Source: Rhizophagus irregularis (taxonomy: Eukaryota > Glomeromycota > Glomeromycetes > Glomerales > Glomeraceae). From it: DNA of 64,000 nt. The notes under the pieces were generated by a model. It saw nothing but the letters and a program-made list of their open reading frames with translations. It searched no databases and had not been told where the DNA came from. The translations under genes were made by a program, and so were the position numbers. Positions 1 to 64,000 of the stretch are shown here, one piece after another (position 1 is the first letter of the stretch; the number at the start of each line of letters is the position of its first letter). The stretch covers positions 1,575,001 through 1,639,000 of the forward strand of contig NC_089433.1 of NCBI RefSeq assembly GCF_026210795.1, read 5' to 3'.

Positions 1-48
1 GTTATTTGTTTATATCGATAAAAAAATAATAAAATATACTAATGTAAT

Positions 49-1681
49 TTACTTGATGATAATATTGTCGTATTCCAACGTATTTAATTTTTCTTGATCT
101 TCCACGAATTTATCGAGAACCGATGCTGAAGATGACTACTCTCTTCATATGATAAGGATGATAATAATTTGATAAATGAAAAGTATTAAATAATTGATGA
201 CATACCAAAATAGTTTGAACTCTAAATTTTTCATTCGTCAGATCATTGGATTTCTATGTAACGGTCAACAAAATTAATAATCTTACTGATAAATTTAAAA
301 AGATACGAATATACCCTTTATTACCGGTTCTACCCCCGTTAAAAAGCACTGGAATTTTGATTTTAAACGGCCAAATTCGCTATCATCAACTTGTAACAGT
401 ATATTGTTATCTAATTCTTTGAGTTGATCATCTAAATATTCGATTTGATAAATTTATTTTAATATTCATAGGAAACTTAAAACATTGGATATTGATACAA
501 ACCTAATCTAGCCAATTCTTCTTGTTTATATTGAATTTCTTGTAATCGTATTTGTATTTCTGGATTTAACTTTAAATAGAATATTAATACACAACTAATT
601 TAAACTTTCCTTAACATTCAATGGTATACCTCTAAATCTTCTGATTCTTCAGTATCATTGAGTTCATCTGATAATACCATCGTTCCAAGACGACAATTCA
701 ATTCTTTTTCTTCTTCCTCTAGGCATTTCTGATTATTTAATTCGTCTTCAATCAAATGAATCTGTATAATTACGTAAAATAAGAACCAAATGCGTATGAC
801 TAAAACTTAAATAAATAATAAACATAATAAAAAATATATAATACTCTATTTATGCATTCGGATTTTGCCATTTCTAACGCAAATATTTCCATATTAGTAC
901 AGTGAATTTCATCTGCGATATTCTGTGATTGGTCAATTTGATGATCATTTGACCGGTTCGAAGTTCTCGCTTGTGCCTTTATTTTAAGCTTTTCTAGATT
1001 TATTCTTTGCTAATTATTAAATAAAATTAAACAAAGATAGAAATGTCACTAAATTAACTTATCTAATCAAGATATAGAAAAGTATTAAGCAATTTACCTT
1101 TTCCTTAATAGATTCCAAACTATCTATCGAAGAAGTAATTTCTTCATGCTGCTGTGCTAATGTTTCGATTTTCTCTTTGGCATCTTGAAGATCGCTAATA
1201 GATAAAAATTTGTAATATTAAAGAAGCGCGTCTTATAGAGAAAATACCAAAATTTAGAAAATTTTAATACCAAATTTGAGCTAGCACGTTGGCTGCTCGA
1301 AGCAATTTATCAACTGTTACAAGATCAGGACCGCGCAAAGGAGTAGGTTGTTCTAATTCCTGCCTTTATGAAGCGACGCGACCACGTCGATTTTTTTTTA
1401 ACAAATATTAAATTGTAAATACTTTTTCAGTTTTGCTTAATAATGTAGGATTATGATAACATAAACCATCAAAATACTTTTTACCGAGACTTCTTTCCAA
1501 GTTCATCTACCAGAGTAAATAACTTCTTTTCGTGAGGCGCAGCATCACGGATCGAATTTTTACTCTCTTCATGTTTTAAGAGAGCAGCTACACGTGCATT
1601 ATGCGACGTAAAGTTAAGCGCAGCCACTTCCGAAGTCGTTTTACAAATGTTTTCTAGTTGTGCGAAGCCTTTGAAACTCAT
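49..1681 (-). CDS. Coiled-coil protein of unknown function, nine exons, 330 aa
   Basis: I do not recognise the family. Exons (complement): 1485-1681, 1271-1363, 1098-1194, 845-1009, 630-761, 503-569, 325-431, 206-253, 49-135; they sum to 993 nt with phase kept at every junction and end in TAA at 49-51. The first ~100 residues look helical and lack obvious motifs. Residues ~100-270 are rich in E, K, Q, L and I with heptad-like spacing, so a coiled coil is likely, and a short coil-like tail follows. No signal peptide, membrane segment or catalytic motif is visible. The length and design would suit a structural subunit (kinetochore, augmin, tether), but that is speculation. The start is the first ATG, at 1681. 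The last acceptor is the least certain junction; the one chosen gives a coil-like C-terminus. Confidence 0.7.
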
Positions 1682-2810
1682 TATTATATAATTACTTGAA
1701 AAAACGCGTTATCATATGATGTTTATTATAAAATAAAGCGATGATGATCACTATTTAACTTGTACTATAAATAGTTAGATAATTTCCGAATTGAATTAAA
1801 AAATGAAGATTGATTTCTAGTTGATTTACCTGGTTTCTGGTTCTTTACAGCCAGTTAATAAAGTAGATCTTCATCCGTAATTTACTAAACAGGAAATCAA
1901 CAAAAGCATATATTCATATATTGAATGATCAACAATTTCATGAATCAAACGATACAAAAATGCAAATTTAGCAAAATTAAAAAAAAAAATTAAAAAATTT
2001 GTACAATGTTTATAGAAAAAAATTCCTTCTATTATTTGTATTTAAATGTCAATTTTTGATGCATTATGTAAAAAAAAGATTAAATAAAAATATAATAAAT
2101 GAATGATCAAAGTTTATAATTATTCTACACATTTTCCTCCGCAGTTGAGATATTTTAACACCGCTAAATATCCTACAGAGGAAAATATTCAGCGATATTA
2201 GACAGATTACCAACTATATCATACTTCAACAAAATTAAGGTTTTGCAAGAAATCTAAAGAAAAAAATATTTTCTATATTAAACCACACAATTTGCTATAT
2301 AATAACCATTTGATACAACAGGGAAATATAGACGTGATTTTTCTGCATATAAACAATTCTGTATATGTAATGTAAAGTAGGAGAAGGTAAATGTATTTTA
2401 TAAAAGATTGGGAGAGAAGGATGAATAAGCCAGAACTACAAGGAATTTTGATAACGTGCGCAGGAAAGGAAAAAAAAAAATATTACAGATGATTAATAAT
2501 CTAAAAAAATTACAAAAGAACAAATTTCAAGCACGTCAAACAAAAACTCCGTTTCTTCTACTTAAATATAGTATCCCAAACTCAAATTTATGAAATTGAT
2601 ATGATGATAAAAAACCACAATCAATTATTCCATGTGAATAATCTACATACCAGAAAAAATATAAACAATGAAATAATAAAATCGGAATGACTAAATCTAA
2701 CTAAAAACAAAAAAAAAAAGAAATCAAATCAAATATATGCAAAAGAAAATATATTTATATATAATTAATTGGCCCCATCCTATTCCGAAACTTATTTATC
2801 ACAAATACCA
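1682..2810. other. Intergenic region, AT-rich, no gene seen
   Basis: This stretch lies between the start of the coiled-coil gene and the stop of the MYND gene, both on the minus strand. It should contain the promoter of the first and the 3' UTR of the second. I see no open frame of note, no tRNA and no clear repeat. Confidence 0.6.
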
Positions 2811-4379
2811 TCATGATACTAGAACTGATCCTGATCCAGAAGAACCACGGCCGTGAGATGTCGCACCTGTCGTCACCGTCGTTGGCGTTGCTTCACGATT
2901 CGTTGTTGACCTTGCTAAGCTATCTGTGGAGTGTCCAAAATTTGTTGAACGAGAACGATGCCCGCCCAAACTTGACGAAGTTCCATTAGAATTTGATTGA
3001 CCATTTGCAGATGTACTATCTGTATCTCCATGACCATGTCGTTCCATACACCACCACCTGTGTCCCTCGCTCCATGCTTTTGACTGACATGCTTTAGAGC
3101 AATATTTAGCTTTACGGCATCTCCGACATTTAGCAAATTCTCTTGGATAGCTTTCCCATTTACCACAAGCCATATAAGCGCATTGACGGATTCCACCGCG
3201 AGCTTCATCCTTACGACAAGCATTACGCATAATAACACCTGCCCAGTACTGAATTTCTGCGGGATGGAGGCGATGGGTGAATTTCTCCACAAGAGAAAAT
3301 ACGTTATGAGGCGGATAAGCTGTGTGAAAAGTTGCGCGTAAATGAGGATATTTTGAAAGGTAGGCCAGTAGTTGAAGGGACAGAAGAATATCTTCTTCAC
3401 GGTAAAGAACGTCAATTTCCAAAGTTGATGATTGCGAAGTAGGATTTGTTGAATTGTTATTCGTATTACTCGGTAGCTGTGATGGTCGCAAACTTGGAGT
3501 TATATTTGCTCCGGAACCGCCTGTAATTGTCGATGGAAGCTGTGGCATTGTAGTGGTCATTTCTTCATTATCTGCAACTGAACCCCAAGATGCAACATCC
3601 GATCTTGCATCATCAGACGATCTTATATCATAAGGTGTTGTGACATTTGCTAGAAACCTATTCGTAGAAGCAGCAGCTGTATTTGTGGTCGGTGTAATAC
3701 CGTGTATGTTTGATGAACCAGCATTGGAAATATCAGAAGTTTCATTTAAATAATCGGAAGAGGGGAAAATGGATGTTGTTGAATTAGGTGAGTGAGGATA
3801 AGAAGTTAAAAGTTGTTCAGACTCTTCAGACATCTGAATAGTATTCGACGCGTTACCATTTTCTAAAGCTCCAACAAAAGCGGCCGCAAGAGGCATTGAA
3901 GGGGATGGTGTTGTTGTTGTTGTTATCAGCGATGGATGTTGAGTTGAAAGCAACTGTGCAGCAAGTAATTGCTGTTGTTCTTTCTCCAACCTAACATGAT
4001 CAAGTGCCTTTAAAAAATTGTCCAATACGGTTATAATAACCGGTACCATACCAGCGTCCACAACTCTGGTCCTGATTGTCTCAGAACCTCGTACTCCAAC
4101 GTTAGCGACACATTGAAATGCCATAGACCACTTCCAACCACTTCTTTTATCGTTCACTTTAGTAGTTTTAAGGATACGGACCAAGCGTTCTAACCCCCCA
4201 TCCATCGTGAGAATCTCTCGGATGCGTGGTGAAGTACTCGTTAAATAGGTGAGATGTGTTAAGGAGTTAATTAAAGGTAAGATGGCTGTGCAGTCAAGTG
4301 CTCTTCTATCATAAAGAGCAGCAGTAATGCAAACTGACGCACGGTTTTGTGAAGGAAACGAAAAGTTTGATTCTCTCAT
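2811..4379 (-). CDS. MUB1: MYND zinc-finger protein of the MUB1/samB family, 522 aa
   Basis: In yeast, MUB1 is a partner of the E3 ligase Ubr2 and helps ubiquitinate the proteasome-gene activator Rpn4. The Aspergillus homologue samB affects growth and development. Two conserved blocks show the family. The N-terminus (MRESNFSFPSQ..., then YDRRALDCTAILPLINSLTH) is characteristic of samB/MUB1. A MYND finger lies at residues ~400-447 with ordered Cys/His ligands (CAYMACGKW, CRRCRKAKYCSKACQ, HRWWC). Between them is a long Ser/Thr/Asn-rich region, and the C-terminal tail is Ser/Gly/Thr-rich. The gene is intronless. The frame stays open 14 codons upstream, but the family block starts at the ATG at 4377-4379, so I place the start there. 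The ubiquitin-ligase partner role is known for yeast and only inferred here. Confidence 0.9.
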   Translation of the reverse strand: MRESNFSFPSQNRASVCITAALYDRRALDCTAILPLINSLTHLTYLTSTSPRIREILTMDGGLERLVRILKTTKVNDKRSGWKWSMAFQCVANVGVRGSETIRTRVVDAGMVPVIITVLDNFLKALDHVRLEKEQQQLLAAQLLSTQHPSLITTTTTPSPSMPLAAAFVGALENGNASNTIQMSEESEQLLTSYPHSPNSTTSIFPSSDYLNETSDISNAGSSNIHGITPTTNTAAASTNRFLANVTTPYDIRSSDDARSDVASWGSVADNEEMTTTMPQLPSTITGGSGANITPSLRPSQLPSNTNNNSTNPTSQSSTLEIDVLYREEDILLSLQLLAYLSKYPHLRATFHTAYPPHNVFSLVEKFTHRLHPAEIQYWAGVIMRNACRKDEARGGIRQCAYMACGKWESYPREFAKCRRCRKAKYCSKACQSKAWSEGHRWWCMERHGHGDTDSTSANGQSNSNGTSSSLGGHRSRSTNFGHSTDSLARSTTNREATPTTVTTGATSHGRGSSGSGSVLVS

Positions 4380-6343
4380 TGTGATCGTTTTAAAAAAAAA
4401 GGAAAGATTTTGAAAGTTCAAATTAAGTTGGAGTTTAAAATGTAACTAACTGTAAAACTATACGCAAAGTTTTTGAAACAAATATGGAAGAAGTTGGATG
4501 TGCGACTATACTACCAAAATGCGAGCTGTTGAAAGAAAAAAAATAAAATAAAATAAAATATTAGTCTGTAGGCTTGATATATATTTATATATTATTGAGA
4601 TGAAGACGACGAACATAAATGTTTGTAACAAAGTCCACCAAGATCTATTTTTTGAAAGGAAATATGGCTCTCGGATAGAGAGCGTGAAGAAACTTCAGTA
4701 TGTGATGAGGAATGGAAATGGGAAGCTTTTCGATAGTTTGAAAGGGGGCGAAATATAAAACTTCTTCTGTCCCTGTGGAACTGCAAAAAAGTTGTAAAAA
4801 GGCACAGTGTTGGCGCAGTAATGTTTTATCAACTTCTACAATTAATATAGTGCTTTCCACCTGATCAAGAAAATAATTAAATGGATGTTTGCCAATTGCC
4901 ACTTCAGCCACATTTCCTCTTACGTAATAAATATAATTTGTATTACTATTATTATAAGCTTAATTTTTTAATTATTGAACTTAGATTTTTTATTTTGCAG
5001 AAAATATAGTTCTATTTATAGTTAAAAATAAAAGTATTATAAAAACCATTTAAAATTGTATATTGTTATTATTATTATTTTGATTAACCAAACTATAACT
5101 GAAAATAATTTAACAATTATAAAAAATACTAATTAAGATAATTTTAAAAAATAATAAATATAAATATTATAACAAATATAATAAAACTCTTTGGATATAA
5201 AATTTAATTGCCAAAATAGTTAAACTTACTTGTATAAAAGGAAAATCAATTAATATAATTATACTTGAAGAAAAAAAATTCTGGTTAAACAATATAAATA
5301 ATATAAAAGTAACTACAAGTAAAAATTAATAATAGTAATGATTTAACTAAAAATTATGTAAATATAATTACTTATTTAAATTTTTTTTAGTATGATACAC
5401 TTAGTCTAAAGCTAACTAATATTTTATTTAGTGGCCAAATTTTTTAGACTCATAATTATATTATGTAAAATAAATTTTGGTTAACACATATTTATTATAA
5501 TTATACTTTATAAAAATTTTGATGTATAATATTAATATTTTATCATTAAATTTTCTTCAATAATTTGTACTTTTTATACTGATTAGTATAATAAAAAATT
5601 GCTTTTTAAGATTTATTGCAATTTAAGAAATTTTGATCTAAATTATATAATTTTTATAATTTTAGACCACTTTTATGATGATCAAATTTGACATAAAATT
5701 AATAAAAATACCTGATTTTAATTTTATATATTTAATATTAAAGATTATTTAATTAAAAAAGAGTTTTGTCATATGAAAAATAATGACTTATTAATCTATT
5801 ATTTAATAGAAAATAATTAATTTTTTAGTTATTACTTCTATCCTTTAAAGTTATATAATAAATGTAGTTGGCTTTAAATCATATATATTATATAAATTTA
5901 CTTAAATTTATAATATAAAATTTATGTATATCAATTTATATTTTATATAATAAGTTAATTAATTATTATTAATATTAAATAAATAATTAATATATATAAA
6001 ATTTTTTCTTAAATATCTTGCAAATTTCAGAGGTTTAGCTCTATATTTCTCCTATTATATAAATTTTTACTGTATTTAAAACTTATAAAATAATTAAAGT
6101 ATTGTTATATATTATACCTTAAATTTACTCTTAAAATAAAATTAATTTAGTAAATTTTTTAATTTTTATAATTAAACTTATATTTTGAGATGCTATAATT
6201 ATAATTTGAATTTCATTCAATTTATATGTAATTTACTATGTAAAGTGCTAAAATAATTTGGAATGTCATAATTGAATTTGGAATTTTACTTATTATTATA
6301 GCAGTTTAAAATAATTTGAACAATATGTATTTTTATAATAATA
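4380..6343. other. AT-rich intergenic DNA at the edge of the gene-poor block
   Basis: From about 4900 onward the composition drops to very high A+T with short homopolymer runs and no coding signal. A minus-strand open frame of 88 codons (4645-4911) lacks an ATG start and any recognised domain, and I do not call it a gene. No repeat with clear ends is visible. Confidence 0.5.
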
Positions 6344-6550
6344 CCAGTATAGCATGCTAGAAACAGACTATCCAACGTCGCCATATAATATGCGGTATGA
6401 TATGTGGTTAAAAAATCTTAATTCTGGTAAGAATTCGGCTAATTCTGGCCAATTTTTCCATATTCCATACAAGATACCCCTGGGTATAATTCAATTTTTA
6501 AGTTGGTGAAATTGATATATACCCGGGGTATTTTAGGCAGTGCTATACGG
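6344..6550. mobile_element. Possible short pogo-like MITE (~207 bp)
   Basis: The right end, read inward, is CCGTATAGCACTGCC followed by a CCCCGGGTAT block, matching the ends of the pogo element at 15374-17535. The left end CCAGTATAGCATGC is a weaker match. TA dinucleotides flank both ends (6342-6343 and 6551-6552), as expected for Tc1/mariner-type insertion. Only the right terminus is convincing, so the left boundary is tentative. Confidence 0.45.
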
Positions 6551-6552
6551 TA

Positions 6553-8075
6553 ATTCATTATTTATAAATTATAACTAGTTTTCTTAAAAAATAAAAGTAT
6601 TTAAATTTATTTTGCATTTTAAATAATAATTAAAATTATTCTAAATAATTATCCTTTAGCTTTTTTATTATACAGTCTATTTTTTTATATAATTACTTTT
6701 TATATAATTATATGGTCCTAAGTCATCTATAAACAACAATATTAATAATAAATTAGAAATTTAAAATTTTATTTATTTATATTGTGTAACTTATTTTTAA
6801 AGTACTTTGCTAAAATATAATAATTGCCGCGTGAGCGGCAAAATTTTTTTTGCTATATTACATGGAATTTCGTGGATTTCCATGGAATTTTTGTAAAATC
6901 CATAAAAATTACATAAAAACTAGTCCGAAATTTTATGTTTTTATTATGGCTACTTATTAAAATTATCTAACTTTAACCCATAATATTAATTAAAATTCTT
7001 ATTAAATTCTATAAAATAACCCGATAGAAATGTTCAGTACATGTTGTTCTATCATTTTATCGGTTTAGTTTTTTCTTTTTACTATTCAATTTACAATTTA
7101 TAAAAATTTGAAGTCATATAATATTAGTGTGGTTTATAGGCGACATCCACCATATCATATAAAATTTTTATACTATTTTAATATATTAATAAACATATTG
7201 GAAAAATATTCTATAATTATAATATATAATTATTTGTATAATTATTCCTTTTTTTCAATTTTAAGAAGTATAAATATAACTATTTATTATTTAAATTAAA
7301 TAAATATAACTTATGTTCTTTTTCAAAAATTTATAAATCAATAATATTAGAATAGAATATAATTTATTACTTATATATATTTTTTATTAATAGTTATTTT
7401 AATATAGTATTTATAAATGTACTGCAATTAGTAAAAAAAAAATATTAATTTGACTTTATTAATAAAAAAAAAATTCAGTTAAAATTTAAAATTTTAAAAA
7501 TTAGTTTTTTACAAATTATTTTATTATTCAATAATCCAATTTAAATAACTATTAATAAATTCTACAAAAAAAAATATATATATAATTACTAAATTCTAAA
7601 ATAATTACAAAAATTAAATGCAAATTAGTTATAAATTATACATTAAATATTTTTTTTTAATTGTATTTTTTATTTAAAAATAAATATTTATAATTAATTT
7701 TTTAAAAATAATAAAATTAAAATAAATACTATAATATGAAATTTAATTATAAATTTATTTATTATATAATTTATATAATATAAATAAGAAATTGTTAAAG
7801 CAAAAAATTCTTTTTGCTGATTGTTTGAATATAATTTTTATATTAGTAGTTTGAAAAAAATTTTAAATTTTTATCATTTTATATATAAAAAATAGTATTT
7901 TTTTATAAATAAAATTAAAGAAGAGTTTAATGGAAAGAATAAAATTTACCCAATTATCTGGAAGTAATATTTTGATTTTTTTTTTTTTTTTTTTGGCTGC
8001 AGCATATTTAGATACTTTATTAGTTAATTTAAAAATTTCATCAATGTATACATGATATAAGAAAGATCAATTAAC
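6553..8075. other. AT-rich DNA, nothing recognisable
   Basis: There is no gene, RNA gene or bounded repeat that I can support. The stretch is dominated by A/T runs, including a ~19-nt T tract near 7977. Confidence 0.5.
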
Positions 8076-8077
8076 TA

Positions 8078-8371
8078 CTGTATATCGTGGGTCATAGTAC
8101 CCCCCTATGCATAGTACCCCTCTTGAAAAATTTCATAGAATTGTATAGTACTCAGGGGGATATTTTACAATTATCTCATGATTCAGTGATCAGATTTGAG
8201 CCATCGTTTTTTTGTTTGTTTGATAGTTCTTATTGAATTCTTCAAAATAAAAAAAATCATTCAAATTGGACCAGTAGAATGTAAGATATTCGCAAAAATC
8301 AGAATTTTTAGGCTTTGTTAAACTCCTGATTTTTGCAAGATACCTGGGGTACTGTAGCCCGCTATATACGG
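8078..8371. mobile_element. Non-autonomous pogo-family MITE (294 bp)
   Basis: Terminal inverted repeats: left CTGTATATCGTGGGTCATAG then TACCCCC; right, read inward, CCGTATATAGCGGGCTACAG then TACCCC. TA flanks both ends (8076-8077 and 8372-8373). The ends match those of the pogo element at 15374-17535, and there is no coding sequence inside, so this is probably a deletion derivative mobilised by that family. Confidence 0.75.
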
Positions 8372-8879
8372 TAATTCATTAAGTACTAAACCACCTGTTA
8401 ACTATATTAAACAACCACTTATGTGTGTATTCTGGACTAGGGGAATAAGTACTTCTTGAAGGAGTCCTTTCTTAGAAGGATCTCTTTTTTCTAGTCTACA
8501 TCCTGTAAGTATCCAAAAACTTACTGTAACTGCAACATAAAATTCAGGACACAAAAAAAAAATGAAGAGAAGTAATAAAATAAAAGCTAGGGTAAAAAAA
8601 TATATATAAAAGGGTTAGTAAAATATAACCTATTTAACAATACACTTTTACACTACACTTTTCACTATCCAAGTCTCTGATTTCTTTATATTAGTTAGCC
8701 AAAAAATGTAGCAGTGAACAAATTTCAGCTAAAATAGTTAGTTTGTTACTATTATTGAAGCTTTTCTTATCCATTTTTATTTTGGAAGACTTCCTCTCTG
8801 TAGATTGCGTTTCAGATTATTTCTTCTGCAATACTTTAGGATTCTTACCTTAGTTCCATTTCTAGGATGAATCTTGCTT

Positions 8880-9890
8880 TGGTAGTCTATTTTTAGGCCT
8901 GTTCAAAGTGAGCGAAAGTATTTTTTCCAAACATCTTTAAATTCATTGAAAGTAAATTCCATATTGAATGCTTTATTCAAGCTTGTCTATGTGTCGCAAT
9001 ATATAATTAACTTTTTGCACCCATGTTCTTGAATGATTTTGTATGCATAGCAGCTAGAGTTCTGAATTTCCAGTTCAGTTTCATTTTCAGTTCTAAACTG
9101 GATCTTTCATAGAAAATTTTACCAAAAGTGTTTTTCAGTTTAAAATTTTTACTGAAAATTATTTTCAAGTCATACTTTTAACTGAAAATATTTCCAGTTT
9201 AAAACCTTACCAAAAAATGTTTTCAGTTTGAAAAATAAATTCTGGTTCCGTATTTTAGATCAAAAAATAGAATTGAAATCGTTTTCAAAGAAATCTTCAA
9301 ACTGAAAATGTTTTCAGATTAAATTTTTTAACTAATAAAACGTTTTTCAGTTAACATCCTGAAAACATTTTTCAGCAAAAATTAGTAGTTCAAAAAATAT
9401 CCAGTAAAGAACCAAATTTAGAACTGAAAATAGAACTAAAAATGAAACCAAACTGGAAATTCAGAGCTTTAATAGCAGCCTGTATAAGATGTGAGTAATG
9501 ATTGAGCTAGATTTTTGGCAGAATATAAAACACTTGTATTGAGGCCAATAGGTATATTCATCAATACAGCCTGGAATCTTTCACATTCTTTATGTTGCTT
9601 CAAAGTTCAGGACGTCAGAAACTATCATATAGGCAGTCTGCTATAAGAAGCTGTTCAAGTTCCTTTATTTCATAAATTTAATGTCTTTTTGAAAAATTTT
9701 ATTGACAATGTAACTGTCACATATTTCTTTTGCATCTTTATCTTCATCACAATTAAATAGTTTCAATAGGACCCTGGAAAATACTTATATAGGTAAGGTC
9801 CCAAAAATATTTTTTATTAGTAGCTCTAAGCATAGGTTTTTACTATGATCACTAAGCATTGTTGATATCTAACCTTAAAAATTATATAAA
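8880..9890 (-). pseudogene. Decayed protein-coding sequence, probably transposon-derived, split by a MITE
   Basis: Read on the minus strand, stretches of plausible protein (for example KIIQEHGCKKLIIYCDT and NMEFTFNEFKDVWKKYF at ~8900-9040, and LMNIPIGLNTSVLYSAKNLA at ~9500-9590) are broken by frameshifts and stops. The MITE at 9055-9471 sits between the two halves. The family is not recognised with certainty; a MULE-like or other transposase is a guess. The ends are approximate. Confidence 0.35.
9055..9471. mobile_element. hAT-type MITE with 8-bp target duplication (417 bp)
   Basis: The inverted ends are TAGAGTTCTGAATTTCC (left) and TAAAGCTCTGAATTTCC (right, read inward). The perfect 8-bp direct repeat ATAGCAGC flanks the element at 9047-9054 and 9472-9479. 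The interior consists of many copies of a short word around CTGAAAA/TTTTCAG. The 8-bp duplication and TARAG start are hallmarks of hAT elements. There is no coding capacity. Confidence 0.88.
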
Positions 9891-10084
9891 AATAAGTAAA
9901 TCAATCTTCTAATCTAATTAAATTTTAATTATAACACATATAATTTATAAAATATATTTATTAATTAATATATTTTATTAAATCCAATTTTAAATATGTT
10001 GTGAAGCTAAACAAAACATAATATACAAATGATTAACAATATTCAATTAATAAAATTAATAAACAGTAAAAGAAAAATTCAAAA

Positions 10085-10620
10085 TTAATACTATTACAAA
10101 AAATGTAAATTTCTCCATAAGTATTATACTTACACCCATAAATATTAATATGTAGGTAGTTTCGACCTTGCTGAACAATTTTCAATTAATTTAGAAAGTC
10201 GATTTCATTTGACCAAAGAGGTGTAATTACGCTCTGAAGTTGTAAACGGAGAAATAAAAAATTTGAAAGTTAGTACCATTATGAAAGATGCACTTTTCTC
10301 CATAAGTATTATACCCACACTCATGAAAATTAATATATAAGTAGTTTCGACCTTGCTGAACAACTTTCAATTAATTTAGAAAGTCGATTTCATTTGACTG
10401 AAGTGGTGTAATTACGCTCTGAAGCTATAAACGAAAAAGTGAAAAATTTAAAAGTTATTACCATTAAAAAAAATATGCTTTTCTATATAAATATCATACT
10501 TAGCCTTATGAAAATTAAAATACAAGTAGATTTAACTTGCTGAACAAACTTACTTAAGCATAAAAGATAATTTGATATAACCAAAGTGGTAAGTAGTGAA
10601 ATTATATTTTAAAGTAAAAC
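10085..10620. repeat. Tandem repeat, three copies of ~185 bp
   Basis: The phrase around TTCTCCATAAGTATTATAC recurs at 10111, 10296 and (diverged) 10481. Each is followed by the same series of landmarks: TTTCGACCTTGCTGAACAA, AAAGTCGATTTCATTTGAC and GTGTAATTACGCTCTGAAG. Copies 1 and 2 are close; copy 3 is degenerate and truncated. The period is 185 bp. Confidence 0.85.
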
Positions 10621-11079
10621 ATATTTATAGTAATTTTATTTAACAAAATAAACATGTATAATATAGTAATTTTATATTAAAAATAATACACTGAGTTTAA
10701 TAAAAATTAAAAAAATACTATTGACAGATAATTAATAAAACATTGAAAAAAAAAATGAAATTTCATTAAAAAAAATTTTTGTTTATGTATTTATATAAAA
10801 TTGTGAAATATAGTACAAAATTAACACTTACCATTAGTGAAAATAAAATAAAAATTAATTATAAATTCAATATATAATATTTTAAAAAGTTATATAAATA
10901 TGAAAAATAAGCAATTAAAAACTTTTAGTATTTTAAAATAATACCAAAAATATGCAATTTAATTATCTTACATAGTATAAAATTTTCTTAAAATTAAGCA
11001 TTATAAAATTCTTACATCATAAAACTTTTCGATGTTGGCTAAGCATCTTGGTACCTTACATATATAAGCATTTTCTGAG

Positions 11080-11350
11080 GTCCTGTCTCAATCCTTAAAG
11101 CTATTAAGAATTTTGAGTTGAGTAAATGTGAAAAGGATATCATAGATTACAATCTCTCGTACGCTCTTTTTATTTGTAGAAGTATAGCCAGTCATGATTA
11201 TATATATTTCTTTCTCTAAATCATATTACTTAGGCTTCTTAGCTTTTTGTGCCTATTATTTGTCCTTTGATATACTGCTCTTCGTAGAAGTATGTTGAGC
11301 ATTCTATTTAGAACCAGAAGGTAATGGTGAAGTAGAACTATCATCATTAG
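11080..11350 (-). pseudogene. Decayed coding fragment, possibly from a retroelement ORF1
   Basis: On the minus strand a readable stretch (MTGYTSTNKKSVREIVIYD, followed by ...FTQLKILNSFKDW-like residues) is followed and preceded by stops. The pattern of a basic lead-in and then VREIVIYDI resembles RRM-like nucleic-acid-binding leaders found in many repetitive proteins of Rhizophagus; that comparison is from memory and weak. The boundaries are approximate. Confidence 0.3.
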
Positions 11351-11420
11351 TAGCTGAGCCTTGTGAGACAATATGAGCATATGTGACCATTTAGTTCTTT
11401 CCTTTTAGAGTAAATGGCTA

Positions 11421-11645
11421 GGACCCTGCTTACTTATAAGATAGGTTACCCTCAGGCCTAAGGTAAAAATCATATATAAAATTCTTTGCAGATCCTACTA
11501 TAAAAGGAAATTTTATGTTACATTGTTATGATGTTTTTCCTTTTTAGCTAATTAACCAATAAATTTTTTAAAAAAAAGTAAGGTAAAAACTATTAGTAAA
11601 GGGCCAATTTTTTACAGTGACCATTATTATAAGTAAGCGAAATCC
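11421..11645. mobile_element. MITE with TA-type ends (225 bp)
   Basis: The inverted ends are GGACCCTGCTTACTTATAA (left) and GGATTTCGCTTACTTATAA (right, read inward), flanked by TA (11419-11420 and 11646-11647). A second partial copy of its right half occurs at 12801-12888. There is no coding sequence. Confidence 0.7.
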
Positions 11646-11749
11646 TACTTCAACTGAAATGTTACTTTCAGGTGATGTTTCTAACAAGTTAAGTCAAATC
11701 AAGTTTGAATCAATTTTAAAATACTATTTATACAGTAAAATATACCTTA

Positions 11750-12040
11750 CAGTCAACTCTTCATATAACGAATTTTAATATAATGAATTTTACAATATAA
11801 TGGATCATCAGTATGATACAGATTTTAACATATGAAAAAAATCTCATTATACCAAATTTTACTAATTAAATGCTATATACCGTTTAACGAAGTAAATTTT
11901 ATAAACCATATATGAAAAATGCTCCTTTTAATAATGAATTTTCTTTTATAACAAATTTTTTTTCAATATAATGGAAATATTTTGTGTAACTTATGTTTTT
12001 GCATTATAAAATATAATTATTATACAACAATATACCATAA
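11750..12040. mobile_element. Remnant of a Tigger-like element (one end only)
   Basis: CAGTCAACTCTTCATATAAC preceded by TA, followed by repeated ATATAATG words, resembles a Tigger/pogo terminal and subterminal region. It is similar in the first 11 bases to the terminus at 17865. No matching inverted end is visible before the next element at 12041, so the right limit is arbitrary. Confidence 0.4.
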
Positions 12041-12800
12041 GGGGTGTGCCAGAAATTACGTGATTTAGTGGGTGGGTGGGGGGTCAGGTCCTGCAATCAG
12101 GTATCACAATATACCTTTTATGGTAATAGTATATCTTTTATAGTAAATAATATATAATTTGTTTATTAAGAAGCTTTTTTGCAATTATCTCACCATCTAA
12201 AAGTCCAATTTTAATGAATTTTTTTTTTGTTTTATAAAGTATAAAGAGAGCTATAAAATAAAAAAAAGTTTATGCAAATTGAATTATTGGATAGTAAAAT
12301 AATTGTATTATAATATATATATAATACTATATAGTAATTTATTTATTAAGAAGCTTTTTTGCAATTAACTTACTATGTAGCAGTTCAATTTTAATGAATT
12401 TATTTTTGTTTTGTAAAGCATAAAAAGGTCTACAAAACAAAAAAAAAGTTTATGCAAATTGGATTATTGGATAGTGAAATAATTGTATTATAATATATAT
12501 ATAATATATGATAATTTATTTATTAACAAGTTTTTTTGCAATTATTTCACCATCTAGCAGTCCAATTTCAATGAATTTTTTTTTATTTTATAAAGCATAA
12601 ACAGGGCTACAAAACAAAAAAAAGTTTATGCAAATTGGATTATTAGATAGCAAACTAATTGTATTATAATATATATATTAATATAATATATTATATATTA
12701 TACTGTATGTATTTTTTTAGCCAATCAGAATTCAATCACATGGTGGGTAGGGGGGTCAGGTCTCTAATTGAGCATAATCACGTGATTTATGGCACGCCCC
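12041..12800. mobile_element. TIR element with 3-bp TAA duplication, probably PIF/Harbinger-like (760 bp)
   Basis: The ends are GGGGTGTGCCAGAAATTACG (left) and GGGGCGTGCCATAAATCACG (right, read inward). TAA occurs directly outside each end (12038-12040 and 12801-12803). A second inner motif, a GGTGGG..GGGGTCAGGTC block, is present near both ends in the same orientation. The interior carries three ~180-bp tandem units (12151-12660). There is no transposase. The superfamily call rests only on TAA and the G-rich terminus. Confidence 0.7.
12151..12660. repeat. Three tandem ~180-bp units, each an imperfect hairpin
   Basis: Landmarks AAGCTTTTTTGCAATTA (12170, 12350; third copy diverged at ~12528) and AGTTTATGCAAATTGGATTA recur at a spacing of ~177-180 bp. 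Within each unit the left arm (CAATTATTTCACCATCTAGC) pairs with the right arm (GATAG...AATTG) around an A/T-rich loop. Confidence 0.8.
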
Positions 12801-12888
12801 TAACCAATAGAATTTTAAAAAAAGTAAAGTAAAAACTATTAGTAAAGGGCTAATTTTCTACGATGACCTTTATTATAAGTAAGCGGGA
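12801..12888. repeat. Partial second copy of the 225-bp MITE
   Basis: This segment aligns with 11560-11645: both share TAAAAACTATTAGTAAAGGG and end in TTATAAGTAAGCG...ATCC followed by TA. The left part of the copy is missing where the TAA-type element abuts it. Confidence 0.7.
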
Positions 12889-12899
12889 TCCTATACAAC

Positions 12900-13651
12900 T
12901 CCTTAGTAATTATCTGTGAAAATACCATCGAATATACAAATATTCACCTAAATAAATATATTGTTAAAACAGCCAAAAGTAGTGTTCTGTATAAATCAAA
13001 TTTCTTTTCTAAAATTTAATTCAATTTGGACTTAATTTAAACTCAATTCAAACTCAATTTGACCTCCAAAAATTATTATCTCAGGATCTATCTAGTAATC
13101 CAATTTTGATGATCTTTTTTTAATCGATAGGTTTCATTACCCTGATCAAAATAAAAAAAAAATCATCAAAATCAGACCACTATATCAAAAATTATTCTTA
13201 AAATACGTTTTTATTATTCAGAAGCAATCAGGATTACGAATCGATTCGTGCAGAACACTAGCCAAAAGGCATATTGCATATTCTAACTAGGATGTAAAAA
13301 AGAGTATCATCAGAACTAAGTGATGATGAGATTAATGAAATTTATAGTAATATTTATTTTAAATACAGAAAAAACTCTGAATTTTATTGTTCTCATGTTT
13401 CAAAAAAAATTAAGAAAACTGTTGCATATCGATTAATTAATGGTGTAAAAGTTATTCAGCAAACTTGAAAAACTTATAAGTCGAAACCTGAAACTTGGGC
13501 AAAATAAGTTTGGAATATAGTAAGAAATGATAATACTCCTGATGAGAAGAAGTATTTAGGTATAACTTTTCATGTTATAAGAATTTCTAATAATCAATAG
13601 GTAAACTATTTTGGTCAAAGAATTTTAACCAGAGATGTATTTATATATCAT
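12900..13651 (+). pseudogene. Decayed unidentified coding sequence, interrupted by a MITE
   Basis: In one frame from 13301 to 13651 the sequence reads as protein-like (ELSDDEINEIYSNIYFKYRK, KKTVAYRLINGVKVIQQT, DNTPDEKKYLGITFHVIRI) with three internal stops (TGA, TAA, TAG), at least two of which could be former Trp or Arg codons. The frame appears to continue upstream across the MITE at 12980-13260 to about 12915. The family is not recognised. It could be a host gene fragment or a transposon gene. Confidence 0.45.
12980..13260. mobile_element. hAT-type MITE with 8-bp target duplication (281 bp)
   Basis: The ends are TAGTGTTCTGTATAAATC (left) and TAGTGTTCTGCACGAATC (right, read inward). A perfect 8-bp direct repeat, GCCAAAAG, flanks it at 12972-12979 and 13261-13268. 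It lies inside the decayed coding sequence at 12900-13651. There is no coding capacity. Confidence 0.87.
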
Positions 13652-13798
13652 TAGAATTAAGGAATGGAAAGTTTGTTACAGTTCGGTTAAAGTTTTAAGA
13701 CTTACAGGTTTTGGCACATAGACAGACCGGACCCAGTTTAAGGACTGAAACTAGGACTTAAGTTAGGACTTAGTTCTAATTGAATTGATTGGTTAATT

Positions 13799-14177
13799 TA
13801 GAGTTCCAATCCATCATCCGACGGATGATCAATCTCTTCTCATTTATTTTTGGAAAGAGACATTTATGTTTCATAATTTATAATTTAGAAACTGCATTCG
13901 ATGTAAGGTGATTAGACTATGCATTATTTAATTAATTGAACATAAAATAAATGGGGTGAAATCTTAGTCAGATTGAAATTTTCATCCATCGGATGATATT
14001 TTAATCCGTTCCTAATTTCTCCTCACTTTCATTTTTGAAAAAAAAGTTTATTTATTAAATTATATACTGTATTATGCTTTTAGGATATCCTTAAAAAAAA
14101 ATGCTCTTTTATATTAATTAAATGAGCGTACAACTGTCAAAATGTGATTATCCGTCGGATGACGGATTGGAACTCTA
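13799..14177. mobile_element. hAT-type MITE with 8-bp target duplication (379 bp)
   Basis: The ends are TAGAGTTCCAATCCATCATC and TAGAGTTCCAATCCGTCATC (right, read inward). Each is followed by a small palindrome around ATCCGACGGAT. A perfect 8-bp direct repeat, GGTTAATT, occurs at 13791-13798 and 14178-14185. The ends resemble those of the MITE at 9055. Confidence 0.9.
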
Positions 14178-14399
14178 GGTTAATTTTAAATAAAAAATAC
14201 TTAAATAATTTATTTATTATGAGCTACAAAAAAAATTTATTAATTCGTCGATGATCAAAATGCTAATCATTTAAGTAATGGCGTTATAATAATTCCTATT
14301 AAAGCCACATTTTTTATTTTGTAAGTTGAAAAAAAATTTCTGAACTTGATTAATAAAAGTATATACAGTAATTATATTACTATAAACAATTAAATGTTA

Positions 14400-15371
14400 C
14401 CCATTACCCTTAATTTTTTTTCTCTTCTATTTCTTTTTCAAGCCAACTTTTAGACACAATAATGCACGAAACATATCTGGTTGCAATCTATTTTTTGTGC
14501 GAGTTATATATAGTATTACTCGCCACAGAAAATGCTTGCTCACACGCAACACTAGTAGCCTGAATGGATAAATAGTCTTGTGCCATTGCACCTAATGCTG
14601 GAAACTTTCAAAAATGAGTCTGTCACTATAGTAATGGCACAACATTATCATCACATGGCAAAGCAAAATACTGGTCAATCTCCTCATAAATTCCAGTTGA
14701 TAGTCTTGTAATATTTAATGTAGTACTATTATTTAATCGCCTCTTCTTTAATTGATGAAAGTAATTACAAGTGCTTGCTACTTCACCATTATTATGATTA
14801 ATTACAGCTGGTTGAGATATTAGTGTATGATATTCAGAAAAACACCTTTTTACTGCATTAATTGCATTTGTTGATTCTTCTTCAGCAAAAAGCAGAGTAA
14901 ATTTTATGCATAGAATTAGTACCTTAGACGCTAAGGTAAATGAATCCACTATTTCCCAGTACTTATCAATTTTTTGAAGTATTAATGATACTACTTCACT
15001 TTGACTAAATTTTTTTTTTCCAATATAATCATTTAGATGTTGTTGGATTTCAAAAAACAAAAACCTTACATCAGAAATAATGGGATATAAGAAAGCTGAA
15101 AGCAATACTATTGCTTTTTCTAATAGTTCTAGTAACGTAAGAGTATTCTATTTATGTTGTAAATTAGTCATAATGTAGTTTATTTTTTGGATTAGTTATG
15201 TTATTAATTAATGTTAATATCGTTATTAATGATGAATAGAAAAATAAAAGCTAACACTTATATTTATTTTTATCCATTCTTACAAGTCCAGTGCAAATTT
15301 TTTTAATGTCTTGATCTGTTGCAACTAACATTTCAATAGGTCGCAATATTTTTTGGAATTTTACAATCATA
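14400..15371 (-). pseudogene. hAT transposase, C-terminal part (first hAT element)
   Basis: Minus-strand frames give the middle and C-terminal part of a hAT transposase: a ~159-codon open stretch (14626-15105), then, beyond a frame break, the dimerisation block (KFPALGAMAQDYLSIQATS, VACEQAFSVASNTIYNS) and, after a stop and shift, MFRALLCLKSWLEK-like residues. This is the carboxy end of an element whose remaining parts lie at 17538-17862 and 30755-31120. It is separated from them by the pogo insertion (15374-17535) and the 12.9-kb insertion (17865-30752). It is broken and non-functional. Confidence 0.8.
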
Positions 15372-15373
15372 TA

Positions 15374-17535
15374 CCGTATTTTGCGGGCCACAGTACCCCC
15401 CTATGCACAGTACCCTACACAAAAATTTTGTCAGATTTTTTAAATACCTGGATATTTCGCACAGAGACTGGAGACATTCAATTTTTAACCTCCAAAATTT
15501 ATAAAATCTCTGGGTACAACACAAGAAAAAAAACATATACACTGTATAATATCCGGGTATTTATTATCAACTTTATTTATTATATATGATATTACAATAT
15601 GCAATACATTATTAAAATCCTTCAATATAGAACATTATTCTTCATCAGAAGTTAGTTCTTGATTTTGATTTCCATCTTCTCCACTACTATTATTACCACC
15701 ATTGTTTTCTTTACTCTTACCTTTATCTGTTTCAATTTCCCATTCATTTTCATAATCATTTTCTTCGGTATATTCATTTTATTCATCATCTGAATTATTT
15801 ATATCTACCTCATCATCATCCTCCGGCATGCCTAGTAACTTATCATAATCAAATAAGTCATTATCTTTCGAACCATCGGTATTTGTTGAAACTCCACAAC
15901 ATTTGAAAGACCTTCTAATAAGATCTTTGTCAACATCATCCCATGATTCCTTGACCCATGTTGCAACTGTTGAATAGGAAGGTTTTTTAATCCTTCCAGC
16001 TGGAGTAAGAGTATGAATGGTAGAAGACATCTAATCATTATATCGTTCTTTAACCTGCAAATTATAAATAAATGTTAACAAAAATCAAAGAATTTATAAA
16101 TAAAACATGCTAAATTGCTAACAATAAAAAATTTTAAAGAATTATATACAATTTTTACCTTAGCTTTAAAGCTTTTGTTAATTGCAACGTCTAATGGTTG
16201 CAATTTAGATGTGCAACCACCTGGAATTACGGCAATATTTGTATTTTTTTCTACCAACCGATTTTTAACAGAACTTACAATATGACCACGAAAAGAATCC
16301 AAAACCAGTAAGGAACGCGAATTACCAAAAGGGTTTCTTGAGGTCCATACAGTTTCAATCCACCATAGCATTTCCTTTTCATTCATCCATCCTTTTTCAT
16401 TAGCTCGTATATGAATACCATGTGGAAAATTTTCTTTTGGCACATTTTTCAATTTAAAAATGCAAACTGCTGGGAGCTTACTGCCATCAGCCATACATGC
16501 AAAGTACAACTGTAAAAGATGAGCGCTCATGGCCTGTAGTACGAATGCTGACTGTTTTTGCGCCCTTATGGTCTATAGTGAAATTACTTGGCAAATCAAA
16601 CCATAGTGGTGTCTCATCCATATTACCTATATATTTTAATGGATAGTCATGCTGAATCCTTCTATATAAAATATAACTCAAAAAACGTTTTGTTTTTCAA
16701 TCAAATCTGATGGTAATTGTTGTGCTACAGTTGTTCTATGACGTTCGCTAAGATTATATCTTCCTAAAAAACCACTTAACCATTTATTTGAAAATTTAAA
16801 TGAAGTGATATTTGGATTATTTGCTAAAAAATCCTGATTTCTAGACAACGTGATAGCTTTTTTGGTGATCATTTTTCGAGTAACAGGATTTTGATTTGTT
16901 CTTCTTTTACAAACCCACGTAAATAAATCATCTTCTATATCTGAATATTTAGCAGATTTACCCGGATGAAGCTTAAGAACATGAGGCGCAAATGCTAATA
17001 ACTTAGCTTTATTGTTATTCCAATCACGCACTTGTTTTGGTTGAATATTAAAATATTTTGCAGTTTCACGTTTACTTCCTCAATTATTTTCCAAATAATG
17101 CACTACCATTAATTTTTCTCTTACATTCCATTGTCGTCTTTTCTTTTGTGATAAGCGATTACGTGCTTTTGGATTTTTTCTGTTTCTGATAACAACCATT
17201 TTTACTTTGAAATAAATTCGCATCACAAATAAAAGACAAAGAAAAAAATACGCGTTTATCATTTTAAAGAATTTATGTATTATACAAAAATAAGGGGAAC
17301 AGATAAACGTGATTTATATGAATCTTTTTTCCTGAAAAAAGTAATTTTCCTTACTTTTTAAATTTAAATATATCCGGATATTATACAAGGTAAGTATCCC
17401 GGGTACTTTATAAATCTTATACCCCCTTATGCACAGTACTTATGCTGTACCCCCCTATATAATATACCCCGGGTATAGCCTCCAACTCCCTAAAATATGC
17501 ATCATACCCGGGGTACTGTGGCCCCTGTTATACGG
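15374..17535 (-). mobile_element. pogo-family DNA transposon (2162 bp), nearly complete
   Basis: Inverted ends: CCGTATTTTGCGGGCCACAG (left) and CCGTATAACAGGGGCCACAG (right, read inward), each continuing into TACCCC; TA flanks both sides (15372-15373 and 17536-17537). It encodes a pogo/CENP-B-type transposase on the minus strand. It is inserted in the first hAT element. Related non-autonomous copies are at 8078-8371 and probably 6344-6550. Confidence 0.92.
15635..17199 (-). pseudogene. pogo transposase with CENP-B-type HTH and DDD domain, lightly damaged
   Basis: The order along the protein is: a basic N-terminal helix-turn-helix (start ATG near 17199; KKRRQWNVREKLMVVHYLE...ETAKYF), a CENP-B-type DNA-binding part (SNKWLSGFLGRYNLSERHR) and a DDE-type nuclease. 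The nuclease retains all three acidic residues in context: MDETPLWFDLP, LLVLDSFRGH and GGCTSKLQPLDVAINKSFK. A C-terminal extension follows (TPAGRIKKPSYSTVATWVK, then an acidic tail to the stop at 15635), after what looks like a short intron. Lesions: an in-frame TGA at 17077-17079, frameshifts near 16681 and 16500, and TAG in place of an expected Trp near 16031. So few lesions suggest a fairly recent copy. Confidence 0.85.
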
Positions 17536-17537
17536 TA

Positions 17538-17862
17538 ATAGCCTAATAGGTGCTATTTCACCTGGTCTTAACATCTAATTGTGATTTGTAATATGTTAAA
17601 TTTTCTATTAAACACAATTTTTGTAATCTATTACACCTTAGAGTTGAGTGTTTAATTTTTTCATTAACTCACGAATTTTAACAATCTCATCATCAATAAT
17701 TTTAATTTCTTGCTGCGCGGCCAAATTTAAAATATGTGCAGAACACCTATAATGTCAAAAAAACTGATCATTAAGTTCTCTTGTAAGTTTTTCTGCAATT
17801 ATTCTTCTACAAACTACCATTGCCGATTCATTATCAGTAGTTAAAGCCAAAGTTTTTTCAAG
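17538..17862 (-). pseudogene. hAT transposase, central part (first hAT element)
   Basis: On the minus strand it reads LEKTLALTTDNESAMVVCRR, then IIAEKLTRELND, a stop, CSAHILNLAAQQEIKIID and IRELMKKLNTQL, a typical hAT core. Its 5' neighbour in the protein is at 30755 on the other side of the 12.9-kb insertion, and its 3' neighbour is left of the pogo element. Confidence 0.85.
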
Positions 17863-18158
17863 TACAGTCAACTCTTTTTATAGTTACTCTGTTATAGTCA
17901 CATTTTACTATATAGTCGCACCAGTTGAATGTTCAAAACACTTTATTATTAAAATCTATCATATATAGTCACAATCTATCTATAGTTACTATCACACCTA
18001 TCCTCAAAAATCTTATATTAAAAAGAACCGTTTATAATTATAGTTATATAAAGAATATATTAAATAACTTGGCATCTAATAATTGTATAAAGATGTGTCA
18101 TAGCTTGTTAGAATCGTCTCACTAAGACGAATCGAATGGTGGTAATTTTATCCTTTTA

Positions 18159-18662
18159 CTGTGCAAACAGTCTTATGACTTTATCTTTTATTTATATTTT
18201 AAATCGAAACTAGAGAGTAGAGACGAACAATATTACAAAATAAGAAAATAAACTAATAAAAAATAAAAAGAATAGCTTCACGATTCATACAAGTAAAGAA
18301 ATCTAAACTAAAATAAATTAAAGAAAAGAAAAACTAAACTATTACAGAATCGCATACTCCAACTTTACCCGAAGGCCAGTGTAAGTCAACTATCCAACAT
18401 CCAAAAATCCAGTCTGTTACCAGAAAGAGATCCTAAGAGGTTGAACTATTAAGCAGCACAGAAAATCCAAGTGCGAGATCTAAGATCCACCCTGAATTAT
18501 AGAAGAGAATATCCAAGAAATCCAGGAATCCTGAGAAACTGACGCCAAAGAAGAGATGTGATGATGAAGAGAAGTATTAGAAGAAGAAGTGATAGAGAGG
18601 CTTCGTGATTTTGAGGAAGCGAAAATCCCTTGAGATTCTTCCCAAGCATAGAAAAGAACAAG
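18159..18662 (-). mobile_element. 5'-truncated LINE copy 1
   Basis: This is the reverse complement of the 3' end of the LINE at 21692-29671, with diverged matches to the end of ORF2 and the 3' UTR (for example the GACTGTTTGC tail). The 3' end lies at the left. It is flanked by TTTTATCCTTTTA at 18146-18158 and 18663-18675. Confidence 0.85.
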
Positions 18663-18675
18663 TTTTATCCTTTTA

Positions 18676-19069
18676 CTATGCAAACAGTCTTATGACTTTA
18701 TTTTTTATTTATATTTTAACTTCAAAAATTTTAAAATCGAACAATATTACAAAAATAAGAAAATAAATTAATAAAAAATAAAAGAGTAGCTTTATGACTC
18801 ATACAAGTAAAGAAATCTAAACTAAAATAAAATTAAAGAAAAGAAAAACTAAACTATTACAGAATCGCATACCCTAACTTTACCCGAAGGCCAGTGTGAG
18901 TCAATTATCCATCATCCAAAAATTCAATATGTTACTAGAAAGAGACCCTAAGAGGTTGAACTGTTAAGCGGTGCAGAAAATCCAAGTGTGAGATCTAAGA
19001 TCCGCCTCGGATTATAGAAGAGGATATCCAAAAAATACAGGAATCCTGAGGAACTGTCGCCAAAGAGAG
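18676..19069 (-). mobile_element. 5'-truncated LINE copy 2
   Basis: This is a second reverse-oriented LINE 3' fragment, similar to copy 1 but truncated at a different 5' point. It is flanked by TTTTATCCTTTTA at 18663-18675 and 19070-19082, so it shares one duplication with copy 1. Confidence 0.85.
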
Positions 19070-19216
19070 TTTTATCCTTTTATGATTACTGGCTGATGAG
19101 TTATTCAACAAAATGTTAAGCATCAGCATTATTATATTTCTTGATTTACGTTTACTGCGTCATTTAACATTTTGCTAAATATCTCGGTACCTAGTAATTG
19201 TAAAAAGACGATTAAT

Positions 19217-19433
19217 GAGTATCAGTGTCATGCAATGGGTATAGAATGAGTAGGCAACGTGTACCTAGCTTCAGATCAGCCTAAAATGGCCCGATAGGGA
19301 ATGTCTTCAAGTGGTGCTGTTACCTGAGGAATTAAGTACTCGGTTATAATGGTATCTATGGAGATGATAGGACACAAACCCGAAATTAGTCTCATAAGAG
19401 GCAATGGGTGGTCTGGCCGTAAACACTAGCAAA
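19217..19433. mobile_element. 217-bp insertion with 17-bp target duplication
   Basis: GTAAAAAGACGATTAAT occurs at 19200-19216 and again at 19434-19450. The inserted 217 bp is much less AT-rich than its surroundings, starts GAGTATCAGTGTCATGCAAT and ends CACTAGCAAA. A paralogous stretch at ~18070-18140 lacks the insert, which supports the reading. The long duplication points to retrotransposition (SINE or processed RNA). I cannot name the source RNA. Confidence 0.7.
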
Positions 19434-19943
19434 GTAAAAAGACGATTAATAGCTTATTGGAATCACCTCATCAAGACGAATCGAATGGTGGTAGGCTTAT
19501 CTCTCCGTGATCAATATCGACGGAGTTACTACTTAAAAACTATTTAATATTTTTTAATTTTGGAAATTGATCTAGTGATTGGATTTCGATATATTTTATA
19601 CCATTAGATTCGTCGCATTAAGACGAATCGAATGGTAGTAAGATCGTCTCTCTAGGATCAATATTGGCAGAATTATTACACAAAAAACCATTAATATTTT
19701 TTAATTTCAGAAATTAATCTAATGATTGGATTTCAATGTATTTTAAACCATTAGAACCGTCTCATCAAGACAAATTAAATGGCGGTAAGATCATCTCTCT
19801 ACAATTAATATTGGAGGAGTTACGATACAATAAAGTTTTAAGTATAATTTTGACTAAAATTATGTTAATTTTTGGCCAGAATTATGATATACTAATATAA
19901 GAAATTTTTTATATAGTCACATCTCTTTATAATCACCAAATAT

Positions 19944-21676
19944 ATGGGTTGGTCACCCTATCTTAGTGGTTAGTCACTGAGACCCTCATTAAGCCTGAGT
20001 ATGGTGAGGTCGCAGGTTCGATTCCTATGACCACGGAAATAAAAGAATTTTACTGCGGACGCTACAACCAATAGTGTGAAGGTACAGGGGATTAGTGTAG
20101 TTGGACTGCATCATGGTGAATTAGTGTGTACGGTTAGGCCGCACATTTCAACTAAGGGTCATGGTGTCCTTCTAACGTTCCCTATGAGGCCATTGGCATG
20201 TGCGCAGTCCTGTCCGGCGAGGTCGCTACTATACCTTGGGAGGAGGCTTCCATGGCCAGGTGGTCACTCTACGATACCGCTTGGGGTCAGTAATGGCTAG
20301 ATGGTCGTTCTAGATGGTAAAGCTGACGGTGCAATGTCTTAGTGGTAGTTTGACCTTCTGTTAGGTCATAGACCAACCAAGGTGTTCGTGCACAGACAGA
20401 TAGCTTGGTGATTGGGTTCCGATTCCATCTCGATGGGCGCAATGGTTGGTGATTCATAGTGGTTCGATACCCACCATAAGGGATGATCCTGGGTAACACC
20501 TACAAGCTTACTGTCCAGGTGGTCACTACAAAGTATACCACTTGGGGATTACAACTGTACTATCGGTGGTGGGTAATCGTGGGCTGTAGTGGCCTTTGAG
20601 TGAGACCTGTTACCTAATATGGTGGTATGGAAGGGTCTAGATGTTTGAAGGTTATCTGACGAAAGTCCTCTGTGACAGTAGTAGTGGTGAGGGGTTTATA
20701 ATAGTAGCCATTACAGTATCATGCAACAGATTAAAGGACGAGTAGGGTGGTGTTCTTCCGATCCAAAGGCCTTCGGGTCCCTGGGGTATGCCTGATTGAT
20801 GGACGTGCTGGATAAGTTGTCTTGGTTAAAAGGTGGCCTGGATGACATCTGGTGGTTCAATGATGGCGAGGATACGAACGACCTACCTCCATAACCTTCA
20901 ATAGAGGGTGCGGAAAGTAGTGGCTATAGTTGTTTCCGAAATTCAATTGGCAAATCCGAAATCCGAAATTACGAAATCGTAATTAATTACGTATTCCGAA
21001 ATTCCGAAATTTGCATAATAGTGCGAAATTGCGAATATCTCGGGATCTAGTGATCAGATTTTGATGATCTTACTACCATTCGATTCGTCTCATCGAGACG
21101 AATCTAATAATATGTGTTTCATATCTATAGCACCGATATTGATGGAGTTAATTTACTATAAACATTTAATGAATTTTTGTGTCGGAGCACGATCTAGTGA
21201 TTAGATTTGAATGAATTTACCACCATTCGATTTGTCATGACGAGACGATTCTAATGGCGGTAAGATCATCTTTCTAGCATTGAAATTAACGGAGCTATTA
21301 TGCTATAAATATTTAAAAGTTATTGGTATCGGAGCGCGATCTAGTGATTGGATTTAAATGATCTTACTACCATTAGAATCGCCTTATCGAGACGAATCAA
21401 ATGGTAGTAAGATCATCCAAAACGGATCACTGGGTGCCGAGTTATTATTTATTAAAGTTTTTATATATAAATCGGCAAAAATTAAGGCTAATTCTGGCCA
21501 AATATTTTCGTAATACGAAATTAATTACGGAGTCCGAAATTAATTACGGAATACGGAGTTTTTCTAATGAATTACCTAATAATTACAGAATTACGTAATT
21601 ACGTATTTCTGTAATACTAAAATAATTTCGGACACAAGTATAGTAGTGGCCACTAAACGTACAATACACTTGTAAA
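19944..21676 (+). mobile_element. SINE-like 1-kb repeat with tRNA-like promoters, copy 1 (interrupted by a MITE)
   Basis: It is flanked by ATAATCACCAAATAT (19929-19943 and 21677-21691). Near its left end is an A-box-like D-arm (TCTTAGTGGTTAGTC, ~19961) and, 50 bp on, a perfect B-box (GGTTCGATTCC, 20015-20025). A second A/B pair lies at ~20333-20350 and ~20414-20424 (one base longer), and a third B-like GGTTCGATACC starts at 20461. There is no open frame of note. GC content is well above the surroundings. The MITE at 20924-21643 splits its right end; without it the repeat is ~1007 bp. The copy at 29687-30698 is very similar. The pol III reading is inference. Confidence 0.75.
20924..21643. mobile_element. 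MITE with CTATA ends and CCGAAATT subterminal repeats (720 bp)
   Basis: The ends are CTATAGTTGTTTCCGAAATT (left) and CTATACTTGTGTCCGAAATT (right, read inward), with a 6-bp direct repeat TAGTGG at 20918-20923 and 21644-21649. The intact second copy of the host repeat (29687-30698) shows the uninterrupted sequence GAAAGTAGTGGCCACTAAAC. The subterminal zones repeat CCGAAATT and TAATTACG. The core holds three units of the GATTCGTCTC/GAGACGAATC palindromic module. Confidence 0.88.
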
Positions 21677-21832
21677 ATAATCACCAAATATGAGGATCAT
21701 CGCAACTCTTTCCTGAAATTTTGAAAATACTAATAAAATTTATTTTTGAAATTTTCGTTCGAAAATTTCTTAGTGCTCGTTCTAAATACTAATATTTTCC
21801 CAGTTGCTTTCCTCTTTACTGAGCTTTAAACT

Positions 21833-23956
21833 ATGACTACACCTCCAACTCCTTCTGTTATTAACCCGGATATTCCACCGCCACCGCGTCCTGTTATTTC
21901 TACTCCCTCTGGAGACTGACCTTTATCTCCCACTAGTACCGCTGGCGCACCTAATAAACGTACACGTACTGTCTCTGATGACGCGATGAATGTTGATATA
22001 ACTTCGCCCTCTGCTCCTGCTCCCTCCCTTATTTCTACCGTTCCTTCTGGTCTTCCTGTCAACAAAGTCCATGTGATTACCTCTCCTCATAATACTACTA
22101 CTCCTGTTGATACTGTTGACGCTTCTATCCATGCTCCCTCCAACACCAGTGGTAAAGGCAAAGCTGTCGCCTTTGATATCCCAGAACGATGACCATCTCC
22201 TGATGGGAATGCTGCTGCTATCAAATCTGCACCTTCTCGTTATCATGCTGCGGCCTACCTACGCGATGCGCCTGACGCGTTCAAAGCTAAATTCACCACC
22301 AATCGCTCCATGTGTGACGAAGTGGATTGTTCCCTCTCCCGTTATTCTTCTTATGGCGCTCGCGCACGATGTGAAGGATCAGGCGATAACAAGAAAATCC
22401 TTGTCTTCTTCAATAATCATGATGATTATACCGATTGTATCACCTCCCCACGTGCTGATCTCCTCGATTTGGCCTTCAGTCATTATTCCCCTGCAGACGT
22501 CAAGCTCAGTGATGAAATGAAGTCTTTGTTCGTCACTGATATTCCACTTTTTCTAACCGAGACTCAAGTCCGTCAGGCATTTTCCAGATATGGCACGGTA
22601 ATCAAGTGCAAATTTACTCCTAGGAAACATTACTATAATGGACATATCCAGTTTTCCTCCGTGGATGCAGTTACCCAATTTAATGATATATGGGCGATCA
22701 TTTGCCTTGGTAATTCTTTACGTGTCTGCCCGGCATCCTTTTCGAAATCCCAATGCGATAGCTGCAGAGAACATGTTGCTATCCTCGCCGGCATCCCAAA
22801 GAATATTAAAGAAGCTGACCTGTTGGAAATTGCTACTCAAGTTAACGCTAAGGCCTTTAACGTTCCTCTATCTATCAGTTCTTACAAGCCTAAACCCTAT
22901 GTATATTTGAATTTCTCCTCATTTGAATCTCTTGAAGCTGCCAAAGAAATGACCGTGGCTTTCCGCGGCAAAGGATTAACATGGCACCCTCCCAATGAAG
23001 CACAAACTTTATGCCACGTTTGTGGGCGTCCTGGTTGTTCTCCTTCTGTATGTAATCTTCGTATCACACAGAAAGTGGATGATCGCCTTAATAAACTTTA
23101 TTCTTGCTTCAATGCTGGCCCTAGACGTGGTTGTCAGGATTCACGCCAATTACGTGAAAATTCCAATTCCCGTTCAAGATCGCGATCCAATTCTAGATCC
23201 CGCAATAATAATTCCTCTTCATCCCGTTCCGACAACAATAACAATAATACTAACACTTCTCGTCCCAATACTTCTCAAAGTACCAACCGGACCAACAATA
23301 ATACTAATAATCACAGGAACAATGAAAATTCTTCTGGCTCTACTCAATCTCCACATAAACCTCATTCTGTCAGTTTTACACCACCTACTTCTCCATCTGA
23401 CAATTATGCCCATACACTTCCTCAACATATTATTGATGAATTAAAAGCGCAGATCAAAGAGATCGCTAAAACCCTACGTACTCTAGAGGAAACTGTCTCT
23501 TGGATGAATGATACTATCACGTCCCATGAGTATAGGCTATCTGAGCTTGAATCAATGATGAATTATGACAACCCTAATGACTCTGATTTGTATCCGCCTC
23601 GTGATGATCATGAAAATCAAAATCATTCTTATGATATAAATGGATGGGATGATGCTCCAACCCAAGACACGAATTCTGAATTCAATCTTCCTCCCCATAC
23701 TTCCCCTTCTCTTATGGACACTTCTCCTGATGCTTCTTTCTCAGTCCTGAATCCTAATTCCGTCTTATCAAGAAGACATGTCCCGTTACCTAACTCCCGA
23801 CCTACTATTATTGCTCCTGATGCTAATACTTCCCGTTTGCAATCGGAAATTTTTAATGTCACCAATACACAAAAGAATCTTTCTGCCCAACTTGGTTCGA
23901 TTATGGAAAAATTGGACTCTTTCTCTCCCTCAAAACCCTCCCCTTTCAATGATTGA
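21833..23956 (+). pseudogene. LINE ORF1 (RRM, zinc knuckle, SR-rich, coiled coil), two premature stops
   Basis: The frame runs from ATG 21833 to TGA 23954-23956, broken by TGA at 21917-21919 and 22190-22192; from 22193 on it is open. Domains: a Pro/Ser/Thr-rich leader; an RRM (LFVTDIPLFLTETQVRQAF, YYNGHIQFSS); a zinc-knuckle-like CHVCGRPGCSPSVCN; a run of Ser/Arg then Ser/Asn; and a short coiled coil (HIIDELKAQIKEIAKTLRTL). The role in the family is to bind element RNA and form an RNP. Both stops are TGA in contexts where CGA (Arg) is a plausible ancestor. Confidence 0.85.
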
Positions 23957-26900
23957 ACACCAATTTATATCGGGTGCTTCACAGGGATCTCACCCCCCTG
24001 ATAGTGCGCTACTTAATATTAATAGTCCTAATAACTGTCCTTCTTCCTTTTCTCCTCTTATTAATTTTGGACAAATCAATGTTAATGGTTTGTGCTCCCC
24101 TATTCGACAATTATATTTGTTAAATTATTTTCTTCATTCTTCTTTTGGCGTTTTATCTTTAAATGATACTCGTCTTACTTCTTCCAGTGCTAAATTTATT
24201 TATCAAACTGAACATTCCCAACATAATTTTAAGTCCTATTAGGCTCCTTCCCCTTCTAATTCACGACCTCATGATGGTGTTGGTCTTTTACTTCGCCATC
24301 CCTTACATAAACATGTTCAGAAGATTGATCCTTGGAAAGGTCGTCTTTTAAAATTAGATCTTTTTTTTCATCAAACTAAAATTTCTATTATTTCAGTTTA
24401 TATTCCTCCTTATCATTCTATTCATTACAAAGAACGTGATGCTATTTCTGCACAACTTAATTTATGGCTTGATAGAGCCCGTTCTAATAATTATCATGTA
24501 GTTATCCTTGGTGATTTTAATGCAGATGAAATTTCACATTCACATCTTCCTCAACATCATTTGAAAATTTTGCGATCACTTTCTTCTCGATATTTTACAG
24601 ATCATCAATCCCATATTTCTTCAATTTCAGGTCCTAGTTCTACCTTTTATCATCAGAATGGTTCTTCAAGACTTGATTATATTTGGTCATCACCTGGATT
24701 TCCTGCTCCCAGTCTTTTCTCTTATGTTGAATCTTGTCCCAAGTTGAATGATAACCAATTTACTGATCACCGTGTCCTCATTGCGGCCTTCGACTTTAAT
24801 TCTTGTTTCGCTACTTTAGCTAAAGCTAGACTAAAACAGAAAAGCGAACAACGCACCATTTTTCTTTACAAGAATTTAAAAGAAGACACTTGGGACACAT
24901 TTTCTAACGAAGTAAATTCACGTCTCGAGTTGTATTTGGCCACACACCATCCTTCCGTATCTTCACTTTCAGCTATTTCCTTAGACAAACTTTGGCACGC
25001 TTTTAAACGCTCTATTCTTGGTGGTGCCATTGATTCTCTTCCATTTCAACATGTATCTAATACTCATCATTATAAATATTCTCCGGAACTTACGATGCTT
25101 ATTGCTATCAACAAATTCTTGGATAGATTATTGTTTAAATTGACCACATCTAGGACTAATCGTCCCGCTCAGATTTCACAAATGATTAATTCTTTACCTA
25201 CACAATTAATTATTTTGAAATCCCTTTAACAGATTATACTATACCTATTTATAGTACTACACCACTTCCTGCTTTTGTCAAATTTTTGCGTTCACAAAAA
25301 GCTTTGGTCTCTGCTTATCTTTCCACGCTATTTCATCAACATCGTGTGGATTCCATTGAATATTATACTGCTCTTAGAGACGAACAATTCTCTATGTCAC
25401 CGGGTTCCTTTATTTCTTCAGCCCTGTCAGTGGAACATCGCTCTATCGTTCTTGATAGAGTCTTGGTTGTAATTGACTCCAAACCCACGTTACTTACCAA
25501 GCCTTCAGACATCAAACAAGCTGCTATCAAACACTTCCAATCGGTTGTTACTCCTCCATTGGTTCAGCATTCTTCTATTGATGAATTTCCTCCACGCTGG
25601 CAAAGAGCATATACTCCTATTTCTGACATTGACTTGTCTTTATATACTTCGGTCTTGTCTCCTATTCTGGAAGAAGAATGGAAGAACACTATCCAGTCTA
25701 TGCCTAATAACAAAGCCTCTGGTCCTTCAAAAATTTCTTATGAAATGCTCAAACATTTAACTGGAGAAGCTTTCAATTTGTCTCTTGTTTTAGCCAATGC
25801 CTGCCTTACTCATGGTGATATTCCTGCGGATTGGTGTGAAGCGCTTGTTTATCCCATCCTGAAGCCTCATGAATTTGATGCACAATTAAAGAATACACGA
25901 CCTATCACTTTATTAGAAACTGTTCGTAAATGTGTGGTCAAGGTCGTTACAACTCGTCTTTCAAAAATCCTAGCTGATAATCAAATACTTCAGGGTGGTA
26001 ATTTTGCTGGATTACCAGGTGGATCCACTGACATTCCTATCAAAATGCTTGATGCGATTATTCATCAACGCCGCTTTGACAAAACTGATGACCAAGAGTT
26101 ATGGATTGTTTCCCAAGACATTTTTAAGGCCTTTGACTCGATTGATTTAAATATGCTCAAGTTGGCTTTAATCCGTTTACATATTCCGCCCTTGTTGATA
26201 AAATTTATTATCAATCTTTTCACAAGACGCAATAATAAAATTATTACTCATTATGGTGATACTTCCGGATATAGAGTTAGAATCGGTATTGATCAGGGTG
26301 AAATTATTTCCCCATTATTATGGGTGATATATTTAGATCCTTTGCTTACTACACTTAATCGAGAAGCTTGTGATCCCTTCCTTTTGAAATCTTCTGCGTT
26401 ATTAGATTATTCCCCGATTGAATATGAACAACATAACCTTCCTGTTTCACATATCACATTTATGGATGACTCTACTTTGATTGCTTCATCTAAACGAGGA
26501 ATTGAAGATCGCCTTTCCATTACAGCTGAATTTTATACTTTAAATAATACTCAAGCTAATTCAGCTAAATATATCTTTCTTTCTTCTGAACAATTCTCTC
26601 AACCTGTAGTGTTTGATCTTTTCCCATCTTCTTTAATCCAAACTTGTACTCTTACTTTAAAAGCTTTAGCTTTATTCAAGTCTTTTCGCTTTTTAGGTGT
26701 CTGGTTTTGCCTTTCAGCTTCTTCTCGCTTTGTTCATGATCAAAGTACTTCCATGGTCAAAGACATGGCTGCTCTACTCAGTCCTAAGAAACTTTTGGCA
26801 CAACATGTGGCTTATCTTTATAACGTTGTCTTACTTCCAAGGCTAGAATTTCGCCTACAAACCACATTATTTGCTGAATCCACCATTAATCGCATAGTTT

Positions 26901-29408
26901 CTCCAATGCTTTCTCTCATTCGACAAAAGGCTGGTTTAGCCTCAGTCACCCCTCTTTCCGCGCTTTTCACATTGTTGCCGTTCTCTATTCAACAAGCATT
27001 TGGTCGATTTCTATCGTCTCATGTGGCTTCATGGCAAAGAATTTTTTCTCACCCCTTACATAAAACCTTTGCCAATTATATGATTACTTATATCCAAAGC
27101 TTCCTAGATTGTGATGCCTGTCCTTCTACTATTGACTTGGAACCATGATCCCATACATTTTCCTTGCGAACACATTCTTTGTTTAATTCTTTATTATTCT
27201 CTTCTCGATTAAATATCACATGGTCTTTATTGTTCCGACCTCCAAGAAAGGATCAACGTTCGGTGATTCCACTCTGGTCTATTTTACCTAAAGAATTATT
27301 CACTTCCATGAAAAATGTTCGAACCAATTTTGGTACTCGTTTCCTTGCCCAACTGGTTTCTCCGTGTGGCTCCAGATTTCTTTCATGGAAAGATTTACGC
27401 TTTCTTAAACGAGTTTCGAACAAAGGATCTGTGCCTACTTGGTTTACTTATTTATTTAATTTAGTTGTTATTTCTAATTCTTCTTCTTTTTTTCTTTTAC
27501 CACAATTTAGAATACCTAATTCCTATACTGTTGCTTCTATCTGTTCTATAGATATTAGTCGAAATTATTTGTTTAATCCACAATGGGCAATTTTTTTTAA
27601 TCGCGATACTAACTCTTTCCTTGTTGGTTGTGTGATCATTACCTATCCTGCTCCGTGAAATGAAGCTCTTATTTCACATTGGATTGCGTCATCTGTCAAT
27701 GACTTATTATCAGAATTCACTGCATGCCAAGGTTGTGCCTCTGCTATTCCATGATCCTCTACTTCCAAAACATTGCTTAAACGATGTCCTTCTAAAAAGT
27801 GCTTCTCTTATGTGCCTTTATCAAGTCTTATCCGTTACCCTACGAAGCCTCGTACTTATATACATGCGGATACTCGTTCGGTCTCACTTTCCGCTTCGTT
27901 AGGCTATGCCAAATCTCTTTCTTTTTGCTCCAGTTCGGCTACCTCCTATGCTTAACCAAGTGTCTAGGATTTCTGATCTCCAACTTCCTTCTTCGGTGTC
28001 TACACTGTATATTGATGGATCCTTCCTTCCTCCTTCTAGTCATCCGACACCTTCGATGGCTTATGCATGGACTGCTATCAATTCTGATGGTTTTATTCTT
28101 GAATCTCATTATAATACCATTCCTTCCCTCTTTCCCTCTGCATTGCGTTCCGAAATTTTTGCCTTATTGCATAAATTGGATTCCCTCCCTCGGTATTCCA
28201 AGATTACTGTCGCTACTGATTGTGCTCAATTAATTTCCTTATGGTCTACGTATGTGGATGCTCCGTTCATTTCTAAAATGCTTAAAGAATTCAATCACCT
28301 TCTATGGTTTTCGGCACGAGCTATTATCTCACAAAAGAATCTGGAAGTTACTTTAATCAAGGTTCCTGCTCACGCTGACGATTCTTTGAATAACCATGTT
28401 GATGACTTAGCGAAAGCTGCTCATACAGACTCACGTCTTTCCTCTATTTCGCCTGCATTCTTGGCTCCTTGCATTTTACAATTTGATTCTTTACCTGTGG
28501 ATATGAATATCCGGAAATTCATTGGAGATATTTTTGACGCCAAGAGTCTTTTGACTCTTGCTTTATTACCAAGATTCAATCTTAATTCCTCTATTTCAGA
28601 TATTGATTGGGCTTGTACCAAATTTTGTTTTAATAATAAACAATTACAATCCTCCCATCGAAATGGCCGGTCTGAATTTTGTGCTTTCCGTATCAAGATT
28701 TTATTGGATATGCTTCCGACACTTACAACTCTTCAAAGATGAAAGCCTCATATCTATGATCCGAGTTGGCTCTGTCCTCAGTGCAACTCCTCTCCTGAGA
28801 CTTTAGACCATTTATGGACTTGTCCGTATATTTTACCTGAATTTAGTCCTTTTAATACTTTTAAAACACTTCTGATGAACCTTAGAACCGTTTGTCTTGG
28901 AAAATTTCTCTCCGTGACTCCTTTGAAATCTTTACCGGACTCCTTCGCTGTGGAATTTACGGCTATGGATTGTTGGAACTGTGACCCTCCTTCAAATTCT
29001 TGTCTGCGACTTGCACGTGGACTTATACCGATATCTCTTACTAGTTTTCTTGAAACACATTTTTCATTATCCACTGTTTGTTCTATTTTTGATACACCTT
29101 TACATGATTTTCATTTTGATCTCTACGTGCAAATCTGGTTGTGCTGTTCTGTTTTCTTTCACCATTGGGAATCAGCTCAAGGCATAACCAATAAAATGAA
29201 ATCGTCCACTATTGGACCTTCTCCTACTTCTCATCCTTCCTCGCAAATTTCTCCTGCAATTTCGACACCTTCCTTGGCGACAGCTTCCTTGGATTCCTGG
29301 GTTTCTTGGGTTTCCTCTTATATAATCCATGGGGGATCTTGGATTTCGCATTTGGATTTTTGGCGCCGCTTAACAGTTCAGCCTCTACTTAGGATTTCTT
29401 TTTGGTAA
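23949..29408 (+). pseudogene. LINE ORF2 (endonuclease - reverse transcriptase - RNase H - zinc motif), multiply broken
   Basis: The start ATG 23949 overlaps the ORF1 stop in ATGATTGA. Domains: APE-type endonuclease from ~24066 (INFGQINVNG, VVILGDFNAD, SRLDYIW, TDHRVL); RT ~25680-26620 (ELWIVSQDIFKAFD, GIDQGEIISPLLW, catalytic FMDDST); RNase H ~27990-28420 (STLYIDGSF, RSEIFALL, VATDCAQL, NNHVDDLAK); C-terminal zinc motif ~28770 (CPQC, then LDHLWTC). Breaks: TAG 24240, a frameshift near 25226, TGA 27146, 27656 and ~27752, a frameshift near 27900, and TGA 28740; the final stop is TAA 29406-29408. The catalytic residues of all three enzymes are kept, so decay is recent relative to divergence. Confidence 0.88.
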
Positions 29409-29686
29409 CGGATTGGATCTTCAGATATGCTGGATAGTTGACTCACACTGGCCTTCGGGTAAAGTTGAGGTATGCGTTTCTGTAATAGTTTAGTTTTCTT
29501 TACTTAATTTTATTTTGTTTAGATTTCTTTACTTGTATGAATCGTGAAGCTAGTTCTTTTTGTTTTTTATGTTTAATTTTCTATATTATATTTGTAATAT
29601 TGTTCGATTTGAGTTTTGTACTTTTCATTTAAAATTTATAATAAAAGATAATGTCATAAGACTGTTTGCTCATAATCACCAAATAT

Positions 29687-30698
29687 AGGGTTGGTCACCC
29701 TATCTTAGTGGTTAGTCACTGAGACCCTCATTAAGCTTGAGTATGGTGAGGTCGCAGGTTCGATTCCTATGACCACGGAAATAAAAAGAATTTTACTGCG
29801 GACGCTACAACCAATAGCGTGAAGGTACAGGGATTAGTGTAGTTGGACTGCATCATGGTGAATTAGTGTGTACGGTTAGGCCGCACATTTCAACTAAGGG
29901 TCATGGTGTCTTTCTAACGTTCCCTAAGAGGTCATTGGTATGTTCAGAGTCCTGTCTTTAAGGTCACTGCATAGTATACCTTAGAGGTGGTGTCCTGTCC
30001 TGGTGGTCATTCTACGATACCACTGGGGGTACGGTTCGCTGTGCTAGATGGTCCCAGTAGATGGTAAAATCGTAGGGTGCAATGTCTTAATGGTAGTTGA
30101 CCTTCTAATAGGTCTTAGACCAACCGTGATGTTCCTGAACAGAACAGATAGCTTGGTGATTGGGTTCGATTCCCTTCTCTGATAGGCCCTGGTTGGTGAT
30201 TTCTGGTGGTTGATATCCACCATAAGGGATGATCCTGGGTAACACCTACAAGCTTACTGTCCAGGTGGTCACTACAAAGTATACCGCTTGGGGATTACAA
30301 CTGTACTATTGGTGGTGTGTAATCGCGGGCTGTAGTGGTCTTTGAGTGAGACCTAGTACCTAATATGGTGGTATGAAAGGGGTCTAGATGTTTGAAGGTT
30401 ATCTGATGAAAGTCCTCCGTGACAGTAGTAGTGGTGAGGGGTTTATAATAGTAGCCATTACAGTATCATGCAACGGATTAAAGGACGAGTAAGGTGGTGT
30501 TCTTCCGATCCAAAGGCCTTCGGGTCCCTGGGGTATGCCTGATTATGGACGTGCTGGATAAGTTGTCTTGGTTAATAAAGGTGGCCTTGATGACATCTAG
30601 TGGTTCAATGATGGTGAGGATACGAACGACCTACCTCCATAACCTTCAATAGAGGGTGCGGAAAGTAGTGGCCACTAAACGTACAATACACTTGTAAA
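29687..30698 (+). mobile_element. SINE-like 1-kb repeat with tRNA-like promoters, copy 2 (intact, 1012 bp)
   Basis: It is flanked by ATAATCACCAAATAT (29672-29686 and 30699-30713). The first A/B pair is at 29701-29716 and 29757-29767 (GGTTCGATTCC). The second is TGTCTTAATGGTAGTTGA at ~30083, with a CCTTCTAATAGG anticodon-arm-like hairpin and GGTTCGATTCC at 30163-30173. It contains several internal hairpins of the form GGTGGTCACT...AGTATACC. It is much more GC-rich than its surroundings and has no protein frame. It is unusually long for a SINE. Confidence 0.78.
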
Positions 30699-30754
30699 AT
30701 AATCACCAAATATGGACTGTCCCAAATGTGTGACTATAAAGAAAGTTGACTGTA

Positions 30755-31120
30755 GATTAAATTCTGTTAAAACTGATTTTATTGCATTTGCTATATTGTT
30801 TCCAGTATGATGGGTAGTAAAAGAAATAATATCTAATAAAAAGTTTTTTAGGTTCCAATTATTGTCAACATAATGAATTGTCAGACCAAGAAATACATCA
30901 TTATTACATGTAGAAGTCTACATATCTGTTGTTAAAGATAATTTGCCCAGAATTGCATTTAGATCTTGTATATTTTTACGTTTTTCTTTAAAATAATCAA
31001 CTACCAAAGTTTTTACTGTTTTTTTCATCTGGAATTTGATATTGAAAATCAAATTTATTGATCATTATTTTAAATCGCAAATTTTTAACAAATCATTTGT
31101 GAAATTATGCTTGTATATCG
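30755..31120 (-). pseudogene. hAT transposase, N-proximal part (first hAT element)
   Basis: On the minus strand it reads KTLVVDYFKEKRKNIQDL, KLSLTTDM, a stop where Trp is expected, NNDVFLGLTIHYVDNNW, NLKNFLLDIISFTTHHTG and ANAIKSVLTEFNL, the conserved block before the hAT catalytic core. It runs directly into the fragment at 17862 if the 12.9-kb insertion is removed. Upstream it decays rapidly near 31120. Confidence 0.82.
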
Positions 31121-31910
31121 GCGGATTTGTTTACTTTTGCATAATGCTAAATTTTGAATGATTTTCATAATATCCGTCACCCAAAACTGGTTTATAATGT
31201 CATGAAATCACCTGATTGAATATCACTTGACTAAATAATAAGTCAAGTGAAAATCTACATTTGTGAAACTTAAATTATTTAACGTAAAATAGACACAAAA
31301 AAACCCATTTCGTTAACAAAAAACCCATTTCTCACCTGCATAGTATTTTTAATGTGTATTATTAGAAAGTAAGTATGTTTTAATAAAACAAAAAGTAAAA
31401 TAAAAATTTATATAGACACGATAGCTATGAATATTTATAAAAGTATTCTAAGACTCATTTAATATTTAAAAAATTTTTTTTTTTATAATAACTTTCATAA
31501 AATTGTCCATTTTTTGCATTTTTCAAAACATATTATTAATTCTTATTTATCTTGCTGTAGACAAAATAGGAACTTTATATCCAAACAAATTGTAAGCATA
31601 TGTATTATTGATTTTTACACAATAAAGATTTAGAAGCTATTGTATAAAGTGAGATTCCACAACAGATATTATCAGTATTGCTAAGAATAATATTTATTGT
31701 ATTTTGGCTTAAAAGAATTATTTATTAAATTTATCAAATTATTGTATTAATAAAACCAAATAAAATTTTTTTAATGTTTATCCCAGGTCCTACTGCGCCA
31801 TATGTAATAATTTGTGTAACAAAAGTACCTTAAAATAAACATGTTAATTAGAGGGTGAACAAATCCGCCGATATGGTGCAAAGAAAATAATTTCACACAT
31901 AAATCAATTC
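31091..31910. repeat. Possible MITE bounded by imperfect inverted repeats (~0.8 kb)
   Basis: ATATCGGCGGATTTGTTTAC at 31117-31136 is inverted at ~31854-31875 (AACAAATCCGCCGATAT), and the outer sequences TGTGAAATTAT / ATAATTTCACA also pair. The arms are imperfect over ~45 bp with a small gap. No target duplication was found, so the exact ends are unclear. Confidence 0.4.
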
Positions 31911-32446
31911 TCTAAAATATTTCAAACTTTTTTTTTACAACATTTAGCGAAATAGCATGATATGTATTAATATATATATTTCTTTGAAGTTATGGGCTAT
32001 TTCTATTATATTTTAAGCTGAATATATTTATATATCATTATCAGATTTTAGTATTAGTAAACGATTAGGCAAAAAAAGGTATATGCATTATTCTCAATAT
32101 CTTTATATTTGTTGAGATCTTTAATGCATATTCCACATACCTTTATTCTCTAATATAAAGGTTTAATATAAAAGTCTGTTGTATACTTTTCTGCTTTAAA
32201 TAAATTCAAGCTCAAAAAAAACATAAATGAAACATAACAAAGACTTGTATATAGAATTTATGACTATTCTTAGCTATCAGTGCCTATTTTTTTGATTACC
32301 ATATAATAATCCTGTAATGTATATTTTGTAATAATTGACAATATAATTGCTATTATAATTTAATATATATTAAAATACCATATTACAATGAAATGTAAAA
32401 AAACAATAATTTTGTAATATACTATGACAATTATCCTTTTATATTA
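31911..32446. other. AT-rich DNA, nothing recognisable
   Basis: I see no gene or bounded repeat. A short inverted pair around GGTATATGCATTATTCTC / AATGCATATTCCACATACC (~32075-32145) could form a hairpin of unknown meaning. Confidence 0.45.
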
Positions 32447-32454
32447 GTTATAAT

Positions 32455-35400
32455 CAGTGTTGGCATTGGACTCATTCCAATTGATTTAATTGGACGATTT
32501 GGACAATTGGACAATTGGATATAGACCAATTGCGTCCAATTGTCCAATTGGTCCAATACACATTTGTTGGATTTGGACCATGACCAATTCATCCAATTAG
32601 GCAATTGGACGTACAATTGGACTTGGTCCAATTCATCGTCCAATCAAATTTTCGTAACACATAATGATAATTGATAAATCGTCAAACCTGAATTTCCGAT
32701 AATCTTTTTTTTTAATTGCGATATTAAAAATGACGCGCGAAAAACATAAACTTAGTGGATATTTTTTAATGTTAGAAGAAAAGTCCAATAAATATAATAA
32801 TTATGCAGTTTGTCAAGAATGTGTTAGGGGTTTGGATCGAGAGGAAGCGATGAAACAGAGGTTTACAAATACAAAACGTGCATGTGCAAAGCATCTTGAA
32901 AATTGTCCTTATTGGGCTGAAAGACACTCTTCGGAAGAGACTCAAGCTATAATTCAGAAAGCTATGGAGTATGGTTCGAAAAAACCAATTAAACGACAAT
33001 GATTATCAATAGATAATGACTTTGATGAGGGTAAAACTGAAGTATTAACACCGCTATCAAGCACATCAACACCTTCCCAAGGTTCTTCTAATTTGAACAA
33101 TTTTTTTTATAAATCATCACGTGCAAACAGCATAAGTAGCATATCAGATATTTCATTTCGAAGCTTTGGTCCCCTTGATAACTATATGTATCATGAATTG
33201 AAGCCAGAACAAATAGAAACATTTGAATGTTTACTATTAGATGTTACTGTAGCTTGTGGTTTTGCTTTTCATTGGGTTGATAATCCAGCAGTTAAAGAGC
33301 TCTTTAAATGGCTTAATCCAATGTTAGAGTTACCAGATCGTAAGCAGCTTAGCGGCAGAATTCTTAAAAAAGCATCCAATAACCTTAAAGATATTGTTCT
33401 TAATGATGCTATTAATGATGATCTTGGGATTATGCTAGCTTTTGATGGTTGGAAAAATGTTTCTCGTCAAAATTTATTAGGGTCCGTTTTATTTACTTCA
33501 GAATGCAATATGATTATATGGAAAGTTGAGGATATCAGGTGGAAAAAGATGTACTAGTGATATTATAATAGATGAAACGAAAAAATCATTTGATGAGCTT
33601 GAAAAAAAGAATATTAAAATTAATGGATTAATTACGGACTCTGCTTCAGAAAATGTTGCTGCAAGGTAATCAATAATAATTATTTTTAATTTTAGGTTTA
33701 TAAAATTATTTAAAATTATTTATTAATTTTATTGATTTAGAAAACGATTGCGCCTCCAATACCGGGACAAGATATTTTTGCCGTGCTTTGCGCACCAGAT
33801 GAATTTGTGTATTGGAGATATATTTAAAGAGTCATCAAGTCTGAGTGATGCTGCTGAAGGGGCTATTAGTTTAATTACTTTTTTCAGTCGGTCAAAAGTA
33901 TGGCTTGGACGACTTCAAATTAACGCGCAGCTATTTACAAAGTTCATATTGCATTAGTAACCTCAGCTACTACTCGATGGAACTCATACTATTACTGTTT
34001 TGCTAGTTTATTAAAAACAAAAAGGGCTTTACGTGTATGTATTATGCAATAAAAATTTTGGGTTGATCTTTGTTTTTACTTTTTAATTAAACAATTTTAT
34101 TTTTTTTTAGAATCTTGCAACGAAAATAGATGAAAAAATTATTTCTGATGGCTATGATTTTCCCGAAAAACATTTACAATGCATTTTAGATAATAATTGG
34201 TAGATTTCTATTAAAAAAATTGAAACCTTTTTAATTTCATATTGTGCAACACTTAATAAACTTCAACGACAAAATTCACGATTGCACGAAGTTCTTCACG
34301 GATTTGGTAATGTAGTTATGACACTTAAAACATTTGAAGATCAAGAATTAGCCACTACTCTTCTTTCAAAAATTGAGCGACGATGGAGAGATTGGGAACA
34401 GCCTTTCTTGTTACTATCATTTTTGCTACATCCATTTTATCGTGATACAAAATTTAATCCTGCATTAAATTTATCATTTCCTCACCTAGCAAAATGGGTT
34501 TTATATTATTATTGTGCATGGTTTAAGGAGGAACCAACAGTTTTACTAGCTGAACTTGAAGAATATAGATCAAAAAAATATCCTTATACTGATTCTATTT
34601 CTAAGCAATTTAAAAATAATATTTTAGATTATTGGAATTTTACAAAAGGTTCTTCAAAAGAATTGTATAGGGTTGCTCAACGAATTTTTTCAATTACTGT
34701 ATCAACAGCTTCATTGGAACGATTGTTTTCAACAATGGGATGGTATCACTCAAAACGGAGGAATCGATTAAAGGTACAACATATTAGCATATTTATTTAT
34801 ATAATTTAACTACAAAGTTTTTTGCAATGTTTTTTTTGGTATTTTAGGCGGAAAAAGTGTTAAGTTTAGCCCAGATTCGTGCAAGTATGCAAAGACAACA
34901 ACAGCTTTACGAGTTAGATTATCATGCAAAACAATATCAAACAACTATAACAAGAACTTCAGATAATATAGAATTTGCAAGATTAGAAAATGATGATGAA
35001 ATTTTCATTCTATCTAATAATGAAGGTTCTGATACTGATAGTGAAACAAATGAATATGATAATGAAAGTATAAATAATATTTATACACAACCATTAGCAT
35101 CTGCTAACGAATGGAGAAAAACAGTAATGGATTGGATAGAAATGATTGAAAATGAATTACAGGACCAAGATAATGAATTAGCAAGCATTACTGATACATA
35201 TGATATTTCTATTGAAAATATTGAGCAGATACAACATCCTGCTATTGATCCGCAAGCAAAATGGGAATTAAAAAATATTTTTATAGAAAATTTAGAGTTA
35301 CCAGGTTACTTAGAAGATTTTATTATTGGTAAAGCTTAATAAATAAATTTAATAAATTTGCAAATTTCGAACTTTAATAAATCATGTAAAATTTATGATG

Positions 35401-35554
35401 TCATTTGCTAAAATTATTTTTATTGGTTAATAATTTCAGTTGGAATTGGACTGAGTCCAATTGACCAATTGTTTATTTGGACTAATTGGTGCAAGTCCAA
35501 TAAGTCCAATGTCCAATTGGTCCAATTGTCCAATAAGTCCAATTGCCAACACTG
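32455..35554 (+). mobile_element. Second hAT transposon (3100 bp) with 8-bp target duplication
   Basis: The ends are CAGTGTTGGCATTGGAC (left) and CAGTGTTGGCAATTGGAC (right, read inward). A perfect direct repeat, GTTATAAT, lies at 32447-32454 and 35555-35562. Both subterminal zones (~200 bp left, ~120 bp right) are crowded with the word CCAATTG or TCCAATT in both orientations, as expected of transposase-binding sites. A damaged transposase gene fills the interior. Confidence 0.93.
32730..35339 (+). pseudogene. hAT transposase with BED-type zinc finger, damaged
   Basis: From ATG 32730: a BED-like finger (CQEC ... AKHLENC) and a spacer; then the hAT core (IMLAFDGWKN, INGLITDSASENVAAR, IFLPCFAHQMNLCIGDIF, TTRWNSYYYCF, PFLLLSFLLHPFYRD) and the C-terminal dimerisation block (VSTASLERLFSTMGWYHSKR). 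Acidic C-terminal residues follow to the stop at 35337-35339. Probable introns lie at ~33667-33740, ~34034-34110 and ~34773-34848. Lesions: in-frame TGA at 33000-33002, a frameshift near 33535, a frameshift near 33950, and TAG at 34201-34203 where Trp is expected. The perfect target duplication says the insertion itself is young. Confidence 0.87.
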
Positions 35555-35562
35555 GTTATAAT

Positions 35563-36761
35563 TAAAGCTCCTAATGGTTCGGGCTAAACAGGAGAACCGA
35601 TCCGAAACCGGCTCAAAATTCGGTTCAGTTCGGTTTGGGTATTAGAACTGAAAAACCAGCGGTTCAGTTCAATTTAATCCGATTTTTTATAAAAATGCGA
35701 AAAATCAAATAGACGCTCATCTAGTGATCGTATAAAGTCGAGCCATATATCATTGGATTCGTCTCGACGAGATGTGTTGAATGGTGGTAAGATCATATCT
35801 CTAGCATCGATAGATTATACGTTAGTCCACGCTAAATGATTTATCAATAATTGGAATTATTAAGCTATCTATCGATGCTAGAGACATGATCTTAGCGTCA
35901 TTTGACGCGTTTCAGCGAGACGAATCCAATGAATATAAATTCGTCCGTATACGACTACTGGATGGCGAATAATGTCAAGTTTCGCATTTTTTTAAAATTT
36001 TTGAGCGTTAAAAATTAAAAATTCCGATATATGAATTTATTCATCGTCCAATGGTCGTACAAATATGAATTAGGACTCATTGGATTTGTATCGATGAGAC
36101 GAGTCGAATGGTGGTAAGATTACGTCTCTAGCATCGATAGATAGCTTGCTAATGCCAATTTTTTATAAATCATTTAGTGTGAATTAACTTACGATCTATT
36201 AAGACTACAGACATGATTTCACCACCATTCGACTTGTCACATCGAGACGAATCAAATGAATCCTAATTCATATTTGTACGACCATTGGACGACGAATAAA
36301 TTCATGTATTGGAATTTTTAATTTTTAACGCTCAAAAATTTTAAAAAAATGCGAAACTTGACATTATTCACCATCCAGTGGTCGTACACGGACAAATTTA
36401 TATTCATTGGATTCGTCTACCTGAGACGCATCGAATGACGCTAAGATCATGTCTCTAGCATTGATAGATAGCTTAATAATTCCAATTATTGATAAATTAT
36501 TTAGCCTAGGTTAATGTGTGATCTATTGATGCTAAAGACATGATCTTACCACCATTCGATGCGTCTCATCGAGAAGAATCCAATAATATATGGATCGACT
36601 TTGTACGATCACTAGATGGACAGCTATTCAATTTTTTGCATTTTTATAAAAATCAGATTAAACCAAACCGAACCGCCAGTTTTTCGGTTTAGTTTTTACA
36701 GATTTTGGCTCTAATCCGAACCGTCTATAATCTGGACCAAACTGATCTGTTCAGAGTTTTA
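35563..36761. mobile_element. Foldback element, near-complete palindrome (1199 bp), hAT-like duplication
   Basis: It is flanked by GTTATAAT on the left (35555-35562, shared with the hAT element) and right (36762-36769). The ends are TAAAGCTCCTAATGG and TAAAACTCTGAACAG (right, read inward). Most of the element is an inverted repeat centred near 36160: GTCAAGTTTCGCATTTTTTT at ~35976 is inverted at ~36335-36360, and the GGCGGTTCGGTTTGG-type arms pair at the outer ends. It contains six units of the GATTCGTCTC/GAGACGAATC module and has no coding capacity. Confidence 0.85.
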
Positions 36762-36769
36762 GTTATAAT

Positions 36770-38167
36770 ATTAATATTAAATATCATACTTGTTAATAGA
36801 CTTATTAATATATATGTTATTAAATATGATATTTACATGACATGTTAAAAATTCCTATTAATATTATTTAAAAAGCATTATAAATTATAAAATACTACCA
36901 AAAAAATCACCACTGATAGCAAAGTTTATTATTTCACTATTGGTTTTATTTTTCATCGAAGCTAAATAATCTAATAAACTATATATTTTTATCAAAATAT
37001 CTAATAGCTTATCTGGAAAAATCTTTAATTTTCTTACTACTTCTTTATTAAAATATATTACCGTCTTTTCTATTATCTTTCAAGCTATAAAAAAAGAACT
37101 ATTGATTAAACAAGATGTCTTAAGAAATATAGTAAATAATGCCGTTAACTTAGTAACAAATACTTACTCTAATAATATATTAGCGTAAAATAAGCTTTTA
37201 ATAGTTTTCATGCAGGTTGGTTAATAAGTTTTATAAAAAATAGTATTTACTAATGGCATATAATGATTGATACACTTCTAATATTAGAGTTTTGAACTTG
37301 TAAAGGCTTTAGTTAATAACTGGAAGAATTATTTAAGAATCCTTTTTCGATTGGAGTATATCTGATATAGGATAGGAGATCAGCAGTATAGAAAATTTTA
37401 ATAAGGCATATATCTTACTTCTTGCAAATATCCTGTCACATATCTTTTGTATTTCTAAAGTTTCATTTTCCTGATGATATAGACTATTATGATGATAATG
37501 TTGAGGACCCTGGTATTTGAATGCAAGATACAATTTCTTATTATATCTATTGAGTTGCATTCCATTCAAAAAATTTGGCTTGCGTGATGGAAATTTTTTG
37601 CTTAGCAAATTTCAAAAATATATTAACATTGATGTTTACCACTTTACATAAACTTCGATATAGTAAGACATCATTCAAATTTTTTCATAATATATTTTAG
37701 TGGATATTTCTACTGATACGTACTATTTTTACAAGACTAAAGATACATATTATGATCATTTATCCGTCCAGTCCTTTTTAGACACTGACTACTACGTTTT
37801 CTGGTATAATCAATAACTTGATCTATCTCTTTATTAGTGATATAAGCAATATATATAAATAATATACTTTGGGTGAACATCTAACTTTTTTTGAATCATG
37901 AGTTTTTTTTGCACAAACCTATATGATGGAGCATATTCACTATCAAGATAATATAAAATTGGCTTATTCTTTATAACAACAACTTTTCAGATTTTATGAA
38001 GGTTTGGATTTCATATTGAATCAGTTACCTACCTTTGATTTTCCATACCCCTTTTCATTCCGCATTGGCAAGTAAGTAATAGGCAGTATTATCTTTCTTT
38101 AATGCTATTTCATTTTTTTTAACCAGGTGCTTTATATTTTATAGATATCTGAATTTAACTTGATCTA
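36770..38167. other. AT-rich DNA with one decayed coding fragment
   Basis: Apart from the fragment at 37333-37608, no gene, RNA or bounded repeat is apparent. Confidence 0.5.
37333..37608 (-). pseudogene. Fragment of a Vsr/PD-(D/E)XK-like protein
   Basis: A minus-strand open frame contains [20 protein letters not shown] followed by HYHHNS and [11 protein letters not shown]. This resembles the GxxLDGYxxxLxLAFEYxGxQHY signature of a repeated endonuclease-like family seen in Rhizophagus and in some giant viruses (recalled, not searched). In that signature the acidic Asp and Glu would be catalytic; here they read Asn (AAT) and Lys (AAA). The frame continues 3' for ~30 codons without further recognisable motif. 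It is too short for a whole protein, so a remnant. Confidence 0.45.
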
Positions 38168-39160
38168 CAGTGCAATTATTCTATAACCAACCCAATTTTA
38201 TAGTTATAATGCGACATTTTTCAAAGATGTACATTAGCAAAAAATAATATTTTAAAATTCTAACCAATAATTTTAATAAAGCATATCAAGAGCTTTTAAA
38301 CTTATCAGGTTAGATTAAAAAATAATAAATTTTGCTAATGTTATATAAGTTTGAAGTTCAGGTAATTTATTATGATGGGAAAAATTTGAGAATAAGTGAT
38401 TTTTGTGTAACATAAAAAAAACAATCATTTGATAATACTTATTTAAATAAATCATTTTAGTTTATAAACTTACCCATGCTTTATTAAAAAAATTTTGAAA
38501 AAAAATTTAAAAAAAATTTTGGTAGTTTTTATTTATTGCAAATTATATTATGTTTATTTCTCAAAAAAGAATTACAGGAAAACTTGCTAAAAAAAATATA
38601 AATCCTATAGAAAAGTTCCTGATGATATGCTTAATCAAATTACTTTAAATAATTATAATGAATAATAAATTATATATAAAAAATTATGCATAATTCTAAT
38701 TAACATTAAATATTGTATTAGCCAATCAAATGTATTTAAGTCATGTGATTTTGTATTATGTCAGCAAAAAAAAATTGAGAAAATTTTTTTATTTGCTTAA
38801 TGTATTTATCTTTTAAAAGCTATCTAATTTTAAAATTTTATAAAATTCTGATCATTGGGGAATTACAAGATATAATGATCTATTATGGGATGCCGCACTG
38901 TAATATAATGTCTTTCACTAGTTTGAGTTTCCATTTTTCTGATTCTGGTTTTCAAATAAGGCGTATGGGATAATTATTTAAATAATTAATAAGCTACGTC
39001 ATGCTTGTTATAACGACACGCAGGGAGTCAAGCTTGCTTATAAGATATAATAAAAATTTTAAGAGATTTGATTGGTTAATTCATTATAGCTAGGGGAAAT
39101 TTATTATAATTGTCTGAAAAATTCACTATATTAAGGGTTCGCTATATCAAGGTTTGACTG
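38168..39160. mobile_element. Possible Tigger-like non-autonomous element (~993 bp)
   Basis: The right end read inward is CAGTCAAACCTTGATATAGC then GAACCC, a typical Tigger-like terminus, followed outside by TA. The left end CAGTGCAATTATTCTATAAC then CAACCC, preceded by TA, is a looser match. No transposase is visible between them. The right end is convincing and the left is tentative. Confidence 0.45.
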
Positions 39161-42100
39161 TACTGGTTTATATTTAACCAATACTCTTATTAATTCAGAA
39201 TTGGAAGATATTGATTTAATAGTATACTAGATTTTATATAGAATTTTTAAGAGTGTCTGATTGAAACACTTTACAAATACAACTCTTTTGTGAGACTGTG
39301 ACTATATGAGCTGACTACTTGAATAGTAACATCATGTTTTTGCATTAGTCAGGAGGTTTTGCCCATAAATTCATGATTTCTGTCATATTATAAAAGCTTT
39401 AGCCATGTCAATAGATTATTTCAAGTACTATATACTTTTCTAAATGCTCTAGCAACTTCTGAACTATTTTTAGATATGCGCGGAACTGAAGTTTTATATC
39501 AGAAAGCACAGTCTATAATATTGAGTACTGCTTTATATTTTTTTACCTTTATAATGATCATGAATAAGAAATAGTATATCACACTGATGTACACAATTAG
39601 GACATGTTATTCATCTATAACTAACTCTAGAAATGTATTTCAAAAAGATTTTATTTGTTTGGTATAACTCCTGATTTTCTAAAAAAATCTTTACATTCAC
39701 TTAGGCAGAATTGATATCCTTCTTTCTTATATGCATTTTTCAACAATTTGGGATTAAAATAATATCCAGTTGGATGATAATACTATATATTACGCAATAT
39801 GATAATAATATAGATTTATTAAATCAGATATTTTAATAGTTAATTATTATTACATTAATTATAACTAGTTCAATTTTCTACAAAAGATTTATTTATATAG
39901 TTTATTATTTTATTAAAATAAAAGCATAAAAAAGAAAAATTAGCCAAGAAAAAAGTAATAATTACTGATTTTTTTGTTAATTAAATTAAATGAAAAAGTG
40001 CTTTTTTTATAAACTAAACTTAAAAATACAAGACAGTAATGAAATAGTAATCTATCTATTAATTTCAAATAAAGATAAAAAAAAAGAAAGAAAATCAGTT
40101 ATTAAAAAGAAAGCTACACATATAATTATAAGATATTAGCTAATAAAACTTATGTTTATATATATTAATGATATTATTACTATGTATTTCCTTTGATTTA
40201 AAAAAATATAGATTTATTATACTACCTAAAAATCTGAAGTAAAGTTATTTTAGTTAAACTATATAGTAGAAAAAATAACTTTAATAGTTATATCCAATTA
40301 TAAAGTTTTTAAAGTTATCATTATGAAAGTAATATAGAAGAAAAAAAGTACAAATTTGTAATTTACCTAAAAAATAAAAAGATCTTAATAATTTTATAGA
40401 TAAATAATTTAAGATTAAAAACAAGAAAATAGATTATTACTATACTTTTTCTGTTTTATTATGAAATCTAAAGCCAATTAAAAAAGAATAAGAAGACTAA
40501 AAATTTTAAAAAAAAAACCCTTTGCAAAGAATTCCAGTCTAAAGAATAAAGTTATTATAAGTATTAATCAGATTTTTTTGAATACATACAAGTAATATTA
40601 GTATAAAATTAAGAAAGATAATATAAAAGAATTTTTCAACTAGAATTGCAAGTTTTAATTTTAACATAAAAAAACAAGAAGAAGAATTTCAGAATTTCTA
40701 AAAAAAATTTTATAAGAAAGTAATAAAATTAAAAGAAATACTAATAAAATTAACAGATAGAATGTAACTGTAAGGATGCTTATAATTAATTTAATAAAAA
40801 GTTAATTCTATAATTTTAGATATAGTTTTAACTTTTAATCCTTATTTTTTAGATAGAAGTTTTAGATTTCTTTCAGAATTTTTTCTTTTAGTTAATTATA
40901 CACTTATACTTTTTCTTATATAGAATTTTTTTGTTTTAAAGATTAATTTTTTTTTCTTTTAGTTTGTTATTTATGAAGTATATTTTGCTTAGTTCTTGTA
41001 ACTTTATAAGATAAAGTACAAGTTTTATTGATAAAATATACAACTTGATTCTTTAATAAAATAAATACTGCTTTTTTTAAGAGTAATTTTCAAAAACAAA
41101 TATTGTATAATATTATTATAATTCTATACCTTATTTATGCAAATAATCCAATATACTTACTATAAGAGTAAAAAAAAATAATATTATAATTCACTAATTT
41201 TAAAATTTTAAGCTAAAATTTATTATAATTTAATTTAATTTATTTGGTTTAAACTAAAAATTATTATAATTTAATATGATTTTATATTAAATTAAACTAT
41301 AAAATTCATAGTTTAATCAAATTTGAATTAGATTTTAATCAGTTTAACTAATATGAATATTAAATTATTTTTTATATAAAAGTAAATTTTTTATATAAAG
41401 TAAATTTTTATATTTTTTGTTTTATTTATATATATATATAAAGATTAGATAAAAATTTGAAAATTTAAAAATTTTAAAAACTGAATTCTAAATATTACAA
41501 AATTACAAAATAATTATTAAAATATAAAAACTTTTGCTTAACTTAATAACTTATGATAAATATTACTATGTACTAAAATAAGTTAAAGAGCATTATTTAA
41601 GAGGGTGTTAGCACCAAAATCATAATGGAATTTTTGTGGTTGACTTACAGATCATGAGATAATAATCAGAAAAAAGATTTAATATATTAATTTTTTTTTT
41701 GTTAAAAAAAAAATTTAAATGAAAAAAAATATACAATATATATAACAGATAGTATTTGTATTAAATAGGAATAATTGATTGATTTATTGCAAAATTAGCA
41801 TTATCGGATCTTACTGATGTAATTATTTTCGTATTACAAGAATTAAAAAAAAAATCTACAATTATTTCAAATAAGCAATGTCCGAAAATATGACATCAGA
41901 ACCATAAATTATTTGATCTAAATTACAGAAATCTTTGTTGATAGAACTGTTGATAGAGCTAAGTGCCATATATGAAATGGACATCTTTTCGAAATGGTTA
42001 AACGCTAAATTTTAGTCTTGATAAAATTCGTAGTATACGTTGAAATAGTTTTTTTCTATAACTAATAAACAAGATTTAAAAGTTTTCGAATCAACATATA

Positions 42101-42958
42101 AATTATAAACTAAAAAGTTTGTAAAGCGTGTTTTAAAGATGCATTAACTATAGAGACGTACACACTTTAACAATGGACTAAATTATTGAATTCCTAGAAG
42201 TTTTTTTTTGTTTCACTTATTATAAGAAGATCATAACTATTTAGACGTTTAACAAGATAACAAAAGCAAATTTCAGGTATTTAATTCGGCGAGTCTAAAA
42301 TTAGATTAATATGATTAATTGGTAGATATTGCCGATTTACAAAACTGCAGTATTGTTTATTAATGAAATTATGGCAGAGTTTCATGTCATAAATTCGGAT
42401 TTTTTTTTGAAATAATATGATTGGTTAAATCTAAATTTCAAATGCCTTTTTCGGCCAGATCATCGTATAAATTTACGGTTAAAGGCATGTTACATTAACA
42501 TCTGATCTTTACCTTTTGTATTTCACAAATTTTCACAACTGGCGTTTGAGGTCATGATGATGTTATCGCACCGAATATCAATATTGATATCACTTCAAAA
42601 TTTCCTGCCACATTATTATTACACAAGGGAGACAAATTCTTCTCGAACCAAATTTTAGCATAACATTAATAAAAAAGTAAATCTTTGGTAAATCCTTATA
42701 ACTTTGATATTTCAAAGTTTTCTTCATTTTTTTTTTTAATTTTTTGTGCTAGTAAAACAAAAAAAAAGTGAACAAAGAAAAAGTTTTTATTAACCTAACA
42801 GACTCAACCTATAAGTTTTCTGGAGTTAAAGCAGAGTACTGTTGTGGTATAAATAGACTTATTTCTTAGTTACTACTATACATTTTTTCGAGTTCAAATC
42901 TCTTCAAAGTTTGAGTATAGATTGTTAAATAATACCATAGTTTCTCTACACAAATAAT
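39161..42958. other. AT-rich DNA leading to the gene-dense region
   Basis: This is ~3.8 kb of A/T-rich sequence with no gene, RNA gene or bounded repeat that I can support. The last few hundred bases (from ~42700) presumably hold the promoter and leader of the gene starting at 42959. Confidence 0.5.
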
Positions 42959-44558
42959 ATGGCCCCAAATTTTTTTGGCACCACTTCAGGTGGAATTTCA
43001 CAAGGATCTGATACAAACTCTAACGAGAGTGCACAATCGGGTAAAATTACTTCAGCATTACAATCTTTCTCACAGACCTGGATAGAGTGGACAACAATAG
43101 TTTCTCAGCGACATGGGTCAGTAATAAAGTCTTTCTCACTGAGTTGGTCAGAATGGATGTTAGAAGTTTCTAAACAAAAACCTCAACTACCCGAACCTCC
43201 AAATGATGTGTTGAAATTACAACAATATATTGTCAATAATCATGGATGGTGGCCAATTTTTGGCGGAGAGCCAAGGCTTAAAAGAAAACATGGTGCTTCG
43301 ACTTCATTACACATCTCATCAAAAAAAACGCCCCATAATTTAATACATTATGAGCTTCCAAAACGTCGGAAAATTCATAATAATTCACATTTTTCGTCGC
43401 AATTTTCATGCAAAAACTATCTTGCTGTTGAATGGATCCCTGAAGAAGATTTTTTTCTAACGGCAAACCCACCAAGAACTACAACATCGGCATTGCCTCA
43501 AGAAAATTTCGCTGCAGTTACTAGCAGAGTCTTATTAGTACGCAGGTTGAAAGCAAAACAGGGAAATTCTTTTAAGGGTGATGCTGCCACGAGGTTTCGA
43601 AAAAGCGTTCTTACAAAAGAACATAATGGTAGATTTGACATTTTGTCTTGATAATTTTATATATAGTTTTAGAGATTTTATATAATTTGTAGATAAATAA
43701 AGTATAATTAATTTCGATTCTCAACGATCTTTTAATCATAGCTACAAAAAATTGGGGTACTTTAAAATCCCTTGTTGAAACATCAAATATAAATCATGCG
43801 ATTGATGCAGATGTGATTGTAAAGCGACCATGGAAAGATGGGACAACAGATCCCGTTAAAGGTACGCTTGATGAACTCAAGCGGTTTCGACTTCAGCGTG
43901 CTGGGGATTTGGGTCTTATAGCTCGTACGTCTTATTATGATACTTGTTAATTAAAATAATTAAAAAAGAAATAGCGTTAAGATCAAAGTTGTATTTTTTT
44001 GTAATTTTTGTATAATATATATTTATTTGGAATTAATGATAAATTATATTGGATCTTTTGACACTTGTTAGTTTGTCTGTTAAATTTTTTTTTCCTTTTT
44101 GTGGTTTTTGATATCTTCGAATCATATTTTATTCTTTTTTTAATTTGCTCAACGGATTATAATTTAAATTGTAGGTTCGGTGTTCGACGCAACACGACCG
44201 GATCGAGAGCTTTTGGAAAAAGCTCGTGAAAATTATCTTACTCATAAAGGTAAGAATTAATCGTTTTTTCTTAATTATGAAAAATTTTAAACATTTTTTT
44301 TTTTACATATTTCTTTCAGGCAAATGTCGACCCATATATGTACCTCCAGTGAGAAAGGTTGGACCCCCGCCTCCACCCCCCATAAATACTAAAATTGAGA
44401 CATCTATGTTTGGAGTTAACTCTTCGAATCTAAATACAGATCATCAGAGTTTAATTTCTGAGATGGAATTGGTTTTAATTCCGAATGATTTTGAGTCTGA
44501 TGACGTTACTGTTGATAATCGAGATAACCGAGATTCTACTATTACATCTTCTAATTAG
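42959..44558 (+). CDS. Unrecognised protein, four exons, 388 aa
   Basis: Exons 42959-43628, 43742-43924, 44175-44249 and 44320-44558 keep frame and end in TAG. I do not recognise the family. Residues ~25-75 contain two similar Trp-containing helices (ALQSFSQTWIEWTTIVSQ and IKSFSLSWSEWMLEVSK), suggesting an internal duplication. Further on are KLQQYIVNNHGWWPIFGGEP, a basic patch with KRRK (possible nuclear signal), a conserved-looking second half (ELKRFRLQRAGDLGLIAR, FDATRPDRELLEKARENY) and a Pro-rich CRPIYVPPVRKVGPPPPPP block before an acidic, Asp-rich tail. No membrane segment or signal peptide is visible. A nuclear regulatory or scaffold protein is possible but not shown. Confidence 0.75.
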
Positions 44559-45502
44559 ACCTATATTATAAGATTCAGTAAAAAGCCTAGAATGTGACAC
44601 AAAATGTTTCCTGAGTATAATTTAAGTTATACCTTACTCTTTTATAGTAATATAAAGATTCCTTGGAATGTTCTATTTCTCTAGGTTTTTTTTTTAAAAA
44701 AAAAATTTAGCTAAAAGCGCCTTCAAGGAATGCTTCTGCGAATCAGAAACTTAATTATTCAAAGGATGATACAATACTTCGTCTTGGGAATATCTTGATC
44801 ACTTCAGAAAGGTTTCCAAAAAATTTTTTTATTAGGAAAAAAAATTATTTGACTGATAAATTAAAAATTTCTTTTATTATTCGGTGAAATATCGGGCTCA
44901 AAAAATTGTCATTTTGGAGAGTTTTGAATGTTATTGTAATCTTCTTTATAGTACAAATTTGGTGGGAAAATTACAATATATTAAGATAACTCCATTTTAT
45001 TTTTTTTTTTCTCTCTATTTTTACTGTTTATGTATATGTATATATGTAACAGCAAAAAATAATTTGTATATAGTTTTTTTTTTTAATTTAAAGTGATAGA
45101 ATATTAATGTTCACCCTTTTTTAATTAATTTATTTTACTGTAGGAGAAAATCAAAACAACAAATCGAAGAAAGAAAACACATTTGGTTTAGTAATAAATT
45201 TCACTGTTTATCTTTAATCTTTTTTTTTATTTATTATATGTTGATTTGTCTTTTTTGTATATAATTCCCACTTAATTGATTTTTATTCATGTGTAGAGAT
45301 TAATTTGTTATTTAAAGGAAAACTTTAATACTTTTACAATGTTTTGTAGTTTATTAATGATTGATGTATACTTTGTTTAGAATTTGTAAAATAGAATAAA
45401 TTTTACATTTAAATAAAAGTTTATTACTTTTTAAATCAATTGCATTTTTAAAAGCTTTTACCAAACCAACATCAAATCAAAACCTTTTATAAATTCTTGT
45501 CG
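44559..45502. other. Intergenic region between convergent genes
   Basis: This holds the 3' UTRs of the unrecognised plus-strand gene and of MAK21 on the minus strand. T- and A-rich runs are common and several AATAAA-like words occur. No other feature was seen. Confidence 0.55.
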
Positions 45503-48500
45503 TCATATATCCATCACATCATCATCTTCAGATGAGAATTCATAGTTCTCCATGAAATCGTCAATATCATCATCATCATCCTCTTCATTCTCAAGATCCG
45601 AATCTAAATCAAATGGCAATTCGGATTTCATGGCCTTCCAAATTTCATTTTCGTCATCGCTTACTTCGCCAAGTTCAACAAAAGGAAAATCGTCTTCGGT
45701 ATCTTGTTTCTTTTTCTTAACCTTTTGTATATCTTTACCAGTATGCTTTTGTGTAAAATATTTGTGGAAGAAAATCTAATGCGATATAATATAATTAAAT
45801 TAGATGCAATTCATAAAAGACTACAACAGGAATTGATCATATGGTACCTGATCTACTGGCACATCTTTTAATTCCATTGACCAAAATTCTTTGGAATTTA
45901 CGTTCAACTCATCCTTGGAAATTCCGGTACCTTTTTTGATTACAACTTTTCCTGGCTCTGAAGTTTTCGTAGGTTGAAGTAAAGGATTACTACCTTTAAT
46001 TTTGTCATGCTTCTTTGGATTACGGAATACAAATTTATCCAAGAAATGTGTTGTTGTATGGAGATGAAGTTCCGGTTGACCACTGATAGGTTGTTCATTA
46101 ACTATTTGTGTTGCATATAAAGCAACTGTAGGATGAAAATGGTTGGTAAAAGTAGTCTAAATTAAAAAAAAAAAAATTAATTCCAAAGCTTCTCGTGTAA
46201 TACTTAATAGTGGATAATTCACGCTTTACCAATTCCCAAAGTCTCGATTTATCGGCGTTACTATACTGAGGATCTCGTTTTCGTGGATCATATTTTTTAT
46301 TCTTTTCACTCTCCGCGGATTCATTTTTTGAACTTGAATCATGATTCTTTTCGCTCAACTTATCGTCAGTATTTTCCTCTTCGTGATTTTCAGGTCGAAC
46401 AACGAAAGGACGAAGACTCGGCCGTGCAATGATTAGCTATAAGATTAAGCGTATTTTATTAATTATTAATATTATCTGATCATTAAATAAAGTTATGATA
46501 AATAATCACCTCAGCTAATAGATATAAAACACCGCAGATGAAATGTGGTTCATGATGTCCACAAATTTGTACCAATCGTTTTAGAAAAGCTTTGGTTCTT
46601 GTAAGTATGGGGTCAGATTTCAAAGCTTTATACAGAAGATTCAAATACAATGCGTGTTTCGAGCTTTTTATTAAACGGGGATCTAACAAGGAATGATATA
46701 GAGCCCGATAGAAACGATCAGAAAATGACTGAAATATATTAAAATACAAAACTCGATTAGAAATATAAAACAAGATATTGGCATTTTTAGCTTGATAAAA
46801 TCTATCGAAAATATACTTCTTTCTCTGACGATACTCGGTATATAAGCATAAGTGCTTGTATGCTGATATTAAATGTTCCAACATATGTTATTCGATATAA
46901 TACATCTAAATATTTTTCGTAACTAAAGGCAATCATAAAAAATTAGTGCTTAATTCACCTTAGTAAGATTTTTTATTTAATTGGAACTTACACTGTATTA
47001 TTGATCTGAGCAAAATTATAAGCTCTATTAATGCCTGTTAAGAGAGCTGCAATCATTTTGGAATCAACCGCATCTTCAAATTCCGTTACGTTATTATCCT
47101 TGTTTTTAGTTTTAGAATAAGAAATTTTACTCTTTTTGATTTCTTTATCCTTTTTTTCCAACAACTTTGCAAAAAGGACAAAATAGATATCTATTAATTT
47201 ATTAGCCACTTCGGTATCACGTTTTGCTAGGATGATGCGACTCAATGCGATTATTCCGTAGTATTGAGCATGACGATTGGCCGTGGGAAGCAAAATTAAT
47301 TGTTCTATCTCTTGGATAACAATCTTTTTCATGTGAGGATGCTTTGGAAATATTTGATCGATAAGATAAGAAGCTTTCGACGCCACTTTCCTTTCATTAT
47401 CTCCCTATAAATAAATATAAGTTTATTAGTATAAACTTTTTAACGATTTTAATAATTAATATGTTTTAACCACTTACTAGTCTATTCACCAATAATTTCA
47501 GCAAATTAGATTCTTGTTCAGGTTTCTCCATAAATAGAGTAAAAATTATTCCTAAAATTTGAAGCTTTACGTATATTACAACATCATGTGATAATATCTG
47601 TTCGAAAGGGAGTTGAATAAATAATTTACTATAATTTTAATTAAAAAGAGCAAATGGACCTATTTCTATAAAACTGTAATTACTTCGATCACGCGAATTA
47701 ATTCGAAATATTTTCGTTTCAAATAATCTTCAAAACTCCATAATATTAAATCCTTACTCGATATGTTTGTCTTGTCTATAGGTTGGTCCCGGAAAAATCT
47801 ATATCGCGAAATAATTTTAATTATCCATTAATGAATAATTTTACATGTTAATTCTAACTTACTTTAATTTCCGGTCAGGAGGTAATAGTAGTTCAACCAT
47901 TAAATTTTTTAACCCTTCAACAGTTTGAATAGCTTCATTTCTATTTTCTTTACAAGCCATTTTAAATAACGTATCTAGCGCTTTTATTGCATGTACAGGA
48001 GATTCCTCTACAAGGACCGAAAGAGTCGATAATCTATCTTTCAAAGTTCCAGACTTTAACATAGTTGTATAAAAAGCACGATCCGATGCATTACGACGTG
48101 AGCGAATAGCTTCATATACATCGTTTTCTTTATTCAAAAGACGCAATGCATTATTATATAAATCGGAAATGTCTTTGTCAGTTAGTTTTCTTTTTTTCGA
48201 ATCCGAAGGAGGTTGGATTTTAATATTATACCAAAATCGATTTGGTTCAATATTCTTAATAATAATTTACAATATTAATAAATATTTAGTTAAAAATATG
48301 TACAATAAATATATTTTATTACAATTACCAATTTAGATTTCGATTTAGAGTGACTAGAAGTTTCAATTGCTTCTTCTTCCGATATTTCCATTTCTTCTTC
48401 ATATTCGCTATTTTCACAATCTTCACGATTACGATTTTTCATATCATTTATTAATTTTTTCAAATCAGTCTTCAATTCTTCCTTAAAATTAAATAGAAAA

Positions 48501-48642
48501 TGAGATACGTAGGGTATATATGAAAAATACTCTGAAAACTCACGTCGTTATTCGTTGACAAAAATTTCTTTTCAGAATTCGATTTAAAGGCATCATTTTT
48601 TTTATTAAAAGCTCGTGCGGATTTTTTCTTGGTTTTACCCAT
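45503..48642 (-). CDS. MAK21: MAK21/NOC1 (CEBPZ) ribosome biogenesis factor, eleven exons, 801 aa
   Basis: In yeast, Mak21/Noc1 pairs with Noc2 in the nucleolus and accompanies early 60S pre-ribosomes. Exons (complement): 48544-48642, 48329-48481, 47863-48254, 47684-47798, 47478-47597, 46992-47404, 46817-46922, 46510-46728, 46230-46436, 45848-46156, 45503-45775, summing to 2406 nt. Family motifs in order: a basic N-terminus (MGKTKKKSARAFNKK), a Glu-rich stretch, KDRLSTLSVLVEESPVHAIK with LLPPDRKLK, ILWSFEDYLKRKYFELI, the CBF-domain core (YEKYLDVLYRITYVGTFNIS, SDRFYRALYHSLLDPRL, QICGHHEPHFICG), then HFHPTVALYATQI, THFLDKFVFRNPKK and FFHKYF, and an acidic C-terminus. It is shorter than yeast Mak21 (~1025 aa), mainly at the N-terminus. 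It shares a 280-bp divergent promoter with the AP180 gene. Confidence 0.93.
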
Positions 48643-48922
48643 TTAAATTTTCCGACCAAAGAAAATATAAGATGCACTTTATCCTGAATTTTTTTTTTAA
48701 AAAAAAAAACTGATTATCACTTTGATTTATCCGCAGCTCACAATATTACGACTATTACGGAAAAATTCAAATATGTTTTTGCATGCATGACGCATATATT
48801 ACCGAAATCGTTCCGTAATTTTAACTGAATTTATTTCTCCTCCAATTTTTTTAATTTTTTTTTAATTTTTTTTTTACTTTTGTCTTTCCTTAAAATTTTT
48901 GTATAAAAACTAGATTTTCAAG
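48643..48922. promoter_or_regulatory. Shared divergent promoter of MAK21 and the AP180-like gene
   Basis: 280 bp separate the two start codons. The middle contains two A/T homopolymer blocks, typical of nucleosome-poor fungal promoters, and a more mixed stretch around 48730-48810. No specific factor site is claimed. Confidence 0.5.
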
Positions 48923-50999
48923 ATGGCTTCTCTCAATATGGACAAAGCAGTTCGGGGGGCCACAAAGCCTAAACGGGCGGCTCCCAAAAAGAAATACCTC
49001 GATGGTATATATATCGCTTTCTTTTTTAAGCTCTATAAATTGGCCCAATATATTATTATTCATTTTTTTCCTCCTTGTATAATAAGTGTTGATTCCAGCC
49101 ACTTCTAGGGACGACACTTTAGGGACGATGTTTATGTCTCTCGATTGTAGGCTAAAGGAGTCTTCATGGACGGTAAGGTTCAACATTCTTTTTAGAACAA
49201 AATTTATATTTATTGACGTTATATTTAAAATAGGTTGTTTTCAAAAGTCTCCTGGTCGTTCACACTTTAATAAGGAGTGGTAAAAGCGATAGAGTTTTAA
49301 ACCATTTGGTAAGGTATCCTGGCTTGTTAAATGTTTCAGGCTTTAAAGATAAATCAAGTGTTCATGGTATGTAAAAAATTGATTTTTTTCTTATGGTGAT
49401 AATATATTAAATATATTTGTTTTAATTCGAGTAGGTGCGGAGCAAATTAAAAATATACATTCATATGCTATTTATCTTGAAGAGAAAGTAGCCGTATATC
49501 GCGAATTGAAAGTCGACTTTGCAAAGGCTACAAATGGAGAAAGTGGTGGACGATTGAAAAAACTTACTGTCGCTAAAGGACTTTTAAGAGAAGTTAATAT
49601 ACTACAGCGTCAATTGGATACACTGTTGAATTGCAAGGTTTGTTGTGTATCAATATTATATATATTTATGTATATTTATGAAGTCTAAAATGGCAATATT
49701 ATTTTCTTTTTTAGTTTTATTTGGACGAGATTAATAATGAAATTACATTAAGTGCTTTCAGTCTTTTGGTTAAAGATTTATTAGCTGTGTTTAAATCTTT
49801 AAATGAAGGCGTCATTAGTGTTCTAGATCAATATATCGAAATGTCAAAAATTGATGCTAAAGATGCTCTTCAAATTTATAAGAAATTTGTTAAGCAGACT
49901 GAAAAAGTTGTAGAATATTTAGGAGCAGCAAAGAAAATGCAAAATCGTTTAAGCATTGTTATTCCCAATTTAAAACACGTAAATATTTGATTTTATTAAA
50001 ATCAATAAATATTTTAAGCATAATTTTAACTCTTTCAATTATGATTTTAGGCACCTACTTCCTTAACAGTATCTCTAGAAGATTATGTCAACGATCCAGA
50101 TTTTGAAACTAACAGGCAACAATATAAGCTTGCGAAAGAAGAACGAACCAAAGCACAAAAAGCACAAAAAACACCACCAGTTTCGAAAAAATCGTTAGAA
50201 AAGAAGCCTTCTAGTCAACCGAAAAATGATTCAAGTAAAAGATTTTTTCATTTTTTTTTAATATATTATATACAAATTTTTTTAATTTCATTATTTGTAA
50301 TTAATACTCGTAAAATCTTTATCAAAATTAGTTGCAAGGTCTAACACTTCTTTACCTACTTCAAGTGATAAGGAAGTTCCAACCAAAGAAAATGATTTTA
50401 TTGATTTTTTTGCAAGCATAGAACAAGAGCAAACTGTGATATTTAGCAATCAGCATTATCAGAATGCGGATACAAATATTTTACGAACGGATTCGTTGCG
50501 TTACAGTACTGCTACTAACCCTTTCTTATCCATGCAAAATCAAGGAATTCAAAGTCCAATAAGTCCAACAAGTCCAATAAGTCCAATGCAACAAAATTTA
50601 AATCAACCTACATCTATAATACAGGATACCAATCCATTTCGCTCGTCAGTATATGTACAAGATCCAGCTCCTGTATCACAAGCTGTTGTACCTTACCAGA
50701 ATCCATTTCTACAGTCATTACCTTCTGCTACAAACACTTCAAATCCATTTGACTCATTATCTGGAACAAACTTCCAATCTCAATTATCTCAAAAGACCAT
50801 ACAATCCTCCATTTCTCCTACAACTTCAACAACTTTAGATAGTAATCCTTTTAGAAGGTTAACTATGTCTCCAGAGTTTGCATCACAACAGAATCATTTA
50901 GCAGGTTTTTCGCAATCAATGCATTCTCAAGATTCATCCACTTCAAGTTTCCAATCGACGAGTTCAACATTTTCTCAAAACGTATATTTAGGATATTAA
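48923..50999 (+). CDS. YAP1801: AP180/CALM-type clathrin adaptor (ANTH domain, NPF motifs), seven exons, 535 aa
   Basis: AP180 proteins bind PI(4,5)P2 at the plasma membrane through ANTH and recruit clathrin and EH-domain proteins during endocytosis. Exons: 48923-49004, 49099-49172, 49234-49366, 49435-49637, 49715-49978, 50051-50234, 50332-50999. The ANTH domain fills residues ~8-275: a basic lead (KAVRGATKPKRAAPKKKYLD), then VVFKSLLVVHTLIRSG, DRVLNHLVRYP, GFKDKSSVHGAEQIKNI, AIYLEEKVAVYRELKVDF, NILQRQLDTLLNCKFYLDEI and CALM-like helices. The tail has a KEERTKAQKAQK linker and five NPF motifs (TNPFLS, TNPFRS, QNPFLQ, SNPFDS, SNPFRR), the ligands of EH domains such as Pan1/Ede1, plus an SPISPTSPISP stretch. 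The domain order matches yeast Yap1801/Yap1802; which paralogue is meant is not resolved. Confidence 0.93.
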
Positions 51000-52833
51000 A
51001 TAATTCGGGGTTATTTATACCACATCTGTCGAAGTTTGTATTTTGTTACTTATTTTGTGCAAGACTTTGGGTGTAAAATTTAAAAATCAAAATATTTTAT
51101 TGTTGTAATATAATAGATGAAACATTTGCGAGAGTTTTAGAATATCTTTAACGAAGCCAATTAATATTTTTCTTCATTAGTTATAATTAGACAATCTAAA
51201 AGCGTATTTTACAAAAACTAACAATTATTTTTATATATTTGTTTATTTGTGTTAAGATTGATCTATTTTATTAATTTCATTTTTTTTTAAAACAATCATT
51301 AAATTCAATAAAAGAATTTTACCGCCATAACAACATGAGTCTAGGTCATAACTTATAGTTTGATAAGGTAATTACTCATAAGCATTAAGCGCCATTTTGT
51401 CTAAAATAAATCAATTAGCATGATCGAATGATCCGCTTTAACAAAGTGAAACTAACATAAAAATGAGAGGTAATTGTTAACTTTAACAAATCGCGACGCG
51501 CAGTATATGATGATTGTGTGACGTGAAATATTGGTCAGAACCAACGCATACATTCCATATTCGTTACATTAGTTATTTATATTAACCTTATTTAAAAAAC
51601 TATTCTAGCTACGACAACCCTAAGTTTATTTACACTTCAGATCACCCACGCCCGATATTTTTCTTATTGCAAAGCCATATAAATTACTTAATAAGACGGC
51701 AAATTAATAATTAACTCGCTAAAAAAAAATTATATAACCAATAATCATATAATGATTTACTTATCAAATTTACATATTGTATCAATTCATATCGTATTCA
51801 ATGTGAACATGATGCAAGTAGCTTTAAAAGTTGTAGATTAACGATTTAAGTAATGGTGGCTTACTAAACACCGAAACATCATAATCCGTTATAGATATAA
51901 AAAAAGATGCGTCAGATGCGGATATGCAAAACTTGTCATCTTTTGGCTAAGGAATTTTGGTATTCTTTTATATACAGTATTATTTATCAACTTTGTTCGC
52001 AAAAAAAAAATAAATCTTGTCCCATTTCTTCTTTGCTCCCCTTTGCGCATTCTAAAATTTAGTGGGTCCTCTTTTTTTTCATAACCACATACACTTTTTT
52101 TTGTTCTTTATTCGACAAAAGTTCTTCATTTCATATTTCACCTTTTTACGCTTGCGCTTCTTACTTTTAAAGGGGAGTAAAAAAGAAATCCAAACCTTTC
52201 GAGGTGCTATTTTTAAAGTAGAATTATTATTTTATTAAAACAAAATTCTTGTTTTCGTTGGGACAATTTTTAATAACAATAGAATAAAAATAGAAAAACT
52301 TTGCACTATAACCATAAGTCCATAACCCTTTATTTCAAAACATACCATAAACATTATTTTGTATCCACTTTTTTTTACGCGGTTGCTATTTCTCAAAAAC
52401 AAATAGTGTAAAAGAAAAAAAAATCGAAAAAAAAGGAAATAAAAAAAAGAATCCCGAATATTTCGGATATTTCAAAAGAAAAAAAAATTAGTCTGTCATT
52501 GTGTCTTTATTATTGGTATATATATTATACCCTTTGTTTCATTTTCATTTCCTCGTGTGATATTTATAATTCCTTTCTTTTATAAAGAAAAAAAATTAAT
52601 TTTTTTTCTTTCCAAAATCAATTATTTAAAAATATACACACACACATATATTTAAATTTATAAGGTAAAACGAAACTTTAATTTTTTATTTTAAAAAATT
52701 TTTTTTTCTGAAAATTATTTTTTTTTTTTTGACAATTTTTCTCTCGGATCAAATAATTATCAACAGTTAAAAATTATTCAGTATCCGTAGTGACGCTAAA
52801 ATTCGAATTGTTTCTTACCGAAAATCACTGATA
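51000..52833. other. Long intergenic region and 5' leader of the kinase gene
   Basis: No gene is seen. The right half (from ~52000) is rich in T and A runs with pyrimidine-rich patches and a short CA repeat near 52636, consistent with a promoter and long leader for the kinase at 52834. A leader intron cannot be excluded. Confidence 0.5.
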
Positions 52834-54584
52834 ATGTCTGTAAAAGCGATGCAAATCTTGTCCGATTCATCAAAAAGTATCGTTTCAGAAAAAGGAGCAA
52901 GATCATCTTATGATAATGTGATTTTTAATTCTCCACCAGCTGAAATTAAAAAACGACATACATGTGGCAGTGCTCAAGGAAGTCCACATCCAATGTTTCA
53001 TACCACTTCTTTCTCAACATCATCTCCGTCTATACCATCATATACACTTCCTGAACATTCTTATTCTGCTCCAACTTTACAAACCAATATTCAAACCAAT
53101 ATTCAGAGTTCTAATGCAATTGATTCAACGTCAGATAATATTTTGACTACATCAGATCTAAAGTCGCAACAACAAAACAATGACAAAATTACTACAACCA
53201 AATCATCTGAAAAAAAGCTTTTACCATCAGATCTACCAAAAATTGCTACGCATTTTGTTCAAGAACCAACAATTTCTTCCGAATTTCTAAAGAAGTCTCA
53301 ACATCAACGTGTTGCTTCGGACGATTCATTAGCGTCATTGACTGCATTACCAAGTCCTGCTACTTCAGTTAATGACTTTCCCATTGCGCATAATGTAAAA
53401 CACGTGCCACTGGCTCATAAAATAAGTTCATCGCATTTAAATGTTGATAGTAAAAATTATCCACATCATCTTTCACATTTTGAAGGTCATTTACAAAACG
53501 ATCATCCAGAAAAAGATCATCATACAAATCACTTAAGCGATAATGGACCAATATTTGCACATGATACATTACAACGAAGATTATCGAAATTTGGATTATC
53601 AAACACTACGGAATTAATCGGTCATTATGCGATCTTAGAGACAATTGGTACAGGGGCTTTTTCTGAAGTCAAATTAGCGGTAGATTTGAATGGTTGTAGA
53701 AATGTTGCAATTAAAATGATTTCAACGAAAGGAATTGAAGATAGTGAAAGATTAAAGACTAGCATATTGAGAGAGGTCGAAATTTTGAAGGTGAATTTAA
53801 ATTATTTAATTACTTAACAATACTTTAAAAAGATCGAGATTATTTCATACTTAAAAAATTTATTCGAAATTTTTTATGAATCTTTTTTTTAACAATTTCG
53901 TTTTTTTTATAGTATATTGATCATCCAAACATTGTTAAACTTTTGGATACCGTTGAAACGTCAACACATTATTGCCTTATTCTTGAATATGTTTCAGGAG
54001 GAGAACTATTTGATTATGTAAATGATCATTACGAAAATTCAAATGAAGATGAAAGTAAACGCATATTTATTCAATTAGTAAACATTTTAGAATATTTACA
54101 CGAAAACAATATTGTGCATCGTGATTTAAAATTAGAAAATATTTTAATAGATTCATCAAATCAATCATCAAATGGACCAATCATTAAATTAACAGATTTT
54201 GGATTGGCAAAGTTTATTGATAAATCACCTATATTAACAGCACGATGTGGGTCAGAGGAATATGCAGCACCTGAATTAATGTCAGGAAAACTCTACGATG
54301 GACGTAAGACCGATTTGTGGTCTTTAGGAGTTGTTTTATACGCTTTATTGGTTGGGTATTTACCTTTTAATTTAGAAGCTGGTCAAACAAGAAGACAATT
54401 TTTTAGTAGAATCCTTAGAGCTGATTTTACTTTTCCGAATAGTGAAAAAGAGACAGGTAGAAAGTCTATGATTAGTAATGAAGCCAAAGATCTTGTTAAA
54501 AAAATTTTACAAGTTAATCCTCAAAAACGTCTTAGTTTAAGCGAAATTAAAAATCATTCCTGGTTAAAAGGTGTTGCTGTTTAA
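52834..54584 (+). CDS. Ser/Thr protein kinase, CAMK/SNF1-like group, two exons, 542 aa
   Basis: Exons 52834-53790 and 53913-54584 join in frame. Residues 1-~260 are a low-complexity Ser/Thr/His/Asn-rich regulatory region. The kinase domain fills the rest: Gly-rich loop IGTGAFSEVKLAV (~residue 271), VAIKM with the ATP-binding Lys (~294), a hinge LILEYVSGGELFDYV, catalytic HRDLKLENIL, DFG in LTDFGLAKF, an activation segment with ARCGSEEYAAPE, and DLWSLGVVLYALLVGYLPF. All catalytic residues are present. The HRDLKLEN and GSEEYAAPE forms place it with fungal CAMK-like kinases near the Snf1/Kin/Prr1 types; I cannot assign an orthologue. It ends soon after the domain (HSWLKGVAV), so regulation is probably through the N-terminus. 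Confidence 0.9.
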
Positions 54585-55032
54585 GTATTAGAATTAAGAT
54601 CGTTTTAGAGGGAGGATATTATTTTTTTACTTTTTTATCTTCTTTCCTTTCTTTTTTTTTTACTTAAAATAGACTATGGAGAACAATTGATACATATAAC
54701 ATTTTTTTTTATACGTTTAAAATGTGTGTATATATATATTACCGTTCATTTTCAAAAAGTTGTATCATTTCGTTAATATTTAACGTATCATAATAAAGAA
54801 AATTGATTTAATTTTTGAATGTTAAAAAATGTTTTTTTTTAATTGACAAAAAAAAAAATATACAACATTTTAGATACAATTTTGATTGATGGATACATTG
54901 TCCAATTTAAGTTGGCGATGTTTCCCGATTGAAATTAGTACAATAAATAAATATACACAAGAAAAAAAAACACGTAATTTACAGGTTTAAGGTAAAAAAT
55001 ACACAATAAGATAAAATACAAAGGTGTTTTCT
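54585..55032. other. Intergenic region between convergent genes
   Basis: This holds the 3' UTRs of the kinase and of the minus-strand membrane protein. It has T-rich and A-rich runs and no other feature. Confidence 0.55.
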
Positions 55033-56886
55033 TTATATAAAAGAATGTTTGTTGAAAGTATCCGTAGGATTATCATTATTAGTTTTAGTTTGAGAAGTAG
55101 AATTAGTCATAATAGAAGTATTACTACCACGTCTAGATTGAGGAATATAAGCAAGTGAAGGTAATAAAGCCTCAGAATCATCTTGACTAATTTGTCTTTG
55201 ATGATACTGATTAGTGTGTTGTCTTTGTGGTTGAGTGAATTGTCTATGTGGTTGATTAAATTGTCTTTGATCTTGTAATTGTATAGGTAAAGGAGGAACA
55301 TCAGGAATTTCTTCAATAATAGGAGTAGTAGGAGATGAATTATTATTATTTGTAAAAGTAGAACATTTTGAACAATTACTACCATTATTATTGTTGTTGT
55401 TGTTATTATTATGACCAGTAACCATATTAGCCCATTCAAAAAAAGTCAGCCGTTGCATTGAAACCACCACAAATTTTCCTTTATCTAATTGATAAGAAGC
55501 TGTATGTCTTAAGGTATCAGTAGGTCTTCTTATTTGTCTAGTAGGTGAATTAGGTTGAACAGAATTTTGATTATTTGATGATTGATTATGTTGTGGAGAA
55601 GTTGGAGTAGTAGGAGAAGAAGTAGTAGTAGTAAACCATGAATGAGTATTATTATTACGAGGACGATTTGAAATATTATTAATATTATTTGAACTTGTAG
55701 TTCTTTGTAATATTCTATTATAAATAGAAGAGACACTTCTAGAAGAAACTTGATTTCTTGAAGAAGGGATAGAAATTACGGTTGTAGGAAGATTATTATT
55801 ATTATTTCCAATAATCCCATTACCATCTCTATTTAACCAATCCAATTCATTTTGATTAAATTCATTTAAATTCCTTCCTTCAATAACTTTAACAATTTCA
55901 GCATCAACAGTTATTAAATAAGATTGAGAGATAGTAACAAAACATAATAAAGATTCTATAATAATAATATTAATCTCATGATTAAATAAAGTTAAAACAG
56001 TTATCCCATTATATAAAAAATCTATAACTAAACGAAGAAAATTCCAATATAATACAGCAGTGAATAAACTAGTACGTCTAGATGGAGAATTATCACGACC
56101 AATTATAGAAGTTACTTCAGCTGAATTACGATTCCCATCATTTAAAATTTGTACCAAACGTATAGTAACAAAAATGTCGATTATAAAATCCAAACAGATA
56201 AAACCCAATTGAAAAAAAGTTGATTTTTCATTAACTATTTTACAAGAAATTTCAATACCTCCAGCCAAAGTAGATGGATAACGAAATATACTTATAGCCA
56301 AAATATTTAATATTGTTCTAATAAAAAATAGTCCAAAACTTATCCACCTATCCCAAGTAGAATATTCAATTTGTTTAAGTCTCCATAATAAAAAAGCTGA
56401 TAATGATGATCTATAAAAAAAGTTTGATAGAGCGTTTAAATCATTTAATAATGGACATTGAGCCACTACCATTATTGTTACATAAGTTATTACGCTACGT
56501 GATACTCCGCTTAAATTAAATATTATTTTTAACATATTTGATACATTTACATTAGGATGGCCGGATTTATACAAAAATATCGATACGAAAACATTATGAA
56601 AATATGCCTAAAATTTGAAGGTGGAAAAGAGGGTGGTGGGAGAGAGAAGAAAAAGAGAGCGAAAGAAGTCGAGCGAAGAGAGTGAGAAGAAAGAAGGAGT
56701 GAAGGAAGTGAGGGAAGTGAGGGAAGTGAAAAAAAAGAAGTAGAGGAAAGAATAAAGATAAAAAAGAGAGAAAAAAGGTTAGCATTGATCATTGAATGAA
56801 TTATAGTTTAATAAAGAATTTTAACTTACCATCGATGCTAAACCCAGTAAGAATGATACTAGGTGACTAAGATATTGTAATTCCAT
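55033..56886 (-). CDS. Multi-pass membrane protein with Asn-rich cytoplasmic tail, two exons, 543 aa
   Basis: Exons (complement) 56830-56886 and 55033-56607; the first carries the start (MELQYLSHLVSFLLGLASM) and keeps frame into AYFHNVFVSIFLYKSGHP. The N-terminal ~270 residues hold about six or seven hydrophobic helices, for example SFLLGLASMAYFHNVFVSIF, SVITYVTIMVVAQC, WISFGLFFIRTILNILAISI, LGFICLDFIIDIFVTIRLV and IIIIESLLCFVTISQSYLIT. A GPCR-like or other receptor topology is possible, but no signature identifies it. The C-terminal half is Asn/Ser/Thr/Pro/Gln-rich with an uninterrupted Asn run and a lone CSKC, so likely disordered. A 222-bp polypurine intron (56608-56829) separates the exons. 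Confidence 0.82.
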
Positions 56887-58411
56887 TATTTATATAAATT
56901 TCGTTTTTCGTTTTTGTGATCAACACAGAAATATAATTTTTTTGAGCGAAATTTTTTTAAGAATTTTTAAGAAACTTTTTCTTTTCGAACCGATTTAATT
57001 TGAAAATAAAAATTTAATCGGCTAATTTTTTTTATAAAATAAGAAAATTTTTTTTTTATATACAAATTTAAAACCTTTCCGTTTTGATTACAATGCAGAA
57101 AAAAAAAATAAGGGGATGGGGGGAAAAAGGATAATCAATTGTTTAAAAAAAAAAAGAAAAAAAAATAATAATAATATTTTCATTAATAAAATAAAATGAA
57201 CATGATAAAATATAAAAGTAAATATATATATATATAAGTATATAAAATATATATAAAATATAAAAGATGAAATTTTTTTTTTCTTTTTTTTTTAGAAGAA
57301 GAGAAGCATCAATTGTTTCAATAATCTGGACATTAAATACTTTTTATACATTTTTATACAAATCTTAAAAAGGGAAAACACAGAAAAAATAAATTCCGAA
57401 CATACATCTATTTTATTTTACCTAGTAAGTAAATATCCACAAACTAAGACAATCATAACCATTCTCTGAATTAATACGAATCCTTTTAATCGAGTTTTAA
57501 ACTGTTTAAGAAAAATTTATTTGATTTCAAAATTACAATTACGGAAGTTTATTACTGTTTTTACTATAAAATGAAATATACTAATATATTTTGGAAGATC
57601 ATTGAAAAAAAAGGGTTTTCCTTTTAAAAAATATGTTGCGATTGCGCCAAAACTTTATTTGTTTCCCTCCCACCCCTGTAGTAAAGTAAAATCTTTTTGA
57701 TGACGAAAATTAATTTCTTTAACTCAGATAATATGAAACAATTATTATTTCGTCGTACAATTAACATAATATAAACAAGTTTAGGGATGAACAATGGATA
57801 TTTTGATATTAGGGAAAATAAAGTTGCTTTTTTATTATTATGATATAAGTATTATCTTTAATGATAATAAACCTAATAATAGATTTTTGTACCATATCAT
57901 GTGATCATGTGATTTTCAAAAATTCCATAATTCAATTTCTATTTCATGCCCCGAATTTTCGGTTTAAATCAGATGATGAGCCTTTATTACTTTCATTGCT
58001 TTATTTGCTCTAATCTGAAATTGAAAATTTAATTTATCTTTATTGATTCTGATTAAATGAGTAAACCTTAAATGCCAGATTTTTTCAAGTTCATAATGGC
58101 TGAGTATTTTGGGGGCTGTTCACTATAATTACTATAATCGCAATAATCTTCAAAGTACCCAATTTCCTTAGAATTTCTTAGTGGTCTTAATCTGCATATA
58201 TTCGAGCATCGCGAAAGAAAAGTTGTGTGACAATATCATTAAATTTTTAACACGTTACACTTGTGACTTGTTACACTGCTGCGATCTGCATCTTTTTGAA
58301 TCTTTGATGATGTGTTAGCTTTCTTACTAAGATACGCCTTTACTTAATTGTTAAAATAATAGATCTTTTTTTCGCTTTTATAAAAATCGTACGTTATTTA
58401 TTAAAATAATC
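56887..58411. other. Divergent intergenic region
   Basis: It lies between the starts of the membrane protein (-) and the transporter (+) and is AT-rich, with long A and T tracts and TA/ATAT microsatellite-like runs around 57220-57260. No gene was seen. Confidence 0.55.
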
Positions 58412-60003
58412 ATGGGAGATGTTGATGTGATTAGTCTTCAACCGTTAAATCATAATAAAGAGGATAATTTTAATGCTTCACAACTGTCAACAGCAAGATC
58501 TACTTCTGTTGGAAGAGGAAGCGGTGATAGTGTAAAAGGTGCAGGTTCTGGGTTGATTTCCTCAAATTTGGGTATAAATTCATCAACTTCCAATACTTTA
58601 ACTACTATACCTCCAAATGATTCGGTGATAACAATAGATCGTCCAAATAATACGGTGTCAAATTTCTTATCAGAATTAGATACGAAAAGTAATGGTGAAT
58701 CACTTAATATTAGCTGGGAGGATATATTTAAAAATTTAAGTTATATATTAGCTTGGTATTTTTTTAGTACTGCGTTATCATTTTATAATAAGAATTTAAT
58801 GGGAAAAGAAAATTTCAATTTAAATTTACCTTTACTTATAAGTGCAATGCATACTGGTATGCATTTTATTATTACTTCAATTTTGATGAATGGTTATTGT
58901 TCTTGTATTTTTAAAAAACCCGAAGGTAAATCCGTTTCTGTTCGTTCTTATTTTACTCGTGTGGTAAGTTAAAATCTTTTTAATTAAATAGAAGGGAGAA
59001 CAACATTTCAAATGTGAGGTGATTTTTTTTTTTTTTATGATAAATCAAGTGATTATAATTAATTAGGTTCCTTGTGCCATAGCATCAGCGTTGGAAATAT
59101 GTATGGCAAATGCTTCTTTTGTATTTATCACTCTAAGTTTTTATACTATGGTAAATATTACTAAAAGTAAAAATTATTATTATTTATTGTTGTTATTTTT
59201 ATTATTTTGAAGTTTTATTAAATCCCTACTCTTTGATTAGATAAAATCTTCTACACCAATATGGGTATTAGTGTTTGCGTTTATATTTGGATTAGAACAA
59301 CCAAGATTGATTCTTATTTTTATAATATCGATTATAAGTTTTGGGGTTATCTTAACGGTTGCGGGAGAAACAAAATTTAATTTAACGGGATTTCTTTTAG
59401 TATTAGGAGCGGCAATTGTAAGCGGATTAAGATGGTCATTAACACAAATGCTTTTACAAAAAGAAGAAGGAATGAATAATCCAGTAGCAACATTATATTA
59501 CGTTTCACCAATAATGTTCATTCTTATGATTATATTATCCTTAATATTTGAAAACCCTTTATTCATATTTAGAACTTCAAAACATTTTGAAGATGTTAAT
59601 ACAGGGATAGAAACTTTTTTATTGATGTTTTTGGGAGGATTTTTAGCTTTTTGTATGACTATTGCTGAATTTGCTCTCATTAAAAATACTAGTACTGTTA
59701 CTTTATCTGTTGCTGGTATTAGTAAAGAAATTCTTGTTATTTCTTTGTCTGTACTAATTTATCATGATGTATTAACTCCTATAAATCTGCTTGGGTATGT
59801 ATATGAATTTTCCTTAATATTTAATTTGATAATTTTAACGAATGAGTGAAATTAATTTAATTTACATACATATTTTTTTTAGGCTGGTTATATCCATTTT
59901 TGGAATTGCTGGATACAATTATTATAAAATACGTAAAACTAGTGAGGATAAGAAAGGTCGTTATCATGTTTTACCTTCTCATAAAAATGAATCATTGGAT
60001 TAA
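58412..60003 (+). CDS. Triose-phosphate/nucleotide-sugar transporter family protein (YMD8/SLC35C2-like), four exons, 436 aa
   Basis: This is probably a Golgi or ER solute antiporter of the drug/metabolite transporter superfamily; the substrate is unknown. Exons 58412-58963, 59067-59150, 59241-59794 and 59883-60003 sum to 1311 nt. The first ~100 residues are polar, followed by WEDIFKNLSYILAWYFFSTA and LSFYNKNLMGKENF, the typical first TPT helix with its NK motif. About ten helices follow, including LLISAMHTGMHFIITSILM, GFLLVLGAAIVSGLRWSLTQ, VSPIMFILMIILSLIF, LSVAGISKEILVISLSVLIY and LLGLVISIFGIAGYNYYK. The tail is short and basic. The SGLRWSLTQ and SVAGISKE forms match the SLC35C2/yeast YMD8 branch. 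Confidence 0.87.
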
Positions 60004-60186
60004 CAATCAAAGGAGGAAATACTACAAATAGATTTATTAATTAGACATTTATTTTATAAATTGTTACCTTCAATTTTATGTATACATACAATTTCATCTT
60101 TCCATCAAAATGTTATGTAATTTTTATTAAAAAAAAAAGTAAATAACATTATAAACTTACAAGAAATAAAAAATTTACCCTTTCTT

Positions 60187-61508
60187 TTACATGTACCAAA
60201 CTTCGCTAGCAGTTTTATCATAATCAAAAATACTTTCAATGGTTTCACCTTCCCAAATAAAACCAGAAGCATTCCTATGTCCACCTCCACCAAATACTTT
60301 GGCAATTTGTGATACATCGGCTTTTTCATCTAAACTTCTTAGACTAACAACGTATTGTTTCTCTTTTGCATCATAATTCCAAACTAATCCAAAATCCGCA
60401 TCTTCTATTTTAGCTAATGCGTTCCCTAGTTCCGATTGCATTATTATACTATTTATAATATATACTACAAATTGTTTGGTAACAGATTGTGGAGGCTTAT
60501 TGGGCGAAGCGGGTAATTGATTTACTGTTAATGTTAGATTACGTTTTACAGCATGTTTTTCAACCAGCTGTTTTACTACTTCATTTTTATAATTTAATAT
60601 GTGTGTACCAGATTCTATTACTTTCTTGATCAATCCCTATTTATTTTCATATATAAAATTAAAATTGATAATTATTAATCACCACTATAAATCACTTTTA
60701 TACAAACCTCATCTTTAACATATTGATCATAAGTTTCAAATTCCCTTGGTACGTTATGCCAATAAGCAGAAAATTCTTTCGTATTAGGCAACGCAAATCT
60801 CCACAAATCCTAATAAAAAATTTTAAATTAAAAATTATAACCACATTCCTCAATGAAACAAATAATAATAAATAATACCAAAAAAACTTAAAATGCTCAC
60901 TTTATCTTCAATATGACGAATTAGTAAAGGAACTTCTTTATTAGGATAAAAAAATTCCCAAGCTAATCTAGCACCACTTTTATCCATATCAAAATGATAA
61001 TTCCGTTCTTTTTCATCTCCCCTTCCAATTAATTCTCCTTTAGCAGTAATATGATGATCCACTATAATCAACAATTCGGCTTGTTTTTCAATTTCTTTAA
61101 TAATTGAATTGGAATATGAAAAATCAAACATTCCAATACGTTTTCCTTTGATTTCTGAATCAGAAGGTCTTTCTGCACCATGCGCTGCTGCAAAGTAGGT
61201 CGCGTTAGCACCAAGTCGAGTCCATGCTGAATAAGCTGCACCAAATCCATCAGCTAAGAATTATATAGTAGTTTACTTAATTAAAATGATTTTTTGATTT
61301 GATATAAAAAGTAAAAGGCTATGATAGTTGTACTTACAACAATCCTTGTGATATATGATATAATTCAAACTTCCGGGATCGACATGTGATAATATTTTTC
61401 CCGAATTATTCTGTATTTTTATATTTAAATTTAATGACCAAAATTTTTTCAAAGAAAAAAAAATATAATAAGAAAATTTTAATTAATAAATACCGTTGAG
61501 GTAGACAT
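60187..61508 (-). CDS. DHH/DHHA1-type phosphoesterase, five exons, 330 aa
   Basis: DHH proteins cleave phosphodiester bonds of small nucleotides, short oligonucleotides or single-stranded nucleic acid using Mn2+. Exons (complement): 61494-61508, 61338-61410, 60901-61253, 60708-60809, 60187-60636, summing to 993 nt. Motifs: an N-terminal IIYHKDCSDGFGAAYSAWTR (first Asp motif), RIGMFDFSY (second Asp), LIIVDHHITAKGEL (the DHH signature), a linker, and the C-terminal DHHA1 substrate-binding motif VFGGGGHRNASGF. All metal ligands appear present. DHHA1 partners are usual in bacterial and archaeal NrnA/RecJ-like enzymes, whereas the fungal exopolyphosphatase Ppx1 uses DHHA2. It has a divergent promoter with YME2. 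The substrate is not deducible. Confidence 0.88.
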
Positions 61509-61800
61509 CCTACGATATTTAAAAAATAATTTGAAAGTTGTTTTAAAAGAAAACGTAAAAGAATTTATTTGATAAACTCTAAACATAGGGATTAAGGAAT
61601 TTTATTTTTATCAACGATAAAAAATATATTTGTCTACTGTTGTTCCATTGCACAAAAAGTCAAAATTGGAGGATCGTCATACTAAAAAACCTAATTTCAT
61701 TATCTCATCTGAAATAATTATCAGCAAATCAGCAATGACCTTTACTCGGAAAATGGGAAAATGATTAAAAATTTAACCACGCTCCTTCCCTGTTAAAACA
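61509..61800. promoter_or_regulatory. Divergent promoter of the DHH gene and YME2
   Basis: 292 bp separate the two start codons. The stretch is AT-rich with a mixed-composition patch at ~61630-61720. No specific site is claimed. Confidence 0.45.
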
Positions 61801-64000
61801 ATGTTTCGAATCCTTCAAAATCAAACGACAAACTCAAAGATAATACTTTCTCGTAGTGAAATTAATTGTACATATAATCCAATATCAAATTTTTCTCGTT
61901 TCTTTATCTTTTCTCACGTACAAAAACAACGAGTTTTCGCGCGTAATAAGTTATTTGCTTTTTTAGCAGGCGTATGTTGTTTTTTATTTTCAAAAATAAA
62001 GTATATCGTATAAAATTTTTTTTTTTAAAAAAAAGGATTATCATCATTTAATAGACTGAAGAAGTCGAAAATGGACAACTTTATTTTGACAATTATGATA
62101 ATATGAGAATTACTACTCCCGTAAGGTGGCCTATTGATGTTAGACGTTTTGTAAGTGGACCGAGCGAAGAAAAACTAATGGAAAAATTAAAATCAGGAGA
62201 GTGGATTCCTACCGAGAGTGAAATGCCTCACAATTTCAAGATTGAAGGAGTAAAAATAAGGTATGTTTAATAGAATAATGTTAATTTTCATTTTTTCCTT
62301 ATCAAAATAATGAATTGAGATTACTATGTTAAGAAAAAAGGAGGATGGAATGTTTGTTGACTTTACTTTTCGAGCCAATCAATTTCAAAAAGAGAAGGCA
62401 TTGGAAGAAATAATTGAACGAGTACAGACTTCTCTAAAAGAAAAACATGATGTACTATGGTTCAATGTTAATGCGTATTTGGTCAAGGTTCATATACTTT
62501 AATGATTATATTAATTAAATAATTTATTGGTAATTAATTTCAAGATGAAATTCTTTTCATTAGGGAGAGCCATTTATTGAGAATTTAGTTGATAGATACC
62601 CAGTAAGGTTAGGATATATATGGTTTAAAGTTTCTTGATCAAATATTTTTATGTATTCATTTAAAGTAATTCAATTATTGCAGCCGTTTACGGATCGAAT
62701 TTCAAGGACCGGATGTTTTAACCGTAAGTATTTTATCTTTAGCTTTATAGGAAAAATTATTATAATTATAAACATAAACAAATTGACATTATATATCCCA
62801 GGAAACCCTTTATAAATATCTCGAACCATATGGTTTAATTCGTGACATAAATCTTTTTCCAGCGTCTTCTAATTATATTTCAAGATATGCATTGGTACAA
62901 TACGTAAAAGTTAGATCAGCTATCTGCGCCAAAAATTGCTTACATGGAATGATTGTTGATGGCGCGAGATTTAATATCCTATATGATAGTCCCGTTGTAA
63001 GAATTTATTGTGATCAAGTTTAAACTTTTTTTAAAAAAAAATGTTGTATGTAATATGTTGACATCATATTATCAATTAGCGAATGTTCAGGATTTATAAA
63101 TGGATAATAAATCATCCGACACTTTCAACAATTTCGGTAGGTTTATGTTTTAATAAGTTGAACAATATATACAATATTTGTGTATTAATAATTATACTGC
63201 TTATATTACAAGATTCCACTTATTCCATTCGTTGCTGTTGCTGTAGTCGTCGGTATAACTTATGGCCTGAATTTTATCTGCTATATCTTTGTTAGAACAA
63301 GAATTGCATATTATCACTTGTATCAACAGCTTAGGGAGAAAACAAGTGGCCTATTTACGACTTTTCGTGAAAAACCAGAAGAGGAGATTTTTAATTTTAG
63401 TACAAAAGAACAAGAAGAAAAATTACAAAATTGGTTGAAAGATCCACCAGGTACTCTTTTTTTAAAAAAGGAAAAAAAATAGTTGTCATGTGAAATTGTT
63501 TCAATAACTAAGTGAACCAACCTTATATTTGTATTGATTAGACAATTTTATCGTTTTGCTTGGTCCAACTAATAGTGGTAAAAGTGCCCTTGTTAATAAA
63601 ATTTTACGAGGAAAGAGGTAAAAGTTTTTTACTTTGTCTAATTGAAATTACTTTTTTGTTGTCTAATTAACATAATTTCTAAATTATTAATAGGAATACA
63701 TTATATATAAAATGTGATGATATCATCGATTCTCGAAATAAAAATGAACGTGCTTTAGAATTAGCAAAACAAGTTGGATGCTCCTCTGCATTCAACCTTG
63801 TAATTTCCTTTTCAAATTTAGGGAGTTTATTGGCTAATGAAGTTATAGGACATAAAATATGTATTTATCAATTTTATCGATGAAAATAATTATGAAACTT
63901 TTGAACATTTAATAACATGAAATGTAATATTTTTTAGTTGGATTACCTTCAACTGTTGATGATCCTGTCAAGAAAGTCCTTGATTTGGTTGAAAATGCTT
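61801..64000 (+). CDS. YME2: YME2/RNA12 mitochondrial inner-membrane protein, partial (eleven exons seen; 3' end beyond window)
   Basis: Yeast Yme2 (Rna12) sits in the mitochondrial inner membrane and affects escape of mtDNA to the nucleus and nucleoid organisation. Exons: 61801-62007, 62055-62260, 62334-62487, 62564-62607, 62684-62723, 62802-62996, 63080-63136, 63213-63450, 63542-63617, 63694-63860, 63938 to the edge. The N-terminus is basic/hydroxylated and Arg-rich, as in a mitochondrial presequence. Then RITTPVRWPIDVRRFVSGPS, an RRM-like part (RLRIEFQGPDVLT, LYKYLEPYGLIRDINLFPA), a membrane segment (IPFVAVAVVVGITYGLNFIC) and the start of the RNA12 domain with an intact P-loop (FIVLLGPTNSGKSALVNKIL). 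The P-loop argues for an active ATPase. The rest of the RNA12 domain lies to the right. Confidence 0.92.

What the first reader, a model, noticed from the sequence alone, without database searches (positions are those of the whole stretch)
19929..30713. One 15-bp target sequence occurs four times, bracketing SINE-like / LINE / SINE-like insertions
ATAATCACCAAATAT lies at 19929-19943, 21677-21691, 29672-29686 and 30699-30713, exactly at the junctions of a 1-kb tRNA-like repeat, an 8-kb LINE and a second 1-kb repeat, all in the same orientation. The simplest history is one insertion making two copies, then later insertions landing on a duplicated copy and making further ones. The positions are seen in the sequence; the order and mechanism (LINE-encoded endonuclease re-cutting its own duplicated target, also serving the SINE in trans) are inference.
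Basis: partly seen in the sequence, partly recalled or inferred. Interest (0 to 1): 0.85.

Follow-up and report, generated by a model that had tools for sequence, protein, structure and literature searches.

The report
Retrotransposons stacking in one transposon site
A fungal retrotransposon and its short companion insert at one 15-letter site inside a common DNA transposon, and because each insertion copies that site, newcomers keep stacking into the same spot.

Summary
The four 15-mers (T1) are real and are target DNA. T1 has 646 exact copies in this 146.7-Mb genome (reversed control 1), probably the fungus Rhizophagus irregularis (by size). It lies near one end of a ~1.1-kb TA-flanked DNA transposon. 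All 115 exact LINE 3' ends found sit at T1 (100 exact, 14 with one mismatch, one shifted 6 nt), as do all 36 SINE 3' ends sampled (<=2 mismatches). 5'-truncated copies have T1 on both sides: a 15-bp target duplication. Re-use is shown by a T1 variant found at all 8 known junctions of one seven-insertion array and otherwise only in unrelated DNA; another variant marks five junctions of a second array. A sister LINE (68-69% alike in endonuclease) and a SINE with the same head but another tail use a different site, opposite in orientation, in the same host. That the LINE moves the SINE is inferred; no shared 3' sequence was found. A new variant of site-specific LINEs.

The parts
17863..30754 (+). 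Host DNA transposon with all its insertions, TA at both ends. An empty copy elsewhere (L062) is about 1,111 bp including the two TAs.
   Evidence: 5' TIR TACAGTCAACTC at 17863 (21 of 22 letters) and 3' TIR at 30714-30754; relatives L061, L062; joining the outer flanks with one TA leaves a frame open across the junction
19929..19943 (+). T1 copy 1: target, junction host / SINE-A
   Evidence: same left flank at 47 fetched sites
19944..21676 (+). SINE-A copy 1, interrupted by an insert at 20925-21641
   Evidence: BLAST to the second SINE copy, 90.8% over 995 bp plus the last 35 bp
20925..21641 (.). Insert within SINE-A copy 1: imperfect inverted ends (TATAGTTGTTTCCGAAATT / TATACTTGTGTCCGAAATT) and 9-bp duplication AGTAGTGGC (20916-20924, 21642-21650); MULE-like by recall
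   Evidence: read by eye against copy 2
21677..21691 (+). T1 copy 2: SINE-A / LINE-A junction
21692..29671 (+). LINE-A, full length, reading frames broken
   Evidence: ORFs; Pfam; relative L087 86.8% over 8,010 bp
22193..23956 (+). LINE-A ORF1 region with RRM
   Evidence: PF00076 E=3.2e-7
24243..25229 (+). LINE-A APE-type endonuclease, part in this frame (interrupted in this copy)
   Evidence: PF03372 1e-9, PF14529 8.4e-10; the L087 frame covers PF03372 positions 2-218 of 225
25190..27148 (+). LINE-A reverse transcriptase
   Evidence: PF00078 2.8e-15; PDB R2 protein 6.7e-18, LINE-1 ORF2 protein 4.1e-13
27903..28742 (+). LINE-A RNase H
   Evidence: PF00075 3.7e-9
29672..29686 (+). T1 copy 3: LINE-A / SINE-A junction
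29687..30698 (+). SINE-A copy 2, 1,012 bp
30699..30713 (+). T1 copy 4: SINE-A / host right end
   Evidence: same right flank at 45 fetched sites
30714..30754 (+). Host right end with terminal inverted repeat
18146..18158 (-). T2 copy 1 (TAAAAGGATAAAA on the - strand)
18159..18662 (-). 5'-truncated sister LINE-B copy; 83% to the LINE-A tail over 405 bp
   Evidence: 3' end AAGACTGTTTGCACAG
18663..18675 (-). T2 copy 2
18676..19069 (-). second 5'-truncated LINE-B copy; 81% to the LINE-A tail over 403 bp
19070..19082 (-). T2 copy 3
19200..19216 (+). T3 copy 1 (GTAAAAAGACGATTAAT)
19217..19433 (+). 5'-truncated SINE-C with tail ...GTAAACACTAGCAAA
   Evidence: BLAST to L061 in the stretch of its SINE-C tail; T3 on both sides
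19434..19450 (+). T3 copy 2

Best explanation
A site-specific, APE-endonuclease LINE (LINE-A) and a SINE (SINE-A) both insert at one 15-bp sequence (T1) near the 3' end of a small, high-copy, TA-flanked DNA transposon. The LINE enzyme nicks the bottom strand at the 5' edge of T1, primes reverse transcription there (hence fixed orientation and a precise 3' end), then cuts the top strand 15 bp further on, so that T1 is duplicated around the insert. Each insertion therefore leaves two usable targets, and later LINE-A or SINE-A copies land on them and build tandem arrays. The window array (SINE, LINE, SINE) is one case. A sister pair (LINE-B, SINE-B) does the same at a second site (T2), which lies in opposite orientation in the same host. 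Shown: target identity, site specificity, duplication, orientation, 5' truncation, re-use in arrays. Inferred: the strand-by-strand mechanism, and that LINE enzymes move the SINE.
For: T1: 646 exact genome copies, reversed control 1. 401 places carry T1 with the adjoining 5 and 7 host letters and no insert (27-mer, <=2 mismatches; control 0). The first-listed 100 of the 646 (all on C1-C5, so not a random sample) were examined: on the left 100 of 100 are host, LINE or SINE; on the right 96 of 100 by BLAST, and the other 4 read by eye as truncated SINE (2), diverged host (1) and an insert that ends as LINE (1). LINE-A 3' ends: 115 of 115 at T1. SINE-A 3' ends, sampled with a purine at +17: 36 of 36, being 32 exact, 3 with one and 1 with two mismatches. 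Truncated copies of about 31, 67, 89, 101, 197 and 469 bp with T1 on both sides. Variant ATAATCAACAAATAT at 8 of 8 known junctions of a C12 array (host-LINE-SINEx4-LINE-LINE-host), its 9 other genome copies all in unrelated DNA; ATAATCACCAAATAA at 5 junctions of a C5 array. The four C12 SINEs are 92.5-96% alike and the fourth is nearer to a window SINE (95.6%) than to its array mates (92.5-92.9%). LINE-B: 91 of 92 sampled ends at T2 with <=2 mismatches; SINE-B: 67 of 73; 38 of 92 and 36 of 73 run on into the host letters next to T2.
Against: No shared 3' sequence between SINE-A and either LINE, so the helper is not proven; of 20 SINE-A tails fetched, 18 are preceded by SINE body (2 of these truncated), and 2 (L067, L078) by DNA I could not assign, with no LINE-A match. 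Tail folds are not better than shuffles. Arrays are more clumped than equal use of every T1 predicts: 15-16 occupied hosts against 21.3-21.6. Not every array is uniform in T1: junctions differ on C16, and on C15 a junction one letter off T1 (L109) is followed 2 kb on by exact T1; ATAATTACCAAATAT recurs at LINE ends on C13, C19 and C20. One truncated SINE (L070) has no T1 on its left, with part of the host's left flank missing. One LINE-A end has six extra bases before T1. The right end of the C5 array was not found. Within C12 the most alike SINE pair (96%) are neighbours.
Confidence: 0.9

Rival explanations
1. The arrays grew by unequal crossing-over or segmental duplication of element+T1 units rather than by new insertions.
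For: Head-to-tail units with identical spacers (for example four SINE units of ~1.0 kb on C12) are what crossing-over would give; two neighbours there are the closest pair (96%); clumping exceeds the equal-target model.
Against: Units differ by 4-7.5% and one is nearer to a window SINE (C5) than to its array mates; of the adjacent LINE pairs compared only one is among the six closest; arrays mix LINE, SINE and differently truncated copies; 5' junctions carry different extra bases (for example G, GG, ATG).
Confidence: 0.08
2. The 15-mer belongs to the LINE/SINE ends (element consensus), not to the target.
For: It is next to every exact LINE-A 3' end and every SINE-A 3' end sampled.
Against: 401 empty sites; T1 also lies upstream of 5'-truncated copies; variants shared along arrays.
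Confidence: 0.01
3. The SINE is moved not by LINE-A but by a different, unseen LINE with the same target and the SINE's tail.
For: SINE-A tail matches neither LINE-A nor LINE-B; one class of SINEs shares its 3' end with its helper LINE (PMC3414825, passages); 2 of 20 SINE-A tails are preceded by unassigned DNA.
Against: 18 of 20 SINE-A tails are preceded by SINE; SINE tails and sites pair off (A with T1, B mostly with T2) just as the two LINEs do.
Confidence: 0.2
4. The host transposon captured the array once and spread it as a composite.
For: The host is itself dispersed and high-copy.
Against: 54 of the 100 T1 sites examined are scored empty by BLAST, a 55th by eye, and occupied hosts differ in content.
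Confidence: 0.02

Closest known systems
Tx1L in Xenopus (Tx1-clade LINE that targets a DNA transposon; recalled, no paper on it seen)
   Same: APE-type LINE specific for one site in a DNA transposon. PMC4640811 (passages) lists transposons among known targets of site-specific LINEs and puts the APE-type ones in the Tx1 and R1 clades.
   Different: Here with a companion SINE, tandem re-use of the duplicated target, and a sister pair on a second site. RT phylogeny was not tested, so clade membership is open.
R1 elements and R2/R1 SIDEs in Drosophila rDNA
   Same: Hybrid SIDEs sit at the R1 site with 14-bp target duplications: short non-autonomous partners at a LINE site (PMC3414825, passages). 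Tandem R1 copies are recalled.
   Different: Target there is 28S rDNA and SIDEs derive from R1/R2 ends; here the target is a transposon and the SINE shares no detectable sequence with the LINE.
Utopia LINEs at U2 genes
   Same: Narrow target; one Utopia family is occasionally inserted in tandem (PMC4640811, passages).
   Different: Restriction-like rather than APE-type endonuclease; target is an RNA gene; no SINE partner in the passages shown.
LINE and SINE families already catalogued in R. irregularis
   Same: LINE/L1-Tx1, L1-R1, LINE/I and SINE families are reported (PMC11075540, passages); LINE R1 and Tc1 (PMC8647823, passages).
   Different: The phrase 'target site' does not occur in the main text of either. 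Whether these catalogues hold the same elements was not checked.

Membership tests
Site-specific APE-type LINE (non-LTR retrotransposon) | RT and AP-endonuclease-like domains | tested here: met
   PF00078, PF03372, PF14529 in LINE-A and LINE-B
Site-specific APE-type LINE (non-LTR retrotransposon) | Insertion at one sequence in repetitive DNA | tested here: met
   115 of 115 LINE-A ends at T1; 91 of 92 sampled LINE-B ends at T2 with <=2 mismatches
Site-specific APE-type LINE (non-LTR retrotransposon) | Target duplication and 5' truncation (target-primed reverse transcription) | tested here: met
   Truncated copies with T1 on both sides; one exception among the SINE copies, L070
Tx1 or R1 clade | Position in an RT tree with reference elements | not tested
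   No reference LINE set was at hand; LINE-A has RNase H, the LINE-B counterpart gives no Pfam match at E<=0.01
SINE | Short, non-coding, retroposed (truncations, target duplications) | tested here: met
   Truncations and duplications; no ORF of 100 aa or more is listed inside 19944-21676 or 29687-30698
SINE | Pol III (tRNA-type) head | tested here: inconclusive
   No tRNA at E<=1; tRNA-Sec 15.4 bits, cut-off 47; ARAGORN none
SINE | 3' tail shared with helper LINE (stringent type) | tested here: not met
   No SINE-A match to LINE-A or LINE-B at E<=0.5; SINE-B only 17 bp to LINE-B at E 0.2
Tc1/mariner-type non-autonomous transposon (host) | Terminal inverted repeats and TA duplication | tested here: met
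   TACAGTCAACTC... ends in the window, L061 and L062; TA at both ends and a frame open across the joined flanks in the window
Tc1/mariner-type non-autonomous transposon (host) | Mobilised by a related transposase | not tested
   No autonomous copy was looked for; the Tc5/CENP-B-like ORF at 16678-17079 lies outside the host

The most novel reading that the evidence does not exclude
One small DNA transposon serves as a shared landing pad with two (perhaps three) separate self-renewing docking sites, each used by its own LINE-SINE pair. The SINE changes site by changing its 3' tail while keeping its head, and the sister LINEs changed site with about 30% protein change in the endonuclease. Because every insertion adds a target, the niche never fills.
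Probability: 0.55. Interest if true: 0.75.

Novelty: new variant of a known kind. Interest (0 to 1): 0.64.

Why it matters
Natural variants of a target site, shared along single arrays, show that a LINE target duplication is itself re-used as a target. The sister LINEs with different sites give a small, comparable endonuclease set for asking what sets LINE target choice, and the SINE tail swap asks how a SINE without the LINE's tail is recognised. It also suggests how such elements could persist in this genome: a renewable target inside another transposon (inference).

Tried and rejected
15-mer as element consensus, composite capture and segmental duplication: rejected or disfavoured (see rivals). 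A LINE with the SINE-A tail: none recognised upstream of 20 fetched tails, 2 of which are preceded by unassigned DNA. Other lineages with the LINE 3' end AAGACTGTTTGC and other next letters (first not A, second not C, purine at the last place): 2 hits, both at T1, against 6 for the reversed pattern. One search used a 13-mer that was too short: 26 hits, 6 followed by T1, 20 not, reversed control 13; the letters before these 20 were not seen, so they are not shown to be SINE ends or not; replaced (control 0). RNA folds of the tails: not better than shuffles. A genome-wide clumping estimate used a rough number of occupied hosts (84) and is superseded by the 100-site count. Row choices: one search scores L121 as 'host left / unknown'; by eye it is a diverged empty host, so the two printed runs (16 or 15 occupied) bracket the count. 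The SINE-A, LINE-B and SINE-B counts sample only ends with a purine at one downstream position, and exact end words miss mutated copies (for example SINE ends with CAAAACACTTGTAAA, seen). The T2 mismatch counts allow T2 anywhere in the next 19 letters. For the C5 variant, 10 genome copies exist: 5 in the array, 3 further fetched (2 unrelated; 1 at a host/SINE junction that may be T1 with its last letter lost), 2 not fetched.
Full report
What was checked. The 15-mer ATAATCACCAAATAT (T1) is at the four stated places, exact and on the same strand. The genome that holds the window has 646 exact copies against 1 for the reversed word. It has 146,748,485 bases in 32 contigs; a published R. irregularis DAOM197198 assembly has 146,773,001 bases in 32 scaffolds (PMC10234402, passages), so the species is an inference from size and contig number.

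What the 15-mer is. Flanks of 73 copies (69 in 60 fetched stretches plus 4 in the window) show that T1 is part of a repeated host sequence...ATATAGTCACATCTCTTT-T1-GGACTGTCCCAAATGTGTGACTATAAAGAGAGTTGACTGTA, after which the copies diverge. Its outer end is an imperfect terminal inverted repeat; the other end begins TACAGTCAACTCCCTCTATAGTCAC. A copy without LINE or SINE (L062) is about 1,111 bp with the two TAs and holds ~147-bp internal repeats, which tandem-repeat search also finds in the window copy. This is the anatomy of a non-autonomous Tc1/mariner- or pogo-type transposon. In the window it runs from 17863 to 30754; joining the outer flanks with one TA gives a 90-codon open frame that spans the junction, which supports these ends. 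401 places carry T1 with the next 5 and 7 host letters and no insert (27-mer at <=2 mismatches, control 0).

What inserts there. LINE-A (21692-29671) has an RRM-bearing ORF1, an APE-type endonuclease, RT and RNase H; this copy's frames are broken. Its exact 3' end AAGACTGTTTGCTC occurs 115 times. With the letters that follow printed (79, 36), 100 are followed by exact T1, 14 by T1 with one mismatch, and 1 by six extra letters and then T1. 60 of the 115 are then followed by the host's right end and 55 by other letters, many of them LINE or SINE starts. The SINE-A end CAATACACTTGTAAA, sampled where the letter at +17 is A or G, gives 36 hits: 32 followed by exact T1, 3 with one mismatch, 1 with two. 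At the 100 sites examined every flank that could be assigned has the same orientation. Six 5'-truncated copies (about 31 to 469 bp) have T1 on both sides, as target-primed reverse transcription predicts. One truncated SINE (L070) is an exception: T1 is on its right only, and part of the host's left flank is missing.

Re-use of the duplicate. Two arrays carry a changed T1. ATAATCAACAAATAT occurs 17 times in the genome: 8 at all known junctions of one array on C12 (host, LINE, four SINEs, LINE, LINE, host), and 9 elsewhere, all 9 fetched and by eye all in unrelated DNA. ATAATCACCAAATAA occurs 10 times: 5 in one array on C5 that begins at the host flank and whose right end was not found; 3 others fetched (2 unrelated, 1 at a host/SINE junction on C15 that may be T1 with its last letter lost); 2 not fetched. 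A variant that is carried to successive junctions of one array is what repeated duplication of one target gives. The four C12 SINEs are 92.5-96% alike; the fourth is 95.6% like the window's first SINE but 92.5-92.9% like its array mates, while the first two, neighbours, are the closest pair. Of the adjacent LINE pairs compared, one is among the six closest pairs and the rest are near or not far from the median. That argues against simple tandem duplication as the main source. Results that do not fit a uniform picture: junctions within one C16 array carry different T1 changes, the C15 array has exact T1 at its next known junction, and ATAATTACCAAATAT recurs at LINE ends on three contigs. Later mutation of single junctions could explain these, but I did not test it.

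How often. The first-listed 100 T1 copies (C1 to C5) were examined: 54 empty, 16 host|insert (one of them, L121, is by eye a diverged empty host), 15 insert|host, 15 insert|insert. So about 30 insertions lie in about 15 hosts. If each T1, old or new, were an equal target, 21.3 (sd 2.1) or 21.6 (sd 2.2) hosts would be occupied; fewer are (P 0.011 with 16, 0.003 with 15). If hosts were hit regardless of content, 24.5-25.1 would be. Duplicates are therefore re-used at least as readily as first sites; the excess may also reflect local preference, later spread of empty hosts, or some recombination.

A second pair. Window 18146-19082 holds two truncated tails of a sister LINE in opposite orientation, with three copies of TTTTATCCTTTTA. 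Genome-wide the sister end AAGACTGTTTGCA[CT]AG, with a purine at +19, gives 92 hits: 77 followed by exact AAAAGGATAAAA, 8 with one mismatch, 6 with two, 1 with four. A SINE with the same head but another tail (GTAAACA[CT]TAGCAAAG; 73 hits) is at the same site in 67 of 73 at <=2 mismatches, 5 of the other 6 at sites like GTAAAAAGACGATTTA. In two host copies looked at, T2 is followed by TACCACC; 38 of 92 LINE-B and 36 of 73 SINE-B ends run on into TACCA or TACTA, and 23 and 15 into AGGG, a start seen in SINE copies. That every LINE-B copy lies in this host was not checked one by one. The window also holds a truncated SINE at the third site (19200-19450), and L062 contains sequence close to all three sites. 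A LINE-B copy (L086) is 68-69% identical to LINE-A in the endonuclease, 73% in the longest RT stretch (67-82% in others), 53-55% in most of the RNase H part and 35-43% in ORF1; Pfam sees its endonuclease and RT but no RNase H at E<=0.01 and the RRM only below cut-off.

What is not settled. The SINE has no detectable sequence in common with LINE-A or LINE-B, and tail folds are not better than shuffles, so that the LINE moves the SINE rests on identical target, orientation, duplication and mixed arrays. The arrays show that at least one host flank is dispensable for re-use, not which. The tRNA origin of the SINE head is weak. The clade of the LINE is untested.

Literature. Transposons are among the known targets of site-specific LINEs, and the APE-type ones belong to the Tx1 and R1 clades (PMC4640811, passages); the Tx1L case is recalled. 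Short non-autonomous partners at a LINE site are known as SIDEs in Drosophila rDNA, the hybrid kind with 14-bp duplications at the R1 site (PMC3414825, passages). Searches for this system in R. irregularis, for tandem re-use and for site-specific SINEs listed no paper that I recognised from title and abstract as describing it; the library holds open-licence papers only, and I read passages of five papers.

Noticed in passing
window 20925-21641: Insert of ~717 bp within the first SINE with imperfect inverted ends and a 9-bp duplication (AGTAGTGGC), MULE-like by recall; it carries motifs resembling the host's 147-bp repeats.
   Followed up: partly
window 17401-17864 and 30755-32000: The host transposon interrupts an open frame (90 codons across the joined flanks) that looks like a hAT-type transposase by recall.
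   Followed up: partly
window 16678-17079: Piece of a pogo/Tc5-type transposase gene on the - strand (HTH_Tnp_Tc5, CENP-B_N) just outside the host element.
   Followed up: partly
L063 (C1:1409200-1413250): Tandem SINE-B units at T2 in one host copy: T2 copies 997, 998, 1006 and 87 bp apart; T1 of the same host is empty (L013).
   Followed up: partly
L077 (C16:1687700-1690180): Dense, degenerate SINE-A array with different T1 forms at successive junctions (for example ATAATTACCAAATAT, ATAATCGCTAAATAT).
   Followed up: no
L070 (C8:1606680-1607040): Truncated SINE-A with T1 only on its right; the host's left flank stops about 40 bp short of T1 and unexplained bases fill the gap.
   Followed up: partly
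window 10073-10547 and 12146-12699: Tandem repeats of ~185 and ~180 bp units, not studied.
   Followed up: no
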